Below are positions 1 through 64,000 of a DNA stretch of 64,000 nucleotides, one piece after another. How positions within the stretch are numbered: the first letter of the stretch is position 1; each line of letters starts with the position of its first letter. Position numbers and translations under genes: made by a program. The notes below the pieces were generated by a model. It saw only the letters and a program-made list of their open reading frames with translations. It did not search any database and was not told where the DNA came from. Source of the stretch: Aurantiacibacter xanthus (GTDB taxonomy: Bacteria > Pseudomonadota > Alphaproteobacteria > Sphingomonadales > Sphingomonadaceae); NCBI RefSeq assembly GCF_003584015.1, contig NZ_QXFM01000140.1, forward strand, positions 62,001 through 126,000. Direction: 5' to 3'.

Positions 1-414
1 CCGGATCGAACCGATTGCCCCCTTCGCCCCGAGCACCGCCACCCAGGCCAGCAGCAACAGGATGCCGACGACAATCGCCGTCGCGCCCCATGCCGTTACC
101 AGAGGGATCAGCGCAATCAGCAGGCCAACGGTCAGGCCGACCGCTGCGAGCAGCACGAGCACAAGCGCGACAACCCCGAGCGCAATTGCCGCGATAAGCC
201 GATTGCCTGCAAGGCGCACGCGCGTCTTCTGGAAGGCAATCTCGGCATCGAAATAGTTGAACGCATCGCTGACGAGCGCCCCGATATCGTCGGCGAGCAC
301 ACGCGCAAAGGACTCGTCGGGGTCGCCCCCCGCCGAGCCTTGCTGCGTGGGCCCCGGCTGATCGTCGGAATCGGGCCGGGGCGGTGCGGATGGATCAGGC
401 GTGCTGGCAACCAC
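1..414 (-). CDS. Phage holin family (DUF1469-like) membrane protein, 3' end off the window
   Basis: The reading frame runs off the left edge, so only the first 138 residues are visible. A GTG start at 414 lies 3 bases after the upstream gene's stop codon. The N-terminus (about residues 1-35) is acidic and proline-rich. It is followed by an amphipathic stretch and two hydrophobic segments at about 73-100 and 102-128. This layout and the sequence around FNYFDAEIAFQKTRVRL match the Holin_3_6/DUF1469 membrane proteins common in Proteobacteria. Those are usually encoded beside YqjD/DUF883 proteins, as here. The family is implicated in envelope stress rather than in phage lysis. The exact start is uncertain because no strong ribosome-binding site precedes it, which suggests translational coupling. 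Confidence 0.6.
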   Translation of the reverse strand, partial: MVASTPDPSAPPRPDSDDQPGPTQQGSAGGDPDESFARVLADDIGALVSDAFNYFDAEIAFQKTRVRLAGNRLIAAIALGVVALVLVLLAAVGLTVGLLIALIPLVTAWGATAIVVGILLLLAWVAVLGAKGAIGSIR

Positions 415-417
415 GCG

Positions 418-912
418 TCAGCGGCGGAACAGACGCGAGACCAGGAAACCGGCAAGCGCGGCAATGCCGACAGCGGTCGCGGGGCTCTTGCGGATGGCTT
501 CGCGCGCATCCTCGCCCAACTCTTCGTAGCTCTTGTCGTTCAGCGTCTTTGCCGAATCCGTCAGGTAGCCCGAAGCGCGGCGAGCGTAGTCGCCATATTT
601 GGCGCCGAATTTCTCGTCGATGGCGGCAGCATTTTCGTCGACCAGCTTGGACAGGCTGACAAGCGCATCGCTCGCCTTGGCCTTTCCTTCAACGGCCAGT
701 TCGCCCGCGCGGGCCAGCGCATCGTCAGCCATGTCATGGCCCCGCGCGCTCGCTTCGCTCTTGAGCGCAGCGGCACCGGCCTTCGCCTCGCCAATCGCGG
801 CGTTGAAGCGCGACTTCGCCTCTTCCGTACCGGCGGTGGAGGTCGGATCGGGTGCGGTTACAGCAACGGCGGTGGCGGGCTTGGGAGCGTCGGTCTTCTG
901 GGTAGGAGCCAT
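418..912 (-). CDS. DUF883 (ElaB/YqjD-like) C-tail-anchored protein
   Basis: A 164-residue protein, Ala-, Lys- and Glu-rich and probably helical through most of its length. It ends in a hydrophobic, glycine-zipper-like tail of about 20 residues (AVGIAALAGFLVSRLFRR). That is the layout of ElaB/YqjD/YgaM (DUF883) proteins, which are anchored in the inner membrane by the C-terminus and in E. coli associate with ribosomes in stationary phase. The start at 912 was chosen over one 11 codons upstream because AAAGGGA sits a few bases before it. It is coupled to the holin-like gene downstream. The family call rests on architecture and composition. Confidence 0.65.
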   Translation of the reverse strand: MAPTQKTDAPKPATAVAVTAPDPTSTAGTEEAKSRFNAAIGEAKAGAAALKSEASARGHDMADDALARAGELAVEGKAKASDALVSLSKLVDENAAAIDEKFGAKYGDYARRASGYLTDSAKTLNDKSYEELGEDAREAIRKSPATAVGIAALAGFLVSRLFRR

Positions 913-1047
913 GGTATTCCCTTTCTTGCGGAGCGCACCGGACATCCCCTCCGGCGCGCGCGAACTACTTTGCAGGGGTATTATGATGTTAATACACCCA
1001 CTTTCAAGACTTCAACGCGTCTTGCCCTTGAATGTTCCGCGGCATAG

Positions 1048-2379
<1,332 letters not shown>

Positions 2380-2412
2380 CAGGGCGAAATCACGGGGCCG
2401 GGCAGGGCGCAA

Positions 2413-2724
2413 TCAGCGCTCGGGCTCGGCCTCGACTTCCTGCTCGATCCGTTTTTCGATCGGCTCCAGCCGCTCCATCACCTTACGGTTCTTGCGGCTG
2501 AGCAGATACTGCCACACGCCCCAGGCGTTGATGAGCAACAGGATGGCGTTCATCGCCGCAATCGGCATCGCACCCGATGTCAGTCCCGACACGATCCAGA
2601 TGATCGACACCGCGCAAAACAGGATGAAGGCATAGCCGGTAGCCCTTCGTCCGAGGTCGGCGGCAATCAGGCCTGCGGCGAGCATCGCGCCGATGGCCGC
2701 GATCCATTCAAGAGGTCCGTTCAT
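2413..2724 (-). CDS. Small integral membrane protein of unknown function
   Basis: 103 residues with about three to four hydrophobic segments (roughly 6-25, 31-48, 52-73) and a charged, helical C-terminal tail (KNRKVMERLEPIEKRIEQEVEAE). I do not recognise a characterised family; the pattern resembles small uncharacterised inner-membrane proteins. A TCACAT-type palindrome lies 53 bases upstream of its start, and two more of the same kind precede ribB. By inference the gene could share riboflavin-linked regulation and might be a transport accessory. No direct functional evidence is visible. Confidence 0.6.
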   Translation of the reverse strand: MNGPLEWIAAIGAMLAAGLIAADLGRRATGYAFILFCAVSIIWIVSGLTSGAMPIAAMNAILLLINAWGVWQYLLSRKNRKVMERLEPIEKRIEQEVEAEPER

Positions 2725-2776
2725 TACCAGAGCAAGCGGCGAGATGCAGGTTTGGTTCCTCGAAATCCAGCATCGA

Positions 2777-2792
2777 TCACATTACGATGTGA
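2777..2792. promoter_or_regulatory. TCACAT-N4-ATGTGA palindrome upstream of the small membrane-protein gene
   Basis: TCACATTACGATGTGA is a perfect inverted repeat of 6-bp half-sites with a 4-bp spacer. The same half-sites occur twice in front of the HTH-ribB gene at 4689-4733. It lies in the 238-bp region between ribH and the reverse-strand gene starting at 2724, where an operator for that gene would be expected. The rest of the region (2793-2962) holds nothing else recognisable. Confidence 0.5.
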
Positions 2793-2962
2793 ACGATGTT
2801 GGAAACGGGGTCGCAGGAGAGTAGATTGGAGTTCCTGCGATCCACCTCGCGCACAATCGCCGGCCGCTCCTCGCGGCGCACGATTGAATCAATTGTACCC
2901 CTCGTCGCCGAACACATGACCACCCAGAACGATGGGCAGCGCGCCGAACGAGGGGCGTCCAG

Positions 2963-3382
2963 CTACTGAAACGTCTCCTGCAATTCGAGCAACCGCATGG
3001 CCGCGACGGCCGCCTCGCCGCCCTTGTTCTTCTGCGCCGGATCGGCGCGCACCAGCGCCTGCTCCTCGTTCTCGACCGTGAGGATACCGTTGCCGATGGC
3101 CACCGCATCCATGGTCAGCGCCATGATCGCACGCGCGCTCTCGCCGGCCACGATTTCAAAGTGATAGGTCTCGCCCCGGATCACCACACCGATGGCGACG
3201 AAGCCATCATAGCGCCCGCTTTCGGCAGCAAGCGCAATCGCGCCGGGCACCTCGAGCGCGCCGGGCACGGTCAGCACATCGACGCTGTGCCCTGCCTCTT
3301 CCAGCGCGGCACGGGCGCCGGCGATCAGCAGATCGTTGAGGTGGTCGTAGAAACGGGCTTCGACGATAAGGAAACGGGCCAT
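2963..3382 (-). CDS. ribH: 6,7-dimethyl-8-ribityllumazine synthase
   Basis: 139 residues, a compact lumazine synthase. It condenses 5-amino-6-ribitylamino-uracil with 3,4-dihydroxy-2-butanone 4-phosphate, the penultimate step of riboflavin synthesis, and forms pentamers or icosahedra. Visible motifs: [13 protein letters not shown] for substrate binding and [14 protein letters not shown] with the catalytic histidine. The C-terminal helix carries [16 protein letters not shown]. The start lies 2 bases after the ribB stop, so ribB and ribH form a tight operon in which the upstream enzyme makes this enzyme's second substrate. The gene ends far from the next gene, which suggests the operon ends here. 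Confidence 0.95.
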
Positions 3383-3384
3383 GA

Positions 3385-4674
3385 TTATTCTTCTCCGCAG
3401 GCAATCGGGCGTTCCCCGACAATCGACAGGCCATAGCCATCGAGGCCGACCAGCGAATGCGAGGTGTTGGTAAGCAGGATCATGTCGCGCACGCCCAGTT
3501 CGGTGAGGATCTGCGCGCCGACGCCATAGTCGCGCTGCTCTTCCTCGCTTTCGCGCGGACGCCGTTCAAGCGCCCGGATCGCGCGCGAAACATAGTCGGC
3601 CGAGGGACGGTTGATCAGGACCACCACACCCGAGCCTTCTTCGCCGATGGCTCGCATGGCGCCTTCGAGCAACCGCGAGCGCTCGATATCGCGCGCGAAC
3701 ACGTCGTCGAAGATGGCGAACGCGTGCATCCGCACCAGCGTCGGCCTGGCGGGATCGATATGGCCTTTGACCAGCGCCAGGGTCTCGTCCTTCGTGGCCT
3801 TGTTCCAGAAGCTGATCGCGCGCCAGTCGTCGCCCCAGCGGCTGGAGAACCGCGCTTCGCCGCGGTTTTCGACAAGGTGATCGTTCTGGCGGCGGTAGGC
3901 GATCAGATCGCGGATCGTGCCGATCTTCAACCGGTGCTTGCGGGCAAAGGCGATCAACTGGTCGAAGCGGGCCATGGTCCCGTCCTCGTTCATGATCTCG
4001 CAGATCACGCCGCTCGGGTTGAGCCCGGCGAGCCGCGAGATATCGACCGCCGCCTCGGTATGCCCGGCGCGGACCAGCACGCCGCCCTCGCGCGCAACCA
4101 GCGGGAACACGTGACCGGGGGTGACGATGTCGTCCGGGCCTTTCGAGGCGTCAATCGCGACCGAAATGGTGCGCGCGCGGTCGGCGGCGCTGATCCCGGT
4201 GGTGACGCCCTCGCGCGCCTCAATGGCGACGGTGAAGGCGGTTTCGTGGCGGGTGCGGTTCTTGCGGCTCATCAGTTCGAGCCCCAGCGAGTCCACGCGG
4301 GTCTTGGACAGTGCGAGGCAGATCAGCCCGCGGCCATGGGTCGCCATGAAGTTGATCGCATCGGGCGTCGCCATCTGCGCGGGGATGATGAGGTCGCCCT
4401 CGTTCTCGCGGTCCTCGTCGTCAACGAGGATGAACATGCGCCCGTTGCGCGCTTCCTCGATCAGCTCCTCGATCCCGACCAGCACCGGGCTGTCGTCGTT
4501 TTCGGAGAGAAAGCGGTCGAGCTTGCCGAGCGTTTCGGCCGTCGGGTTCCAGCCCGGCTCGGTACAGTCGCGCAGGGTGTTGGCATGGAGGCCGGCAGCA
4601 CGGGCGAGCCCGGCGCGGGTCATCTTGCCCTCTCCAATAAGGGCCAGAACCTTGGCGAGAACCTGATCGGACAT
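3385..4674 (-). CDS. ribB: 3,4-dihydroxy-2-butanone 4-phosphate synthase with N-terminal HTH and degenerate GTP cyclohydrolase II-like domain
   Basis: 429 residues in three parts. Residues about 1-55 form a small helix-turn-helix, XRE-like domain ([18 protein letters not shown]). Residues about 60-265 are a complete DHBP synthase, with the acidic loop [10 protein letters not shown] near 84-93, [11 protein letters not shown] and [16 protein letters not shown]. It converts ribulose 5-phosphate to the four-carbon riboflavin precursor. Residues about 270-425 resemble GTP cyclohydrolase II but lack the C-x10-C-x-C zinc ligands ([12 protein letters not shown] replaces the cysteine segment) while keeping the LLTN and SIVGERP tail. 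That domain is therefore probably not a cyclohydrolase, and a separate RibA should exist elsewhere. The HTH suggests a bifunctional enzyme-regulator; two palindromes lie directly upstream. First gene of the ribBH operon. Confidence 0.9.
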
Positions 4675-4688
4675 AGACAGTTCCTAAA

Positions 4689-4704
4689 TCACATTTCAAT
4701 GTGA
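4689..4704. promoter_or_regulatory. Proximal palindromic operator of ribB (TCACATT-TC-AATGTGA)
   Basis: A perfect 7+2+7 inverted repeat located 15 bases upstream of the ribB start codon. A second copy with the same half-sites lies at 4719-4733 and a third at 2777-2792. The short leader (about 85 bases to the neighbouring gene) has no room for an FMN riboswitch, so control by a protein is more likely. The fused HTH of RibB itself is the obvious candidate, which is inference. Confidence 0.55.
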
Positions 4705-4718
4705 ACCCCATCTAGTGG

Positions 4719-4733
4719 TCACATTGAATGTGA
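4719..4733. promoter_or_regulatory. Distal palindromic operator of ribB (TCACATT-G-AATGTGA)
   Basis: A perfect 7+1+7 inverted repeat. Its centre is about 30 bp, near three helical turns, from the centre of the repeat at 4689-4704, so two dimers could bind the same DNA face. The one-base difference in spacer between the copies is unusual for a rigid dimer site and should be kept in mind. Confidence 0.55.
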
Positions 4734-4760
4734 TCAAGCGCCAAAATCGAGCTATTGTCG

Positions 4761-5915
4761 TCAAGGACCGAATACGGCGTGGTCCAGCTCTGCCACACTG
4801 GTGACGCCGAGATAGGCGATGGTCCGTCGCAGCTCCTGCGCGAGCAGATCGATCGCGCGCGTCACGCCGGCTTCGCCACCAGCGGCAAGACCATAGAGCG
4901 TCGCCCGCCCGAGCAACACCCCCTTCGCACCCAGGGCCAGCGCCTTGACCACATCGCTGCCGCGCCGCACTCCGCTATCGAACCACACGTCGAGCCGGTC
5001 GCCCGCTGCCGCCAGCACGGCGGGCAGGGCATCGATGGCGGCAACCGAGTGATCGAGCGCCCGCGCACCGTGGTTGGAGACGACCACGCCGTCGATCCCG
5101 CGTCGCGCCGCCTCAAGTGCGTCATCGGGATGCAGCACGCCCTTCAGCACCATCTTGCCGCGCCACATCGCGCGCAGTTGCGCAATGCCGTCCCAGTCGA
5201 GATTGTCCTGCTTGAACTGTGCCCCCGGCTTGCCGCCCTTGCCAATCGAATGACGCAGATGCGGCGGCAGGTTCGCCTGCTGCGGCAACTTGCCCTCGCG
5301 CAAAACATACTGCCCGATCACACCAAGCAGCCAGCGCGGATGGGTCAGCACGTCAACCACATTCTGGCGATTGGGCTTGAACGGTATGCCGAAGCCGTTG
5401 TGAAACAGATACTCGCGGTTGGGCGGCACCGGCAGATCGAGCGTGACGAACAGCGTGTCGCATCCCGCATCCTGCGCACGGCGCACGACATCGAACGACA
5501 ACTCACGGTTCTCCCAGAGGTAAAGCTGGAACCACACACGCCCGGCTTCGACCGCGATCATCTCCAGATCGAGGGTGCTGGCGCTGGAGATCGTGAACGG
5601 AATGCCTGCTGCCCGTGCCGCCCGCGCCAGGGCAATATCGCCGTTGTAATGGATCAAGCCAGCGGCACCGGTCGGGCCGATGGCGAAGGGCAGGGCGCTC
5701 GGCTCACCCAGCAGTTCAGCCGAGAGGTCGACCCGCTCGACATTGCGCGCCACGCGCGGCACGAAGGTCAGCGCATCGAGCGCGGCGCGGTTGCGGTCCA
5801 TGCCGATCTCGTCCTCAACGCCGCGTTCGAGATACTCCCAAACACCGCGCGGAAGGCGCCGCCTGGCCTTGCGGCGCAGATCGGCGATATTCCAGCAGGC
5901 CAGATCTGCCGACAT
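4761..5915 (-). CDS. FMN-dependent alpha-hydroxy acid dehydrogenase (mandelate/lactate dehydrogenase type)
   Basis: 384 residues, a full-length member of the flavocytochrome b2/glycolate oxidase family. It oxidises an alpha-hydroxy acid to the keto acid using FMN, with electrons passing to the respiratory chain in membrane-bound members. Visible: the IGPTGAAGLIHYNGD FMN segment, LWFQLY-like VWFQLYLW, the catalytic His/Arg region SNHGARALDH near residues 277-286, and the phosphate loop DSGVRRGSDVVKALALGA followed by LLGRATLYGLA. The overall sequence is closer to bacterial (S)-mandelate dehydrogenase than to LldD in my reading. It is downstream of an SDR with an 8-base gap, so the two are probably co-transcribed. 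The substrate cannot be fixed from sequence. Confidence 0.85.
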   Translation of the reverse strand: MSADLACWNIADLRRKARRRLPRGVWEYLERGVEDEIGMDRNRAALDALTFVPRVARNVERVDLSAELLGEPSALPFAIGPTGAAGLIHYNGDIALARAARAAGIPFTISSASTLDLEMIAVEAGRVWFQLYLWENRELSFDVVRRAQDAGCDTLFVTLDLPVPPNREYLFHNGFGIPFKPNRQNVVDVLTHPRWLLGVIGQYVLREGKLPQQANLPPHLRHSIGKGGKPGAQFKQDNLDWDGIAQLRAMWRGKMVLKGVLHPDDALEAARRGIDGVVVSNHGARALDHSVAAIDALPAVLAAAGDRLDVWFDSGVRRGSDVVKALALGAKGVLLGRATLYGLAAGGEAGVTRAIDLLAQELRRTIAYLGVTSVAELDHAVFGP

Positions 5916-5923
5916 CGGAGGGT

Positions 5924-6652
5924 TTATCCGCGTCCGAGGAAGGGCAGCTTGTTCTGCACCATCAAGGCCTCATAGAAATTGAGGTGATCGGGCATGTCGC
6001 ACATGTGGACGATAATGCCTGCCGCCTCTTCCGGCGTGGCGGCGAAGTTCTCGGGCAGCTTGACCGACCCCGGCATGATCTCGGTGACAACGATGCCGGG
6101 GTGGAAGATCGACACCGCAATATTGCTGTCGCGCCCGTCAACCGCCAGCGCATGGGTCAGCCCGGCGAGGCCAAACTTGCTGGCGGTGTAGGAGGGGCAC
6201 TCCGAACGCGGCACCTTGGCCGAGATCGAACCGACATTGACGATGCGCCCGTGGCCGCCTTTGAGGAAGATCGGCCAGGCATGCTTGGCGCACAGGAAAG
6301 CACTGGTCAGGTTGGTGTTGATGACCTGCATCCACTGCTCAAGGCTGGTCTCATGCACGGGGGTATTCTCGGCGATCCCGGCGTTGTTGATCAGCACATC
6401 GACGGTGCCGAATTTCGCCACGGCCTCGGCAAACAGGTTGGCGACGGCTTGCTCGTCGGTGACATCGGTGGCCACGGCCAGCGCTTCGCCGCCCATCGCC
6501 TCGATCCTCGCCACCAGCCCTTCGAGCCGCTCCACCCGGCGCGCGGCAAGCACAACCTTGGCACCACGGTTGACGAACTCGACAGCACAGGCCTCGCCAA
6601 TGCCAGAACTTGCCCCTGTGACGACGGCCACACGGCCCGCAAGGATCGACAT
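5924..6652 (-). CDS. Short-chain dehydrogenase/reductase (classical SDR)
   Basis: 242 residues with TGASSGIG at 12-19 for NAD(P) binding, NNAG, the catalytic serine in VGSIS and YTASK near 154-158. The start at 6652 was preferred to one 18 codons upstream because AGAGGAGA lies just before it and the Rossmann fold then starts near residue 7, as is usual. The arginine-containing AARRVERL after strand 2 suggests NADP(H) preference. It is the first gene of a two-gene unit with the FMN hydroxy-acid dehydrogenase, hinting at oxidation of an alcohol or hydroxy acid. Substrate unknown. Confidence 0.85.
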   Translation of the reverse strand: MSILAGRVAVVTGASSGIGEACAVEFVNRGAKVVLAARRVERLEGLVARIEAMGGEALAVATDVTDEQAVANLFAEAVAKFGTVDVLINNAGIAENTPVHETSLEQWMQVINTNLTSAFLCAKHAWPIFLKGGHGRIVNVGSISAKVPRSECPSYTASKFGLAGLTHALAVDGRDSNIAVSIFHPGIVVTEIMPGSVKLPENFAATPEEAAGIIVHMCDMPDHLNFYEALMVQNKLPFLGRG

Positions 6653-6743
6653 GGTGCTGAATTCTCCTCTCCAATTTGCGCCGGGCGTACAGGAGGGGCG
6701 CGGCAAACGGAACCGTCAATTTTGCAGGAAGGATAGCGGCCGC

Positions 6744-7370
6744 TCAGCCCTTGGAGGCGATGAAGCGGGTCGCCAGCCTGGCGACCTTGGCAACGCCGCT
6801 GTGGGTCAGATCCCAGCCTTCTATCTCCTCGCGGACGAGGTCCGGGTGCTTCTTGCTGATGTCGCGCAGGGCATTGCCGACGGACTTGCGCAGATAGTCG
6901 CTTTCGCTGCTGCGTTGCGCGGAGAGAAGCGCAACCGCCACACCCGGGTGTTCGCGAAAGTAGGGGCGCCCGGTCCAGATCCGCAGCCCTTCGGTCACCG
7001 CCCGTCGCGTGTTCGGGTGATCGGCGGACAGCCACTCACGAATAACCGGCAGCGCCTTTTCATATCCGGTATCCTGACAGAACCGGTCGAACGCCTTGGC
7101 GAGGATTTCCTGCACGCGCCAATCGGGATCGAGGCTGATGCGCTGCTTCAGGATTTGCAGCGCATCAGGATCGCTTGCGGCAAGGCGTCCGAGGATGAAG
7201 GTTGCGATGCAGCGAGCCTGATGCACATCGGTGCAAAGCAAGTCCAGGGCCACAGCTTTGGCGGCCTGACCGTCGCAGCCTGCCACAAGCTCGTCGGCTG
7301 CGGCCTGCAGGTCCGTGAAACCATGCGCGGTATTCCGGCTCCGGCTGATCAGATCTTCGACAACGCCCAT
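6744..7370 (-). CDS. AlkD-like HEAT-repeat protein (DNA alkylation repair family)
   Basis: 208 residues of helical repeats. Segments such as DWRVQEILAKAFDRF, NTRRAVTEGLRIW and SDYLRKSVGNALRDISKKHP follow the pattern of the AlkD/AlkC DNA alkylation repair superfamily, in which HEAT repeats cradle duplex DNA. AlkD proteins excise positively charged alkylated bases. Whether this member has glycosylase activity cannot be told, because the catalytic residues cannot be aligned by eye with certainty. It stands alone, in the same orientation as the upstream remnant gene but 280 bases away. Confidence 0.6.
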   Translation of the reverse strand: MGVVEDLISRSRNTAHGFTDLQAAADELVAGCDGQAAKAVALDLLCTDVHQARCIATFILGRLAASDPDALQILKQRISLDPDWRVQEILAKAFDRFCQDTGYEKALPVIREWLSADHPNTRRAVTEGLRIWTGRPYFREHPGVAVALLSAQRSSESDYLRKSVGNALRDISKKHPDLVREEIEGWDLTHSGVAKVARLATRFIASKG

Positions 7371-7580
7371 TCACCACCTCGTTCGCACATACTGACTTTG
7401 GCCCAGGGTCTTCCCGGTTCACCGCGAAGGACGCATTGCGATGGCACAGATCGCTCGCCCTCTGCACCAGTCTTTTTTACAGCGTCGACCTTGCGTCGAC
7501 GACATGCTCGCCGGAATTGTCATCGCGGTTTTGAAAGGAACGGGGGACTGGCTGACGAGGATCTCGCCAGTCATGGTGTC

Positions 7581-7617
7581 CGGCACCGCCTCACCACCCA
7601 ACTGGGAGGCGGTGCCG
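7581..7617. terminator. Strong hairpin in the gap between AlkD-like gene and amidotransferase remnant
   Basis: CGGCACCGCCTC at 7581-7592 pairs perfectly with GAGGCGGTGCCG at 7606-7617, giving a 12-bp stem and a 13-base loop. No T-run follows on either strand, so it may be a factor-independent terminator of poor type or simply a structured repeat. The surrounding gap (7371-7653) holds no convincing gene. Confidence 0.4.
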
Positions 7618-7653
7618 AACTATGGCTTCAGGAGAAGGGCAGGGGGTGGAGGG

Positions 7654-7767
7654 TTACGCTCCCACCTCCTTCAGCCATTGCGAAAACCCCTCATCCTCGA
7701 GGGGCTGCTCGAAAATGCCGAGGTCCTCAAACGGGACATGGCGGATCGCCACCGCGGTTTTCAGCAT
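7654..7767 (-). pseudogene. Remnant of a class I glutamine amidotransferase-like gene
   Basis: A 37-codon frame starts at 7767 after a perfect AGGAGGG ribosome-binding site and reads MLKTAVAIRHVPFEDLGIFE, the typical N-terminus of GMP-synthase-like glutamine amidotransferases. It then stops after QWLKEVGA instead of continuing for more than 200 residues. The catalytic Cys-His-Glu residues are therefore absent, and nothing downstream to 7371 restores the family. The simplest reading is an internal deletion that joined the first codons to out-of-context sequence. A genuine short peptide gene is possible but less likely. Confidence 0.5.
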
Positions 7768-7885
7768 TTCTGCCCTCCTCGAAAGATGGGCTGGCCATAG
7801 ATTGGCTCCGGACCGGCTGGGCGGTCCAGTTTGGGAATAATGAGCAGGCCGGTTGATAGGCCAGCTGTCGAAGGGCCGGATCTCG

Positions 7886-8425
7886 TCATGCCTTCACAAT
7901 CCGGGCCTGTACGAAGGCGGCGCGCTCTGCGGGCGAAACGAGCGGAAGAGGCACGAGGACATAGCCCAGCTCCTCGTAGACGCGCACCATTGCGTCGTGT
8001 GTCGCCACGGCTTCGGCCCAGTCCTGCTTGCGTTCGGCATCGTTGGCATAGATCTCGGCCCACGGCGGGGCGATGAAGACGTGCCGGTTGTAGCGGCGGC
8101 GCTCTGCCTCGTGCACCAGGCGGTCCGGGATGGGGAGGCCGCAAAGCCGCCGGTAGCCGATGATGTCGGGAATGCCGCGGTCGAAAAACAGGACTCCCTC
8201 GCGCATCTGGCCCTGCGCATAGGCGTGGAGGTCATGCACGAGCATCCGGTCGGCAAAGGCCTCGCGGTCATCCCATGGCAGCGCCGTTCCGCCGGCGGCC
8301 ATTTCCTCGCGGATCACGGCGCGCCCGGCCTCGGGCATATGCGGCAGCCCCTCATCGGCCAAGGCCTCGAGCAGAGTGCTTTTGCCCGATCCGGGGCCGC
8401 CGGTGATGACGAAAAAGCGATCCAA
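7886..8425 (-). CDS. AAA family P-loop ATPase/kinase-like protein
   Basis: 179 residues beginning almost directly with a Walker A loop, GGPGSGKST (Lys15). An acidic DRGIPD segment follows (LFFDRGIPDIIGY), and there is an arginine-rich region (HEAERRRYNRHVF), as in the AAA_28/NadR-like kinases. The biochemical role is unknown. It follows the 2OG-Fe dioxygenase gene with a 4-base gap, so the two are translated from one message. Small P-loop proteins of this group often occur as stand-alone accessory genes. Confidence 0.75.
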   Translation of the reverse strand: MDRFFVITGGPGSGKSTLLEALADEGLPHMPEAGRAVIREEMAAGGTALPWDDREAFADRMLVHDLHAYAQGQMREGVLFFDRGIPDIIGYRRLCGLPIPDRLVHEAERRRYNRHVFIAPPWAEIYANDAERKQDWAEAVATHDAMVRVYEELGYVLVPLPLVSPAERAAFVQARIVKA

Positions 8426-8429
8426 GTCC

Positions 8430-9197
8430 TTATCCTCCCTCAGCGCACCCGATCATGGCAAAGGTAAGGACAAGCGTGTCGCGCCACGCCGGGACGCCGG
8501 GTATCACAGCCTCGATCGGAGTTGTCCCATGACGGACCTCGCGGTCATTCAAAAGCAGGGCTTCACCGGGCTGGGCAAGCCTGTGCTCCAGCAGACAGGC
8601 CCCGTCCGCATCCTCGACGCGGCTTTCGCCGCCAGCGTAGTTGCTGCCACCGACAAGCAGGATAAGCACCCAGTCGCGACCGTCACGGTGCATGCCCTCA
8701 GGTGTGGGCAAACCGGGGTGGCCAGACAGAGCTTCGATGCGAAACTGATGCGCTTCGACGGACCATGCATGAGGCTCCCGTCCGCTGGCACGCGCAATAG
8801 CGGCTGCGGTGTCGTGAATGAGCGTGGCAAGCATCGGCAACCACGGCTGGTCCTGTTCGATCGGCGCAAACCAACGCTCGACCCCGCCATTGAGCGGATT
8901 GTAGCCGCGATCCTGAAAATGCGGGCGATGCGGCAGGCGCGTACACTGGCCATCAGCGACCTCGTAGGCAGCATAGCGACGCCGACGATAGGTGCCACCG
9001 TCGGCCATCCAGGTATCGCGCGGCAGATCGGCCCAACTGTTCGCGAAGGAGTTCCATGTGGGAGTATCCGGGTCAACCAGCTTGCCCTGCGGCAGCACGA
9101 TCAGCCCCCTGTCCAACGTGGCCTCGCCCATGACGGGGCCACGTGCATGCAGATCGAAATCGTGGAAAGGAGCAGTGGGGCTGGATGACGCGTCCAT
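8430..9197 (-). CDS. 2OG-Fe dioxygenase family protein (isoleucine-dioxygenase-like fold)
   Basis: 255 residues resembling the 2OG-Fe dioxygenase family PF10014, whose characterised members (IDO types) hydroxylate free L-amino acids using 2-oxoglutarate and O2. The candidate iron ligands are His170 and Asp172 in GMHRDGRD and His223 in DREVRHGT. Arg239 (AWRDTLVLTF) would bind the 2OG carboxylate. The ligand spacing is normal for a jelly-roll dioxygenase. The gene is divergent from a hydrolase-LysE exporter pair, and the ATTGAACCA motif found at the MocR promoter lies just upstream of its start. An amino-acid substrate is inferred from the family and from the exporter next door. Confidence 0.75.
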   Translation of the reverse strand: MDASSSPTAPFHDFDLHARGPVMGEATLDRGLIVLPQGKLVDPDTPTWNSFANSWADLPRDTWMADGGTYRRRRYAAYEVADGQCTRLPHRPHFQDRGYNPLNGGVERWFAPIEQDQPWLPMLATLIHDTAAAIARASGREPHAWSVEAHQFRIEALSGHPGLPTPEGMHRDGRDWVLILLVGGSNYAGGESRVEDADGACLLEHRLAQPGEALLLNDREVRHGTTPIEAVIPGVPAWRDTLVLTFAMIGCAEGG

Positions 9198-9198
9198 A

Positions 9199-9214
9199 AT
9201 TGAACCAGTACAAT
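9199..9214. promoter_or_regulatory. Near-palindrome ATTGAAC-CA-GTACAAT, candidate MocR-type site
   Basis: This 16-bp site matches the inner part of the perfect palindrome before the MocR gene at 16028-16047 at all but one base. It shares the ATTGAACCA unit repeated there. It lies directly upstream of the dioxygenase start (9197) and within the region between divergent genes once the hydrolase start is placed at 9294. Confidence 0.4.
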
Positions 9215-9293
9215 GTATGATTTGATCGACTCACGGTTTGATACAATGATGGAGGCTGAGGAACAAGTTGATGCGCACGAAAACGGGCAGAGA

Positions 9294-9845
9294 ATGATGC
9301 TGCCGGTACTTTTGCTTCCGGGTCTGGGCGGCTCGGGGCCAGGCCATTGGCAAAGCCACTGGCAGCGGGCCGATCCTGCGATGACACGGCTTTCGGTTCC
9401 CGACTGGGACCGACCGGAGCTGGCCGACTGGTGCGCCGCGCTGGACCGCGCGGTGAACGCCCATGCCCGTCCGCCGATCCTCGTGGCGCACAGCCTGGCC
9501 TGTCTGCTGGTGGCACATTGGGCGCAGGCACGCGGGCCGCGCGCAGCCGGGGCGATCCTCGTCGCGGTTCCCGACCCGAGCGGACCTCAGTTTCCTGTCG
9601 AAGCACGGTCCTTCGCGCAAGTGCCGGAACAACCGCTGCCCTTTCCCAGTGTGGTGGTCGCCAGCGCAGATGATCCTTACGGCAGCCTCGATCATAGCGA
9701 ACGACGCGCCCGCCAGTGGGGCTCGCGGCTGATTGCAGTGGGTTCGCTCGGCCATATCAACGCCGACAGCAATCTGGGCGAATGGGCAAGGGGGCGGGAA
9801 ATCCTCGCGGTGTTCCGCACTGAACTGGAAGGCAATCGGGCATGA
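9294..9845 (+). CDS. RBBP9/YdeN family alpha/beta hydrolase
   Basis: 183 residues with the serine-hydrolase layout of RBBP9/YdeN. LLLPGLGGSGPGHWQ is the oxyanion-side N-terminus, Ser67 in VAHSLAC is the nucleophile, Asp126 in ASADDPY is the acid and His154 in LGHINADSNLGEW is the catalytic histidine. The start was moved 27 codons into the open frame because family members begin just before the LLLPG strand. The upstream region is then free as a 96-bp divergent promoter. The stop overlaps the LysE gene by 4 bases. The natural ester or amide substrate is unknown. Confidence 0.8.
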   Translation: MMLPVLLLPGLGGSGPGHWQSHWQRADPAMTRLSVPDWDRPELADWCAALDRAVNAHARPPILVAHSLACLLVAHWAQARGPRAAGAILVAVPDPSGPQFPVEARSFAQVPEQPLPFPSVVVASADDPYGSLDHSERRARQWGSRLIAVGSLGHINADSNLGEWARGREILAVFRTELEGNRA

Positions 9846-10489
9846 CTCTGTGGACATCGCTTACCGGTTTCACGCTGGCCGCCGGGCTGCTTGTGCTCAC
9901 CCCCGGTCTGGACACGGCGCTGGTCTTGCGCACTCTGGCGGTCGAGGGGCCGCGACAGGCTCTCGCCGCCGCGGCTGGCGTGGTGGCCGGTGTGCTCGGC
10001 TGGGGGCTGATCGTGGCCCTCGGGCTGGGGGCCGTGCTGGCGCTCTCCGGCACGCTTTACGCGATCCTGCAATATGCAGGTGCCGCCTACTTGCTTTGGC
10101 TGGGGCTGGGGATGATCTGGTCGGCGCGCAAGCCGGGCGCCCCTTCCGCAGCCGTAAACGCAGCGTTGTCAGCCGCCCCGGCGCGTTCCGGCAACTGGTT
10201 CGTGAAGGGGCTGCTGACCAATCTGTTGAACCCCAAGATGGGCGTCTTCTATGTGAGCTTCCTGCCGCAGTTCATTCCGGCTGGAGCCTCCGTGCTCGGG
10301 TTCAGCCTGTTGCTGGCGGGCATTCACGCCGTGCTCGGCATGGGATGGTTCGCGGCGCTGATCCTCGGCAGCAAGCCGCTGCGGCACTGGTTCGCCAAAG
10401 CGACCGTGGCGCGCTGGCTCGATGGGGTGACCGGCGGCGTGCTGATCGCCCTCGGCCTGCGGCTCGCACTCCATCCGGCACAGCGATAA
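9842..10489 (+). CDS. LysE family amino-acid exporter
   Basis: 215 residues with about six hydrophobic segments. The family hallmark TPGLDTALVLRT replaces the usual TPGPN near residues 20-31, and LLTNLLNPKMGVFYVSFLPQF is the conserved central loop with the invariant NP(K) motif. LysE/RhtB proteins export amino acids or derivatives by proton exchange at the inner membrane. The start overlaps the stop of the hydrolase (ATGA). The divergent dioxygenase suggests export of a modified amino acid, which is inference. Confidence 0.85.
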   Translation: MTLWTSLTGFTLAAGLLVLTPGLDTALVLRTLAVEGPRQALAAAAGVVAGVLGWGLIVALGLGAVLALSGTLYAILQYAGAAYLLWLGLGMIWSARKPGAPSAAVNAALSAAPARSGNWFVKGLLTNLLNPKMGVFYVSFLPQFIPAGASVLGFSLLLAGIHAVLGMGWFAALILGSKPLRHWFAKATVARWLDGVTGGVLIALGLRLALHPAQR

Positions 10490-10560
10490 AGCCCGCTATC
10501 AATTCCTCCCCGCAGCGCAGCCAGAAGCTTGCATCGCTGCGACCCGTCCACTAGCGCTAT

Positions 10561-10575
10561 TGCAACTTAATTGCA
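10561..10575. promoter_or_regulatory. TGCAA-N5-TTGCA inverted repeat before the methyltransferase gene
   Basis: TGCAACTTAATTGCA is a perfect 5+5+5 inverted repeat immediately upstream of the AGAGAAGAAG ribosome-binding region of the methyltransferase gene. It could be a repressor operator. It is short enough to arise by chance. Confidence 0.25.
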
Positions 10576-10586
10576 GAGAAGAAGAT

Positions 10587-11471
10587 ATGGCCAAGCGTAT
10601 GTCAGAGCAGATCAAGGACTGGCGGGGACAGGCAGATGTCCCATGGGTTGTGCATCAGGCCAGACTTGACCAGATGATGCTTCCATTCGGCGAGGCCGCC
10701 ATCGATGCAGCTGCTCCCACGACGGGCGAGGCGGTGCTCGATATCGGCTGCGGCACTGGCGCGACCACCGCGCAGATATTCGACCGCGTCGGCGCCACCG
10801 GCCGCGTGACGGGGATCGACATCTCCGAGGCGATGATCGCGCGGGCGCGCGAGACCTACGGCCTCAGCAGCCGGGCCACCTTCCACGTGGCGGACGCCGA
10901 GCAGGCCGAGCTTTCGCCCCATCCGGTCGAGCTGATCTTCTCGCGCTTTGGCGTGATGTTCTTCACCAATCCCGTGAGAGCCTTTTCACGCCTGCGCCAG
11001 AGCCTCAGTCCATCGGGCAGGCTGGCGTTCATCTGCTGGCGCGAGGCGGGCGCGAATGACTGGATCCGCCTGCCCATGGGCGCGATCCGCAGGATACTTC
11101 CCGCACCGCCCCCGCCGCCGCCGGCCGATGCGCCGGGTCCGTTCTCGTTCGGAGACCGCCATCGCGTTGCGACGATTTTGCAGCAGGCGGGCTTTACCGA
11201 CATCACCTTTCAACCCTTCGATCACGAGATCATGTTCGGCGAAGGAGATACGCCCGAGGCGGCGATAGACGACGCCGTGCAGATGGCCTTCGACATCGGC
11301 CCGCTCTCGCGCGCATTGGCGAACGAGAGCGACGATGTCCGCCAGCAGGCGAGCGCCGCTGTTCGCGAGGCTTTCGCACACAAGCTGCGCGGGTCGGCGG
11401 TGTTCATCAATGGCGCCGCGTGGATCGTGACGGCGCGCAATGGCGGCGATCCTTCCGCCGCTTGCGATTGA
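10587..11471 (+). CDS. Class I SAM-dependent methyltransferase
   Basis: 294 residues. Motif I is VLDIGCGTGATT at about 50-61 and the acidic motif II is VTGIDISEAMI. The SRFGVMFF and FICWREAGAN segments belong to a UbiE/MenG-like fold with an extended C-terminal region that also contains a PPPPPP run near 172-177. The start at 10587 (nine codons inside the open frame) follows AGAGAAGAAG. Similar proteins are annotated broadly as SAM methyltransferases and no substrate can be assigned. It appears monocistronic. Confidence 0.8.
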   Translation: MAKRMSEQIKDWRGQADVPWVVHQARLDQMMLPFGEAAIDAAAPTTGEAVLDIGCGTGATTAQIFDRVGATGRVTGIDISEAMIARARETYGLSSRATFHVADAEQAELSPHPVELIFSRFGVMFFTNPVRAFSRLRQSLSPSGRLAFICWREAGANDWIRLPMGAIRRILPAPPPPPPADAPGPFSFGDRHRVATILQQAGFTDITFQPFDHEIMFGEGDTPEAAIDDAVQMAFDIGPLSRALANESDDVRQQASAAVREAFAHKLRGSAVFINGAAWIVTARNGGDPSAACD

Positions 11472-11660
11472 CCTCGGGATCGACTACCGGATCGCCCGAT
11501 GACCGGCAGAATCGCCCCTCTTTGCGTGAGCTATTGGCGCTCCTTCTAAGGAGCGGCATGTCGTCATCATTTGTGACCATCGCCGCCGTGTTCGGCACGC
11601 GCATGGTCAATCCAATGTCACGGTTCCGTTCACGGCGGCCCTTTTTGAAAGGGAAAGCCA

Positions 11661-12278
11661 GTGACGTTTCTGAACAAGGTGCATTGGGCGCTCGCCCCGG
11701 ATCGATGTGCATTGCTGCTGCATGATCTTCAGCCCCACTACCTGGCCGGAGTTGCCGGGCGCGACAGGGTGATCGTCAACGCCGGCAGCATCGCCCGGCA
11801 ATGTGTGAGCCACGGCGTGCCGGTGTTTGCCTCGCAAGTGCCGGGCGCGCGGGAAACCCGCGAACGGGGTCTGTTGTGCGAGATGTGGGGGCGGGGGCCT
11901 GCGCCCGCATCGGCAGCGCTCGACCCGGAACTGGCTCTCGCGGATCATGAGGTGCGGCTGCTGCCGAAAAGGAGCTACAGCGCCTTCTACGGCAGCGACC
12001 TCGATGTGATGTTGCGCCGGCTTGGCCGGGATTCGCTGATCATCGCCGGGGTTTACACCTCGATCGGCTGCTACCTTTCTGCCGCCGACGCCTTCATGCG
12101 CGACATTCGTCCTTTTATCGTGTCCGACGCCTCGGCCGATTTCGATCAGGCCGATCATGCCGCCGGACTGGCCACTGCCGCCAGGACCTGCGCTCGCATC
12201 GTCACGACGGCTCAGGTATCGGAATGCCTTGGCGATGCGGCGCGCAGGCCACGCTCGCATCGCATCGATGTCTGCTGA
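11661..12278 (+). CDS. Isochorismatase-family hydrolase (EntB/PhzD-like)
   Basis: 205 residues. The catalytic triad positions can be read as Asp22 (LLLHDLQPHY), Lys103 (LLPKRSYSAFYGSDLD) and Cys137 (GVYTSIGCYLS). Sequence after the cysteine, DAFMRDIRPF and SDASADF, is strikingly like the isochorismatase domain of EntB and PhzD, more so than like nicotinamidases. Those enzymes hydrolyse the vinyl ether of isochorismate to give 2,3-dihydro-2,3-dihydroxybenzoate. No carrier-protein domain and no entA, entC or entE neighbours are present, so a siderophore role is unproven. The 190-bp gap upstream shows nothing recognisable. Confidence 0.75.
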   Translation: MTFLNKVHWALAPDRCALLLHDLQPHYLAGVAGRDRVIVNAGSIARQCVSHGVPVFASQVPGARETRERGLLCEMWGRGPAPASAALDPELALADHEVRLLPKRSYSAFYGSDLDVMLRRLGRDSLIIAGVYTSIGCYLSAADAFMRDIRPFIVSDASADFDQADHAAGLATAARTCARIVTTAQVSECLGDAARRPRSHRIDVC

Positions 12279-12291
12279 ATGGCGCGTAGCT

Positions 12292-12319
12292 GCCCGTCCG
12301 CTGTTGTTTGCGGACGGGC
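12292..12319. terminator. Hairpin between convergent isochorismatase and acetyltransferase genes
   Basis: GCCCGTCCGC (12292-12301) pairs perfectly with GCGGACGGGC (12310-12319) across an 8-base loop. It sits 14 bases from each of the two converging genes, the position of a bidirectional terminator, although neither side has a clear T-run. Confidence 0.5.
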
Positions 12320-12332
12320 GCCGGCATGGATG

Positions 12333-12971
12333 CTAGCTCGCGCTCTGAACGGCGCTTCGCCAATAGGCGTGAAGCTCGCTCACCGACGACGCCGTGAGCA
12401 AGGTCATCGCCTCACGCAGTTGGTCGTCGCTCCAATGCCACCATTGCAGCTCCAGCAGCCGGGCAATGTCGGCCTCGTCGAACCGCGTGCGGATCGCCTT
12501 GGCCGGGTTGCCGCCGACGATAGTGTAAGGGGCTACGTCCTTCGTCACCAGCGCGCGGGTGCCGATCACCGCGCCGTCGCCGATCCTCACGCCCGGCATG
12601 ATCACAGCTTCCGAACCGATCCAGACATCGTGGCCGATCACAGTGTCGCCTGCGGGCAGGTAGCCGTTTTCCGCTCCGGCAAAGGCCTCGACTTCCGGCA
12701 TCCAGTAGAATGGGAAGGTGCTAATCCAGTCGTTCCGGTGGCCCTGATTGCCTGCCATGATGAAGGCGGCGCCCGATCCGATCGAGCAGAAGCTGCCGAT
12801 GATGAGCCTGTCCGCGCCTTCGTCCGGCACGAGGAAGCGGGCGCAGTCATCGAAACTGTGGCCGTGATAGTAGCCCGAGTAGTAGCTGTAGCGCCCGACG
12901 ATAATGTTGGGATTGCTGACCTGACGGTCGAGAGGGATGCCCTTGAACGGGCTTTCGAAGAAATTGCTCAT
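12333..12971 (-). CDS. catB: CatB-type xenobiotic (chloramphenicol) O-acetyltransferase
   Basis: 212 residues, the usual length of CatB proteins. It starts [11 protein letters not shown] and carries [21 protein letters not shown], the left-handed beta-helix hexapeptide repeats ([33 protein letters not shown]) and His78 in IMAGNQGHR. That histidine is the proposed catalytic base in hexapeptide acetyltransferases of the XAT class. These transfer acetyl from acetyl-CoA to chloramphenicol or related hydroxyl groups and act as trimers. The start at 12971 matches family N-termini although the ribosome-binding site is weak. Sequence alone cannot show that it confers resistance. No mobile element is visible beside it. 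Confidence 0.85.
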
Positions 12972-13160
12972 GAGATGTTCCACTGAATGCTGGCCGCTGT
13001 GGGCCATGCCGTTCTTCATGCGCTTCACGCACACAGAACCACCAACGGCGGACCACGAGTGTGGCCGCCGCGCAAACTCCTCACGCGAACCTGCGCGGGA
13101 GAGGCTTCAGATGGTACAGTCTGCGGACTTCATTGGCTCTCTATGGGGCGATTATCGGCC

Positions 13161-14087
13161 TCAAGGCAAGCTCTCCGCGTTTGTCGCGCTGACGATCCCG
13201 GCGATGTGATCGCGCAGCCAGCGGTGTGCGGGGTCCATCTCGCGGCGGCGGTGCCAGGTCTGCACGAAGGGGAAGCTGGCGAGGTCAAACGGCAGATCGC
13301 CGCATCGCAACCCTCCGGTGCCCAGATGCTGGATGCTGCGCCGGGCCGCGGTCAGCACCAGATCGGTGCCTCTGACCGTTTCGGGCGCCGCCGACCAATG
13401 CGGGAGCTGCACCGCAATCCGGCGCTTGTGGCCAAGGCGTGCGAGTGCCTCGTCGATCTCGCTATCGTCCTCCAGCGCGACGGTAACGCGGACATGAGGG
13501 GCGGCAAGATAGCGTTCGAGCGACAAGGGGCCGGGCAGGGCGGCCTCATCATAGAGGCAGGCGAAGGATTCCTCGAACAGCAGCGCGCTGGCGAGAGCCT
13601 TGTACCGCACTTGCGCCAGAGCAGGGTAAACGCCGAGCGCAAGGTCGATCTCCCCGTCCACCAGCGCGGCCAATGCCCGCTCGCGGCCATAGGATACGAC
13701 CGTGAGGTCGATCAGCGGCGCGGACTTGCGCAATTGCGCGACAAGCCGGGGCAGCAGGATCGCCGCGCCATAGTCCGACAAGGAAAGGCGAAAGTGGCGG
13801 CTGCACTGCAGCGGATCGAATGCAGGCTGTTCGATCATCGTGCGGACCAGCGCGAGGGCCTGCGCCAGCGGTTCGGCCAGTTGCAGGGCCCGCGCGGTGG
13901 GTTGCAGACCGCCTTCGCCGCGCACCAGCAGCGGGTCGTCGAACAGGTCCCTGAGCCGGGCCAGCGCATGGCTGACCGCAGGCTGCGAACGGTTGAGCCG
14001 CAAGGCCGCGCGCGAGACATGCCGCTCTTCGATAAGCGCTTCGAGGATCGGCAGCAGGCTCAGGTCAGACGGGTTGATGTCATTCAT
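13161..14087 (-). CDS. LysR-family transcriptional regulator, divergent from the VOC gene
   Basis: 308 residues. The winged HTH covers about residues 5-65 (HVSRAALRLNRSQPAVSHALARLRDLFDDPLLVR) and the substrate-binding domain follows from about 90. The start at 14087 (MNDINPSDLSLL) is typical of the subgroup. An alternative start at 14117 would lie inside a 20-bp inverted repeat that looks like an operator. It is transcribed divergently from the glyoxalase-like gene, the usual arrangement for a LysR regulator and its target. The effector is unknown. Confidence 0.85.
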   Translation of the reverse strand: MNDINPSDLSLLPILEALIEERHVSRAALRLNRSQPAVSHALARLRDLFDDPLLVRGEGGLQPTARALQLAEPLAQALALVRTMIEQPAFDPLQCSRHFRLSLSDYGAAILLPRLVAQLRKSAPLIDLTVVSYGRERALAALVDGEIDLALGVYPALAQVRYKALASALLFEESFACLYDEAALPGPLSLERYLAAPHVRVTVALEDDSEIDEALARLGHKRRIAVQLPHWSAAPETVRGTDLVLTAARRSIQHLGTGGLRCGDLPFDLASFPFVQTWHRRREMDPAHRWLRDHIAGIVSATNAESLP

Positions 14088-14107
14088 CTGATGCATGGTA
14101 ATCATAT

Positions 14108-14127
14108 CGAATGGCAATTTCCATTCG
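14108..14127. promoter_or_regulatory. CGAATGG-N6-CCATTCG inverted repeat between LysR and VOC genes
   Basis: A perfect 7+6+7 inverted repeat centred between the divergent LysR gene (start 14087) and the VOC gene (start 14163). LysR regulators bind interrupted palindromes in exactly this position, so it is the candidate operator for both promoters. Confidence 0.5.
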
Positions 14128-14162
14128 TATGGCTAATTACCCAGATAGGGGGAGAAGGAGAA

Positions 14163-14603
14163 ATGACCATGACCCCGTCGCCTGCAACAGATCTTGGCAT
14201 GTCGCACATCGCGCTCGTGGTGCGCGACATCGACAAGACCATCGCCTTCTATGAGCAATTTGCCGCGCTTCACGTGGTGCATCGCCGCACTGCTGGCGGT
14301 GATGTGAAGGAAGTCGCGTGGATGGCCGATGGCCTGCGGCCCTTCGCGCTCGTCCTGATCGGGTCCAACGCGCTCAACGATACTCCGCTCGGCCCGTTCG
14401 GGCATATCGGGGTCGCCTGTGAGAGCCCGGACGAGGTGCTGCGCCTCGCAGCCGAAGCCGAGCAGCGCGGTATCCTGCGCTCGGCTCCGCGCGACGACGG
14501 ACCGCCGGTGGGCCTGTGGACCTATATCGCCGACCCCGATGGCAATACGCTCGAACTCTCATTCGGGCAGGAGATCGCTTTCACGGTGAAGACCCCGCGC
14601 TAA
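14163..14603 (+). CDS. VOC (glyoxalase/bleomycin-resistance) family protein
   Basis: 146 residues with two beta-alpha-beta-beta-beta repeats: GMSHIALVVRDIDKTIAFY at the N-terminal half and FGHIGVACESPDEVLRL followed by DPDGNTLELSFG in the second. His and Glu in these strands are the usual metal ligands of VOC enzymes (lyases, dioxygenases, isomerases or binding proteins). The start follows GAAGGAG by a few bases. It is probably controlled by the divergent LysR regulator. The reaction cannot be assigned. Confidence 0.8.
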   Translation: MTMTPSPATDLGMSHIALVVRDIDKTIAFYEQFAALHVVHRRTAGGDVKEVAWMADGLRPFALVLIGSNALNDTPLGPFGHIGVACESPDEVLRLAAEAEQRGILRSAPRDDGPPVGLWTYIADPDGNTLELSFGQEIAFTVKTPR

Positions 14604-14632
14604 GGCGAAGCCGCCTCAGGTGGGTGGCATTC

Positions 14633-14944
14633 TCACACGCTTCCCGCCCGCTCGATCACGAGGACGCGCGCCTCGCCGTGCGGGTGGGCAACATGCTCGT
14701 CACCCGTTTCGGCGTGAAAGATATCGCCTGCCTCAAGGTGCAACACCTCTTCGCCGCTGGCCGTGCGGACATGCATATCGACCCGCCCGTCGAGCACGGC
14801 GAAGACCTCCGGTCCATCGTTGACGTGCCAGCGATAAGGCTTGTCGGTCCAGTGGAGGCGCACAGTCGCATCGTCGATCCGCTCGATCAGGAGGGAAGCC
14901 CAGGCTCGCTCGCCGGTAAAGTCGCTGGCACGGATTACTTGCAT
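14633..14944 (-). CDS. Small cupin-domain protein
   Basis: 103 residues forming a single cupin barrel. Motif 1 lies around WHVNDGPEVFAVLDGRVDMHV and motif 2 around LEAGDIFHAETGDEHVAHP, with several histidines able to bind a metal. The start at 14944 follows AAGGTAACGG. Function is unknown; small stand-alone cupins of this kind are often sugar- or acid-binding or minor isomerases. It lies 43 bases downstream of the NTF2-like gene on the same strand and may be part of a LysE-NTF2-cupin transcript. Confidence 0.7.
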   Translation of the reverse strand: MQVIRASDFTGERAWASLLIERIDDATVRLHWTDKPYRWHVNDGPEVFAVLDGRVDMHVRTASGEEVLHLEAGDIFHAETGDEHVAHPHGEARVLVIERAGSV

Positions 14945-14987
14945 TGCCGTTACCTTGTTGCTCGCCCGCAACGAGCGAGGTTTGCAA

Positions 14988-15371
14988 TTAATCGGCTACC
15001 GCGGTCTGGTGCGCGCTGTAGAAGCTCTCGCCCTCGACCTGCCGGTCGCCGACGAAGCGCATCACTTCCAGCGCACGTCGCGCCTTGCCGTTGCGGCGCG
15101 CCACATAGTGCACGCCGAGCACCTGCGCCTCTAGATCGCACACCACGCCGATCAAGGTGAAATGCAGCTGGGCCGTCGCTTCGAGCGCCTTGACCCAGTA
15201 TGCGCGCAGGTTGGCCTTGCCCGTCACCACCGCGGAGCCGGTAATTTCGGCAGCAAGCGGGCTGATAAAGCGGGCATCCTCCGCGAAATGCGCGAGAATG
15301 GCCTCGACATCGCGCGCGTTCCAGTTGGCGATCCAGTCCGCCGCAAAGCGTTCCATCTCCTCGCGGGTCAT
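14988..15371 (-). CDS. NTF2-like/SnoaL-fold protein
   Basis: 127 residues. The N-terminal helix pattern EEMERFAADWIANWNARDVEAILAHFAEDARF is characteristic of the NTF2/SnoaL alpha+beta cone fold, and the predicted strands follow through ALEVMRFVGDRQVEGESFY. A strong AAGGAG precedes the start at 15371. Members include small polyketide cyclases, ketosteroid-isomerase-like proteins and ligand-binding proteins, so no specific activity is claimed. It begins 11 bases downstream of the LysE gene. Confidence 0.75.
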   Translation of the reverse strand: MTREEMERFAADWIANWNARDVEAILAHFAEDARFISPLAAEITGSAVVTGKANLRAYWVKALEATAQLHFTLIGVVCDLEAQVLGVHYVARRNGKARRALEVMRFVGDRQVEGESFYSAHQTAVAD

Positions 15372-15382
15372 GGCCTTCTCCT

Positions 15383-15976
15383 TCAGATCAGAAACAGCAG
15401 CGCGGTGAGCCCGGTCAGGATGGCCATCACGCGCACGAACGCGGTCATACCCCGGCGGCTGTCCAGCAGCTCGCGCGCGCCTGCGCCCATGGCCGCCCAG
15501 GTCGCGATCGAGGGCAGGCCGACCAGCACAAAGGCGGCGACGATCACGCCAAGCTGCAACGCCAGCGGCTTGCCCGGAACGGTGAAGCTGGCGATAGCGG
15601 GCATGGTGATCGCCCAGGCCTTGGGATTGACGAACTGAAACGCCGCCGCCTGCAGGAAGGTCAGCGGATGTGCGCCCTCGCGGCGCTCGACGCCTTCGGA
15701 TTGCCACAGCTTTATTGCCAGCCAGCCAAGGTACACCGCGCCGAAGATCCGCACCGCCCAGCGCAGCACCGGCCAGGCATCGAACAGCGCGCCCAGACCC
15801 AGCCCGCTCAGCGCCAGCATCAGCGCGCAGCCAAAGCTGATCCCGAAGATATGCGGTATGGTTCGCCGAAATCCGAACACCAGCCCGGATGAGGCAAGCA
15901 TGATGTTGTTGGGGCCGGGCGTGGCCGTGCAGACAAAACTGTACAACACGAGCGGTGCAAGCTGACTCGGGTCCAT
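15383..15976 (-). CDS. LysE family amino-acid exporter, divergent from MocR
   Basis: 197 residues with about six membrane segments. The LysE signature TATPGPNNIML is near the N-terminus and FQFVNPKAWAITMPA in the central loop. The start at 15976 follows GAGGAG and was preferred to one 13 codons upstream. It shares an 86-bp promoter region with the divergent MocR-type regulator and is very likely its target. Members export amino acids or related compounds across the inner membrane. Two small genes (NTF2-like and cupin) may be co-transcribed. Confidence 0.85.
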   Translation of the reverse strand: MDPSQLAPLVLYSFVCTATPGPNNIMLASSGLVFGFRRTIPHIFGISFGCALMLALSGLGLGALFDAWPVLRWAVRIFGAVYLGWLAIKLWQSEGVERREGAHPLTFLQAAAFQFVNPKAWAITMPAIASFTVPGKPLALQLGVIVAAFVLVGLPSIATWAAMGAGARELLDSRRGMTAFVRVMAILTGLTALLFLI

Positions 15977-16005
15977 GATGTTCTCCTCACCGCTCGATGA
16001 TGCGC

Positions 16006-16047
16006 ATTGAACCATGAGTCAAATGTGATATTGAACCAGTTCAATAT
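16006..16047. promoter_or_regulatory. MocR/LysE divergent operator: ATTGAACCA direct repeats plus 20-bp palindrome
   Basis: ATTGAACCA occurs at 16006-16014 and again at 16030-16038, 24 bp apart in the same orientation. The second copy is embedded in a perfect 9+2+9 palindrome (ATATTGAAC-CA-GTTCAATAT, 16028-16047). MocR regulators such as GabR and PdxR are known to bind direct repeats in divergent promoters, and this is the only intergenic space between the regulator and the LysE gene. Confidence 0.6.
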
Positions 16048-16062
16048 TTTGCGGAGGTCACG

Positions 16063-17451
16063 ATGACGCACTGGCAGCCAGACATCTCGAAGGGCAGTGC
16101 CCCGGTTTACGAGCGGCTGATCGCAGCGCTGGAGAACGATGTGCGCGATGGCCGCCTGTCGCCGGGCGACCGTCTGCCTCCGCAGCGCGAACTGGCGCAT
16201 CGCCTGTCGCTGAGCGTCGGCACCGTCAGCCGCGCCTATGTCGAGGCGGAGCGGCGCGGGTTCATTTCCAGCCATGTGGGCAGAGGGTCTTTCGTTGCCG
16301 ACCGGGCGCGCCCGCAGGCCGTGCCGCTCGACACCGGTCCGCTCGACATGGCGCACAACGTGCCGCCGCCTGACTTCGCGGAACGCTGGATCGCGGAGGG
16401 GCTGTTGCGCGTGCGCCAGCGCGCCGACCTCGCCACGGTGGTGAACTATGCGCCGCCCGAGGGCTTATCCGCGGTCCGCGAGGCAGGGGCCTCGTGGCTG
16501 AAACGTCGCCACGGTGTGATGCGTGCGGCTGCCGAGCACGTCATCCAGTGCAACGGCGGGCAACATGGCCTTGCGCTCGCCTTCGCAGCACTGGCACGAC
16601 CGGGTGACACCATCCTGTGCGAAGCCGCCACCTATCCCGGCATTCGCAACCTGGCCGAGCATATCGGTTACCGTCTCAGCGGCGTGGCGATGGACGAACG
16701 AGGGATCGATCCCGAGGCGCTCGCCCGCTGTGCCCGTGAGACCGGGGCGAGGGTGCTCGTCGTGATTCCGACTTTGCAAAACCCGACTACGATCACGCTC
16801 GATGCCGCGCGCCGGGAAGAGGTGGTCGAGGTCGCGCGTGCGCACGATCTGATGATCGTCGAGGATGAGGCCTATCGCCTGTTCGCCGATGCCGGTGTGG
16901 CGGCAAGCTTTGCCGACCTTGCGCCAGAGCGCACGCTGATGGTGGCCGGCGTGTCCAAAGCGGTGGTGCCCGGCCTGCGGCTCGGCTACCTGCTGCCGCC
17001 CGAGAACGAGGATGTGCGCGACCGCCTGCTGCTGGGCATTCGCGCTTTCGGCTATAGCCCGCCGTCGCTCGGCGGACTGGTCTTCAGCCAATGGGAGCAG
17101 GACGGAACCGCCGACCGCATCGCTGACGGTGTGATCGCCGAATGCGAAGCGCGGACACGGCTCGCGACCACGATCCTGGGCAAGGCAATAGCGGTGCCGG
17201 GGGCAGGGCGCAGCCTTCATGTGTGGATGCCCATGCCGATGCTCGATGCCGAACGGCTGAGCGCGCGGGCCTTGCGCGCCTCCATCGCGCTGACCCCGCC
17301 GGAGGGTCCGATTGTCGACGCCGCGGCGCCATCGGGCGTTCGCCTGTGTCTTGGCGGTGTCCGCTCGCGCGACACGCTCGAACAGGCTCTGCATGACATT
17401 GCCGCGATGCTGACGCCTACCGATGTCAGCGCGGCGCGCGGTCTGGTCTGA
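16063..17451 (+). CDS. MocR-type regulator (GntR HTH fused to PLP aminotransferase-like domain)
   Basis: 462 residues. An N-terminal GntR winged HTH spans about 15-80 (LPPQRELAHRLSLSVGTVSRAY), a linker follows, and a fold-type I aminotransferase domain runs from about 110 to the end. The PLP-binding lysine is Lys299 in VAGVSKAVVPGLRLGY. Other PLP contacts are seen in VIPTLQNPTT and IVEDEAYRLF. MocR proteins sense amino acids or PLP derivatives. The divergent LysE exporter suggests an amino-acid signal. Confidence 0.92.
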   Translation: MTHWQPDISKGSAPVYERLIAALENDVRDGRLSPGDRLPPQRELAHRLSLSVGTVSRAYVEAERRGFISSHVGRGSFVADRARPQAVPLDTGPLDMAHNVPPPDFAERWIAEGLLRVRQRADLATVVNYAPPEGLSAVREAGASWLKRRHGVMRAAAEHVIQCNGGQHGLALAFAALARPGDTILCEAATYPGIRNLAEHIGYRLSGVAMDERGIDPEALARCARETGARVLVVIPTLQNPTTITLDAARREEVVEVARAHDLMIVEDEAYRLFADAGVAASFADLAPERTLMVAGVSKAVVPGLRLGYLLPPENEDVRDRLLLGIRAFGYSPPSLGGLVFSQWEQDGTADRIADGVIAECEARTRLATTILGKAIAVPGAGRSLHVWMPMPMLDAERLSARALRASIALTPPEGPIVDAAAPSGVRLCLGGVRSRDTLEQALHDIAAMLTPTDVSAARGLV

Positions 17452-17470
17452 GCGGCAACCGAGAGGCGCG

Positions 17471-17932
17471 TCACTCGTAGCTGGCGAAGACCCGCTGGCC
17501 GAAATCACCGAAGGCGATCACCTGATAGGGCTGGCTGCGACCGCCCATCTCCATGCCCGGCGAGCCCAGCGGCATGCCCGCGACGGCCAGTCCGCGCACG
17601 CCCTCGGGCCGCTCGCGCAAAAGACGGGCGATATCGCTGGCGGGCACGTGGCCCTCGATGACATACCCATCGGCCTCCATGGTGTGGCAGGAGACCAGAT
17701 CACCCGGTACGCCCATCTGCGCCTTGACCTGCGCCATCGGCACGTCCTCGCGCGTCTGGACTTCGGCCTGCATCTGCCCGCGCACATGGTCCGCCCATTG
17801 GTGGCAGCAACCGCAGCCCGGATCGCGGAACATCACATAGGTTGCGGCCTGTGTTGCGCTGGTGCAGGCGGCAAGAAACACCGCGAAGCCAATCGCGCCG
17901 GACCTTGCGAATGTCCGGGCTGAAAAAGTCAT
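17471..17932 (-). CDS. DUF411 periplasmic metal-binding lipoprotein
   Basis: 153 residues. It has a short signal with a plausible lipobox (FLAAC, Cys23), then the DUF411 core. The metal-ligand cluster PGCGCC covers Cys40, Cys42 and Cys43, a second pair appears in SCHTMEADGYVIEGHVP, and GMPLGSPGMEMGG is methionine-rich, consistent with Cu(I) binding. DUF411 genes are regularly found in copper-resistance loci. This one follows cueR on the same strand with a 67-base gap. It probably traps copper in the periplasm; the mechanism is not established. Confidence 0.8.
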   Translation of the reverse strand: MTFSARTFARSGAIGFAVFLAACTSATQAATYVMFRDPGCGCCHQWADHVRGQMQAEVQTREDVPMAQVKAQMGVPGDLVSCHTMEADGYVIEGHVPASDIARLLRERPEGVRGLAVAGMPLGSPGMEMGGRSQPYQVIAFGDFGQRVFASYE

Positions 17933-17999
17933 GAACGCGCTCCTTCGTAGCTGATCTGCCCTCTATCCCCTCGGGGATCGGGTCTGCCCATGATGCGGG

Positions 18000-18407
18000 T
18001 CAATGTTCGGGTGCGGACTCGCAGCCCGAAATGCGGTCGATGATCGGGCAATCCGGCCGTTCATCGCCATGGCAGTTGGCGGCAAGGTGCAGCAGGCTCG
18101 ACCACATCGCCGAAAGCGCCGCGGCCTTGCGGCCCAGCTCTTCCGCCTTGGCGAGCGCCATGGCCTTTACCTCGGCGCTGGCCCGATGGTCGTTGCGCCA
18201 CAGGTTGAGCAGGCCTCCGATCTCGTCGATGGAAAAGCCCAGATCGCGCGCATTGGCGATGAAGCGCAGCCGCGCGACATCCTCGCTGGCATAGTCGCGG
18301 TAGCCGCTGTCCCGGCGGTGAGGCGCCGGGATCAGGCCGATCTTCTCGTAATGGCGGATCATCCGTTGCGAGATGCCGCTGCTTTTGGAAACCTGTCCGA
18401 TATTCAT
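18000..18407 (-). CDS. cueR: CueR-type Cu(I)-responsive MerR regulator
   Basis: 135 residues. The winged HTH ([26 protein letters not shown]) is followed by the long dimerisation helix and a metal loop with Cys112 and Cys120 ([10 protein letters not shown]). These are the same positions that bind Cu(I) in E. coli CueR. It activates copA by twisting a promoter with a long spacer, and such a promoter is present at 20764-20794. It overlaps the 3' end of copA by 4 bases (ATGA), an order (ATPase before regulator) that makes it autoinduced. Confidence 0.9.
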
Positions 18408-20737
18408 AGTTTCGCTGCCTTCAAACGCAGAGCGTTGCCAATCACGCTGACCGAGGAAAGCGACATCGCCGCCGCCGCAATCACGGGCGAAAGCAGGATG
18501 CCGAAGTGCGGATAGAGCACCCCTGCCGCGACCGGTACGCCCAGCGCATTATAGCCGAAGGCGAACACGAGGTTCTGGCGGATATTCGACATCACCTTGC
18601 CGCTGAGCGTGCGGGCGCGGGCGATGCCGGTCAGTTCGCCGTTCAGCAATGTGATACCGGCACTTTCAATCGCCACGTCGGTGCCCGATCCCATCGCGAT
18701 GCCGACATCGGCTGCCGCGAGGGCCGGTGCGTCGTTGACGCCGTCGCCTGCCATAGCGACGATCCGCCCTTCAGCGCGCAGCCGCTCAACCACGGCGCTC
18801 TTACGGTCGGGCAGAACGTCGGCCTCGACCTCGTCGATACCGAGCTGCCGTGCGACCGCCTCGGCGGTGGTGCGGTTGTCGCCCGTCAGCATCAGCACGC
18901 GCATGCCCTCGGCCTTGAGCGCAGCAATCGCACCGGCAGTGGTGGGCTTGATCGCATCGGCAATGGCGATGACGCCCGCCACCGTGCCATCAACGGCGAC
19001 AAGGATCGCGCTGGCGCCGTCCTGGCGCAATTGGTCTGCATCGTCAGCAACAGGAGCCGGATCGACGCCGTTCTCCTGCATGAAGGCAGCGTTGCCGAGC
19101 AGCACGCGCTTGCCCTCGACCAGGCCCGAGGCCCCCTTGCCGGTGGGCGAATCGAAATCTTCGACCGCAGGCACCAACACGTCGCGGCGTGACGCCTCGT
19201 CCATGATCGCCATGGCCAGCGGATGTTCGGACGCTTGCTCGACACCCGCCGCGAGCCGCAGAAGTTCCTCTTCATCAAGGCCGCCAAGCGGCACCAGCTT
19301 CGTCACCGACGGCTTGCCTTCAGTCAGCGTGCCGGTCTTGTCGACCACCAGCGTATCGACCTTTTCCATCCGCTCCAGCGCCTCGGCATTCTTGACCAGA
19401 ATGCCCAGTTCTGCGCCGCGCCCGACCCCGACCATGATCGACATCGGCGTGGCCAGTCCCAGCGCGCAGGGACAGGCGATAATCAGCACCGCCACCGCCG
19501 CAACCAGCGCATGGGCAAAGCGCGGCTCCGGCCCCCAGATCGCCCAGGCCGCAAAGGCCGCCAGCGCAATCAGCAGGATCAGCGGCACGAACCAGCCCGA
19601 CACCTGATCGGCCAGTCGCTGGATCGGCGCGCGTGAGCGCTGCGCCTGCGCCACCATCTGCACGATGCGGGCCAGCAGAGTATCGCGGCCCAGCTTCTCT
19701 GCCGTCATCACCAGCGATCCGGTGGTGTTGATCGTGCCGCCGATCACCGCATCGCCCGCCTGTTTGGAGACAGGCATGGATTCGCCCGTAACCATCGATT
19801 CGTCGACCGACGACGCCCCCTCCGCCACGGTGCCATCGACCGGGATCTTCTCGCCGGGGCGGATGCGCAGCCGGTCGCCGATCTGAAGCGCATCGAGCGC
19901 GACTTCCTCGTCACCTGCATCGGTGATGCGCCGTGCGGTGCGCGGGGCAAGGCCCAGCAGCGCCTTGAGCGCACCCGAGGTGCGTTCACGCGCGCGCAGT
20001 TCGAGCACCTGTCCGAGCAGCACCAGCACGGTGATAACGGCAGCAGCCTCGAAATAGACCGCGACGGTGCCGTCCGCCCCGCGGAAGGCTGGCGGGAAAA
20101 GGCCCGGCGCGAGCGTGGCCACCATGCTGTATGTCCAGGCGACACCCGTGCCGAGCGCAACCAGCGTGAACATGTTGAGGTTGCGCGTGCGGACCGAGGC
20201 CGCCGCGCGCTCGAAGAAGGGCCAGCCCGCCCACAGGACCACCGGCGTTGCCAGCGCGAGCTGAACCCAGACGGAGATATGCATCGGCACAAGGTGGTGC
20301 AGCGCGGGAAACAGGTGTCCGCCCATTTCGAGCACGAACACCGGCAATGCGAGCGCAAGGCCAATCCAGAAGCGCCGGGTCATGGCGACCAGCTCCTCGT
20401 TCGGCCCGGCATCGAGGTCGACCATCTCCGGCTCCAGCGCCATGCCGCAAATGGGGCAGGCGCCGGGATGGTCCTGCCGCACCTCGGGGTCCATCGGGCA
20501 GGTCCAGATGGCGCCTTCCGGCACCGGCTCGTCATCCGCCGTTCCGCTCAGCCAGCGTTCCGGAGTTTCCAGGAAACGGGTCCGGCAACGCGCGCTGCAG
20601 AAGTGATAGGCCTGCCCGTCATGGCTGGCGTGATGCGCGGTTTTCTCCGGGTCGACGGTCATCCCGCATACCGGGTCGATGACGGTTGTAGCCGTCTTTT
20701 CCGCGTGGTCGTGGTGACAGTGATCGTGTTCGTGCAT
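18404..20737 (-). CDS. copA: Cu(I)-exporting P1B-type ATPase
   Basis: 777 residues. In order: a His-rich start ([10 protein letters not shown]), a YHS domain (about 20-65, [10 protein letters not shown]), a zinc-ribbon-like heavy-metal-binding segment (WTCPMDPEV...CPICGM, about 78-101), eight predicted membrane helices, the metal-translocation CPC near residue 420 ([10 protein letters not shown]), the phosphorylation motif DKTGTLTEG near 465 and [13 protein letters not shown]. There is no classic GMTCxxC metal-binding domain; the YHS/ribbon N-terminus replaces it, as in many environmental CopA proteins. It exports Cu(I) from cytoplasm to periplasm. First gene of the copA-cueR-DUF411 group. 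Confidence 0.92.
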
Positions 20738-20763
20738 CGGGCAGATCTCCTTGGCCGATGCCC

Positions 20764-20794
20764 AATCTAGGGCCTGACATCATGTCAGGGTCAA
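20764..20794 (-). promoter_or_regulatory. MerR-type copA promoter with 19-bp spacer and palindromic operator
   Basis: Read on the minus strand, TTGACC (20789-20794) and TAGATT (20764-20769) are separated by exactly 19 bases. That over-long spacer is the hallmark of MerR/CueR-activated promoters. The spacer contains the perfect 8+1+8 palindrome CCTGACATGATGTCAGG (20773-20789). It points into copA and is the predicted CueR target. Confidence 0.8.
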
Positions 20795-20828
20795 GCCCTT
20801 CTTCCCGCACCGACCGCGCAACCATCTG

Positions 20829-20845
20829 TTGCGAACGTCTCGCAA
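20829..20845. promoter_or_regulatory. Fur-like box TTGCGA-N5-TCGCAA before the ECF sigma gene
   Basis: A perfect 6+5+6 inverted repeat 46 bp upstream of the sigma-factor gene. Its TGCGA-N5-TCGCA core is also found at the receptor promoter at 35477-35495. The shared site in front of iron-uptake genes suggests a Fur-type iron repressor; identity of the regulator is inferred. Confidence 0.45.
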
Positions 20846-20890
20846 TTAGTCTATGGGGAGGCGGAATCAGGGAATTGCGGGGAACGGGCC

Positions 20891-21388
20891 TTGGCGGATA
20901 AGGCGTTGACGCGCCTCTATGTCGCTCACCGGCGCGGCATAAGGGCCTATCTGAACAGCAAGGTCGGTGACACGGCGATTGCCGATGACCTTACACAGGA
21001 AGCTTTCCTGCGGCTGGCCGAGGGCGGGGGCACTGCGGTGTTGAACGGTCGCGCCTGGCTCTATCGCACAGCGCACAACCTCGCCATCGACCATCACCGG
21101 CGCGAGGCCCGTCATCGCACCGATACGGTCGATACCGCGCAACTGACCGCCGTGCCCGACGACACGCCCGCCATTGACGACATGGCGGCCGCGCGGAGCA
21201 CGCTCGACCGGGTAAGGTCGGTGCTGGGCGAACTGCCCGAGCGCACCCAGCAGGTATTCGTTGCCACCCGGATCGACGGGATGACCTACAGTCAGGCGGC
21301 GGAACAGCTCGGCATTTCGGAGTCTTCAGTGCAGAAACACCTCGCTCGCGCCGTGCATCATGTGATGCAGCGAATGAAAACGCGATAA
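20891..21388 (+). CDS. ECF RNA polymerase sigma factor (FecI-like)
   Basis: 165 residues with sigma region 2 (DDLTQEAFLRLAE and LYRTAHNLAIDHHRR) and region 4 (LPERTQQVFVATRIDGMTYSQAAEQLGISESSVQKHL). It is followed by a FecR-type anti-sigma and a receptor with an N-terminal signalling domain. The trio therefore forms a cell-surface signalling system: the loaded outer-membrane receptor signals through FecR to free this sigma factor, which transcribes the uptake genes. A candidate Fur box precedes it. Confidence 0.9.
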   Translation: MADKALTRLYVAHRRGIRAYLNSKVGDTAIADDLTQEAFLRLAEGGGTAVLNGRAWLYRTAHNLAIDHHRREARHRTDTVDTAQLTAVPDDTPAIDDMAAARSTLDRVRSVLGELPERTQQVFVATRIDGMTYSQAAEQLGISESSVQKHLARAVHHVMQRMKTR

Positions 21389-21460
21389 GCGGGCGCAAGC
21401 AGATTACTGAAACCGGGAACCTCAAACGTCCTGTCATGTATGAAGAGGCGATTCAGCTGC

Positions 21461-22438
21461 ATGTCGGGCGATAGAGACCAGACGGATGATCCGGACCTCG
21501 CGGCGGCGGAATGGGTCGTGCGCCTGGCGGGCGGCCCGCTCGACCCGCAGGAACGCCGCAAGCTGGACGCCTGGCTGGCCGCTGCGCCCGCCAATGCGGC
21601 TGCCTTCAAGGAGGCGCAGTCCGCGCTTGGACAGATGGATCGGCTTGCGCGCGCGCCCGGATCGTTGCGCCGGTACAGTGTCGATGCCCCGTCAGCGCGC
21701 AAGGCGCCCGTGCGCTGGCCGCAACTCGCCGCGCTGGCCGCCAGCGTGGCGCTGGTCCTGACAATCAGCAGTGCCTGGCTTGGTGACCCGATCACCCTCC
21801 TGCGTGCCGATCACCGGACGGCCATCGCAAAGACAGGCTCGTTCACGCTGCCCGATGGCAGCCGGATCGACCTTGGCCCGGCGAGCGCGATCGCGGTGGA
21901 CTTTGACGAAAGCGAACGCCGGGTCACACTGTTGTCAGGCGTGGCCTATGTCGTGGCCGTACCGCAAGGCGAGGCGCAGGGGCGCCCGTTCGTGATCGAA
22001 GCCGCCAATGGCGAAGCACGCGCGCTGGGCACGCGGTTCGAGGTCGAGCGCCTGACAGACGCTGTTGCCGTCACCGTGATGGAACACGAGGTGGCTGTCA
22101 GCGCGGATAACGGATCCGGCCGCGCCGTTCTCTCGCCCGGAGAGAAGGTTCGCTATGACCGGAGGGGCAACCTCTCGCCGCTCGGCACGATAAGTGAGGA
22201 GCAGGCTCTGGCCTGGCAGAACGGCCAGCTCGTGTTCGACCGGATTCCGCTGGAGCAGGTGGTGGCCGAACTTAACCGCTATCGCGCGGGCCGCATCGTC
22301 GTGATCGGCGAGCGGCTGCGCAGCGAAACGATCAGCGGCGTGTTCGATGCCAGCGACATCGACGGCGCTCTGACCTCGATTTCCACCGAGGTCGATGCCC
22401 GCATCGTGGGCGCGCCGCTGTTCACCGCGCTTTATTGA
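21461..22438 (+). CDS. FecR-type transmembrane anti-sigma regulator
   Basis: 325 residues. The cytoplasmic N-terminal DUF4880-like helix region (AAEWVVRLAGGPLDPQERRKLDAWLAAAPANAAAF) is followed by one membrane span (about 83-105) and a periplasmic FecR domain. Hallmarks of the latter are GSFTLPDGSRIDLGPAS and the C-terminal STN-interacting part (FDRIPLEQVVAELNRY). The start at 21461 is seven codons inside the open frame and follows GAAGAGGCG. It relays the receptor state to the sigma factor encoded upstream. Confidence 0.9.
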   Translation: MSGDRDQTDDPDLAAAEWVVRLAGGPLDPQERRKLDAWLAAAPANAAAFKEAQSALGQMDRLARAPGSLRRYSVDAPSARKAPVRWPQLAALAASVALVLTISSAWLGDPITLLRADHRTAIAKTGSFTLPDGSRIDLGPASAIAVDFDESERRVTLLSGVAYVVAVPQGEAQGRPFVIEAANGEARALGTRFEVERLTDAVAVTVMEHEVAVSADNGSGRAVLSPGEKVRYDRRGNLSPLGTISEEQALAWQNGQLVFDRIPLEQVVAELNRYRAGRIVVIGERLRSETISGVFDASDIDGALTSISTEVDARIVGAPLFTALY

Positions 22439-22525
22439 CCCTGCCAAATCAGCACCTTGCGTGCCTTCGAACAAAAACTGCGAAAATCTTTACCGAGTTC
22501 CAGCCCGCCAGACGTCTAGGCAATA

Positions 22526-22546
22526 CGCTAATGCGAATGGTTAGCG
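22526..22546. promoter_or_regulatory. CGCTAA-N9-TTAGCG repeat before the STN receptor gene
   Basis: An inverted repeat enclosing TGCGAATGG, 31 bp upstream of the receptor start. The enclosed TGCGAATG matches one half of the Fur-like boxes at 20829 and 35477, but the other half does not, so it may be a degenerate iron box or an unrelated operator. Confidence 0.3.
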
Positions 22547-22576
22547 ATCAATGTCTGGATTTGTTCGAAAGGGTAT

Positions 22577-25105
22577 ATGATGGCGGTTCACGCTGGGGCA
22601 CGGATTGGGCGCGGCAGGCATCTGTTGCTGGCTGCGACGGTCAGCGCGGCGGCGCTGGTGGCGGGAGCGGGTGTTTTCCCCGAACAGGCCGCAGCGCAAT
22701 CGCGCGCCGAGCGCCGCATTGACGTCGCCATTCCCGCACAGGATCTGAACTCGGCGCTGCTCCAGTTCACCCAGCGCGCGGGCCTCCAGATCGTCTACAC
22801 CGACGACAAGGTCGCCGGTCGCCGCAGTGCCCCCGTGGAGGGCCGGTTCACGCCGGTCGAAGCCTTGTCGCGGATGCTGGCCGGCACCGGGCTGACATTC
22901 CGCTTCACCGGCGCCAACCGCGTTACGCTGGAGCCGGCTCCGCAAATGTCAGACAGCAGCGCGATCCAGCTTGGGCCGGTGCGGATCGAAGGCGCGGCGG
23001 GCACGAGCTCGTCGGCACTTCCGCCCAGCATCAGCAGCGATCCCTCGGCCACCGAGGGGAGCGGCTCCTACACCGCGGAATCGACCAACAGCGCCACCGG
23101 CCTGCGGCTGTCGATGCGCGAAACGCCGCAGTCGGTGACGGTGTTCACGCGAACGCGGATCGACGATCAGGCGGTGAACGAGGTCAGCGAATTGCTCGAG
23201 CAGACCGTCGGGATTTCCTATGTGCCGAGCGGTGCGCTCGGGTCGGACGGTGTCAGCTTCTATTCGCGCGGCTTTCTGGTCGAGAACTTCCAGGTCGATG
23301 GCGTCTCGCGCCAGTCAACCATCTACGGATTTAAGGACTCAACCGCCGACCTTGCCGTTTACGATCGCCTTGAGGTGATCCGCGGTGCAACCGGGTTGCT
23401 GAGCGGGGTTGGAACGCCGGGGGCCACGGTCAATTTCGTGCGCAAGAAGCCGACGCCTTATTTCCAGGCGCATCTGGCCGGGCAGGTCGGATCGTGGGAC
23501 CGTTATCGCGTCGAAGCGGACGTCAGCGGACCCTTGTCCGCCAGCGGTGACATTCGCGGTCGGATCGTTGCCGCATACCAGCAGAGCGACTGGTTCACCG
23601 CGCGCAGCCACTCGGAGAAATATGTCCTCTACGGCATTGTCGAAGCCGATCTCACCGACAGCACGCTGTTCACCCTCGGGGCGCAGTATCAGCGGTTCGA
23701 GAACGATGGCTCGTCCAATTTCGGCCTGCCGCTGTTCTTCGCCGACGGCAGTAAGGCAAACCTGCCGCGGCACTACAACTCCGGCTCCGCATGGAGCGAG
23801 ATGACGAACTCCGACATGATGATCTTCGCCGGGCTGGAGCAGGATCTGGGCGGCGGCTGGAATGCGAAGCTCGATGGGGAATATTCGCGGCCCAAATACG
23901 ATTCCACCTTTGGCGGGATGTACGCGACGACCATCGATCCCGTGACCGGCGAAGGCGGCGAGTTCTACACCACGCGCTGGGCGTCGGATCTCGAACAATG
24001 GTCGGCCTCGCTGCGCCTGTCCGGGCCGTTCGAGCTGTTGGGGCGCAGCCATGAACTGATGCTGGGCGGCAGCTACAGCCGGGGCAGCGACAACGGCCCC
24101 GAAGTGCCCGGATGGTATGGCGCGGGAGCTGCCACCAACCAGTTTCCCATCCCCGACGCCATCGCCTTCCTCGAAACCGGCGAAGTGCCTCGAGGAAACT
24201 ACGAGCCGACCGGCGGACGCTTTGGCGGGTATAGCGAACAACTGGCGGCCTATGCCTCGACCCGCCTGAACCTGCACGACCGGGTAAAGGTCATTCTCGG
24301 CGCGCGACTCACCAACTGGACCGAGAAGGCATGGAATCAGGCCCCCGGCGAAGGGCGCATCTATCGTCTGCTTACACGCGATAAGGGGGTGTTTACGCCC
24401 TATGGCGGGATCACCATCGATCTGACGGACAATCTCACCGCCTATGCGAGCTATACCGACATCTTCAACCCGCAAACCAATGAGGACGCGAATGGCGACC
24501 GGCTCTCCCCGGTGGAAGGCGCGAACTACGAGGCTGGGCTGAAGGCGGAGTTTTACGAAGGCCGCCTCAACGCAAGCCTTGCCGTGTTCAAGATCGAGCA
24601 GGACAACTTCGCACTGGCCGTGCCGGGACAGCTCACCCCGAGCGGCAGTCAGGCCTACGAGGCCGTCAGCGGCACCGAATCCAAGGGGGTGGAACTGGAA
24701 GTCTCCGGCGAAGTGCTGCCCGACTGGCAGATCGCCGGTGGCTACAGCTACACCAAGGTTGAGGATCGCGACGGGCAGCCGCTCACCACCTATGCGCCGA
24801 AGGATTCGGCCAAACTGTTCACCAGCTATCGCTTCAGCGGTGCCCTGCAAGACCTCATGATCGGCGGCAACATGCGCTGGCAGGGAAAAACCTATATCGA
24901 CGACGTTGGCCCCAACGGCGAGCGGTTCACGCAGGATGCGCTCATCACCGTCGACCTGATGGCGCAATACCCGGTGCTGCCGCAGCTTACCCTGTCGCTG
25001 AACGTGAATAACGTCTTCGATAAGACCTACTTCGCCGGACACAATTACGTCGGCATTTATGGCACGCCGCGGCAGGCGATCTTCAATGCAAAATACCGCT
25101 TCTGA
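22577..25105 (+). CDS. TonB-dependent siderophore receptor with N-terminal STN signalling domain
   Basis: 842 residues. A signal peptide (cleavage near AAAQS) is followed by a secretin/TonB short N-terminal domain (about 48-105, IPAQDLNSALLQFTQRAGLQIVYTDD). The plug (SMRETPQSVTVFTRTRIDDQ, then RGATGLLSGVGTPGATVNFVRKKP) and a 22-strand barrel follow, ending in the aromatic C-terminus KYRF. It imports a ferric siderophore across the outer membrane with TonB energy. The STN domain contacts the FecR encoded upstream. GAAAGGG precedes the start. The siderophore cannot be named, though the family is FhuE/FoxA/FecA-like. Confidence 0.93.
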   Translation: MMAVHAGARIGRGRHLLLAATVSAAALVAGAGVFPEQAAAQSRAERRIDVAIPAQDLNSALLQFTQRAGLQIVYTDDKVAGRRSAPVEGRFTPVEALSRMLAGTGLTFRFTGANRVTLEPAPQMSDSSAIQLGPVRIEGAAGTSSSALPPSISSDPSATEGSGSYTAESTNSATGLRLSMRETPQSVTVFTRTRIDDQAVNEVSELLEQTVGISYVPSGALGSDGVSFYSRGFLVENFQVDGVSRQSTIYGFKDSTADLAVYDRLEVIRGATGLLSGVGTPGATVNFVRKKPTPYFQAHLAGQVGSWDRYRVEADVSGPLSASGDIRGRIVAAYQQSDWFTARSHSEKYVLYGIVEADLTDSTLFTLGAQYQRFENDGSSNFGLPLFFADGSKANLPRHYNSGSAWSEMTNSDMMIFAGLEQDLGGGWNAKLDGEYSRPKYDSTFGGMYATTIDPVTGEGGEFYTTRWASDLEQWSASLRLSGPFELLGRSHELMLGGSYSRGSDNGPEVPGWYGAGAATNQFPIPDAIAFLETGEVPRGNYEPTGGRFGGYSEQLAAYASTRLNLHDRVKVILGARLTNWTEKAWNQAPGEGRIYRLLTRDKGVFTPYGGITIDLTDNLTAYASYTDIFNPQTNEDANGDRLSPVEGANYEAGLKAEFYEGRLNASLAVFKIEQDNFALAVPGQLTPSGSQAYEAVSGTESKGVELEVSGEVLPDWQIAGGYSYTKVEDRDGQPLTTYAPKDSAKLFTSYRFSGALQDLMIGGNMRWQGKTYIDDVGPNGERFTQDALITVDLMAQYPVLPQLTLSLNVNNVFDKTYFAGHNYVGIYGTPRQAIFNAKYRF

Positions 25106-25123
25106 TCGGCCGGGAGCAGGATC

Positions 25124-26767
25124 ATGAAGGAAACGCTCCGTCAGACAGCGGCCTGGCTCCACACCTGGGTGGGGCTGGTGGCCGGTTGGCTGCTGTTCTT
25201 CGTCTTCGTGACGGGGACAGCAGGCTATTTCGAACGCGAGATCACCCGCTGGATGCAGCCGGAGCGGCCTTTGGAAATCGCTCCGCCAGCGTTCGAGCCT
25301 GCCGCGCTGGCCACGCTGGCGATGAATCGGCTGGAACAGGTGGCTCCGGTTGCCGCCAGCTGGAGCATCACCCTGCCGCATCAGGACGGCAGCAAGCGCG
25401 CATGGACCGACTTCTCCATCCGCTGGGAAGAAATGCCGCAACCCGGTCACAGCTTCGGGGCGAGCACCCGCGAACGGCTCGATCCGGCGACCGGGGCCGT
25501 GTTGCCGCCCGAAGCCGAGCCACGCGAAACATCGGGGGGCTTCGGCCTCTACCGGATGCATTATCAGCTGCATTATCTGCCCTATCAATGGGCGATCCGC
25601 ATCGTCGGCATTGCCACCATGCTGATGCTGCTGGCGATTGTCAGCGGGGTCATCACGCACAAGAAGATCATCCGCGACTTCTTCACCTTCCGTCCGGGCA
25701 AGGGACAGCGCAGCTGGCTCGATGCGCACAACGCCGTGAGCGTGATGGCGCTGCCGTTCTTCCTGATGATTACCTACACCGGGCTCGTCTTCTTCCTGTT
25801 CGAGTACATGCCCGCGGGGCGTGACGTGCTCTACGGCACCGGCGACGCCAACGCCGATGTCTACTACGAGGAACTTTACGGCGACCATGAGCATGCGGCG
25901 ATTAGCCGCCCGGCGGCCTCGATCGCGCCTCTGATTACGCAGGCGGAGAAGGCCTGGGGGAAGGGCAACCTCGCCGGGATTGCAGTCGAACGTCATCCGG
26001 GCGAACCGGCTGAGATCGTGCTTTCGCGCGTGGCTTCGGGCATCGAGTACTACAGTCCGGCCCAGTTGCACTTCAATGCCGATACGGGCGCGCGCCTGCC
26101 TGACGAGCCGCGCGAAGGCGGCACCGCGCTGGCAACGGCAGAGGTCATGTATGCGCTGCACGAGGGCCAGTTCGTCAATATCGGTGGGCGCTGGCTCTAC
26201 TTTGCCGCCGGGCTGCTCGGCTGCGGCATGATCGGCACGGGGTTGTCGCTGTGGGCCTCCAAACGCCGTCGTCGTCATCTGAGCGAAGGGCGCGAGGCCG
26301 ACGAGCATTTCGGCATCCGTCTGGTCGAAATACTGAATGTCGCCACCATTGCCGGGCTGCCGCTCGCCGTGGCCGGGTTCTTCTGGGCCAACCGGCTGCT
26401 GCCGGTTGAGATGACCGACCGCGCCGCCTGGGAATTCCACTGCCTGTTCGCGGTCTGGCTGGGCACGCTGTTCTACGCGCTGGGGCGGCCCCTGCGCCAG
26501 GCGTGGAGCGAACTCCTGTGGGCAACAAGCGGTGCCTTCGCGCTGATCCCGATAGTCAATGCGCTGACCACCGACCGGCATCTGGGCGTGACCATAGCGC
26601 ACGGCGACTGGGCGCTGGCGGGCTTCGACCTCACCATGCTGGGGCTGGGCGCCGCCTTCGGCTTAACCGCGCGCAAAGTGACGACGCGGCTCAGGCCGCA
26701 AACACCACCGGCCGAAGCGGCGATTCCGTCGCCGCTGCCGTCGACCCTGAAGGAGAGCCGGGCATGA
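25124..26767 (+). CDS. PepSY-associated transmembrane protein (siderophore-iron reductase type)
   Basis: 547 residues with an N-terminal helix typical of the family (LRQTAAWLHTWVGLVAGWLLFFVF), several further spans, a periplasmic PepSY region, and His residues in LHYLPYQWAI and LDAHNAVSVMALPF. PepSY_TM proteins next to siderophore receptors (FoxB, PiuB and FsrB relatives) are implicated in reductive release of iron in the periplasm or inner membrane. It starts 18 bases after the receptor and overlaps the DUF3649 gene by 4 bases, the first of four consecutive such overlaps. Confidence 0.88.
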   Translation: MKETLRQTAAWLHTWVGLVAGWLLFFVFVTGTAGYFEREITRWMQPERPLEIAPPAFEPAALATLAMNRLEQVAPVAASWSITLPHQDGSKRAWTDFSIRWEEMPQPGHSFGASTRERLDPATGAVLPPEAEPRETSGGFGLYRMHYQLHYLPYQWAIRIVGIATMLMLLAIVSGVITHKKIIRDFFTFRPGKGQRSWLDAHNAVSVMALPFFLMITYTGLVFFLFEYMPAGRDVLYGTGDANADVYYEELYGDHEHAAISRPAASIAPLITQAEKAWGKGNLAGIAVERHPGEPAEIVLSRVASGIEYYSPAQLHFNADTGARLPDEPREGGTALATAEVMYALHEGQFVNIGGRWLYFAAGLLGCGMIGTGLSLWASKRRRRHLSEGREADEHFGIRLVEILNVATIAGLPLAVAGFFWANRLLPVEMTDRAAWEFHCLFAVWLGTLFYALGRPLRQAWSELLWATSGAFALIPIVNALTTDRHLGVTIAHGDWALAGFDLTMLGLGAAFGLTARKVTTRLRPQTPPAEAAIPSPLPSTLKESRA

Positions 26768-27069
26768 GCGGCAAGATCGAAACGATGTCGGCGCGCTATC
26801 GCTGGACGGTGGCATCGCGTGTCGCAGCGGCGGCTCTGGGCGGCTATGCGCTGACCTCAGCGGCGACCGTCGTGTTGACGCTGCTCTGGCCATTGCCAAA
26901 AGCGCAAGCGCTGCTGGCGGCATCCATGCTGAGCTTCGTGCTCTATACCATCGTGGTGCTCTGGGCCTTCCATTGCCGGAGCCTGCGCCGTGTATGGACA
27001 GTCATGGCCCTCGGTACGGCGATGCTTGCGCTGGCGGCCTGGTCGCTGGGCGCAGGAGGTGCGGCATGA
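26764..27069 (+). CDS. DUF3649 small membrane protein
   Basis: 101 residues with about three hydrophobic helices and the family-like opening RYRWTVASRVAAAALGGYALTS. DUF3649 proteins are found with PepSY_TM and DUF3325 proteins in iron-uptake operons, and the same trio recurs on the other strand at 31125-33258. The start (ATGA overlap with the PepSY stop) was chosen from the operon geometry; the open frame extends upstream without support. Function unknown; perhaps a subunit of the PepSY reductase complex. Confidence 0.8.
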   Translation: MSGKIETMSARYRWTVASRVAAAALGGYALTSAATVVLTLLWPLPKAQALLAASMLSFVLYTIVVLWAFHCRSLRRVWTVMALGTAMLALAAWSLGAGGAA

Positions 27070-27893
27070 TTGGTGCCCATCTGGCAATCCTCTCGCTCAA
27101 CCTGCTCGGCTTTGCCGGGCTGGCCATCGGCACCGAGCGCTATGCTCCGCAACTGGTCGGGTTCAAGCCCGCGAAGCCCGAACGCAAGGCCAGCTGGATC
27201 ATGGGCTGGCTGTTGCTCGCCCTCGCGCTGGCCCTCGCCACACAGCGCATGGAGACGGCAGTGGTGGGCATCGTCGTATGGCTCGGCTGGCTCAGCCTTA
27301 CCGGGGTGTCGCTGGTGTTCCTCATGCCCGAGCTTCCGTGGCAAAAAGCAGCCAGATCCGCGCCGCGCCGTGCTCCGCGTGGAAAGGCGGCCAGCAACGA
27401 TAACGCGCCGGTGCGCAAGCCGCGTCGCTGGATCGGCCTCAGCCTGCTCGCCGCGACTGCCGTGGTCAGCATCGCGTCGCTGCTGCGCACCGAGACGATG
27501 CCGCTGAGCCGTGAAGATACCATCGAAGGCACGGTCGGCCCCTGGAGCTTCACCCTTGCCGAGATCGACCGCGATCCGCCCGAGGTGATGCACCTCGACG
27601 TGCCGCTCAAGGCCTACCGCATCCGCTTTTGCGAGACCTGCGATCTGGAGATCCTGCGCGCCTATCTGAAGGTGAACAAGCCGCGCGCGCTGCGGGCTTC
27701 AGGCATGGCCTTCGGCGGCAACAGCTGGGACCGCGACGTGGAAATCCAGCTGCCCGCCAATCTCACCGCCGAGAGCGAACTCTGGCTGACGGTGGTCGGC
27801 AAGGATGGCTCGGTGCACCGGGCATCATGGCCGATGAGCGAGGTCTCGCCTGCGACCGTGCGCTGGTTCGAGCAGCAGGAGAAGACGCGATGA
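27066..27893 (+). CDS. DUF3325-like membrane protein fused to an extra extracytoplasmic domain
   Basis: 275 residues. Residues about 1-85 match the DUF3325 pattern (three hydrophobic helices, LNLLGFAGLAIGTERY). A basic linker (RSAPRRAPRGKAASND), a fourth helix (about 120-138) and a domain of about 135 residues follow, with an FCETCDL cysteine pair and a beta-rich end. The DUF3325 copy at 31125 is only 92 residues, so the second half is an addition. The FCETC cysteines could bind a metal or heme, which is inference. It overlaps both neighbours by 4 bases. Confidence 0.75.
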   Translation: MIGAHLAILSLNLLGFAGLAIGTERYAPQLVGFKPAKPERKASWIMGWLLLALALALATQRMETAVVGIVVWLGWLSLTGVSLVFLMPELPWQKAARSAPRRAPRGKAASNDNAPVRKPRRWIGLSLLAATAVVSIASLLRTETMPLSREDTIEGTVGPWSFTLAEIDRDPPEVMHLDVPLKAYRIRFCETCDLEILRAYLKVNKPRALRASGMAFGGNSWDRDVEIQLPANLTAESELWLTVVGKDGSVHRASWPMSEVSPATVRWFEQQEKTR

Positions 27894-28261
27894 AACCTTT
27901 GCGATACACTCTGCGCTGTGCACTGGCGGGCGCGCTCCTTGGCGGTATCGCCGTGCCGGCTTTCGCTCATGAGCCTGTACTCAAATGCGTGTTGCTCGAT
28001 GCCGATACCGTGCGCTGCCGCGGCGGCTATGCCGAGGGCGAGGCCGCGCCCGGCGGCACGATCGAGGTGATCGCCTATTCGGGCCAGACAGTGTTCTCTG
28101 GCAAGCTCGACAAAGGGTCGATACTCACCTTTCAGCGGCCAGCCACTGGATACTACGTGCTGTTTAACGAGGGGCCGGGAAGTCAGGCCATCGTCGAGCA
28201 CGACGAGATCGGCCCGCCGCGTGCAAACGACCGCGCGCGCTGGATGCGGAGCCGCCGATGA
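27890..28261 (+). CDS. Small exported protein in the iron operon
   Basis: 123 residues with a clear Sec signal (positively charged start, hydrophobic core, cleavage after AFA-H near residue 24). A small beta-rich mature domain follows, with two cysteines (LKCVLLDADTVRCRGG) likely to form a disulfide. I do not recognise the family; the pattern suggests a carbohydrate-binding or Ig-like fold. It starts in an ATGA overlap with the DUF3325 fusion and ends in one with tonB. Periplasmic handling of iron or a siderophore is plausible but not shown. Confidence 0.7.
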   Translation: MKPLRYTLRCALAGALLGGIAVPAFAHEPVLKCVLLDADTVRCRGGYAEGEAAPGGTIEVIAYSGQTVFSGKLDKGSILTFQRPATGYYVLFNEGPGSQAIVEHDEIGPPRANDRARWMRSRR

Positions 28262-29049
28262 CCCTCCTGCACTTTGCCGAGGAGGAGCCCGCGGATGCGA
28301 TTGGCGACGCCTATGCGTCCTATACGCCGGTCGCCCAAGTGCCGGAGACCTTCACCGATCAGGGCGGCTACACCGGGCACGGCACGGGCGAACGCTCCTT
28401 CGGTCTGATCCTTACCATCGGCTTGCATGTGGTTGTCCTCGGCGCGTTCCTCATCAACTGGGGCGTCAGCTATGTGCAGCAGGAAGAGACCACGCTGAGC
28501 GTGTTCGATGTCGCTCCGCCAGCCGCGCCGCCCGAACCTGCCAGCGAAACACCGCCCGGCCCGGAGCAAGTGCAGCAGGAAAAGCCGGTCCCCCAGCCGG
28601 TCCGCCCAGAGATCGAGCCGCCCGCGATCCGGATCCCGCGCAACACTCCGATCACGCTGCCCGACATCCAGCCTGCTCCCGATCCGGCCCCGCCAGTGGA
28701 GCAGACCACCGCACCCGAAAGCCGCCCCGCGCCGCCCGCTCCGCAAGTGAGCAATGCCGCGCCGACGTGGCAGGGCAGGGTGCTGGCCGCGCTCAACCAG
28801 AAGAAGCGCTATCCCGCGGCGGCGCAGCGTCGCCGTGAACAGGGCGTCCCGTGGGTCCGCTTCGTGATGAACCGGCAGGGCGAGGTGCTCTCGGTCACGC
28901 TGGAGCGCTCCTCGGGTTTCCGGGCGCTCGACGATGAGGCGGTGCGCTTGCCGACACGCGCCGCGCCACTTCCCGCGCCTCCCGAAGAGGTGACGGGCCA
29001 GACCATCGAGCTGGTGGTCCCCATCGAGTTCTTTGTCGGCGGACGGTAA
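28258..29049 (+). CDS. tonB: TonB energy-transducing protein
   Basis: 263 residues. One membrane anchor (about 48-70, FGLILTIGLHVVVLGAFLINW) is preceded by an unusually long N-terminal cytoplasmic part. A periplasmic Pro/Glu-rich spacer (about 85-165) and a C-terminal TonB domain (KKRYPAAAQRRREQGVPWVRF, then LERSSGFRALDDEAVR) follow. It links the ExbBD proton motor to outer-membrane receptors; no exbB or exbD is in the window, so this copy must borrow a motor from elsewhere. Its place inside the operon suggests dedication to these receptors. Confidence 0.92.
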   Translation: MTLLHFAEEEPADAIGDAYASYTPVAQVPETFTDQGGYTGHGTGERSFGLILTIGLHVVVLGAFLINWGVSYVQQEETTLSVFDVAPPAAPPEPASETPPGPEQVQQEKPVPQPVRPEIEPPAIRIPRNTPITLPDIQPAPDPAPPVEQTTAPESRPAPPAPQVSNAAPTWQGRVLAALNQKKRYPAAAQRRREQGVPWVRFVMNRQGEVLSVTLERSSGFRALDDEAVRLPTRAAPLPAPPEEVTGQTIELVVPIEFFVGGR

Positions 29050-29054
29050 AAATT

Positions 29055-31100
29055 ATGTCTTTGGTGTTTACAAGCCTTGCCGCCGTGGCGGCAGGAACGG
29101 GATTGGCTGCCTCCAACGCAGGTGCCGCGCCTGAGCGCACCGCCACGGTAACGGTAGAGCCCGAGCCGGTCTATCCGGCGGAGTTCTATGCCGCGTTCCA
29201 GCCGCAAACCGCGCTCGACATGCTCGAACGCACGCCCGGTTTCACGTTGTCGGAAGGCAGCTCGGTGCGCGGCTTTGGCGGCGCTGCGGGCAATGTCCTG
29301 ATCGACGGGCAGCGCCCGACGGTGAAGGCTGGCGGGATCGGCGAAGTGCTCCGCCGCATCCCCGCCGCCCGCGTCGAACGGATCGTGCTGCTGCGCGGAG
29401 CGGACACAGCCGAGGCACAGGGGCAGGTGCTGGTCGCCAATGTCGTGCTGCGCGCCGATGCCACCGGATCGGGCAACGCCACGCTGACCCTGGAGCATAC
29501 GGCCGATGGCATTATCTCCCCGCAGGCGACGATCAGCTATGCACGGGCAATCGGCAGCTGGCAGACCAGTATCGAACTGTCGGGCGAGATTGCGCGTTAT
29601 CCCTCCGATGCGGTCTATCGCATTGCAGACGCAGGCGGCGCACTGACCGCCACACGGATCGAGGAAATATCGGGCCGGTCGCCCGAACTGGGCCTTGCCG
29701 CCTCGGCCTCGCGCGCTGCTTTCGGTGGCACGCTGACGCTGAACGGCAGGCTTAACTGGGATCCCTACCTGATCGACCAGACAATCGCGCTGTTTGCAGG
29801 CGAAGCGTCCGGCGCGCCCGACGGATATCGCACCATCGACTACGATGAGGACAAGTCCAGCGGCGAACTCGGCGTCGACTGGACGCGCGCGCTCGGCAAA
29901 GGATGGAGCGCCAAGCTGGTCGGCCTTGGCCGGGTGGAGGCCTTTACCTCGGACGAGGACTACACCGAGCCCGGCTATCGCGGCGTGTCCGCGCTTGAGC
30001 AGAAGCCGCTCGAACTGGTGGCGCGGGGCACGATCACGCGTGGGGGCAGCGCGGCCTTCCGGCCCGAGCTTGGGGCGGAGATCGCTTACAACCGCCTCAC
30101 CAGCACGCTCGACTATGCCGAGGATACCGGGGCAGGTCTGGTCCCGGTCGCGCTCAGCAATGCCGACACGCGGGTCTCCGAATTGCGCGGCGAGGCCTTC
30201 GCCAATCTGACCTTGCGGCTTTCCTCAAGGCTTGAACTGGAAACGGGCGCGGCCTTCGAAATGTCCCGCATCCGCGTCACCGGCGATACGGCCAGCGAGG
30301 AGAGCCTGTCCTACCTCAAACCGTCCGCCGCGCTGGTCTGGTCGCTGTCTGCGAACACGCAGCTGCGCCTCGGCGCGCGCCGTACAGTCGACCAGCTCGA
30401 CTTCGGCGATTTTGCCGCCTCGGTCGATCAGGCTGACGGCCGTCCGCTCGGTGGGAATGCCCAGCTGCGTCCGGCGCGGGTAACGAAGGCGTCGCTGCGG
30501 CTCGATCATCGCTGGGGCGGGGGCGGGGCGCTTTCGCTTGAAGGGTTCCATCAATGGCACGAAGGCATGCTGGGCTACTTCCTGCTGCCTTCTGGCGACG
30601 AGGCGCTGGGAACTATCGGCAATGCCCGGCAATGGGGCCTTACCGCGCAGGGTGCCTTGCCGCTCGACGCGCTGCTGCCCCGCGCGCGGCTGAGCGCTGA
30701 AGGAACGGTGCGCGGCTCGCATTTCCGCGACCCGCTGACGCAGGAAGTGCGCGACATGGACGATGCGCTTCCGTTCAAGCTCTCAGCAGAGTTCCGCCAC
30801 GATGTTCCTGCCCTCAGGTCCTCATGGGGCGTGACCTACAAGGCCGCCCAGCAGGGCGAGGTGTTCTACAGCGCCGAGCACCTGTTCTGGCGCGAAGCGG
30901 CGGTGTGGGGAGGCTATGTCGAAACCACGGCACTGGCCGGATACAAGGCTACCTTGACGTTCACCGCGATCGGCGGTGAGGACGACTATCGCCGCCGCCG
31001 CTTCTACCGCCCGAGCCGGATCGGTGCTTTCACGGGCAGCGAACAGCGCGACCGGACCAAGGGAATGCGCGTCTCGCTCAGCCTCTCGCGGCAGCTCTGA
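29055..31100 (+). CDS. TonB-dependent receptor, atypical barrel
   Basis: 681 residues. There is a signal-like start, then a plug domain (ALDMLERTPGFTLSEGSSVRGFGGAAGNVLIDGQRP, RIVLLRGADTAEAQGQ) and a barrel. It lacks the STN domain and the siderophore-receptor signature seen in the neighbouring receptors. It ends in SLSRQL rather than with an aromatic residue, although the exact C-terminal strand may still insert. It starts 5 bases after tonB. Possibly a second outer-membrane channel for the same nutrient; the ligand is unknown. Confidence 0.8.
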   Translation: MSLVFTSLAAVAAGTGLAASNAGAAPERTATVTVEPEPVYPAEFYAAFQPQTALDMLERTPGFTLSEGSSVRGFGGAAGNVLIDGQRPTVKAGGIGEVLRRIPAARVERIVLLRGADTAEAQGQVLVANVVLRADATGSGNATLTLEHTADGIISPQATISYARAIGSWQTSIELSGEIARYPSDAVYRIADAGGALTATRIEEISGRSPELGLAASASRAAFGGTLTLNGRLNWDPYLIDQTIALFAGEASGAPDGYRTIDYDEDKSSGELGVDWTRALGKGWSAKLVGLGRVEAFTSDEDYTEPGYRGVSALEQKPLELVARGTITRGGSAAFRPELGAEIAYNRLTSTLDYAEDTGAGLVPVALSNADTRVSELRGEAFANLTLRLSSRLELETGAAFEMSRIRVTGDTASEESLSYLKPSAALVWSLSANTQLRLGARRTVDQLDFGDFAASVDQADGRPLGGNAQLRPARVTKASLRLDHRWGGGGALSLEGFHQWHEGMLGYFLLPSGDEALGTIGNARQWGLTAQGALPLDALLPRARLSAEGTVRGSHFRDPLTQEVRDMDDALPFKLSAEFRHDVPALRSSWGVTYKAAQQGEVFYSAEHLFWREAAVWGGYVETTALAGYKATLTFTAIGGEDDYRRRRFYRPSRIGAFTGSEQRDRTKGMRVSLSLSRQL

Positions 31101-31112
31101 ACTGATGGCGAA

Positions 31113-31142
31113 GCGCGTCTCGGGTTACGACTTGAGGCGCGC
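31113..31142. terminator. Hairpin between converging receptor and DUF3325 genes
   Basis: GCGCGTCTC (31113-31121) can pair with GAGGCGCGC (31134-31142) with one G-U pair, closing a 12-base loop that contains the DUF3325 stop codon. Position between convergent genes supports a terminator; there is no T-run. Confidence 0.35.
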
Positions 31143-31403
31143 ATGCCAGCACAGCGCCGCCACCACGATCCAGGCTGCAACCGACATGTAACCGAACCAG
31201 GCGACCGCCCCGTAACCAGCGCCGAAAGCCGCCATTGCGACGGCAAGGCTCGCCGCGATGGCAAGCGCCCCGGCAGACCTCGTCAGGTGCCGTTCCTTAT
31301 CGGTAAGGGCTCGCCCGATCACCTCGCGCTGGTGCCGCTTCATCGCCAGCGCCAGTGCGGCAAAGCCAACCAGTGACAGGACAATCGCAAGCAGGTGAAT
31401 CAT
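31125..31403 (-). CDS. DUF3325 small membrane protein
   Basis: 92 residues, about three hydrophobic helices. It starts MIHLLAIVLSLVGFAALALAMKRHQREV, which matches DUF3325 proteins encoded with PepSY_TM genes. Its start overlaps the PepSY stop by 4 bases. This is the minimal form of the family, in contrast with the fused copy at 27066-27893. Likely an accessory subunit of the iron-reduction complex; no direct evidence. Confidence 0.8.
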   Translation of the reverse strand: MIHLLAIVLSLVGFAALALAMKRHQREVIGRALTDKERHLTRSAGALAIAASLAVAMAAFGAGYGAVAWFGYMSVAAWIVVAALCWHARLKS

Positions 31404-32953
31404 GCCGGTGTCCTTTCAGGCGTCCGGTAGGTCTTTCGCGCCGAGGTCGAACGCTTCGCACCGCTGGCCTTGCGCGCGGCAAAGCCGAAGCCCGCCGCCA
31501 GCAGCAGCATGACGATGTCGAACCCGACATAGGCCCAGTCGCCTGCCATCAGGCTGGCGAGCAGGCCGCGCGATGTCGTCAGCGCATCGACCGGCACAAT
31601 CGCGAGGAACAACGCCGCCGTTATGCCCAGCGTTTCGACCCACGCGCGGCGGACCGGTCGGATCGCTCCCCACAGCCCGATTGCAGACCAGGCCAGGAAC
31701 ATGGAGTTGATCTCCCAATCGGCACGCTGCTCCATGCCGAGCGGCAACAAACGGTTGGCGAGGAAATAGGTGGCTATACCCGCGCCAAGCCCGGCGATGG
31801 CGGCGATGTTGAGCCGCTCGACCAGACGGAAGCCGAAGTGCGGGCGCTGCGGATCGGGCAGGCGCGTGCGGCGCTTGGCGGTCCACATTACCAGCCCGCT
31901 GCCAACCATGATCGTGCCGCCGAGACCGGAGATGAAGTAGAGCCAGCGCAGGCCCCAATCCGCAAACCGGCCAGCGTGGAGACCGATCATCACACTTTCG
32001 GTTTCCAGCGCGGGGCCCTTGGCCTGTGCGGGCTGCACCAGTTGCCCGCTCGCGCCATCAAAGCGCAGCACTTCGCCCCTGACGCCGATGGCATCTTCTG
32101 ATGAGCTTTTGAGTGTTACGCTGGCCGAGCTGTCGCCCGGATTGGTGATAGTGACCGATCCGGGCATCGCGCCATCCCAGTGGGCGGCAGCCTGCCGCAT
32201 CATCGCATCGACCGGCGCCAACGGCGTCTTTTCACCCGTTCGCGGAACTTCCGGCGCCGATGAGAACAGGCTTTCAAAGAAGGTCTGCGGCGCGGTGTAG
32301 TTGGCGGCGATGCCCCAGGGCATATACATGGTCGCCAGTGTCACGAGCCCGGTGAAAGTAATCATCAGGTGGAATGGCAGGGCCAGTACCGCCGTCACGT
32401 TATGCGCGTCGAGCCAGCTTCTCTGGCCCTTGCCGAACCGCAGCGTGAAAAAGTCGGCAAAGATCTTCTTGTGCGTGATGACGCCCGACAGGATCGCGAC
32501 CAGCATGAACATCGCCGCAAGCCCCACCAGATAGCGCGCCCAAATCACCGGCATGTAATGCAGATCGAAATGGAACCGGTAGAGGAAGTAGCCGCCGCTC
32601 GTCTCCCGCGCGGAGACTTCCTTGCCATCGGGAGCCAGAATCGCGCTGCTGTAGGTCTTGCCCTCCTCCTCGGACGGGCTCCAGAACAGCTGGGTTGTTG
32701 CGCTGCGGCTGTTGGGCAGCGTGATGATCCAGCTATCGGCATCGGGCGCGGTCTGCCCGAGATAGTCCACCGCCTGTTCCGCCGCCGTCAACGGATCGCT
32801 GCTGCCGACGATCTCGGGCTGCATCCAGCGGGTGATCTCGCTCTCGAAATAGGCTGCGGTGCCGGTGGCGAAGACCGCGAACAGCAGCCATCCGAACAGC
32901 AGCCCGGCCCAGGTATGCAGCAAGGCCATCGACTGACGCAGACTATCCTTCAC
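31400..32953 (-). CDS. PepSY-associated transmembrane protein, second copy
   Basis: 517 residues. A GTG start at 32953 is inferred because it gives a 4-base overlap with the DUF3649 stop and the family N-terminus KDSLRQSMALLHTWAGLLFGWLLF; longer starts would extend far into the upstream gene. It contains the same landmarks as the copy at 25124 (FHFDLHYMPVIWARYLVG, LDAHNVTAVLALPFH). Inner-membrane, probably a ferric-siderophore reductase component. It sits in a four-gene minus-strand operon: receptor, DUF3649, this gene, DUF3325. Confidence 0.87.
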   Translation of the reverse strand: MKDSLRQSMALLHTWAGLLFGWLLFAVFATGTAAYFESEITRWMQPEIVGSSDPLTAAEQAVDYLGQTAPDADSWIITLPNSRSATTQLFWSPSEEEGKTYSSAILAPDGKEVSARETSGGYFLYRFHFDLHYMPVIWARYLVGLAAMFMLVAILSGVITHKKIFADFFTLRFGKGQRSWLDAHNVTAVLALPFHLMITFTGLVTLATMYMPWGIAANYTAPQTFFESLFSSAPEVPRTGEKTPLAPVDAMMRQAAAHWDGAMPGSVTITNPGDSSASVTLKSSSEDAIGVRGEVLRFDGASGQLVQPAQAKGPALETESVMIGLHAGRFADWGLRWLYFISGLGGTIMVGSGLVMWTAKRRTRLPDPQRPHFGFRLVERLNIAAIAGLGAGIATYFLANRLLPLGMEQRADWEINSMFLAWSAIGLWGAIRPVRRAWVETLGITAALFLAIVPVDALTTSRGLLASLMAGDWAYVGFDIVMLLLAAGFGFAARKASGAKRSTSARKTYRTPERTPA

Positions 32954-33258
32954 AGCCGGCCTCCCAGCACGATCGACAGCCATAAGGTGCCTGCCATGAC
33001 GCCGCCCGCTACGAGCATCCACAACCACAGCGCCCGCACCGAGCGCACGGCGAAAGCGATCAGGGCGATCACCGCGAGCAACGCGAATGACAACAGTGTC
33101 GCCGTAAGGGTCGCCTCCGCCGTGGGCATTGGCAGCAGGCGCGCAAGGCAGGCCGTTGCCAGCGAGGTGAGCAGATAGTTCGCCGGTATCGCTGCAACAA
33201 CGCGCGCCGCGATGCCCCAGCCGTTGCCCGTCCTGGCTTTGACCGCCTTGCTTGCCAT
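32950..33258 (-). CDS. DUF3649 small membrane protein, second copy
   Basis: 102 residues with three or so hydrophobic helices and the family-like ARVVAAIPANYLLTSLATACLARLL, parallel to the copy at 26764. It lies 20 bases after the receptor stop and overlaps the PepSY gene by 4 bases. Function unknown beyond its constant company with PepSY_TM iron modules. Confidence 0.8.
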   Translation of the reverse strand: MASKAVKARTGNGWGIAARVVAAIPANYLLTSLATACLARLLPMPTAEATLTATLLSFALLAVIALIAFAVRSVRALWLWMLVAGGVMAGTLWLSIVLGGRL

Positions 33259-33278
33259 CGTCAGTTCACCACCGTCGA

Positions 33279-35462
33279 TCAGAACTGGTAGCGCAATGTG
33301 AAGGTGACATTGCGCGGCTCACCGTAAGCGAGCTGACTGTAGAACCCGATCTGCGAATAGTAGGTCTTGTCGAGCAGGTTCTCGACGTTGAGTTGAGCCG
33401 AGAGACCGTTATCGAACTGATAGCGGGTCATCAGGTTGACGAGCGCATGACTCTCGATCTCCAGCCGCTCGTCGAGCCCCGTCACCGGATTGATGGTGGC
33501 GGTATAGCTCGTGTCCTCCCAGTTGACGCCGCCGCCAAGCATCAGGCCGTCGAGCGCGCCGCCGAACTGATAGGTGGTGAACACGCGCAGCAGCTTTTGC
33601 GGATAGAGCGTGTTGATGCGCTGGTCGTTGGCGTCTTCCGCCGTGAACTGGGTGTAGTTGGCGGCAACCGACCAGCCGGGCAGGATCTCACCATTGGCCT
33701 CGACCTCGAAGCCGGTGCTGGTCGCGCCCTTGGCGGCATAATAGGCCTGAGCGGGCGGGGTGGTGCCCGGCACGATCTGGCCCACGTCGGGCTGAGCCAG
33801 GTTCTCCTGCTTGATGTGGAACACCGACAAAGCCGTGTTCAGCGTGCCGTTGAAGAAGCTGCTCTTGAGACCGGCTTCGAAGTTCTCGCCAGTTACGGCC
33901 GGCAAAAAGTCGCCATTACGGTCGCGGTTGCTCTGCGGATTGAAGATCTTGGTGTAGCTCGCATAGACCGTGTGGTGTGGAACGATATCGTAGAGCACGC
34001 CGGCGTAAGGCAGGAAGCGATTGTCGTCCCCGAAATCGACAGTCGCGCCATAGCTCAGCCCCTTGCGCTCCCAGCTCGACAGACGCCCGCCACCGATCAC
34101 CTTCAGGGAATCGCTCAGCGACAGACGCGTGACGGCGAAATAGCCCCACTGCTTCGTGGTCAGGTCAACGGCCTGTGAGAACGCACCCCAGGCAGGTTCA
34201 GGATAGGAGCCATCCCAGGCGTTGAAATCGCCGACTGGCGGCAGCGCACCGGAGGGAGAGGTCTGCGATTCGAAATCCTGGCTGGCATAGCTCGCCCCGA
34301 AGACGAGATCGTGCGTCCGGCCGAACAGACCATAGGTGCCGCTGGCACGGAAGCCGACGTCAATTTGCGAGCGCTCGGTATCGGCGCGGTAAGCGGATGA
34401 CCCCATGCCAAGGCCGGTCGCCTCGTCGGGTTGGCCGGAAAGATAAAGCAGCCGCAGGTCGCCATTGTTGACCGCATGCGAACCGTAAAGCTCGACCGAC
34501 CATGACGATCCGATGTCCTGTGTCAGGTTGGCGAAATAGGTCTCGTTGGTCGATGCCCAGCTGCTCCAGTCGGTGCCTACGGTCTTCGAGCGCGACCAGT
34601 CGGTGCGCGATCCGTCGGCGTGCCAGACAGGCAGGCCGCCCCACAGCGTGCCGCGCGGATCGTTATCCTGATAGCTCGCGCCGAAGCTGAGCTTGGTGTC
34701 TGGCGTGAGGTCAGCATCGATCACACCATAGAGCACCAGCTTCTTGTCGTGCAGCAGGTCGACGTAGCTGTCGTTCTCGGCATATTTGGCGACGGCGCGG
34801 GCCCGGACCGAGCCGTCGGCCGTGATCGGGCTGCTGATGTCGCCCATCACCGAATAGGCATCCCAACGCCCGGCGCTGGCCCAGATGGTGCCGGTCAGCC
34901 GGTCGCTGTCGGCATGCTTGCGCACCAGATTGATCGAAGCCGACGGTTCGCCCGCGCCGGTCAGCAGACCGGTGGCCCCGCGCACGATCTCAACGCGGTC
35001 GTAGATCGCGATGTCGAGCAGCGTTTCGCCAGCGGAATCGCCTGCGCCCCATTGCAGCGGCACACCGTCGATCTGGTAGTTGTTGATGCCGAAGCCGCGG
35101 GCCGAGAACCCGTTGCGGGCGCTGTCGTAGGCACGGGCCGAAACACCGGCGGCGTTGTTCACCACGTCCGACAGGGTACGGATCGCCTGATCCTCCATCC
35201 GTTGTGCGGTCATCACGGTGACCGACTGGGGGGTCTCCTGGATCGAAAGGCCAAGCCCCGTGGCAGAATCGATATTCGCGTCAGTGGTGTAGGAGCCGGT
35301 GACGATAATGTCGGCGCTTTCGTCAGAACCGGCGCGTTCGTCACTCGCCTGCGCTACAGCGGGGGAGGCCAAGGCGATAGCGCCAAGCGCTGCCGAAATT
35401 GCCAAAGTCTGCAAACTCGAAGCGGAAAATAGTGCTGTGCGAATAGCCAAAATAGCCCCCAT
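33279..35462 (-). CDS. TonB-dependent siderophore receptor
   Basis: 727 residues. A signal peptide (cleavage near AVAQA) is followed by the plug with SIQETPQSVTVMTAQRMEDQ and RGATGLLTGAGEPSASINLVRKHA. A 22-strand barrel ends in the aromatic strand VTFTLRYQF. No STN domain, so it does not signal to a sigma factor. It heads a minus-strand operon with DUF3649, PepSY and DUF3325. A strong Fur-like palindrome lies 15 bases upstream of the start, implying iron repression. Ligand unknown (FpvA/FhuE-like class). Confidence 0.93.
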   Translation of the reverse strand: MGAILAIRTALFSASSLQTLAISAALGAIALASPAVAQASDERAGSDESADIIVTGSYTTDANIDSATGLGLSIQETPQSVTVMTAQRMEDQAIRTLSDVVNNAAGVSARAYDSARNGFSARGFGINNYQIDGVPLQWGAGDSAGETLLDIAIYDRVEIVRGATGLLTGAGEPSASINLVRKHADSDRLTGTIWASAGRWDAYSVMGDISSPITADGSVRARAVAKYAENDSYVDLLHDKKLVLYGVIDADLTPDTKLSFGASYQDNDPRGTLWGGLPVWHADGSRTDWSRSKTVGTDWSSWASTNETYFANLTQDIGSSWSVELYGSHAVNNGDLRLLYLSGQPDEATGLGMGSSAYRADTERSQIDVGFRASGTYGLFGRTHDLVFGASYASQDFESQTSPSGALPPVGDFNAWDGSYPEPAWGAFSQAVDLTTKQWGYFAVTRLSLSDSLKVIGGGRLSSWERKGLSYGATVDFGDDNRFLPYAGVLYDIVPHHTVYASYTKIFNPQSNRDRNGDFLPAVTGENFEAGLKSSFFNGTLNTALSVFHIKQENLAQPDVGQIVPGTTPPAQAYYAAKGATSTGFEVEANGEILPGWSVAANYTQFTAEDANDQRINTLYPQKLLRVFTTYQFGGALDGLMLGGGVNWEDTSYTATINPVTGLDERLEIESHALVNLMTRYQFDNGLSAQLNVENLLDKTYYSQIGFYSQLAYGEPRNVTFTLRYQF

Positions 35463-35476
35463 CTGGTGAAATTAAT

Positions 35477-35495
35477 AATGCGAATGAGTCGCATT
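35477..35495. promoter_or_regulatory. Fur-like box AATGCGA-N5-TCGCATT in the divergent receptor promoter
   Basis: A perfect 7+5+7 inverted repeat between two divergent siderophore-receptor genes (starts at 35462 and 35679). It resembles Fur boxes described in alphaproteobacteria and shares its core with the palindrome before the sigma-factor gene at 20829. A weaker half-matching TGCGAGTGATTGGCG occurs at 35634-35648 closer to the rightward gene. Confidence 0.55.
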
Positions 35496-35678
35496 TGAGG
35501 GTCGGTTAGAGGGGGCTACGCATGATGTCAACGATAGCCTTCGCAGCAACCGTTTGCCGCCGGCTTGGGCGGATGCGCAGCCGAAACGGCCGCAGGTCTG
35601 CTAGAGAAATCGAATATGAGCGATCATTGCTATTGCGAGTGATTGGCGTTAGTGGCGAGCCATCAACTGAGGGATCCC

Positions 35679-37898
35679 ATGAAACTCGCCCATATTGCAC
35701 CGCTTCTCGCGACCGTCGCCGTACCCGCACTTGCTCAGGAACAGGCACAGGCGGATCGGCAGGTCTCTTCCAACGATGTCATCATCGTCACCGGCACGCC
35801 GCAGGAGCGCTATGATGTCAATGCGGTCGATCAACTTACCGGGATTGCGCTGGAATTCCTCGAACTCCCGCGGGTGGTAGAGACGATCCCCGAACAGATC
35901 CTGCTCGACCAGAAGGTCACCGAACTCGATGAAGCGCTGCGCAACGTGCCGGGAGTCAGCCTCGGCGATGGCTTCGGCGGCAGCAACAATGACTTCTTCA
36001 TTCGCGGTTTCCGCCGCAACACCGTCTATCGCGACGGGCTGCGCACAGCCTCCAACTTCCGCGTCAATACGACCAATCTGGCGGCGGTCCGTGTGATCAA
36101 GGGGCCCGCTTCGATCACCTATGGGCAGGTCGAGCCGGGCGGACTGGTCGACATCGTAACCAAGAAGCCGCTCGACGATCAGCGCATCTATGCCGAGGCC
36201 CGGCTTGGCTCTTACGACAGCAGCCTGTTGCTGCTCGACTGGTCGCAGCCGCTGGGCGACAAGGTGGCAGTACGCATCAACGCCGCCAGCGAGCGGTCCG
36301 ATTCCTTCCGCGACCTGTTTGATATCCGCCGCGACACGGTCTCGCTGACCGGTCGCTACGACATCACAAACCGCACCCGGCTCAACCTGTCCTACGAATA
36401 TCGCGACGAGTTCCGCACCTTCGACCGGGGCACCATCACAGTGCCGACCGCACAGGGGCGCGAAATCGTCAATCGCTTGCTCGACATCCCGATCTCGCGG
36501 CGCTTCGGCGAGGCTTACGAGAAGTTCGACACGCAGGTGCAATTCGCCACCGCCGACCTGACGCATGAGTTCAGCAACCAGTGGAGTATCCGTGTTGCAG
36601 GTGCTTGGGAGCACTCGGACTCCGACGACCTCCAGTCGCGCCCGGCATCCGTGCTCGTCCTTGGCGCTGATGCCCCGATCCAGAATGGCTTCCTCACCGG
36701 ACGCCCCATACCCAAGCAATTCTTCGGCGACCCTACCGATCAGGTCTTTCTCGTGCGCCGCACCGATGGAAGCCGGGATTACGATCAGACGTCCTGGTAT
36801 GCCAACGCGCAGATCAATGGCGAATTCATGACGGGCGCGCTGAACCATCGCGTGGCGCTGGGAGGCAACTGGCGTTCGTACAGTTCGACCCGCTATTTCG
36901 CGGCGACGCCCCTCACCAACGGCGTGCCTGTCGCCGATGGCGGTGGCGGACCGCTGTTCGACGTGCAGATCCCGGTTTACGGTACGCTGCCCACGCAGAT
37001 TTCCATCGACGGACTCGACCCGATTATCGACGATACCCGCGATTACGGCTTTTTCCTCAACGACTACATCGACCTCACCAACAGGCTCTCGCTGCTGCTC
37101 GGCGGGCGGTTCGATTTCGCCGATGTCGACGGCAATGGCCCGGCCGAAATGGTGAGCGCCTTCTCACCGCAGGCCGCGCTGACCTACAGGCTGGTCGACA
37201 ATGTCTCCGCCTTCGTCAGCTATGCCGAAGCGTTCCAGCCCAATACGGCTTTCATGCTCGATCTCGGCGGAATGCCGTCGACCAGCAAGCTGTTCGATCC
37301 TGAGGATTCCACCCAATACGAGGGGGGGCTCAAGGCTCAGCTGTTCGACCGCAAGCTCAACCTTCAGGCCTCGGCCTACAAGATCAAGAAGACCAACGTG
37401 CTCTCGGTGGTCGATGGTGTGCCGCAGCTGACCGACGGGCAGGATTCCAAGGGCTTCGAGATCAGCGCCAATGGTCAGCCGCTGCCCGGCCTCAATGTCG
37501 TGGCCGGCTATGGCTATACCGACGCCGAAATCCTGACTGGCGCGGACGCCGGCAATCGACCGCGCAATGTGGCCGAGCACACGTTCAACTTCTGGATGAG
37601 CTACGAGCAGAAGGCCGGCACGCTGCGCGGCCTCGGGGCGGGGGCAGGTGCGTTCTACATGTCCGACCGCTATGGCGACGATGCTAACAGCTGGCATCTG
37701 GGCAGCTACACGCTGGTGGACGGGTCTGTCTGGTACAATCTGCCGTTCGGCCTGTTCCAGCGCAGCAACAATGTCCGCCTGCAGCTCTCGGTGAAGAACA
37801 TTCTCGACGAAGAATACTATCCGGCGAGCGGCGGCGATCTGCGTGTCAGCATCGGCGCGCCGCGCACGGTCTTCGGGTCGGTCGCTGTGACCTTCTGA
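35679..37898 (+). CDS. TonB-dependent siderophore receptor
   Basis: 739 residues. The ATG at 35679 after GAGGGAT gives a normal signal peptide (MKLAHIAPLLATVAVPALAQ). The frame extends 12 codons upstream with a TTG, which is less likely. Plug landmarks: ELPRVVETIPEQILLDQKVTELDEAL, FFIRGFRRNTVYRDGLR and KGPASITYGQVEPGGLVDIVTKKP. The barrel ends FGSVAVTF with a terminal Phe. No STN domain. It is followed directly by a PepSY protein. Confidence 0.92.
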   Translation: MKLAHIAPLLATVAVPALAQEQAQADRQVSSNDVIIVTGTPQERYDVNAVDQLTGIALEFLELPRVVETIPEQILLDQKVTELDEALRNVPGVSLGDGFGGSNNDFFIRGFRRNTVYRDGLRTASNFRVNTTNLAAVRVIKGPASITYGQVEPGGLVDIVTKKPLDDQRIYAEARLGSYDSSLLLLDWSQPLGDKVAVRINAASERSDSFRDLFDIRRDTVSLTGRYDITNRTRLNLSYEYRDEFRTFDRGTITVPTAQGREIVNRLLDIPISRRFGEAYEKFDTQVQFATADLTHEFSNQWSIRVAGAWEHSDSDDLQSRPASVLVLGADAPIQNGFLTGRPIPKQFFGDPTDQVFLVRRTDGSRDYDQTSWYANAQINGEFMTGALNHRVALGGNWRSYSSTRYFAATPLTNGVPVADGGGGPLFDVQIPVYGTLPTQISIDGLDPIIDDTRDYGFFLNDYIDLTNRLSLLLGGRFDFADVDGNGPAEMVSAFSPQAALTYRLVDNVSAFVSYAEAFQPNTAFMLDLGGMPSTSKLFDPEDSTQYEGGLKAQLFDRKLNLQASAYKIKKTNVLSVVDGVPQLTDGQDSKGFEISANGQPLPGLNVVAGYGYTDAEILTGADAGNRPRNVAEHTFNFWMSYEQKAGTLRGLGAGAGAFYMSDRYGDDANSWHLGSYTLVDGSVWYNLPFGLFQRSNNVRLQLSVKNILDEEYYPASGGDLRVSIGAPRTVFGSVAVTF

Positions 37899-37899
37899 G

Positions 37900-39258
37900 G
37901 TGCTTGCGAGAACCAGCGCCAAGCCTGTGTCCCGCAAGCCGCCGGGGGTGCGCCGCTGGTTTGAGTGGCACAGCTGGGTTGGCGTCGTCACCGGGCTGCT
38001 GCTGTTCATCATCTGCTGGAGCGGCACCTTCGCGACAATATCCAACGAACTGGACTGGCTGACCACGCCTGCCATGCGGGTGAGTGCCGGCGAGACGGCG
38101 CCGCCGGACGTGATCGACATTCATGATGCAGTGGCAAGGGCAATGCCCGATGCCACCATCATTAATGTCTGGGCCCCTGACCGGGCGCACTTCGCAGCAC
38201 TGGTTCATGCGACGATGCCCGATGGCCAGATGCGCCATGTCTATGTCGACCCGGCGTCACTGGAGGTGACCGGCAGTACCTCGGCGCTTACCACTCAGCG
38301 GTTCTTCCGCGATCTGCATATGGATTTCTTCGGGCTGCTTGGCTGGGGCAAGTTCGCTGTCTGCATCTTCGCGATTCCGCTGCTGATCTCGGCACTGACC
38401 CCGCTGCTGTTCTACAAGCGCTGGTGGCGACGCTTTTTCGACCTGCGCACCGACAAGGGTCCCAAGGTGTTCTGGAGCAGCCTGCACAAGGTGACCGGAC
38501 TATGGAGTCTGTGGTTTGCGCTGGTGATCGGTATTACCGGCACCTGGTATCTGGTCGAAGAAACCCGGCTGAAGGCAATCGACGGCAAGTTCGCGCTGGT
38601 GGACTCCTATCCGTTGGCGGTGCATCAGCTAGCGGAGTTGAACTGCGAAGACAGCGAAGAGCTGCCCTTCGAAAAGCTCATCGCCGCTGCTCAGCGCCAT
38701 GCTCCCGGCCTCAAAATCACGGGGGCGAGCGCCGATCGCGCAGGCTATTTCTACGTCGAGGGCCAGACCGACGCGTTGCTGGTGCGAGATCGAGCGAACA
38801 AGATGTTTCTCGATCCGGCAACGGGCAAGGTAGTCTATTATCAGACCGCCGCCGACCTCAGCCCCTACTGGCGCTGGACCCACATGGCCGATCCCATTCA
38901 CTTCGGGACATGGGGCGGGCTGACGACAAAGATCCTCTGGTGCCTGTCCGGACTGGCGTTATCAGGTCTGTCGCTTACCGGCGGATGGCTTCACCTGCAA
39001 CGCCTGCTGAACAAGAGACCGGGCATGCGGTGGCGGGGCACAGCTCTTGCCGCTGGCACAGGCATCGCGATCACGCTCTATTGTCTTGCGGTGGCGGTTG
39101 TTGCAGCCTTTACAGCCGGTCCGCCGCAAGGCGCGGCATGGCCCGGCGTGACGCTGGGCACCGCAGTGATTGGTGCGATCTGGTTTGCCTCGACCTTCGG
39201 TGTCGGCCTTAGCTGGATATATTGCCTTCGTCCTCGCTCATTACAGAGGCGAAGGTAG
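37900..39258 (+). CDS. PepSY-associated transmembrane protein, third copy
   Basis: 452 residues. A GTG start one base after the receptor stop leads into RWFEWHSWVGVVTGLLLFIICWSGTF, the family's first membrane helix. Further helices lie near 145-170 and 195-220, with others near the C-terminus, and the periplasmic region includes LHKVTGLWSLWFALVIGITGTWYLVEE. Shorter than the other two PepSY proteins here and without DUF3649/DUF3325 partners. Probably a ferric-siderophore reductase for the cognate receptor. Confidence 0.87.
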   Translation: MLARTSAKPVSRKPPGVRRWFEWHSWVGVVTGLLLFIICWSGTFATISNELDWLTTPAMRVSAGETAPPDVIDIHDAVARAMPDATIINVWAPDRAHFAALVHATMPDGQMRHVYVDPASLEVTGSTSALTTQRFFRDLHMDFFGLLGWGKFAVCIFAIPLLISALTPLLFYKRWWRRFFDLRTDKGPKVFWSSLHKVTGLWSLWFALVIGITGTWYLVEETRLKAIDGKFALVDSYPLAVHQLAELNCEDSEELPFEKLIAAAQRHAPGLKITGASADRAGYFYVEGQTDALLVRDRANKMFLDPATGKVVYYQTAADLSPYWRWTHMADPIHFGTWGGLTTKILWCLSGLALSGLSLTGGWLHLQRLLNKRPGMRWRGTALAAGTGIAITLYCLAVAVVAAFTAGPPQGAAWPGVTLGTAVIGAIWFASTFGVGLSWIYCLRPRSLQRRR

Positions 39259-39752
39259 GATCGCTTTAGGACGGGCGGCTCAGATCTGCTCTTGCATACA
39301 GAAGGCGAATACCGCGATGGACCGTCATCGTCGTGTTCAAACAATCGGCACGGATCACCAGCACCGACTTTATTGCCCCTTTTCGCCTATTGGAAATTGG
39401 CTGTGCTATTCATTTTTGGATAGCGGATGCAGCCGATCAGCGAATTTTCTGGCTGAAGTCAGCCGTTCTCGGGTGCACGCCATGCAAATGGCCCCTCCAT
39501 TAAATCGTTTGCTCCTCTGCCAGCCCCAGATTACGTATACGACATACGCACGGTGGAAGATGCGTGACCGAGGAGAGGATACCACGGCTGCTTGTGATGG
39601 GCGCAAATGCTCTTTCTGACCGCAGCGTAGTGGCGCAAATGATCCTCCTCAGCGCTCCCAAACCGACGTTACCAGGCGCTTTCCGTAAGGAAAGATCGCT
39701 GAACGAGTACGAAGTTGCCCAAAAGAGATGCAAGCAAGGTTGAGGAAGATCG
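39259..39752. other. 494-bp non-coding region before the aldehyde dehydrogenase gene
   Basis: No convincing gene on either strand; the short frames here lack ribosome-binding sites and family resemblance. The region is less GC-rich than its surroundings (for example 39370-39430). It holds the TTACGTATA...CATACGCA element at 39531-39550. The long distance (about 200 bp) from that element to the start codon at 39753 suggests a long leader or an unseen small RNA; a GAGGAAG site precedes the aldehyde dehydrogenase start. Confidence 0.5.
39531..39550. promoter_or_regulatory. Conserved 20-bp element (TTACGTATACGACATACGCA), copy 1
   Basis: It differs at only two positions from the sequence at 61684-61703 upstream of the P450 gene. 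Both contain the inverted repeat CGTAT-N5-ATACG, and both are followed on the same strand by GTGG and GCGTGAC a short distance on. The conserved position before two catabolic promoters indicates a shared operator or promoter-plus-activator site. The cognate regulator is unknown. Confidence 0.65.
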
Positions 39753-41261
39753 ATGAACGCAGCAACAATTGCGCATGGTGCGCTGCATGGAGACGCAGGG
39801 CATGAGGTCAGACTGCCGCCAGCCCGGATGCTTATCGGCGGTGAATGGGTCGAAAGCGCAAACGGGCGGAGCATCGATGTCGAAGATCCTGCCACCACCC
39901 GGGTGTTCACCAGTGTGCCCGATGGCTCCGTCGAGGATGTCGACCGTGCGGTAAAGGCCGCGCGGCGGGCTTTCGAGGCCAGGAGCTGGGCGCGCATGCG
40001 TCCGCTGGATCGCGGCAAGATCATCGAAAACATTGCCCGCAAGATCGAAGAAAATGCTCAGGAACTGGCCCTTCTCGAAAGCTACGACAACGGCAAGACG
40101 GTGCACCATGCGCTGGCTGTCGATGTGCCGGCGGCGGTCGATATCTTTCGCTACATGGCGGGGTGGACCTCCAAGATCGGTGGGCAGGTCAACCCGATTT
40201 CGGGCGATGGTCAGCAGTATCACAGCTATTCCGTGCGTGAGCCGGTCGGCGTGGTGGGCCAGATCGTTCCGTGGAACTATCCGCTGGCAATGGCCGCATG
40301 GAAGATTGCACCGGCGCTGGCTGCGGGCTGCACCATCGTCCTCAAGCCCTCCGAACTCACACCGCTGACTGCACTGCGGCTGGCTGAACTGGCGCTGGAG
40401 GCGGGACTGCCCGAGGGCGTTCTCAATGTTGTGACCGGCTATGGGCAGGCAGCGGGCCAAGCGCTGGTCGAACATCCCGGCATCGACAAGATCGCTTTCA
40501 CGGGATCGACCCGCGTGGGCAAGCAGATCGTGCGCACGGCGGCCGAGGATCTCAAACGCGTGACGCTGGAACTCGGCGGCAAGTCACCCTCGCTGATCTT
40601 CGCAGATGCGGACCTTGAAAAGGCGACGCTGGGGGCTGCACTCGCCATCTTCTTCAACTCGGGGCAGGTTTGCCTCGCGGCGTCGCGGCTGTTCGTCGAG
40701 CGCAAGGTCTATGACGAGGTGGTGGAAGGCATCGCCAAGGCGGCGCAGAGCTTCAAGCTTGGCCATGGCCGCGACCCGGAGACCATGCTCGGCCCGCTGG
40801 TGTCGCGCCAGCAGCAAAGCCGCGTGCTCGACTATATCGAACAGGGCCGCAACTGCGGCGCAGAAGTCGTGACGGGCGGCGGCACCGGCGGGAAGGACGG
40901 CTATTTCGTCGAACCGACGATCTTCGCCAATCCTTCGCCTGAAGCCAGCATCGTGCGTGAAGAGATCTTTGGCCCGGTGCTGGTCGCCACGCCTTTCGAC
41001 GATATCGACGAAGTGGTGAAGGCGGCAAACGACACGCGCTATGGCCTTGCCGCCAACATCTGGACTCGAGACCTGTCGCGCGCTCATCTGACGGCCCGCA
41101 GGCTTGAGGCAGGCGTGGTCTGGATCAACACCCACGGCATGAACGACCCTTCGGCGCCGTTCGGCGGGGTCAAGGAATCGGGCTGGGGCCGCGAAGTCGG
41201 TGAAGAAGGCCTGCTCCACTACACCGAAACCAAGACCGTCACCGCCCTTTTGGACGAGTGA
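39753..41261 (+). CDS. NAD(P)-dependent aldehyde dehydrogenase
   Basis: 502 residues of the ALDH superfamily. VPWNYPLAMAAWKIAPALAAGC and FTGSTRVGK form the cofactor fold, Glu273 in TLELGGKSP is the general base and Cys307 in NSGQVCLAASR is the nucleophile. It converts an aldehyde to the acid in the cytoplasm. Followed 83 bases later by a Zn alcohol dehydrogenase, so the pair can take a primary alcohol to a carboxylate. Closest in overall layout to betaine/aromatic/terpene aldehyde dehydrogenases. The shared promoter element with the P450 suggests its substrate is the P450-derived alcohol's aldehyde. Confidence 0.92.
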   Translation: MNAATIAHGALHGDAGHEVRLPPARMLIGGEWVESANGRSIDVEDPATTRVFTSVPDGSVEDVDRAVKAARRAFEARSWARMRPLDRGKIIENIARKIEENAQELALLESYDNGKTVHHALAVDVPAAVDIFRYMAGWTSKIGGQVNPISGDGQQYHSYSVREPVGVVGQIVPWNYPLAMAAWKIAPALAAGCTIVLKPSELTPLTALRLAELALEAGLPEGVLNVVTGYGQAAGQALVEHPGIDKIAFTGSTRVGKQIVRTAAEDLKRVTLELGGKSPSLIFADADLEKATLGAALAIFFNSGQVCLAASRLFVERKVYDEVVEGIAKAAQSFKLGHGRDPETMLGPLVSRQQQSRVLDYIEQGRNCGAEVVTGGGTGGKDGYFVEPTIFANPSPEASIVREEIFGPVLVATPFDDIDEVVKAANDTRYGLAANIWTRDLSRAHLTARRLEAGVVWINTHGMNDPSAPFGGVKESGWGREVGEEGLLHYTETKTVTALLDE

Positions 41262-41344
41262 TCCCGGTGCTGGCGCGCGGCGGGGACATTACCCCGTCGC
41301 ACCGGCAGTGAATTTTCCGCGTCAAGGCGCGTATGGAGGACAGC

Positions 41345-42439
41345 ATGAAAGCAGCCATTCTCAACAATCTCGATGGTACGTTCCAGATCGAGGAAATCGA
41401 GATCGACGAGCCACGCGATCACGAGGTTCTGGTGGAAGTGAAGGCATCGGGCCTCTGCCATTCGGATCTGCATTTTGCCGAAACCGATTTTGGCGTGCCG
41501 CTTCCTGCCGTGCTGGGGCACGAATTGGCAGGTGTGGTGATTGCCGTAGGCCCCGAGGTGCGCGAGTTCGCGATTGGCGACCATGTCGTGGGTTCGCTGA
41601 TCCAGTTCTGCGGCCACTGCAAGGCGTGTCAGGGCGGTCGCACCTGGCAATGCACGCAGCCGGAGCAGACCCTGCGTACCGATGAGGCCGAGCATCCGCG
41701 CCTGTGCAGCCACGGCGCGCCGGTCACCCAGGTCTTCGGTACGGGGGCGTTCGCGGAAAAGGCGCTGGTGCATGAAAACCAGCTGGCCAAGGTGCCCAGG
41801 GAACTGCCCTTCGCACAGGCCTCGCTGCTCGGGTGCGGCACAATCACCGGGGCCGGTGCTGCGATCAACACCGCCTCCGTCCGTCCCGGCGACACGGTCG
41901 CCGTGATCGGCATCGGAGGCGTGGGGCTCAACGTCATCTCAGGGGCAAAGCTGGCGGGTGCTGGCCGTATTGTCGCGGTCGACATGCAGTCCAAGAAGGA
42001 GGAACTTGCCCGCAAATTCGGGGCGACCGACTTTGTCGATGCATCAGCTGGCAACAGCGTCGAAGCGGTCCGCGAACTGATCTCCGGCGGCGTCGACCAC
42101 GTGTTCGAGGTCGTCGGCACCAAGGCTACTTCGCAGCAGGCAATCCAGATGGCGCGCAAGGGAGGCGGCGCCTATCTGATCGGCGTCCACGCCCCGACAG
42201 AGACGATCGAGGTCAACGTCACGGTGGATCTCCTGACCAACCAGGTCGATGTTCGCGGCGTCTACATGGGCTCGACCAATATCAAGCATGACATTCCGAT
42301 GTATGCCGAGCTTTACCTGCAGGGTAAGCTCAATCTCGACGATCTGATCTCGCGCGAGATTGCCATCGACGAGATCAACGATGCCTATGCCGAGCTGAAG
42401 GGTGGTGCGATCGCGCGCAGCGTGATCACGTCGTTCTGA
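41345..42439 (+). CDS. Zn-dependent alcohol dehydrogenase (MDR, class III-like)
   Basis: 364 residues. Catalytic zinc ligands include Cys38 (GLCHSD) and His59 (GHE). The structural zinc site is Cys89, Cys92, Cys95 and Cys103 (CGHCKACQGGRTWQC). The NAD fold carries GIGGVGLNVISGAKLAGA and the acidic VAVDMQSKK suggests NAD rather than NADP. A start at 41345 after GGAGGA was preferred to one four codons upstream. It oxidises a primary or allylic alcohol, and sits between its aldehyde dehydrogenase partner and a strong terminator. Confidence 0.92.
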   Translation: MKAAILNNLDGTFQIEEIEIDEPRDHEVLVEVKASGLCHSDLHFAETDFGVPLPAVLGHELAGVVIAVGPEVREFAIGDHVVGSLIQFCGHCKACQGGRTWQCTQPEQTLRTDEAEHPRLCSHGAPVTQVFGTGAFAEKALVHENQLAKVPRELPFAQASLLGCGTITGAGAAINTASVRPGDTVAVIGIGGVGLNVISGAKLAGAGRIVAVDMQSKKEELARKFGATDFVDASAGNSVEAVRELISGGVDHVFEVVGTKATSQQAIQMARKGGGAYLIGVHAPTETIEVNVTVDLLTNQVDVRGVYMGSTNIKHDIPMYAELYLQGKLNLDDLISREIAIDEINDAYAELKGGAIARSVITSF

Positions 42440-42466
42440 GGCTTTTGTATACAGTTAGGCAAAAGA

Positions 42467-42503
42467 AAGGAGCGGTGCTGCGGCATCGCTCCTTCTTTCG
42501 TTC
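42467..42503. terminator. Bidirectional rho-independent terminator
   Basis: AAGGAGCGGTGC (42467-42478) pairs with GCATCGCTCCTT (42483-42494) through 12 pairs including one G-U, closing a 4-base loop. It is followed by CTTTCGTT on the plus strand and by a T-rich TTTCTTTT on the minus strand. It ends both the alcohol dehydrogenase transcript and the converging Rieske oxygenase transcript. Confidence 0.8.
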
Positions 42504-42526
42504 AGGTTCGGGGAAAATATGCCCGA

Positions 42527-43570
42527 TCAGGCGGCGATGTTCTGATCGTTTTCAGCTTCGTACATCGCGCTCAACAGGCGGCGTGCCTGGTTGACGGCAC
42601 CGTCGCTGGCAATGCCCACGAAATTGCGTTCGGGCTCATCGTCGATACGCTGCTGCTGCAGCTCCAGCGTTTCCTCGTCCTCGGTAATCGTGTCGAAGAA
42701 CTGATCGAACAGAGTCTCGGGCACGCCGGTCGCCGGATCGGCAGTGGTGCAGATGGTCCAGAGATAGTGGCTGGTCGTTTCGGTCTCAGGCGTGATGAAA
42801 TGGTTGTTTGCCAGCACGAAACCGTTGTCGCGCCTGCCTTCATAGGCCCCCGTGCCGGCATCGCATCCACCGGCATTGACCCGCAGGCACATGCCGCGCC
42901 CAGGCTGGAAGCGGACCTCTTGCCAGCGATCGACCCGGCCCTTGAAGCCGCCGGCATCGATATAGGAACGCGGCGGAACCGAGTTCGGCATCTTGCGCAG
43001 CAGTTCGACACGTTTGCCGTCAAATTCGACCTTGGTGTCGGCACCGTAGTGCTGTTCCGGATTACCACCGATCGTGCCAGCGTGGATGTAGGGCACGTGC
43101 GTCAGATCCATGATGTTATCGACGATCAGTTGCCAGTCGGCCTTCACGGGGAAGTTGTTCGGGCGCCAGGTCCACTGTGGATCGTTGTGTTCGGGATTGT
43201 CGATAATCTGCTCGGGATCGGCCAGTTCGGCATCGCCCATCCAGATCCAAATCAGATGATCCTTCTCGACCACCGGGTAGCTGCGGACATTGGCGGCGGG
43301 CGGAATGCGCTGCTGATTGGGGATGCGCGCGCATTTGCCGTCGGCCTCGAACTCGACGCCGTGATAGGCGCAGCGAATGCGGCAGCCTGCGACGTGACCA
43401 GCGCTAAGCGGCATGGCGCGATGGCTGCAACGATCTTCGAGCGCAGCAATCGCGCCCTCTTCGGTGCGGAACAGCACCACCGGCTTGTTAAGGAACTTGC
43501 GCGCAAGCGTCTTGCCGGCTTCGATCTCGGCAGCGAAGGCGGCAACATACCAGGTGTTCTTGATGAACAT
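42527..43570 (-). CDS. Rieske non-heme iron oxygenase (vanillate O-demethylase oxygenase-like)
   Basis: 347 residues beginning MFIKNTWYVAAF, typical of VanA-type oxygenases. The Rieske [2Fe-2S] ligands are Cys48/His50 and Cys67/His70 (DRCSHRAMPLSAGHVAGCRIRCAYH). The mononuclear iron site shows Asn152, His158 and His163 (DNIMDLTHVPYIHAG). The start at 43570 follows GGAGAGAGA; a longer frame of 27 codons is unsupported. Such enzymes demethylate methoxyarenes or hydroxylate small substrates. No reductase is adjacent, so it may use the one at 51791. Substrate unassigned. Confidence 0.87.
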   Translation of the reverse strand: MFIKNTWYVAAFAAEIEAGKTLARKFLNKPVVLFRTEEGAIAALEDRCSHRAMPLSAGHVAGCRIRCAYHGVEFEADGKCARIPNQQRIPPAANVRSYPVVEKDHLIWIWMGDAELADPEQIIDNPEHNDPQWTWRPNNFPVKADWQLIVDNIMDLTHVPYIHAGTIGGNPEQHYGADTKVEFDGKRVELLRKMPNSVPPRSYIDAGGFKGRVDRWQEVRFQPGRGMCLRVNAGGCDAGTGAYEGRRDNGFVLANNHFITPETETTSHYLWTICTTADPATGVPETLFDQFFDTITEDEETLELQQQRIDDEPERNFVGIASDGAVNQARRLLSAMYEAENDQNIAA

Positions 43571-43979
43571 GTCTCTCTCCAGAAAATTCTCGCCGATTGG
43601 TGCGGCCGTGTTCTGCTCTGTATTTTCAGTATGGTGGATGGGTGCGGGCAAGCCAATTCCAATAGAATAATGCCATTAGATTTCCGGGATCGAGAGAGCC
43701 GAAAATTCACGCACATAGCCGCCGCCGAGCCGGATTGGCGCAAGGAGGCAACCTTCGAATGGCGTTACCGAAATCGAATGCGCCTGTGTCGTCGCCAATA
43801 AAATAACACTAATTCAATATTATATCATGAACTCATCGGCCACATCGGTCCCGACACCCTTAGGTTTGGGCCCAATCTGACCATTCCGCCATCACGATTT
43901 AAACGATGGGCACTTGCAATGGTAGGACCATTATGCTTCTTCAGGATGGAAGGCGATCAAGCTACCTGAAAGGCACATC
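43571..43979. other. 409-bp divergent promoter region, AT-richer than neighbours
   Basis: Separates the minus-strand Rieske oxygenase from the plus-strand acyl-CoA dehydrogenase. It contains an AT-rich block near 43795-43835, a TTGGGCCCAA palindrome at 43866-43875 and the FadR-type operator at 43918-43932. No gene is supported. Confidence 0.5.
43918..43932. promoter_or_regulatory. FadR/GntR-type operator AATGGT-AGG-ACCATT
   Basis: A perfect 6+3+6 palindrome fitting the FadR-subfamily consensus (T-x-GT-x3-AC-x-A), 48 bp before the acyl-CoA dehydrogenase gene and possibly serving the divergent Rieske gene too. The sequence on its right (ATGCTTCTT) recurs at the P450 site (61641), where GGACCATT is followed by TTGCTTCTT. 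It is one of six similar sites in the cluster. Confidence 0.65.
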
Positions 43980-45116
43980 ATGGATTTTGAACTTCCCGAC
44001 GAAATCAGGGACTTCTGCGAGGCGACCCGGAGCATTGTAAACGACCTGCTGCCGCTGGAGCGCGACTTCGTTGAAACGGGGGTCGTGCCGCCTATCGTCC
44101 GCCAGACGCTGATCGAGAACGGCTATTTCGGCATGGCCTTGCCAGAGGAATATGGCGGACTCGGTCTCGGCGCGCTGGCACAGGCGGCGGTGCAGATCGA
44201 ACTTGCCCGCCTACCACCGCAGTTCTGGACCGAGATCCGCCCGTTGATGGGGCCGGGCGCGAAGAACATCGCCTATCACTGTACCGAGGCGCAGAAGGAA
44301 CTGCTGATCCCCGGCATGACGACGGGCGAAATTCCGGTGGCCTTTGCGCTCACCGAGCCGGGATCGGGGTCCGATCCGGGCTCGATGCGCACCACTGCCA
44401 CCCGCAACGCCGATGGCTGGGTGATCAACGGTTCGAAGACCTATATTTCGAACGGCAAGAACGCCAAGTACGTCACGGTTTATGCCTATACAGACAAGAG
44501 TGCAGGGCCGCGCGGCGGCATTTCAGCCTTCCTGATGCCAGCTGACACGCCCGGCTTTGCGGTCACCGGTGTGATCGAACTGATGGGGACATCGCCCGCC
44601 GTCTACGAACTCACATTCGACGAATGTCAGGTCGGTCCCGACGCGCTTATCGGTGAAGAAGGCAAGGGTTTCCACTATGCGCTGGAATGCCTGAACGAGG
44701 GTCGCATGAACGTGGGTGCCACTGCGGTGGGCATGGGCGAGTACGCGCTCGAACTCGCCACGGAGGAGGCCAAGGTGCGCCCGGCTTTCGGCAGTGTCAT
44801 TGCCGATTTCCAGGCCATCCGCCACTACCTTGCGGGGATGGCAACCGACATGCGTGCGGCGCGCCTGATCCTGCTCGATGCGGCCTGGCGCTACGATCAG
44901 GGCGAGAAGCGCCGCGAGCTGGCCTCGATGGCGAAACTGTTTGCAACCGAGGCGGGCAGCCGCACGGTCGACACGGCGCTGCAGATCTATGGCGGCGCAG
45001 GCTATTGCAAGGGCTACGCGATCGAGCGGCTTTACCGCGATATTCGTATCACGCGCATTTATGAGGGGTCTTCCGAAATTCAGAAGAACACCATTGCGCG
45101 CGAGCTGCTCCGCTAA
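43980..45116 (+). CDS. Acyl-CoA dehydrogenase
   Basis: 378 residues of the FAD-dependent acyl-CoA dehydrogenase family. FALTEPGSGSDPGSMRTTA and YISNGKNAKYVTVYA form the flavin region. AFGSVIADFQAIRHYLA and QIYGGAGYCKGYAIERLYRDIRI lie in the C-terminal helical domain. The catalytic base candidate is Glu362 in RIYEGSSEIQ, the MCAD-type position. It desaturates an acyl-CoA and passes electrons to ETF, whose two subunits are encoded next. That suggests a dedicated beta-oxidation step on a CoA-activated acid produced by this cluster. Confidence 0.92.
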   Translation: MDFELPDEIRDFCEATRSIVNDLLPLERDFVETGVVPPIVRQTLIENGYFGMALPEEYGGLGLGALAQAAVQIELARLPPQFWTEIRPLMGPGAKNIAYHCTEAQKELLIPGMTTGEIPVAFALTEPGSGSDPGSMRTTATRNADGWVINGSKTYISNGKNAKYVTVYAYTDKSAGPRGGISAFLMPADTPGFAVTGVIELMGTSPAVYELTFDECQVGPDALIGEEGKGFHYALECLNEGRMNVGATAVGMGEYALELATEEAKVRPAFGSVIADFQAIRHYLAGMATDMRAARLILLDAAWRYDQGEKRRELASMAKLFATEAGSRTVDTALQIYGGAGYCKGYAIERLYRDIRITRIYEGSSEIQKNTIARELLR

Positions 45117-45143
45117 TCCCGCCAACATGGAGAGTCTGGAATC

Positions 45144-45890
45144 ATGAAAGCCCTGGTGCCCGTGAAGCGGGTAATTGACTATAATGTGAAGCCTCGCGTG
45201 AAGGCAGACGGGTCGGGCGTCGACCTTGCCAACGTGAAGATGAGCATGAACCCGTTCGATGAGATCGCGGTGGAAGAGGCGGTTCGGTTGAAGGAAGCCG
45301 GCCAGATCGACGAGATCGTGGTCGTTTCCATCGGCCCGGCAAAGGCGCAGGAGACGTTGCGCGCAGCGCTGGCGATGGGCGCGGACAGCGCGCTGCTGAT
45401 CGAGACCGAAGAGGCGATAGAGCCGCTGGCGGTTGCGAAGATGCTCAAGGCCGTGTCCGGAGAGGTCGAGCCCGGCCTGATCATCCTTGGCAAGCAGGCG
45501 ATCGACGACGACAGCAACCAGACCGGACAGATGCTGGCCGGGCTGATGAATCTGCCGCAGGGCACCTTCGCCAGCAAGGTCGAACTTGAGGGCGACCATG
45601 TGCGCGTTACGCGCGAGGTCGATGGCGGGCTGGAGACCGTGCGGCTGTCAACGCCTGCTATCATCACCACCGACCTGCGCCTCAACGAGCCGCGTTACGC
45701 ATCGCTTCCCAACATCATGAAGGCGAAGAAGAAGCCGCTCGAGATCAAGACTCCCGCCGATTACGGCGTCGACATCGCACCGCGCCTCAAGACGCTGAAC
45801 GTGTCCGAACCGCCGGTCCGGCAGGCTGGCGTGAAGGTCGCAGATGTCGATGAACTGATTGCCAGGCTGAAGGCCATGGGCGTCGCTTGA
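45144..45890 (+). CDS. etfB: Electron transfer flavoprotein beta subunit
   Basis: 248 residues: [20 protein letters not shown] start, [17 protein letters not shown], and the AMP-binding/recognition-loop region with [15 protein letters not shown]. It forms the FAD- and AMP-containing heterodimer with the alpha subunit that collects electrons from acyl-CoA dehydrogenases. Located 27 bases after the acyl-CoA dehydrogenase and 22 bases before etfA. Sphingomonads normally have a housekeeping etfBA elsewhere, so this pair is probably a dedicated second copy; that is inference. Confidence 0.95.
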
Positions 45891-45912
45891 GAACAGGCGT
45901 GGGAAGGAAGAA

Positions 45913-46845
45913 ATGATGAAGACACTTGTTTATGTCGCTCACGACAATGTGCATCTGGGCGACGCGACGCTGGCCACGGTAACCGCAGCCTCGAAGCTGG
46001 GTGAGGTTCACCTGCTGGTTGCGGGCGCCGGCTGTGGTGCAGTCGCCGAAGCCGCGAGCAGGATCGCGGGTATCGGCAAGGTTCATGTCGCGGACGATGC
46101 TGCCTGCGAACACCAGCTGGCGGAGAATATTGCGCCGCTGATTGCAGGGCTGATGACGGATCATGATGCGGTGCTGTTCCCCGCCACCACCACGGGCAAG
46201 AACATTGCCCCGCGTGTGGCCGCACTGCTCGACGTGATGCAGATATCCGATATCCTGTCGGTCGAGGGCGAGAGGACGTTCACCCGCCCGATCTATGCAG
46301 GCAATGCCATTGCCACGGTCGAGAGCAGCGATGCCAAGCTCGTCATCACGGTGCGCGGTACTGCCTTTGACAAAGCCGAAGCCGAAGGTGGAGCCGCCGA
46401 GATCGCGGCGGTCGCCTCCACCGACGATGCGGGTAAGTCCAGCTTTGTGTCTGCGGAACTCGCCAAGAGTGAACGTCCGGAACTCACCAGTGCGAAGATC
46501 ATCGTCTCAGGGGGGCGCGCGCTCAAGGACAGCGCCACTTTCGAGAACATCGTCATGCCGCTGGCCGACAAGCTCGGCGCAGGCGTGGGCGCCTCACGCG
46601 CGGCGGTGGACGCAGGCTATGTCCCGAACGACTATCAGGTCGGCCAGACAGGCAAGATCGTCGCCCCGGAAGTGTACATTGCCATCGGCATCAGCGGCGC
46701 GATCCAGCACCTTGCCGGGATGAAGGATTCCAAGACCATCATCGCCATCAACAAGGACGAGGACGCGCCCATCTTCCAGGTTGCCGACATCGGTCTCGTC
46801 GCAGACCTCTACCAGGCCGTGCCGGAACTGACCGCCGCACTATGA
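45913..46845 (+). CDS. etfA: Electron transfer flavoprotein alpha subunit
   Basis: 310 residues with the C-terminal FAD-binding signature [50 protein letters not shown] and [20 protein letters not shown]. It pairs with EtfB to carry electrons to ETF-ubiquinone oxidoreductase. A second Met one codon in is an equally possible start. The gene is followed by a strong terminator at 46866, closing the acyl-CoA dehydrogenase-etfBA operon. Confidence 0.95.
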
Positions 46846-46865
46846 TCCAGTGAGAATGCGCTTGG

Positions 46866-46903
46866 CCCCGCCACGTCGGTGAGGACGTGGCGGGGTCTTA
46901 TTA
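46866..46903 (+). terminator. Rho-independent terminator after etfA
   Basis: CCCCGCCACGTC (46866-46877) pairs perfectly with GACGTGGCGGGG (46884-46895), with a 6-base loop followed by TCTTATTATT. A strong intrinsic terminator for the operon. The next 120 bases up to the SDR stop contain no supported gene. Confidence 0.85.
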
Positions 46904-47027
46904 TTGGCCGAGTGCGCGTGGCGGCCTCCTGAAATACCAAAAGGCAGGCACAAGGTGGATTATCAGCCCGCCCCAGAACGCTTCACGGATCGCTCCCGAA
47001 GGCGGCGTTAGAACTCAACGAACCTTA

Positions 47028-47804
47028 TCAGCGAACATAGAGCCCGCCGTTCATATCGAGCGTCGCGCCCACGAAAAAGCCGCCACGGTCGGATGCTAGC
47101 AGCGCCGCAGCAGCTGCAATTTCGCTGACTTCCATGAAACGTCCGACCGGCACCTTGCCTTCGACCATGGCGATCTGTTCGTCCGACAGACGTGCCTTGG
47201 CGGTGGCAATGGGGCCCGGCGAAATCGCGTTCACCGTGACGCCCTTGTCAGCCAGCAACTGTGCAAAGTACTTCGTCAGCATGATCGCTCCGGCCTTGGA
47301 CGAAGCATAATGCGGTGATGCCACCGTGCCGCCGTTCTGGCCCGCCAATGAGGTGATGTTGACGATCCGGCCATAGCCGTTTTCCGCCATGTGATCCTTG
47401 AAAACCTGGCAGCTCAGAAACACGCTGCGCATGTTGATGGCCACGATTTCATCGAACTCATCGGGCGTGATGTCGTCCACGGGCGTGCGCTTGGCGTAGC
47501 CCGCATTGTTGACCACGATATCGACCTTGCCCCATTTTGCGATCACCGCATCGCGTCCGGCGATGAAATCATCTTTGCTGCGGACATCGAGTGAAACGAC
47601 CATCGCGGTATCGCCCGAGGGATCGAGTGACCTGGCGACGGTCTGAGCCGCCGCCAGGTCGATATCGCAGATCGCAACATGCCCGCCGCCGGCATGGATT
47701 TCGCGGCAGATAGCTTCGCCGACGCCTTTGGCGCCGCCGGTGATCATTGCGGTCCGTCCTTCGAAAGAGAAGGAGCCGGGTTCGGGTAGTTTGGTAAGGG
47801 TCAT
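47028..47804 (-). CDS. Short-chain dehydrogenase/reductase in the receptor operon
   Basis: 258 residues. The cofactor motif TGGAKGVGE occupies about 22-30, Asp in CDIDLAAAQ suggests NAD(H) preference, and NNAGYAKR, the catalytic Ser region NITSLAG and YASSK follow. It ends with the typical GATLDMNGGLYVR. It follows the TonB-dependent receptor by 26 bases on the same strand and so is expressed with a substrate-uptake protein. Likely oxidises a ring hydroxyl or reduces a ketone of the imported compound; the precise reaction is unknown. Confidence 0.87.
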   Translation of the reverse strand: MTLTKLPEPGSFSFEGRTAMITGGAKGVGEAICREIHAGGGHVAICDIDLAAAQTVARSLDPSGDTAMVVSLDVRSKDDFIAGRDAVIAKWGKVDIVVNNAGYAKRTPVDDITPDEFDEIVAINMRSVFLSCQVFKDHMAENGYGRIVNITSLAGQNGGTVASPHYASSKAGAIMLTKYFAQLLADKGVTVNAISPGPIATAKARLSDEQIAMVEGKVPVGRFMEVSEIAAAAALLASDRGGFFVGATLDMNGGLYVR

Positions 47805-47830
47805 GTTGCCATCCAGTTGCGCCCAAGGGC

Positions 47831-50122
47831 TCAGAATTTATAGCCCAGTGTCACGCCATAGCTGCGCGGGGTGTTGGTGAAGATTTTCCAGTATCGGCTC
47901 TGGCCGTTCGGCACGACGAGGAACGCCGTGATGTCGTCGGCATGCATTATCTGGTAGTTATTGGTGAGGTTCTTGCCCCACAGGCCCAGATTCCATCGGC
48001 CATCGGCACTTTCATAATTCAGACGCGCGTTGAGTGTGCGCCCGCGCGTGTCGTCATAGAGGTTCTGCCAGGTCGAAAGATCGTTCGCATCGTCGGTCGA
48101 GATGCGCGACGAATAGTTGAACTCGACCTGCGGGGTGAGAATGGCACCATCGGGCAGGTAGGCATCATATTTCACGCGAGCCAGAAACGAGTGCCTCGGG
48201 GCATATTTTGCCGGATTGCCCGAATAGTCGACATCGACCAGTGGATCGTAGAGCGAGGTATATTCGCCATCGAGGTAGGTGTAGTTGAAGGTCAGCAGTA
48301 GACCGTCGAGCGGACGCAGCTTCGATTCAAGCTCCATGCCCTGCATTTTCAGCGTGCCGTTGAACGTATGGGCAACGCCTCCTGCGCCAGAGAAGTTCTG
48401 CAGGTCCTTGGTCTGCTGGTCGAACAGCGCGATATTGAGATCGAGCATGTTGTCGAACAGGCGCGTCTTGGCACCGATCTCGAAGTTACGCGCCTTCTCC
48501 GGGTCGAGCGGGATGGTGGGGTTCAGATAGGCATTGTCGACGAAGCCGCCCGATTTGAAGCCCTTGGCGTAGGTCGCATAAAGGTTCACGCCATCGACCG
48601 GCTCGTACTTGATGGTGAAGCGAGGGGTGAACGCATCCCAGCTCTGGCCACCGGAGGCATCCACTTCACCCGGAAAGCCAAGGCCCGGAATGCCGGTGGG
48701 ATCGGTGGTTGAGAAAGCGCGATAGTCGATCGACTTCTTGTCCTTGGTGTAGCGCCCGCCTGCGACCACAGAGAGGCGGTCGGTAACCTCGAAAGTCAGT
48801 TCACCGAAGATGGCATAGGAACGAACCTGACCGTCCTGCACACGGGTGATGTTGGAGACGTCCGGATTGGTGGGAATTCTGCCGTCGAACACACTTCCGG
48901 GCAGCGGACTGTAATAGAAGGTGTTTGTCGTCGAGACATCCGCGTTCAGATAGTAGGCACCCACGACATAGGACAGACGATTGGGCGCAGAGGCAAAGCG
49001 AATCTCCTGCGTGAAGCTGCGATTCCTCACATCCTGACGGCGATCGAAGACCGGAACCACCGTGCCCACCGGAATATCGTCGTTGATCGCGTGGCTGTCA
49101 TTCATGCGATAGCCGGTAATCGCCGTCAGTGTGCCGCCAAACAGGTCAAGATCACCGCGCAGATAGCCGCCCCGCAAACGCTGGCGATAGGGCGAGGGGG
49201 CGTAGTCGTTGTTGGTCCACTCGTCGTTGGTAAAGTCGCCAAATGAGGCGGGCACGACCTGATCGCCGCCGATGCCGAGCTGGATCGAACCGGCATTGCC
49301 TGTGGTGTAGGAATAGTCGCCCGCGAGCACGATCTCCAGCGTGTCGGTCGGCCTGAACAGCAGCTTGCCCCGCATGGCGTAGCCGTCGGTCTCGCCATAG
49401 TTGCCAGGCTGGTTGGGGGTCTTGATCAGCCCTTCGGAACTCTCGGTCGAAAAGGCGAAGCGGGCTGCGAGCTTATCTTCGATCACAGTGGTGTTGACCA
49501 TGCCCTCGGTACGGAAGTAGCCGCCGTTTCCGGCAGTCACCTGCATCGAAAACTCGTCGTCGAACTTGGGATTGTTGGTCACCACCGCGATGGCGCCACC
49601 CACCACGTTGCGGCCGAAAAGCGTGCCCTGCGGACCGCGCAGGACCTCGACGCGCTCCACGTCATAAAAGTTGGCGTTCAGGTCATTGTTGAAGACGTAA
49701 TAGATGTCGTCCTGAAAGTAGGCGACGGGCGTGTCCAGCGTGGCGGTGCGGAAGGTCGAGACATTGCCGCGGATCGACAGGATCGAGAGGGACTTGTCAG
49801 AGGTGTTGACGGTGATGCCGGGAAGTTCGGTCGTCAGCGCGGAGGGGCTGAATACCTGCTGCTGGGTCAGTTCGCCGCCACTGAAAGCCGCGATCGAGAA
49901 AGGCACTTCGCGTACGGTCGATTCGCGACGCTGTGCCGTGACGATGATATCCTGGCTTTCGTTGCGGCGAGCAGAGGAAGCAGCAGGGGTAGCCTGCCCC
50001 TGATTAGTATCTCCGACCAAATCCGATGACGTCGGTGCGTTGCCATCCTGTGCAACAGCCGGGGCGGCACAGCATACAGCAATGACAGTAAGCGACGTAA
50101 ATGTCTGGAAAATATGTCTCAT
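47831..50122 (-). CDS. TonB-dependent receptor for catabolic substrate uptake
   Basis: 763 residues. A signal peptide (cleavage near AVAQD) is followed by a TonB-box-like DIIVTAQRRESTVREVPFS and plug landmarks SIRGNVSTFRTATLDTPVAYFQDD and VEVLRGPQGTLFGRNVVGGAI. The barrel ends SYGVTLGYKF. It belongs to the large group of non-siderophore receptors expanded in sphingomonads and thought to import aromatic, terpenoid or other hydrophobic nutrients. GGGAGAGA precedes the start. Operon with an SDR, divergent from a Rieske dioxygenase operon, with a TGGTNNNACCA operator between. Confidence 0.9.
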   Translation of the reverse strand: MRHIFQTFTSLTVIAVCCAAPAVAQDGNAPTSSDLVGDTNQGQATPAASSARRNESQDIIVTAQRRESTVREVPFSIAAFSGGELTQQQVFSPSALTTELPGITVNTSDKSLSILSIRGNVSTFRTATLDTPVAYFQDDIYYVFNNDLNANFYDVERVEVLRGPQGTLFGRNVVGGAIAVVTNNPKFDDEFSMQVTAGNGGYFRTEGMVNTTVIEDKLAARFAFSTESSEGLIKTPNQPGNYGETDGYAMRGKLLFRPTDTLEIVLAGDYSYTTGNAGSIQLGIGGDQVVPASFGDFTNDEWTNNDYAPSPYRQRLRGGYLRGDLDLFGGTLTAITGYRMNDSHAINDDIPVGTVVPVFDRRQDVRNRSFTQEIRFASAPNRLSYVVGAYYLNADVSTTNTFYYSPLPGSVFDGRIPTNPDVSNITRVQDGQVRSYAIFGELTFEVTDRLSVVAGGRYTKDKKSIDYRAFSTTDPTGIPGLGFPGEVDASGGQSWDAFTPRFTIKYEPVDGVNLYATYAKGFKSGGFVDNAYLNPTIPLDPEKARNFEIGAKTRLFDNMLDLNIALFDQQTKDLQNFSGAGGVAHTFNGTLKMQGMELESKLRPLDGLLLTFNYTYLDGEYTSLYDPLVDVDYSGNPAKYAPRHSFLARVKYDAYLPDGAILTPQVEFNYSSRISTDDANDLSTWQNLYDDTRGRTLNARLNYESADGRWNLGLWGKNLTNNYQIMHADDITAFLVVPNGQSRYWKIFTNTPRSYGVTLGYKF

Positions 50123-50223
50123 TTCTAGATGTCTCTCCCTAGGACCTTGTGGCCCGCGTTGTTATCGAGCGCAGAAAGAGCGACGAACGGGAAGAATATC
50201 AATAGCTTCATCCCGTTTTTTGA

Positions 50224-50236
50224 ATGGTACAACCAT
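50224..50236. promoter_or_regulatory. FadR/GntR-type operator ATGGT-ACA-ACCAT
   Basis: A perfect 5+3+5 palindrome in the 246-bp region between the divergent receptor-SDR and Rieske-reductase-transporter operons. It fits the same T-x-GT-x3-AC-x-A rule as the site at 43918. It could control both directions. The remainder of the region shows no gene. Confidence 0.55.
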
Positions 50237-50368
50237 AATCCGATTGGGGACCGGCGGACTGACGATCTAGCTCGGGAATGGAAATGGCGTTCGGATCTCC
50301 GGGCAGACATGAGGGCCGGCAGGAAGTCGGGCCCGCACTGACGACAAAACAAAAACTACGAGGATGAG

Positions 50369-51682
50369 ATGCAGACCAAGGACAGTGAAGATCTAACTCG
50401 CGTGGGCCCCGGCACCGTTATGGGCACCTTCATGCGTCAGTACTGGATTCCGGCGTGTCTTTCGTCGGAATTGGTGGCTGATGGTGATCCGGTCCGGCTG
50501 ATGCTTCTGTGCGAGAAACTGATCGCTTTCCGCGACAGCGAGGGCCGGGTGGGAATCATGGACCATCGTTGTCCGCATCGCTGCGCCTCGCTGTTCATCG
50601 GCCGCAACGAGGAAAGCGGTATTCGTTGTGTCTATCACGGCTGGAAGTTCGACGTGAACGGCAACTGCGTCGACATGCCCTCGGTTCCGGCCCGCATGGA
50701 TTTCAAGGAGCGGGTCCACGCCAAGGCCTACAAGACCTATGAGGCGAACGGACTCGTCTGGGTCTACATGGGCGCCGATCAGGACAGCCCCCCGCCGCAC
50801 CCGCAGATCGAGGCTGCTATGCATCCCGATGCGGAAATCTGGTGCCTGCAGCGCGACTGCAACTGGCTCCAGGCACTGGAAGGGGACCTCGACACCAGCC
50901 ACGTCGGCTTCCTGCATGTCGGTTCGCTGAAGCCGGAGGACCTCGACGAGGATCACCCGATGCGTCCAACCGTTCTCAACCGTGCGCCGGAGTATGAGGT
51001 GCGGCAGTCCGACTGGGGGGTAATGTACGGCGGCTATCGCCCCAATGACGATGGGCAGATGTCGTGGCGCGTGGCCCATTACATGTTCCCGTTCTGGACG
51101 CAGACGCCCAACAATCGTTTCGCAACCCGCGCAATCGCCCGCGCCTGGGTGCCGATGGACGACGAGCATTCGATGCTGTTCGACATCACCTGTGGAAGCG
51201 ATGCTGGGAACCCGGCCTATACCTCAACCCTGAAAGACGGGACGCCGCTGTTCGAGAAAATCAGCTACGCGCCCAACAACACCGATTGGTACGGACGCTG
51301 GCGCTCGACCGACAGCGAGGCGAATGACTGGGCGATCGACCGGGATTCCCAACGCAACGGCACCCAGTTCACCGGCATCCCGAACATCACCATGCAGGAT
51401 CAGGCCGTGACCGAAAGCATGGGGCCGATCACCGACCATAGCTTCGAGAACCTGGCACCAACCGATCAGATGATCGCCCGCGTCCGTCGTCGTGCTCTCA
51501 TGGCCGCGCGCGCTCTGGTCGAAGGAACGGCTCCTGCGCCTGGGGCGAACGAACCTGAGGTCTTCTACAATGCGCGTGCAGGCTCTTTCCTGCACGATCC
51601 TGAGGACAGCCTTGCCGGCGCCTATGAAACCGCGCTCAGCACGGCAATGCGTTGGGGCAAGGAAGTCGAGGCGGCCGAGTAA
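50369..51682 (+). CDS. Rieske non-heme iron oxygenase large subunit (phthalate 4,5-dioxygenase-like)
   Basis: 437 residues. Rieske ligands are Cys68/His70 and Cys87/His90 (DHRCPHRCASLFIGRNEESGIRCVYHGW). The catalytic iron ligands are His178 and His183 with Asp173 or Asp175 nearby (LEGDLDTSHVGFLHVG). The pattern and C-terminal length match the single-component-oxygenase group that includes phthalate 4,5-dioxygenase, which is paired with a PDR-type FMN/[2Fe-2S] reductase; such a reductase is the next gene. It adds oxygen to a ring or methyl group. GAGGA precedes the start. Substrate unassigned. Confidence 0.9.
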   Translation: MQTKDSEDLTRVGPGTVMGTFMRQYWIPACLSSELVADGDPVRLMLLCEKLIAFRDSEGRVGIMDHRCPHRCASLFIGRNEESGIRCVYHGWKFDVNGNCVDMPSVPARMDFKERVHAKAYKTYEANGLVWVYMGADQDSPPPHPQIEAAMHPDAEIWCLQRDCNWLQALEGDLDTSHVGFLHVGSLKPEDLDEDHPMRPTVLNRAPEYEVRQSDWGVMYGGYRPNDDGQMSWRVAHYMFPFWTQTPNNRFATRAIARAWVPMDDEHSMLFDITCGSDAGNPAYTSTLKDGTPLFEKISYAPNNTDWYGRWRSTDSEANDWAIDRDSQRNGTQFTGIPNITMQDQAVTESMGPITDHSFENLAPTDQMIARVRRRALMAARALVEGTAPAPGANEPEVFYNARAGSFLHDPEDSLAGAYETALSTAMRWGKEVEAAE

Positions 51683-51729
51683 CGCGCTCGTTTCCAGGGA
51701 AGAGCAACCCCTGACAGTGGTGGCATATA

Positions 51730-51778
51730 GTACGCAGGCGTGGGCGACGTGGTCATGATCGACGACACGCCTGCGTAC
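51730..51778. repeat. Perfect 13-bp inverted repeat with 23-base loop between oxygenase and reductase genes
   Basis: GTACGCAGGCGTG (51730-51742) and CACGCCTGCGTAC (51766-51778) are exact reverse complements, located in the 108-bp gap and ending 12 bases before the reductase start. In RNA it forms a stable stem that could protect the upstream message, attenuate, or set the oxygenase:reductase ratio; alternatively it is a DNA operator. No T-run follows. Confidence 0.6.
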
Positions 51779-51790
51779 AGCCAAGGAAGT

Positions 51791-52726
51791 ATGATGAAAG
51801 CAAGAATCACGACAATTGAACGTGAGGCCGATGGGATCAATTCCTATTTCCTGGCCTCTCTGGACGGGCAGGAAATGCCGCCCTTTGAACCGGGCGCGCA
51901 CGTCGATGTCGAGCTCAGACCCGGACTGACCCGCAGCTACTCGCTGGTCAATGACCCCAAGGAGCGCGGCTATTACGAAATCGCGGTCCACCACGCGATC
52001 AACAGCCGTGGCGGGTCGCGCCATATCCACGAGATGTGGAACGTGGGCGAGGTGGTCGAGATCTCGGCACCGAAAAACAATTTCCCGATGAACGAAGATG
52101 CCGCCCACACGGTGCTTATAGCCGGGGGCATTGGCGTCACTCCGATGCTGCCGATGATCGCCCGGCTGGAAGAACTGGGGAGGAGCTGGGAGCTGCACTA
52201 CGTGGCGGGAACGCCTGAACGTGCCGCCTATGTCGACAGGCTATCCGCTTACCCGAACGCGCGGGTCGTCTTCGATGGGATCGAGGGCGGTGTGAGGCTC
52301 GACCTTGCGAAGCTGTGCGCAAGCGCGCCCGGCGATGCGCATCTCTACTGCTGCGGGCCGGGCGGAATGCTTGATGATTTCGTTGCTCTCAACAAGGGGC
52401 GCCCGGCCGATAACGTCCATATCGAATATTTCAGCGCAGAGACCGAGGTCGCGACCGATGGTGGCTACTCGCTGGAACTCACCCGCAGCGGCAAGACGAT
52501 ACAGGTGGCAAAGGGCGAGACGATGCTGGATGCGCTGCTGACGGCGGGCGTCGATATCGGCTTTGCCTGTTCCGAAGGCGTGTGCGGCACCTGTCAGGTC
52601 GCAGTGCTGGAAGGCGTGCCCGATCATCGCGACCACTTTCTGACCGATGAAGAGAAGGCTGCGAACAGATCGGTGATGGTCTGCTGTTCCGGCTCATGCT
52701 CGCCCAGGTTGGTACTCGACATCTAA
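51791..52726 (+). CDS. PDR/VanB-type oxygenase reductase (FMN, NADH, [2Fe-2S])
   Basis: 311 residues. The flavin domain carries LTRSYSLVNDP, the NAD-binding domain IAGGIGVTPMLPMI and YCCGPGGMLDDF, and the C-terminal plant-type ferredoxin its ligands Cys260, Cys265 and Cys268 (CSEGVCGTCQ) plus Cys298/Cys299. This order is that of phthalate dioxygenase reductase and VanB. It passes electrons from NADH to the Rieske oxygenase encoded upstream, and perhaps also to the orphan oxygenase at 42527. The start at 51791 after AAGGAAG was chosen; an upstream in-frame start at 51740 lies inside the inverted repeat. Confidence 0.92.
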   Translation: MMKARITTIEREADGINSYFLASLDGQEMPPFEPGAHVDVELRPGLTRSYSLVNDPKERGYYEIAVHHAINSRGGSRHIHEMWNVGEVVEISAPKNNFPMNEDAAHTVLIAGGIGVTPMLPMIARLEELGRSWELHYVAGTPERAAYVDRLSAYPNARVVFDGIEGGVRLDLAKLCASAPGDAHLYCCGPGGMLDDFVALNKGRPADNVHIEYFSAETEVATDGGYSLELTRSGKTIQVAKGETMLDALLTAGVDIGFACSEGVCGTCQVAVLEGVPDHRDHFLTDEEKAANRSVMVCCSGSCSPRLVLDI

Positions 52727-52791
52727 AGCACCGCAATCCCGGTTTTACAGAGCCGCTCAGCGGCCGGCCGGTTCAACCTAAGGAGAGGGTT

Positions 52792-54141
52792 TTGGCAGTT
52801 ACGCTGAGCAGCAATCAGCAGGGCGGATTTCTCGATGCCCTGCCGCTGTCCTATTACCAGATATGGTCGGTGCTGATGATCGCGGCGACCGTCGTGCTCG
52901 ACGGGCTGGATAACCAGATGCTGGGCCTTGCCGCACCGTCGCTGCTCGCTGAATGGAGCATCAGTCGCGATACCCTGGGCATGGTTTTTGCGCTGGGCTT
53001 CGTCGGCATGGCGATCGGCACGATAGTATCCGGCGTGATCGGTGATTTGTTCGGCAGGCGCGGGGCCCTGCTGATGGGCGTCGGCATTTTCGGTGTTGCA
53101 ACGCTCCTCACCGGTCTTTCGACAGCCCTGTGGCAAGTTGCGTTGCTCAAGTTTCTTGCAGGGGTCGGGCTTGGCGGTGTTCCGGGGACTGCTTCGGCCA
53201 TGATCGCCGAGTTCACACCCGCGCGCTGGCGCAGCCAGGCGGTGACCTTCGGCGTGGTTTGCGTTTCGATTGGCGGCGTGCTCGGCGGCCTTGCGGCGGC
53301 GTTGATCCTGCCGACGCTTGGCTGGCGCTGGCTGTTCTATCTCGGCGGCGGAATCACGATGGCCTTTGTCGCCTATCTCTGGTCCGTCCTGCCGGAATCG
53401 CCGCAATACCTGCTCGACCGCCGACACAGACGGGCCGAATTCGAGAAGGTGATGACGCGCATCGGGCATCCCGATCCAGCAGGGGTCGTTCCGCACGGCA
53501 CACACGGCGAGGCCGAGAAGCTTCCTTTCTCCACCCTGTTTGGCGCAGCGCACCGTCGTGACACGCTGGCGCTGGCGCTCGCCATGTTCTCGGGCATGTT
53601 CATGATCTATCTCATGTTCAATTGGGCACCCACCATGCTGACGAGCAGCGGCTATGACCTTCAGGCAGCCAGCCTTGGACTGACCAGCTTCAACATGGGC
53701 GGGGTGATCGGTGCGATGCTGGCGTCGTTTGCGATTATCAGGCTGGGTTCGCGCATCACGCTGGTGGCGATGGCGACCGTGGGCACATTGGTTTGCGGGG
53801 TATTGGCGGTGCTGCCGATGACAGACGGGGGTAATGAAACGGCGATGCTGGGCCTGCTGGTGGCAATGGGGCTGTTTGCCAGTGCCGCGCAGTCGGCGAT
53901 GTTCGCGGTAGGCGCACACGCATTTCCCACCGGTGTCCGGGCGCGTGGTCTTGGCACAATGGGCGTTGCCGGCCGTGCCGGTGCCATCGTCAGCGCGGTC
54001 GCGGGGGCATGGCTGATCGGCGGCGGTCCGCAGACATTTTTCGGCGCGCTGGCCGGGCTGATGCTTGTCAACGCGGTCGGATTCCTGGTGGTGCGCAGCC
54101 ATATTCCGCGACTTGTGCGCAAACAGGAGGTGCCCGCATGA
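52792..54141 (+). CDS. MFS transporter, aromatic acid:H+ symporter (AAHS) type
   Basis: 449 residues with 12 predicted helices. The first-helix acidic motif LDGLDNQML occupies the position of DGFD in PcaK/BenK. The helix 2-3 loop has GVIGDLFGRRGALL, and the central loop is DRRHRRAEFEKV. Such carriers import benzoate-like and hydroxybenzoate acids with protons. The start is set at a TTG (52792) because AAGGAGAGGG lies just before it and it gives the normal family N-terminus; the open frame reaches back into the reductase gene. It overlaps the GMC gene by 4 bases. Confidence 0.85.
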   Translation: MAVTLSSNQQGGFLDALPLSYYQIWSVLMIAATVVLDGLDNQMLGLAAPSLLAEWSISRDTLGMVFALGFVGMAIGTIVSGVIGDLFGRRGALLMGVGIFGVATLLTGLSTALWQVALLKFLAGVGLGGVPGTASAMIAEFTPARWRSQAVTFGVVCVSIGGVLGGLAAALILPTLGWRWLFYLGGGITMAFVAYLWSVLPESPQYLLDRRHRRAEFEKVMTRIGHPDPAGVVPHGTHGEAEKLPFSTLFGAAHRRDTLALALAMFSGMFMIYLMFNWAPTMLTSSGYDLQAASLGLTSFNMGGVIGAMLASFAIIRLGSRITLVAMATVGTLVCGVLAVLPMTDGGNETAMLGLLVAMGLFASAAQSAMFAVGAHAFPTGVRARGLGTMGVAGRAGAIVSAVAGAWLIGGGPQTFFGALAGLMLVNAVGFLVVRSHIPRLVRKQEVPA

Positions 54142-55796
54142 CGCGCTCCTTCGACTATATCGTCATAGGCTCCGGTTCGGCCGGTAGCGTGCTGGCCAAC
54201 CGCCTGTCCGCCGATCCGGCAATCTCCGTTGCGCTGATCGAGGCGGGGCCTTCGGACCGCAAGTGGCCTGTCAACATCAAGACCATCATGCCGGTCGGCA
54301 ATATCTTCCTGATCCCGCACGCACGTTACAACTGGCAGCAACAATTGAGCGGGGGCAAGTCGATCGATGGCCGCGTCATCGGTTTTCCTCGTGGCAAGCT
54401 GTTTGGCGGCTGCAGCGCCATCAACGGCGGCGTCTACATTCGCGGGCAGGAAGAGGACTACGCCGGTTGGGTCCAGGCCGGAAATCGCGGCTGGGGCTGG
54501 GAAGACGTGCTTCCGGTGTTCAAGCGGCTCGAAAACTACCACGGGCCGGACAAGCCATGGCACGGCAAGGGCGCTGAGCTGGATGTCGAGAAGCCGGCCT
54601 CATTCAACCCGATCACCGCTGCAATCCTCGATGCCGCCGAACAGGCTGGCCATCACCGCAATGATGACTTTGCCGGCGCGCGCAAGGATGGTTTTGGCCG
54701 CTATGACCTGAACCAGAGGCGTGGCACGCGTCTTTCGGCGGCGCGCGCCTTCCTGCATCCGGCAATGGGGCGAGCGAACCTCACCGTGTTTGAGGAAACG
54801 CTGGTCCGACGGATACTCATCGAAGATGGCCGCGCCACCGGTGTCGAGATCGAGCGCGAAGGCAGGCGCGAAGTCCTGAACGCGGATGGCGAAGTTCTGG
54901 TCAGTGCCGGCACCACCAACTCGCCACATTTGCTTATGCTGTCCGGTATCGGCGATCGCGACGTGCTTGCCGCGGTAAACCTCGAGACGGTGCACGAGCT
55001 TCCAGGCGTGGGCGCTCATCTGGAAGATCATCCCACCGTCCATATCGCGGTCGAAAATCCCAGTGGCGAATCCTATGCCAATTCGCGCGCTGCCCTGCCG
55101 CGCAATGCGCTGGCCCCGTTCCAGTATCTGCTCAAGCGCGAGGGCATGTTTGCTTCGAACGTCGCGGAATGCGGCGGCTTCGTCTGCACCGATGGCAGCG
55201 GCCGGCCCGATATCCAGATGACCTTCCTCGTCGGGCTGAAGGGCAATGCGCGTGTCGTACCCAGCGATCATGGCTTCATGGCGCTGATCCAGCTGCTTCG
55301 GCCCAACAGCCAGGGTCGCGTGCGGCTGGCCAGCAACCGGCCTGAGGACAAGCCGATCATCGAACCCAATTTCTTCGACGATCCGCGCGATATGGCGACC
55401 TTGATCGCAGGCTTTCGCGAGGCACGCCGCATTTTCGGCCAGCCTGCTTTGGCGGCGATGCGTGGCAATGAGATCGAGCCGGGGGCCGAACATGTCAGCG
55501 ACGAGGATTTGGACAAGGCGCTGCGCAGGATCGTCAACACCGCCTACCACCCGACGGGTACTTGCAAGATGGGACCGCCAACAGATCCGCTTGCCGTCGT
55601 CGATGAGCGGCTGCGGGTGCACGGGGTGAAGGGGCTGCGGGTGATCGATGCCTCGGTCATGCCGTCGATTGTCAGCGGGAATACCAGCGCGCCCACCATG
55701 ATGATCGCCCAACGTGCCGCCGATTTCATTCTCGAAGAGCGCAAGGTGCAAGGGGCCGCAAGGGCTCGCGGCGCAGAAACGGAGCTTCATTCATGA
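54138..55796 (+). CDS. GMC-family FAD alcohol oxidoreductase
   Basis: 552 residues. The FAD-binding Rossmann motif [15 protein letters not shown] starts near residue 10. GMC signature 1 is [20 protein letters not shown] and signature 2 [17 protein letters not shown]. The C-terminal active site has His in [13 protein letters not shown] and Asn/Ser in [22 protein letters not shown]. Relatives include choline dehydrogenase, AlkJ and other dye-linked alcohol dehydrogenases. With the overlapping aldehyde dehydrogenase gene downstream it can oxidise a primary alcohol to an acid without NAD in the first step. ATGA overlaps on both sides imply coupled translation. Confidence 0.92.
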
Positions 55797-57262
55797 ACGC
55801 AAATACGGTTATCGCCACGCGATATCAGGACATGCTGATCGGCGGGAAACGCGTACCCGCCACTTCGGGGCAGCGGTTCGAAACACGCAATCCGGCGACC
55901 GGCGAACTGCTCGCCGAGGTCGCCCAAGGCGGGAGAGAGGATGTCGACCACGCGGTCAGGGTAGCGCGTGAAGCTCTGAGCGGCCCCTGGAGCCGCATGA
56001 AGCCCGCCAAACGGCAGGCTATCATGCTGCGCCTTGCCGACCTCGTCGAAGAGAACTGGGACGAGCTTGCGATGCTCGATACGCTCGACCTGGGCGCGCC
56101 GCTTTCGCGCACCCGGCTGGGCAAGGTGCGTGCGGCGGGACTGCTGCGATATTACGCCGGGCAGGCCACCCTGATCGCTGGAGAAACACTGCCCAATTCC
56201 GTGCCGGGCGATGTTCTCAGCCACACGCTGAAGGAGCCGATCGGTGTGGTCGCGGCGATCAATCCGTGGAACGGTCCGATCGGCATGTCGGTGTGGAAGT
56301 CCGGCCCGGTTCTGGCGACCGGCTGCACGCTGGTGATGAAGCCCGCCGAACAGACGCCGCTGTCGGCCTTGCGCTTTGCCGAGTTGTGTCTTGAGGCGGG
56401 CGTTCCCGATGGGGTTATCAACGTGCTCACCGGCTTGGGCGATGCAGGTGCCATGCTTTCCGCTCATCCCGACGTCGACAAGATCGCCTTTACCGGATCG
56501 ACCGGCGTTGGTCAGAAGATCATCGAAGCCGCTGCGCCGACGATGAAGCGCGTGACCGTAGAGTTGGGTGGCAAGTCGCCGAATATCGTCTTTGCCGATG
56601 CCAATCTTGCCAAGGCCGTGCCGGCTGCCGCAAACGCCGTCTTTGCCAATGCAGGCCAGATCTGCAGCGCGGGCACGCGGCTGTTCGTACAGTCCTCAAT
56701 CCATGATGAATTCATGGAACGCCTCGTCGAACACAGTCGCAGCATCCGGGTGGGCGATCCGCTCGACCCCGACACGCAGATCGGCCCCGTCGTTTCACAG
56801 GCGCAGATGGAGCGCATTCTCGCCTTCATCGAGGGTGCTGAGGGCGAGGGCGCAAGGCCGCTCTTGGGTGGCGCGCGAAAGGCAGGCGATGGATTTGACG
56901 CGGGCTATTTCATCGAGCCCACGATCTTCGGCAATGTCACCGACACGATGACCATCGCGCGGGAAGAAATCTTCGGCCCGGTCCTGTCGGCCTTTTCCTT
57001 CGACACTATCGACGAGGTTCTGGCCCGCGCCAATGCCACCAGCTTTGGCCTTGGCAGCGGCGTGTGGACGCGCGATCTTGCCACGGCGCACCGCATGGCG
57101 CGCGGGATCAAGGCAGGTTCGGTCTGGGTCAACTGCTACCAGATGCTTGATCCGGGCGTGCCATTCGGCGGCTACAAGATGAGCGGTTTCGGTCGTGAAT
57201 CCGGCCCGCACCATGTCGAGGAATATCTGGAAACGAAGGCGGTCTGGATCGATCTCGACTGA
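55793..57262 (+). CDS. Aldehyde dehydrogenase, second copy
   Basis: 489 residues. The cofactor motifs are NPWNGPIGMSVWKSGPVLATGC and FTGSTGVGQK, the general base is Glu257 in VELGGKSPN and the nucleophile Cys291 in AGQICSAGTRL. It overlaps the GMC alcohol oxidoreductase by 4 bases and ends the Rieske-reductase-MFS-GMC-ALDH operon. It is distinct in sequence from the copy at 39753, so the cluster can handle two different aldehydes or two routes to one acid. Confidence 0.92.
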   Translation: MNANTVIATRYQDMLIGGKRVPATSGQRFETRNPATGELLAEVAQGGREDVDHAVRVAREALSGPWSRMKPAKRQAIMLRLADLVEENWDELAMLDTLDLGAPLSRTRLGKVRAAGLLRYYAGQATLIAGETLPNSVPGDVLSHTLKEPIGVVAAINPWNGPIGMSVWKSGPVLATGCTLVMKPAEQTPLSALRFAELCLEAGVPDGVINVLTGLGDAGAMLSAHPDVDKIAFTGSTGVGQKIIEAAAPTMKRVTVELGGKSPNIVFADANLAKAVPAAANAVFANAGQICSAGTRLFVQSSIHDEFMERLVEHSRSIRVGDPLDPDTQIGPVVSQAQMERILAFIEGAEGEGARPLLGGARKAGDGFDAGYFIEPTIFGNVTDTMTIAREEIFGPVLSAFSFDTIDEVLARANATSFGLGSGVWTRDLATAHRMARGIKAGSVWVNCYQMLDPGVPFGGYKMSGFGRESGPHHVEEYLETKAVWIDLD

Positions 57263-57281
57263 CCGCCAAGGCCTGGAAGTT

Positions 57282-57310
57282 CCGGCACGTGGATCAGATC
57301 CACGTGCCGG
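57282..57310. terminator. 29-bp perfect palindrome between converging ALDH and LysR genes
   Basis: CCGGCACGTGGATC and its exact reverse complement flank a single A. It covers the last codons and stop of the LysR gene and lies 19 bases after the aldehyde dehydrogenase stop. Its position suggests a bidirectional terminator, but the lack of T-runs and the one-base centre leave open a protein-binding role (it contains CACGTG twice). Confidence 0.5.
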
Positions 57311-58511
57311 TCAGGTCGGGGTTGGAATTGCGCTCGCACGCAGCCTGTTCCAGCTTGTCGAGGAAAAGGCGCTGCGTTGCGGTAGGGCGCCAGCTGCGGC
57401 GTGTGGTAATGCCCACGACGCGGCGGCTGCCTTCCAGCGGACCGCCAATCTGCGTCAGGAGCCCGCTGCGGATCTGCAACGCAACCTGATCGGGTGACAG
57501 CAATGTCAGCAAGTTGGCATCGGTCAATAGACGACCGATGATCATCACCGATCCGCATTCGATCTGAGCTTCGGGACGAGGTCCTTCTGCAAAGACCTTC
57601 TCCCAATGGTTCCTGAGCGGAGAACCCGCCGGTGCCACGATCCATGGATATGCCCGCAGCTGATCCATCGTCGGCCGTTCAACAGAGGCGAGCGGATGCT
57701 GGCTGCCTGCTGCGACCACCAGCATGTCATCGAGCAGGGGGCGCTGGTAGAGGTCGGTGATTTCATGCGGACGCAAGGCGCCGACGATGATGTCGATCAC
57801 TCCATCGCGGAGGGGCTCCACCAGTTCGTTCCAGTTGCCTTCCAGTACCTTGAACGATGCCTTGGGGATTTCCCTGGCAATATCCGCCATGGCGCGGGGT
57901 ACAATGAATGGCCGGGCTAGGGGCAGGGCGCCGAACGATATCAGCTCGCTGCGACTATCGCTGTCGATCGCAAGATCGACCAGCGCCGCCTGTATCTCCG
58001 CCACGGCCAGACGGGCACCGCGCGCAAGTTTCTTGCCTGCGGCATTCAGCCACACGACCCGGCCGCGCCGTTCGACCAGATCGGTGCCGATGACCAGCTC
58101 CAGGTCGCCGACTGCCCGGTGCACCGCGGTCTGTGAGATCGAGATGCTGCGCGCGGCTTCGGCAAAGCTGCCCGCATCGGCCAACGCGAGAAAAGCGCGA
58201 AGCTGCGTCATCGTCATCAAGCGCTCGGGATTGTTGAAGACGTTGGAGAGGCCCTGTGCGCTGTCGGCCAGATGTTTGAGCGCTGCCTCGGTCCGCTCGA
58301 TCACGATGCGCCCCATCGCCGTCGGGACCATGCCGCCCGAAAGCCGCTCGAACAGAGTGTAGCCGAACTGGCGCTCCAGCTTGGCGATGCCCTGGGTGAG
58401 GGCAGGCTGCGAGAGATTGACCAGCGAACCGGCCGCGGTGATGCTGCCATGTTCGTGAATCGCCAGCAGACCGCGCAAGTGCCGGATGTTAATTTCGAAG
58501 ACTTCGGCCAT
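57294..58511 (-). CDS. LysR-type regulator with two N-terminal HTH domains
   Basis: 405 residues instead of the usual 300. Residues about 8-67 form one LysR HTH (SITAAGSLVNLSQPALTQGIAKLERQFGYTLFER). Residues about 100-158 form a second (SFAEAARSISISQTAVHRAVGDLELVIGTDLVERR), and the substrate-binding domain follows from about 185. Both HTH units look intact. It converges on the Rieske-to-ALDH operon. A tandem HTH implies an unusual DNA contact or oligomer. The effector is presumably a pathway intermediate. Confidence 0.88.
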   Translation of the reverse strand: MAEVFEINIRHLRGLLAIHEHGSITAAGSLVNLSQPALTQGIAKLERQFGYTLFERLSGGMVPTAMGRIVIERTEAALKHLADSAQGLSNVFNNPERLMTMTQLRAFLALADAGSFAEAARSISISQTAVHRAVGDLELVIGTDLVERRGRVVWLNAAGKKLARGARLAVAEIQAALVDLAIDSDSRSELISFGALPLARPFIVPRAMADIAREIPKASFKVLEGNWNELVEPLRDGVIDIIVGALRPHEITDLYQRPLLDDMLVVAAGSQHPLASVERPTMDQLRAYPWIVAPAGSPLRNHWEKVFAEGPRPEAQIECGSVMIIGRLLTDANLLTLLSPDQVALQIRSGLLTQIGGPLEGSRRVVGITTRRSWRPTATQRLFLDKLEQAACERNSNPDLTGTWI

Positions 58512-58573
58512 TCCCCCTCAATCCGATGACGCCCAGGCGCTTGCTGTTTTTGCGGCGCGGATTTTCATCACGC

Positions 58574-59767
58574 TTATAGCATCACCCCGTCTTGACGATA
58601 GGATTCAATCTCATCGTCCCGCATTTTCAATATGTCCTGCATGATCGCGGCGCCATCTTCACCAAGCGCGGGCACATGGGCGCGGGCGTGGGTTGCCGAT
58701 GCCGACATGCGGAATGGCGGATTGGTCACCTTGAATGCCCCTGCGCCATCGTCGAGCGTCGCAAAGGCGTTCCGCGAAGCGAGATGCTCGTCGGTCAAAA
58801 CCTCTTCGACCGTACGATAGACCGCGCATGGTACGCCCTCGGCAGTCAGAAGGGCCTCCGCCTCCGCAGACTTGTGCTCCAGCGTCCAGCTCTCGGCTTC
58901 GGCCAACAGCGCATCCCAGTTGAGATTGCGATCCGCATTGGTGGCAAAGCGTGAATCCTGCGCCAGTTCCTCGCGCCCCATTGCCTTGATCAGGCTCAGG
59001 AAGTTTGCAGGACTGGTGGGGGCGACCATGATGAAGCCATCGGCGGTGCGCAGCGGCTTGTACAAAGGGCGGCGCTGGTCGAGCGGTTGTTGCGCGATCT
59101 GCGTTTCATAGACCAGCATGCCGACCATCGCTTCCAGCATCGATACGTCGATGAACTGGCCCTTGCCGGTGCGTTCGCGCTGAAACAGCGCGGTCTGGAT
59201 CGCGCCGAACGCGTGGGTGCCGCCCAGTACGTCGGCGATGAAGATACCGCTGGTTGCTGGCTTGTCGGCATCGTCCTGATATTCAAGATTGGTCATGTCG
59301 AAGCCGCTGCTGGCATGAATAACCGGGGCATAGGCGGGCGAATGGGCCTTGGGGCCAAGCTGTCCGTAGCCCGAAATCGAGCAGTAGATCAGGCGCGGGT
59401 TAAGCTTGCACAGCGTTTCATGATCGAGGCCGAAGCGTGCCATCACGCCCGGGCGGAAGTTCTCGACCACAATGTCGCACTGCTTGGCCAGTTCACGAAT
59501 GGTCTCCTGCATCTCAGAGCTTTTGAGGTTGCAGGCCAGGCTGCGTTTTCCCGCATTGAGCTGCGCGAAATAGCGGCTTTTGCCATCGCGCAACGGGGGG
59601 CGGGCGCGCACCTGGTCTCCGCCCTGCATCGTTTCGATCTTGATCACTTCAGCGCCAAGATCGGCCAGCATCCGCGTGGCAAATGGCCCGGCCATTACGG
59701 CAGTGAAATCCAGCACCCTGATCCCGTCGAGGGCACCCGCCGTCTTTTCTTCCACGCCGCTCTCCAC
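58574..59767 (-). CDS. Class III CoA-transferase (CaiB/BaiF family)
   Basis: 397 residues. The N-terminal signature GIRVLDFTAVMAGPFATRMLADLGAEVIKIE is followed by GKRSLACNLKS and DIVVENFRPGVMARFGLD. The catalytic Asp candidate lies in GIFIADVLGGTHA and YETQ follows. These enzymes move CoA from a donor thioester to a carboxylate through an enzyme-aspartyl anhydride. In this cluster it would activate the acid made by the dehydrogenases before the acyl-CoA dehydrogenase step. Two FadR-type sites lie just upstream. It shares orientation with the GntR gene 88 bases upstream. Confidence 0.9.
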   Translation of the reverse strand: MESGVEEKTAGALDGIRVLDFTAVMAGPFATRMLADLGAEVIKIETMQGGDQVRARPPLRDGKSRYFAQLNAGKRSLACNLKSSEMQETIRELAKQCDIVVENFRPGVMARFGLDHETLCKLNPRLIYCSISGYGQLGPKAHSPAYAPVIHASSGFDMTNLEYQDDADKPATSGIFIADVLGGTHAFGAIQTALFQRERTGKGQFIDVSMLEAMVGMLVYETQIAQQPLDQRRPLYKPLRTADGFIMVAPTSPANFLSLIKAMGREELAQDSRFATNADRNLNWDALLAEAESWTLEHKSAEAEALLTAEGVPCAVYRTVEEVLTDEHLASRNAFATLDDGAGAFKVTNPPFRMSASATHARAHVPALGEDGAAIMQDILKMRDDEIESYRQDGVML

Positions 59768-59781
59768 TTCTAAAGGCTTAA

Positions 59782-59839
59782 TGGTCCTACCTATAGAAAT
59801 TGACGGCGAGAATGCAAGCGGTCTTCATTGGATCAACCA
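59782..59839. promoter_or_regulatory. Two FadR/GntR-type sites upstream of the CoA-transferase gene
   Basis: TGGTCCTACCT at 59782-59792 and TGGATCAACCA at 59829-59839 each match TGGTNNNACCA with one mismatch, 47 bp apart. The first, read on the minus strand as AGGTAGGACCATTAAGC, is nearly the same as the site before the acyl-CoA dehydrogenase. It ends 15 bases from the CoA-transferase start, close enough to block initiation. Confidence 0.55.
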
Positions 59840-59855
59840 TGCAGGAGCGCGGTGC

Positions 59856-60584
59856 CTAACGCGCCGCGTTTTCCTGCATGTGCTGATGAATGCGATCGAG
59901 ATGGGCGGTCATTTCCGCCACGGCAGTGTCGCAATCCCGTTCACGCAGGGCGGTGACAAGGCGGTGACGGGAATCGATCAGTGCTTCCTGCAGCGTCTTG
60001 TAATTCGGACCGGCCACGAACTGCTGCAGGATCGAGGACAAAGCGCCCACGAACAGCGCATAAATCCGGTTGCCCGTTGCTTCAGCCAGGATCTGGTAGA
60101 ATTCGACCGCACAGCGATAGCGCGCCTCGACATCGGTTTCGATCCGGGTCTGTTCGACAGTCGCGGCAAGCCTGTCGAAATGGGCTTCTGTACCGCGTTC
60201 GCAAGCCAGCCGCACCACGATGGCCTGAACGCCCAGACGCGCCTCTGTCAGTTCATCAAGCGATACTTTTCCAAGGTGGACGAAGTCCTGCATTGCTTGC
60301 GCCACATGCTCGTTCTCGGCCGTCTGGATGAAGGCGCCGCCCTTGACCCCCTTTTCATTGCGGATGACCCCCGACATTTCGAGGCTGCGCAGCGCCTCGC
60401 GCACCGCGTTGCGACTAATCTGGAAGCGCGTCGCCAGTTCCCGCTCAGCCGGGAGCTTGTCCCCAGCCTTGAGCGTACCATCGGCCACCATCTGGCGCAC
60501 CTGATCGCACACCGCTTCAAATGCACGCTGCGTCTTGATCGGTTTGAAGCTTGCCGCTCCACGGTTTCTTGCCGGTTTTGGCAT
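59856..60584 (-). CDS. FadR-type GntR regulator (FCD domain)
   Basis: 242 residues. The winged HTH covers about 15-80 (LPAERELATRFQISRNAVREALRSLEMSGVIRNEKG) and the C-terminal all-helical FCD ligand-binding domain runs from about 95, with the metal/acid-binding histidines in DSRHRLVTALRERD and TAHLDRIHQHM. The start at 60584 was preferred to one 12 codons upstream. FadR-subfamily repressors bind T-x-GT-x3-AC-x-A operators and release on binding an acyl-CoA or carboxylate. Matching sites lie upstream of this gene and of five other promoters in the cluster. Confidence 0.88.
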   Translation of the reverse strand: MPKPARNRGAASFKPIKTQRAFEAVCDQVRQMVADGTLKAGDKLPAERELATRFQISRNAVREALRSLEMSGVIRNEKGVKGGAFIQTAENEHVAQAMQDFVHLGKVSLDELTEARLGVQAIVVRLACERGTEAHFDRLAATVEQTRIETDVEARYRCAVEFYQILAEATGNRIYALFVGALSSILQQFVAGPNYKTLQEALIDSRHRLVTALRERDCDTAVAEMTAHLDRIHQHMQENAAR

Positions 60585-60661
60585 TGTTCTGTTTCGCCTT
60601 ATGCGCTGGTTTTCCAGCAATCGGTATTCTGCGTTGCAAGTGGTGACAAGGGTTGGCTCAA

Positions 60662-60672
60662 TGGTCCAACCT
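60662..60672. promoter_or_regulatory. FadR/GntR-type site between gntR and merR
   Basis: TGGTCCAACCT matches TGGTNNNACCA with one mismatch; read on the minus strand it is AGGTTGGACCATTGAGCC, parallel to the sites at 59782, 43918 and 61641. It lies in the divergent gntR/merR promoter and suggests autoregulation. Confidence 0.5.
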
Positions 60673-60792
60673 CTCTTCTTGGTGCGATTAGGTTAATAGG
60701 TTATCGAACGGCATTGATCTGTCGCAAGTCACCGCGGCAACAAGGCTGCGCCTATCTTGCGAAGCGCCGCGCTGCATGCTGTAGATCTGCGC

Positions 60793-61536
60793 ATGAAGAT
60801 GAAGGAACTGGAAAAAGCGACTGGCGTGAATCGGGAAACGATTCGTGTTTACCTGCGCGAAGGCCTTGTTCCTCAGCCCGAACGAAGTGGCAGGACAGTG
60901 GCCGATTACGGCGAGCAGCATGTCGAAGCGATCCAGGCGGTGCGGCGGCTCCAGCGCGAAAACAGGCTTACGCTCGCGCAGATCAAGACTCTGGTGACGG
61001 GGAGCATCATCGGAGAGGGCGTCAATGAAAGCGCTTTCGACGATCTGGAGACTCTCGTTGCTCACCGTGATGCCTCGGATCAGGCCCCCGTTCCGCTGGA
61101 CTCGCTTGTCGAGCGCTATCCCAAGGCCCGCCAGGACGCCCGGACCTTGAGCGATATCGGGATCATTGAGATCATCGACACCGAGCAAGGACAGGCATTG
61201 AGCCTGACCTCCGCGCAACTCGTCAGCATCTGGGGCGACATGCGCGAGGCCGGTTTCGACGAGACGCTGGACTACTCACCCGATATTCTCGGCTTCTACG
61301 TCGAGGCATCGGACTTCGTCGGTGCTTGGGAAGCCAAGACTTTCCTCGATCACGTCGAAGGCCGAATGGATGTCGAGGAGGCGGCGCGCATGGTTGAGGT
61401 TGCGATGCCGCTCATGCTGAACTTCTTTGGACTCATGCGTCGCCGCGCTTTTTTCCGACATGTCGATGCGATCCAGCACGCGCGCGATATGTCGGAGAGC
61501 CGAACACTGGGCCACCCCAAGCGCATCGACAGCTGA
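60793..61536 (+). CDS. MerR-family regulator with large C-terminal domain
   Basis: 247 residues. The MerR HTH is at the start (MKELEKATGVNRETIRVYLREGLVPQPERS, then YGEQHVEAIQAVRRLQRE). A C-terminal helical region of about 170 residues follows, without the Cys/His metal sites of CueR-like members, so a small-molecule ligand is more likely. The start at 60793 is 12 codons inside the open frame and gives the standard N-terminus; ribosome-binding signal weak. Divergent from the GntR gene and upstream of the P450 gene, on which it may act. Confidence 0.82.
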   Translation: MKMKELEKATGVNRETIRVYLREGLVPQPERSGRTVADYGEQHVEAIQAVRRLQRENRLTLAQIKTLVTGSIIGEGVNESAFDDLETLVAHRDASDQAPVPLDSLVERYPKARQDARTLSDIGIIEIIDTEQGQALSLTSAQLVSIWGDMREAGFDETLDYSPDILGFYVEASDFVGAWEAKTFLDHVEGRMDVEEAARMVEVAMPLMLNFFGLMRRRAFFRHVDAIQHARDMSESRTLGHPKRIDS

Positions 61537-61544
61537 ACGCGGCA

Positions 61545-61577
61545 TTCGATCTTCAATCGAACATTCGATTATTCGAA
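61545..61577. repeat. Tandem TTCGA palindromes between merR and the P450 gene
   Basis: TTCGAT-N5-ATCGAA (61545-61561) is followed 2 bases later by TTCGA-N4-TCGAA (61564-61577). Two adjacent, related inverted repeats look like paired operator sites or a compact terminator for merR; there is no following T-run. They precede the FadR-type site (61641) and the CGTAT element (61684) of the P450 promoter. Confidence 0.4.
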
Positions 61578-61640
61578 CGAGCATCTGCGATTTTCCGCCA
61601 AATCCTTGCAATCAGAGAACTGGTCGCACGCCAGTTTCAT

Positions 61641-61651
61641 TGGTTGGACCA
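61641..61651. promoter_or_regulatory. FadR/GntR-type operator TGGTTGGACCA upstream of the P450 gene
   Basis: A perfect TGGT-N3-ACCA match. The context ATTGGTTGGACCATTTTGCTTCTT closely parallels the acyl-CoA dehydrogenase site at 43918. It lies 33 bp upstream of the conserved CGTAT element, so the P450 promoter seems to have two control inputs. Confidence 0.6.
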
Positions 61652-61683
61652 TTTTGCTTCTTGACCAAAATCAGCACCCTAAC

Positions 61684-61703
61684 TTACGTATATGGCATAC
61701 GCA
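61684..61703. promoter_or_regulatory. Conserved 20-bp element (TTACGTATATGGCATACGCA), copy 2
   Basis: Eighteen of twenty bases match the copy at 39531-39550, including the CGTAT-N5-ATACG inverted repeat, and GTGG and GCGTGAC follow in both. It ends 36 bases before the P450 start codon. It is the second member of a candidate regulatory motif shared with the dehydrogenase pair. Confidence 0.65.
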
Positions 61704-61739
61704 AAAAGTGGCGTGACAGCCGCGGTTCGGGAGATAGAT

Positions 61740-63041
61740 ATGGCTTCGGCAACGCAGACGACCTCGCGTCCCCTCATACCCCAGCACATCGCGGAGACCG
61801 TCATTGCGGCCAAGTCCTACGCCGATGATGCGGTCATTTATGATGCCTTTAAATGGTTGCGCGAGAACATGCCCCTGGGGGTCGCCGAAGTGGAGGGCTA
61901 CGATCCCATCTGGATCGTCACGCGCCATGCCGACATCCGCACGGTCGAAAAGGATGCAAAGCTCTTTCACAACGCGGATTTCAATCCGATCTTGAATGAT
62001 CGCGCATCCGACGCTTTCACCCGTGAGATGACTGGCGGATCGGTCAGCGGTCTTGCCTCTCTCACCTACATGGACCCGCCGGTTCACCAGCAATATCGGA
62101 TGCTGACAGCGAACTGGTTTCTGCCCGGCAAGATCAGCAAGCTGGAAGACCAGATCCGCGAATTGGCTCGCAAATCGGTCGAGAATTTCCTGAGCTTCGA
62201 TGGTGAGTGTGATTTCGTGCGCGATTTCGCGCTGCACTACCCGCTTCGCGTGATCATGACCCTCTTTGGCGTTCCGCCTGAAGACGAGCCCAAGATGCTC
62301 AAGCTGACGCAGGAGTTCTTCGGCGGGCATGACCCCGAGGAGCAGCGCGAAGAGGTGAAGGAAGATCCGGTTGCGGCGGCCAAGATGTGGGCAGCCGCGC
62401 TGGAGGACTTCTTCCAGTACTTCGATGTGCTGGCTGAAAAACGCCGGGCCGAACCCAGGGACGATCTGCTGACCCTGATTGCCAATTCGCGGATCAATGG
62501 TGCGCCAATCGGCCGCGACGAGGCGAATGGCTATTTTGTCGCAATCGCCACCGCAGGGCATGATACGACCTCCTCCTCGGTCGCGGGTGGTATGCATGGC
62601 ATGATCGAGTTCCCGCAGAATTTCGAGAAGGTGAAGGCCGATCCGTCCCTGATCCCCGGCCTTGTCGATGAAGCGATCCGCTGGACCAGTCCAGTCAAGC
62701 ACTTCATGCGCAATGCCACGCAGGACACCGAGGTGAGTGGACAGGCGATCAAGGCGATGGACCGTCTTATGGTCTGTTACCCTTCGGGCAATCGCGACGA
62801 GGCGGTGTTCGAAAACCCCGACCGCTTCGACATCACCCGCAGCCCGAACCGTCATATCGCCTTCGGCTTTGGCCAGCACATGTGCCTCGGCCAGCACCTT
62901 GCCAAACTGGAAATGCGAATACTGTTCGAGGAACTGCTTCCGCATATCTCCTCAATCGAACTCGCCGGGCCGCCCAGGCTCGTCGAAACCAATTTTGTGG
63001 GCGGTTACAAGAGCCTCCCGGTTCGCTTCCGCAAGGCCTGA
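61740..63041 (+). CDS. Cytochrome P450, CYP108 (alpha-terpineol hydroxylase)-like
   Basis: 433 residues. The I-helix has AGHDTTSSSV (Thr276/Thr277), the ExxR motif is DEAIRW, and the heme loop FGFGQHMCLGQHLAK carries Cys382 as thiolate ligand. Long stretches (YDPIWIVTRHADI, SLTYMDPPVHQQYRMLTANWF, MLKLTQEFFGGHDPEEQ, SPVKHFMRNATQDTEVSGQ) are what I remember of P450terp/CYP108A1, which hydroxylates an allylic methyl of alpha-terpineol. The start at 61740 follows GGGAGATAG. It needs a ferredoxin and reductase that are not in the window. Probably co-transcribed with the receptor downstream. Confidence 0.9.
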   Translation: MASATQTTSRPLIPQHIAETVIAAKSYADDAVIYDAFKWLRENMPLGVAEVEGYDPIWIVTRHADIRTVEKDAKLFHNADFNPILNDRASDAFTREMTGGSVSGLASLTYMDPPVHQQYRMLTANWFLPGKISKLEDQIRELARKSVENFLSFDGECDFVRDFALHYPLRVIMTLFGVPPEDEPKMLKLTQEFFGGHDPEEQREEVKEDPVAAAKMWAAALEDFFQYFDVLAEKRRAEPRDDLLTLIANSRINGAPIGRDEANGYFVAIATAGHDTTSSSVAGGMHGMIEFPQNFEKVKADPSLIPGLVDEAIRWTSPVKHFMRNATQDTEVSGQAIKAMDRLMVCYPSGNRDEAVFENPDRFDITRSPNRHIAFGFGQHMCLGQHLAKLEMRILFEELLPHISSIELAGPPRLVETNFVGGYKSLPVRFRKA

Positions 63042-63124
63042 GCAAAATTTCAACATAAAAACAGGTGCCTGTGCCGGAGTTAGAGTCCGGAGATGGGCGC
63101 CCATGCAACAAGGAGAGAGGGACA

Positions 63125-64000
63125 ATGAGGACAGCAATGATGCTTGCCGCGTCGGTTTCGGCATTGGCACTTGCCGGCAATGCTGCCGCGCAGGAGGCAC
63201 CGCCCCCAGCCGATGTCGGGCAGACCGCCCAGCCAACGCAGGGCCTGCAGGAAATTATCGTGACCGCACAGAAGCGGTCGGAATCGCTGAACGACGTACC
63301 ACTATCGATCACTGCCGCATCGGGCGACCAGTTGGCGAACCAGGGCGTCACCGACGTGTCGGATCTGGTGAAGATCGTGCCGGGCTTCAACTATACCGAA
63401 AGCGCCTATGCAACGCCGGTTTATACATTGCGCGGCGTTGGCTTCTACGACACCAGCCTGGCGGCGAAGCCGACCGTCAGCGTCTATCAGGATCAGGTGC
63501 CGATCCCGTTCTCGATCATGACGCGCGGCGCGACACTCGACCTCGAACGCGTCGAGGTCCTGAAAGGCCCGCAAGGCACGTTGTTTGGCTCCAACGCGAC
63601 GGGCGGTGCAATCAACTATATCGCCGCCAAACCGACCGATTGGTTCGAAGGCGGTGTGCAGGCCAGCGTACAGAACTTTGGCGAGGTGACCCTCAGCGGC
63701 CATGTCAGCGGACCGCTCGGCGATACGGCAAAGGCGCGGCTGGCGGTGCAGACCGTGCAGGGCGGGGCATGGCAGCGCAGCTATACCCGTGATGCCAAGC
63801 TGGGCGACCAGCGCTTCACAACGGCGCGCATGCTGCTCGATTTCGAACCCTCGGACACGCTGCGTTTCGAAGTCAATCTCAACGGCTTCATCGACAAGAG
63901 CGATGGGCAGGCCGCCCAGCTCATCGGGGTGGTGCCGCTAGGCAATCCGGCGCGTCTGGGTGATCTGGCAACCTATCCGGTTGCGCCCGAGAACAACAGG
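63125..64000 (+). CDS. TonB-dependent receptor, 3' end off the window
   Basis: The first 292 codons are present and the frame is open to the right edge. A signal peptide (cleavage near AAAQE) is followed by LQEIIVTAQKRSESLNDVPLSI (TonB box/plug start), YTLRGVGFYDTSLAAKPTVS and RVEVLKGPQGTLFGSNATGGAINYI. It is a non-siderophore type like the copy at 47831. AAGGAGAGAGG precedes the start. The 83-bp gap after the P450 has small palindromes (ATGGGCGCCCAT at 63093-63104) but no clear terminator. It likely imports the P450 substrate. Confidence 0.92.
   Translation, partial: MRTAMMLAASVSALALAGNAAAQEAPPPADVGQTAQPTQGLQEIIVTAQKRSESLNDVPLSITAASGDQLANQGVTDVSDLVKIVPGFNYTESAYATPVYTLRGVGFYDTSLAAKPTVSVYQDQVPIPFSIMTRGATLDLERVEVLKGPQGTLFGSNATGGAINYIAAKPTDWFEGGVQASVQNFGEVTLSGHVSGPLGDTAKARLAVQTVQGGAWQRSYTRDAKLGDQRFTTARMLLDFEPSDTLRFEVNLNGFIDKSDGQAAQLIGVVPLGNPARLGDLATYPVAPENNR

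Follow-up and report, generated by a model that had tools for sequence, protein, structure and literature searches.

An N-terminal HTH domain and matching palindromes in the promoter region of a ribBX gene suggest an enzyme that regulates its own operon

Can an enzyme of riboflavin synthesis also be the regulator of its own gene? This question is raised by a locus in the 64-kb stretch of DNA analyzed here (the window), in which the gene for a DHBP synthase (RibB) begins with a predicted helix-turn-helix (HTH) domain and is preceded by palindromic sequences. The features to which we refer are the following.

2413..2724, minus strand: orf103, encoding a small hydrophobic protein, downstream of ribH (sub-threshold Pfam matches only)
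2777..2792: third putative operator, with an N4 spacer, upstream of orf103
2963..3382, minus strand: ribH, lumazine synthase (PF00885, E 2e-41), 2 bp behind ribBX
3385-4674, minus strand: HTH-ribBX gene, an ORF of 429 aa with an N-terminal HTH, RibB and a degenerate GTP cyclohydrolase II (GCHII)
3409..3858, minus strand: degenerate GCHII ("X") domain, residues 273-422 (PF00925, E 4.2e-33)
3895..4470, minus strand: DHBP synthase (RibB) domain, residues 69-260 (PF00926, E 1.1e-84)
4492..4674, minus strand: XRE/Cro-like HTH domain, residues 1-61 (alignment, AlphaFold, Foldseek)
4689..4704: putative proximal operator TCACATTTCAATGTGA, TCACAT-N4-ATGTGA, lying 15-30 bp before the start codon (counted from its first base)
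4719..4733: putative distal operator TCACATTGAATGTGA, TCACAT-N3-ATGTGA, ~30 bp upstream of the proximal operator and 45 bp before the ATG
4761-5915: FMN-dependent dehydrogenase gene, ending 86 bp upstream of HTH-ribBX

A preliminary description of this DNA had placed an HTH at the N-terminus of the DHBP synthase, and our analysis agrees: residues 1-60 are XRE/Cro-like, at a level below the Pfam cut-off. A Pfam scan of the whole window protein at E<=1 returned PF00926 and PF00925 and no HTH model, and the window HTH stayed under the curated Pfam HTH cut-off, giving sub-threshold matches only. When HTH_3 was compared with 35 HTH segments (31 fused, 4 stand-alone), 27 matched at E<=1, the best at 5e-5. 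AlphaFold modelled the HTH alone with a pLDDT of 86, and Foldseek matched this model mostly to lambda-repressor-like proteins (HipB, P22 c2, SinR, C-proteins) with a probability of ~0.9 and E values of only 0.2-1, the top match being the MuB N-terminal domain. DSSP assigned no regular helix to residues 27-45 of the model, the expected place of the recognition helix. Within this presumed helix, N32 and R35 are invariant in 53 HTH-RibBX, and A24, G28, W42-N43-P44 and T48 are invariant across 38 fused and stand-alone HTH members. The full-length AlphaFold model of HTH-RibBX (12 sequences) had a pLDDT of 54 and was set aside.

The protein had been read as an HTH followed by RibB; both parts are present, but a degenerate GCHII domain also follows RibB. 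The RAGHTE motif and the second RibB motif are kept in the window protein, and D85, D86, the D88-D94 block and R202-E207 are invariant in all 53 aligned HTH-RibBX. Judged by the residues that we take to be catalytic, the RibB domain of HTH-RibBX looks intact. By contrast, alignment of the X domain to the RibBA structure 4i14 showed that the GCHII cysteine positions hold other residues, indicating that the window protein is a RibBX. Passages of PMC10012899 describe the cysteines replaced in this way as zinc binders. From their spacing, we infer that ribBX and ribH form one operon.

The two perfect TCACAT/ATGTGA palindromes reported near the ribBX start were recovered at 4689-4704 and 4719-4733, with perfect half-sites in both TCACATTTCAATGTGA and TCACATTGAATGTGA, and the third palindrome at 2777-2792 is additional to those described earlier. 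With two mismatches allowed, ~1.4 such patterns are expected by chance per 64 kb. In the whole 4.38-Mb window genome, the exact pattern TCACATN{2,6}ATGTGA occurs at five sites, three of them within 2 kb at the ribBX locus, and the pattern read backwards does not occur at all. Across 99 related genomes, we found 50 exact N4 sites, spread over 45 genomes, and a single occurrence of the reversed N4 pattern, in one genome. The ribBX locus accounts for 46 of the 50 sites, 41 being no more than 100 bp from an HTH-ribBX start and five within 3 kb downstream. Given this concentration at one locus, we rejected a reading of the TCACAT site as the box of a general regulator. The four sites elsewhere belong to G016, G055, G086 and G098. 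The site in G016 (L160, G016:C12:158004) precedes, by 38 bp, a gene that by eye encodes an OmpA-like lipoprotein, and is the sole exact N4 site in 60 family genomes outside ribBX and the G055 prophage region.

The product of orf103, upstream of which the third site lies, is probably a membrane protein, its hydrophobicity having been judged by eye. Homologues were found in 16 of the 95 loci searched, and at nine of these 16 a site with 0-2 mismatches lies within 200 bp upstream of orf103. Likewise, four of the five exact sites downstream of ribBX precede an orf103 homologue (G000, G010, G020 and G037). These positions make orf103 a candidate second target of HTH-RibBX; its product is a candidate flavin transporter. 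In G032 (L157, ~4655-4670), an exact operator lies ~2.6 kb behind ribBX, near the position that orf103 occupies in close relatives; orf103 was not found at this locus.

To relate the site to the HTH, we compared ribBX genes with and without this domain at loci for which 80 of 589 relatives had been kept. A set of 90 genes was taken from 100 loci (L030-L090 left out, L078 kept; frames <300 codons and identical peptides dropped) and divided by a wider HTH rule. An N4 palindrome with at most two mismatches lay upstream of all 63 HTH-RibBX genes (48 exact, 10 with one mismatch and 5 with two) and of none of the 27 HTH-less genes, whose best palindromes had 4-6 mismatches. A set of 140 ribBX/ribBA genes, from 160 loci (L011-L090 and L156-L235; identical peptides and frames with <150 codons after the motif dropped), gave an N4 site within 250 bp in 64/64 genes with the HTH (49 exact) and in 0/76 without it, three of the 76 having a site-like sequence with three mismatches. 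In this set a regular expression had called 61 genes HTH-positive and 79 HTH-negative, and L184, L185 and L187, in which the HTH is present together with exact sites, were moved to the positive group on the basis of their N-termini. Degenerate copies missed by the motif search, such as L196, are absent from all of these sets. Thus, the expectation that promoters of HTH-RibB homologues share TCACAT-N4-ATGTGA was borne out (63/63), and sites before HTH-less ribB genes, which had been named as the finding that would speak against the proposal, were looked for and occurred in 0/27 and 0/76.

Ten of the 27 HTH-less genes come from the family itself (L021, L022, L024 and L188-L194), and two of these, L188 and L189, are HTH-less ribBX paralogues in the window genus, both without the palindrome. 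On a quick maximum-likelihood tree the HTH label changes eight times, with at least four changes forced by well supported branches, indicating more than one joint gain or loss of HTH and palindrome. These results bear on whether a separate regulator might read the palindromes, the HTH serving some other purpose such as dimerisation or localisation. The two features could then simply both mark one lineage, but they change together on the tree, the paralogues L188 and L189 lack the site within the same genus, the clustering of 46/50 exact sites at one locus suits a local regulator, and a prophage HTH that stands alone, with no RibB, has the same type of site (see below). We consider a separate regulator unlikely. 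Rather, the association links the HTH to the site, and comparative genomics (63/63 versus 0/27) supports the self-regulation by the enzyme that had been suggested; the sign of this regulation is left either way, activation included. In terms of the enzyme-autorepressor concept, the same comparison shows an enzyme that includes a DNA-binding domain and whose gene has matching sites in its promoter region.

Relatives of the HTH that are not fused to an enzyme provide a further view of the site. We counted 12 stand-alone genes, one per group of near-copies (L249, L253, L255-L261, L263 and L238 were not recounted); weaker HTH matches (L270-L293), a Bacillus phage match and a Ketogulonicigenium plasmid match stand outside the 12, and 11 of the weaker or stand-alone loci were inspected separately only. 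Start codons of these genes and of the HTH-CoaBC genes were chosen by hand. A perfect N4 palindrome of five or more pairs starting between -40 and -20 was present in 7/12 stand-alone HTH genes versus 9/249 mechanical ORFs of the same loci (37/249 in the wider stretch from -75 to -8), and in these seven the first palindrome base lies 25-32 bp before the ATG. The other five genes have no palindrome at -40 to -20; among them are L254, with a TCACAT-like site (one mismatch), and L262, with a palindrome at -50. The recurrence of this position in stand-alone members of the HTH family suggests that the site is read by the HTH itself.

Two (pro)phage stand-alone HTH genes, in G055 and in viral contig L254, carry TCACAT-type sites. 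The 68-aa HTH protein of the G055 prophage (L248), which has an identical copy in an IMG/VR viral contig, is encoded near a divergent frame that, in our reading, resembles a phage repressor. Its gene is preceded by two TCACAT-like sites, each with one mismatch, at a distance of 31 bp; the one closer to the gene ends 13 bp before the ATG. Identity to this HTH is 41-52% in seven sampled members. The exact N4 site of G055 lies ~2.8 kb from the prophage HTH. A second TCACAT-like pair, likewise 31 bp apart, is found at 4873-4919 of L161, ~2.8 kb from the prophage HTH gene, and may be another operator of this prophage. The site in L254 reads TCCCAT-N4-ATGTGA. Other half-sites are seen in Pseudanabaena phage Pan3 and its copy in G059 (GCATAT-N4-ATATGC), in G070, contig L250 and G757 (CGCAT-N4-ATGCG, with L262 likewise but farther upstream) and in L251 (ATGCAC-N4-GTGCAT). 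By eye and in this small sample, the recognition helix goes with the half-site, NTLR/NSLR with TCACAT, DTTLR/DTVLR with CGCAT and NTLNG/NTLLG with GCATAT; L262 (STIRK with CGCAT) and L251 are exceptions. Searches of viral contigs matched one contig with the G055 HTH as query and 16 with an alignment, and found no relative with the Pan3 HTH alone. No N4 palindrome accompanies an Azospirillum plasmid HTH (38%). CoaBC (Dfp), too, is fused to a member of this HTH family in two of 29 genomes, which belong to another family of the order: L245 (G088) and, by eye, L246 (G467). Neither of the two genes has an N4 palindrome upstream, so HTH-CoaBC gives the palindrome rule no support.

We then considered where the site lies relative to the promoter. 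Alignment of 61 promoters on the site gave the consensus ATCACATTnnAATGTGAT, in which CACA (left arm) and TGT (right arm) are invariant, a result that anchoring the alignment on the site favours. CTTG is preferred at -7 to -4 of the site and TA directly behind it, and a weaker half-site, AATGTGAT, appears ~31 bp upstream of the proximal site, in the unanchored part of the alignment. The distance from site start to ATG is 28 bp in 32 promoters and 27-31 bp in 56; among these 56 proximal sites, 38 have TTG at -6 to -4, 39 have TA behind and 31 have both. SD-like words were found in 5/61 HTH-positive genes versus 45/79 in the set called HTH-negative (three of these 79 are HTH-positive). The operator probably fills the -35/-10 spacer, and, with the start codon ~28 bp from the operator start in the family consensus (TTGnnA - operator - TAnnnn), a leaderless mRNA is likely. 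This placement is that of the family consensus and not of the window species' own sequence: the proximal operator of the window gene has no preceding TTG, and a sigma-70 scan at this gene found no promoter.

In the family consensus, promoter elements and the arms of the operator overlap, so the HTH might be a mere relic of the fusion, with palindromes kept only for the promoter elements inside them. This is highly improbable, because the invariance of CACA and TGT in 61 promoters goes beyond what a promoter needs, the site before orf103 is kept in 9/16 loci having that gene, and the HTH retains N32 and R35 without exception. A different possibility is that HTH-RibBX activates its own gene, or combines repression at one operator with activation from the distal operator. 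The distal half-site does occupy an activator position, upstream of the consensus -35, and the fold matches of the HTH include C-proteins, some of which activate their own genes in restriction-modification systems. However, conservation is highest at the proximal site, which lies on the core promoter, and the site has a similar place in 7/12 stand-alone HTH genes; we therefore assign activation a low probability and favour repression.

How widely the HTH is distributed, and how the fusion may have arisen, was addressed by genome searches. The HTH was found in 330/397 Sphingomonadaceae genomes and in 77/96 genera, and among the matches listed nearly all, by eye, lie in frames of ribBX size. A search of 385 Alphaproteobacteria yielded matches with E below 1e-20 only in four genomes, all from the family of the window, where the matching frames have 418-438 codons; G168, a family genome in this search, gave no HTH match. 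One genus with HTH-ribBX members is Novosphingobium (L012, L017 and L018), and N. panipatense is listed among strong riboflavin producers in a passage of PMC13028884, a link at genus level. The preliminary description had seen no room for an FMN riboswitch before this gene, and an Rfam scan of the window gave no family at threshold, RF00050 included. With strict filters, the FMN riboswitch was found in 0/60 family genomes and five times in 39 non-family genomes, three of the five standing directly before plain ribB (G063, G075 and G091). As HTH-less family members are also without it under these filters, it does not follow that the HTH replaced a riboswitch.

In the neighbourhood count (the same 100 loci, frames <300 codons dropped; ribE detected by one C-terminal motif, so that misses are possible), 19/27 HTH-less ribBX genes stand 47-115 bp, measured to the NGR codon, behind ribE, whereas 7/63 HTH-positive genes stand behind ribE at a spacing of 274-458 bp and the remaining 56/63 have no ribE motif within 3 kb upstream. 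The 274-458 bp gap is room for a promoter, operators and the HTH. With most HTH-less ribBX close behind ribE, and HTH-positive ribBX farther from it or lacking a ribE motif nearby, the arrangement fits an insertion between the two genes; it is consistent with such an event and does not give the direction of each single one. The window genome contains two PF00926 genes. The second, RibBX-like one (L196, G000:C119:39435-40514) has lost the catalytic motif (reading DDDNPASTGD at this place), is without HTH and operator, adjoins an etfB-like gene (by eye) and is probably a dead paralogue.

On these comparisons, we think it probable, with good confidence, that HTH-RibBX serves both as an enzyme and as its own repressor, with a captured phage-type head. 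The RibB dimer would present two HTHs to the two half-sites, whose centres are 10 bp apart, one helical turn. Since the proximal operator sits on the core promoter of the family consensus, its binding would block RNA polymerase and limit ribBX-ribH expression; the distal site ~30 bp upstream would strengthen repression, and through the third site orf103 would be controlled in the same way. An effector, whether flavin, GTP or substrate, would be likely to act at the degenerate GCHII domain. As to origin, the promoter-operator-HTH stretch of a phage-type autorepressor may have entered between ribE and ribBX, with an in-frame fusion to the latter, the ribE/ribBX operon being split after the insertion. 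A bolder version, which we offer tentatively and regard as somewhat doubtful, is that the Sphingomonadaceae captured a phage autorepressor cassette and made of it a metabolite-sensing enzyme-repressor, with GCHII as the sensor, orf103 as a flavin transporter and the CoaBC head captured separately; since the same kind of head is found separately on CoaBC, cofactor enzymes would then have become self-regulating repeatedly by drawing on small phage HTHs. If autorepression by HTH-RibBX is true, it predicts control of vitamin B2 synthesis in many members of a family without an FMN riboswitch in 60 genomes, and provides a case in which an enzyme acquired self-regulation by taking up a phage-type head along with the operator of that head. 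It would also give the so far unexplained X domain a candidate role as a sensor, and the operator offers a testable sequence of 15-18 bp.

The preliminary description had likened the protein to RbkR, said to have been presented by Rodionova et al. in 2017, which is reportedly an archaeal HTH-riboflavin kinase controlling riboflavin genes. RbkR likewise joins a riboflavin-pathway enzyme to a DNA-binding domain, but it is an archaeal kinase, whereas the window enzyme is a bacterial DHBP synthase. The analogy is fair as a concept and shows no sign of homology: Pfam, by which alone a common origin was sought, found no riboflavin kinase domain in the window protein at E<=1. By its architecture, the window protein is a RibBX and not an RbkR. 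Enzyme and repressor are also combined in one polypeptide in PutA and NadR, and the effectors of BirA, PutA and NadR are known. In the part of PMC5343134 concerned with BirA, one polypeptide is described as catalyst and repressor in its pathway. These are other enzymes, with which the window protein would share the enzyme-regulator concept by analogy. The small phage and prophage HTH proteins belong to the same HTH family, in which 7/12 stand-alone genes show an N4 palindrome close to the ATG, but they stand alone, with no enzyme, and their half-sites vary (CGCAT, GCATAT, ATGCAC, TCACAT). Alphaproteobacterial regulators of riboflavin genes are described in PMC3518464, where the transcription factors wBmxR1 and wBmxR2 of Wolbachia bind the ribA promoter, but these are separate proteins, shared with type IV secretion genes. 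An HTH-RibB fusion appears in no title or abstract found in the open PMC literature, the scope of our search. Among the closest known systems is RibBX itself, RibB fused to an inactive GCHII-like domain (Brutinel et al. 2013, Nouwen et al. 2021, via PMC10012899), whose X domain, according to passages of the same source, has no GCHII activity and yet regulates RibB by a mechanism not known. The window protein has the same architecture of RibB and degenerate GCHII; to the RibBX of those passages, which mention no N-terminal HTH, it adds ~60 residues and its own putative operators.
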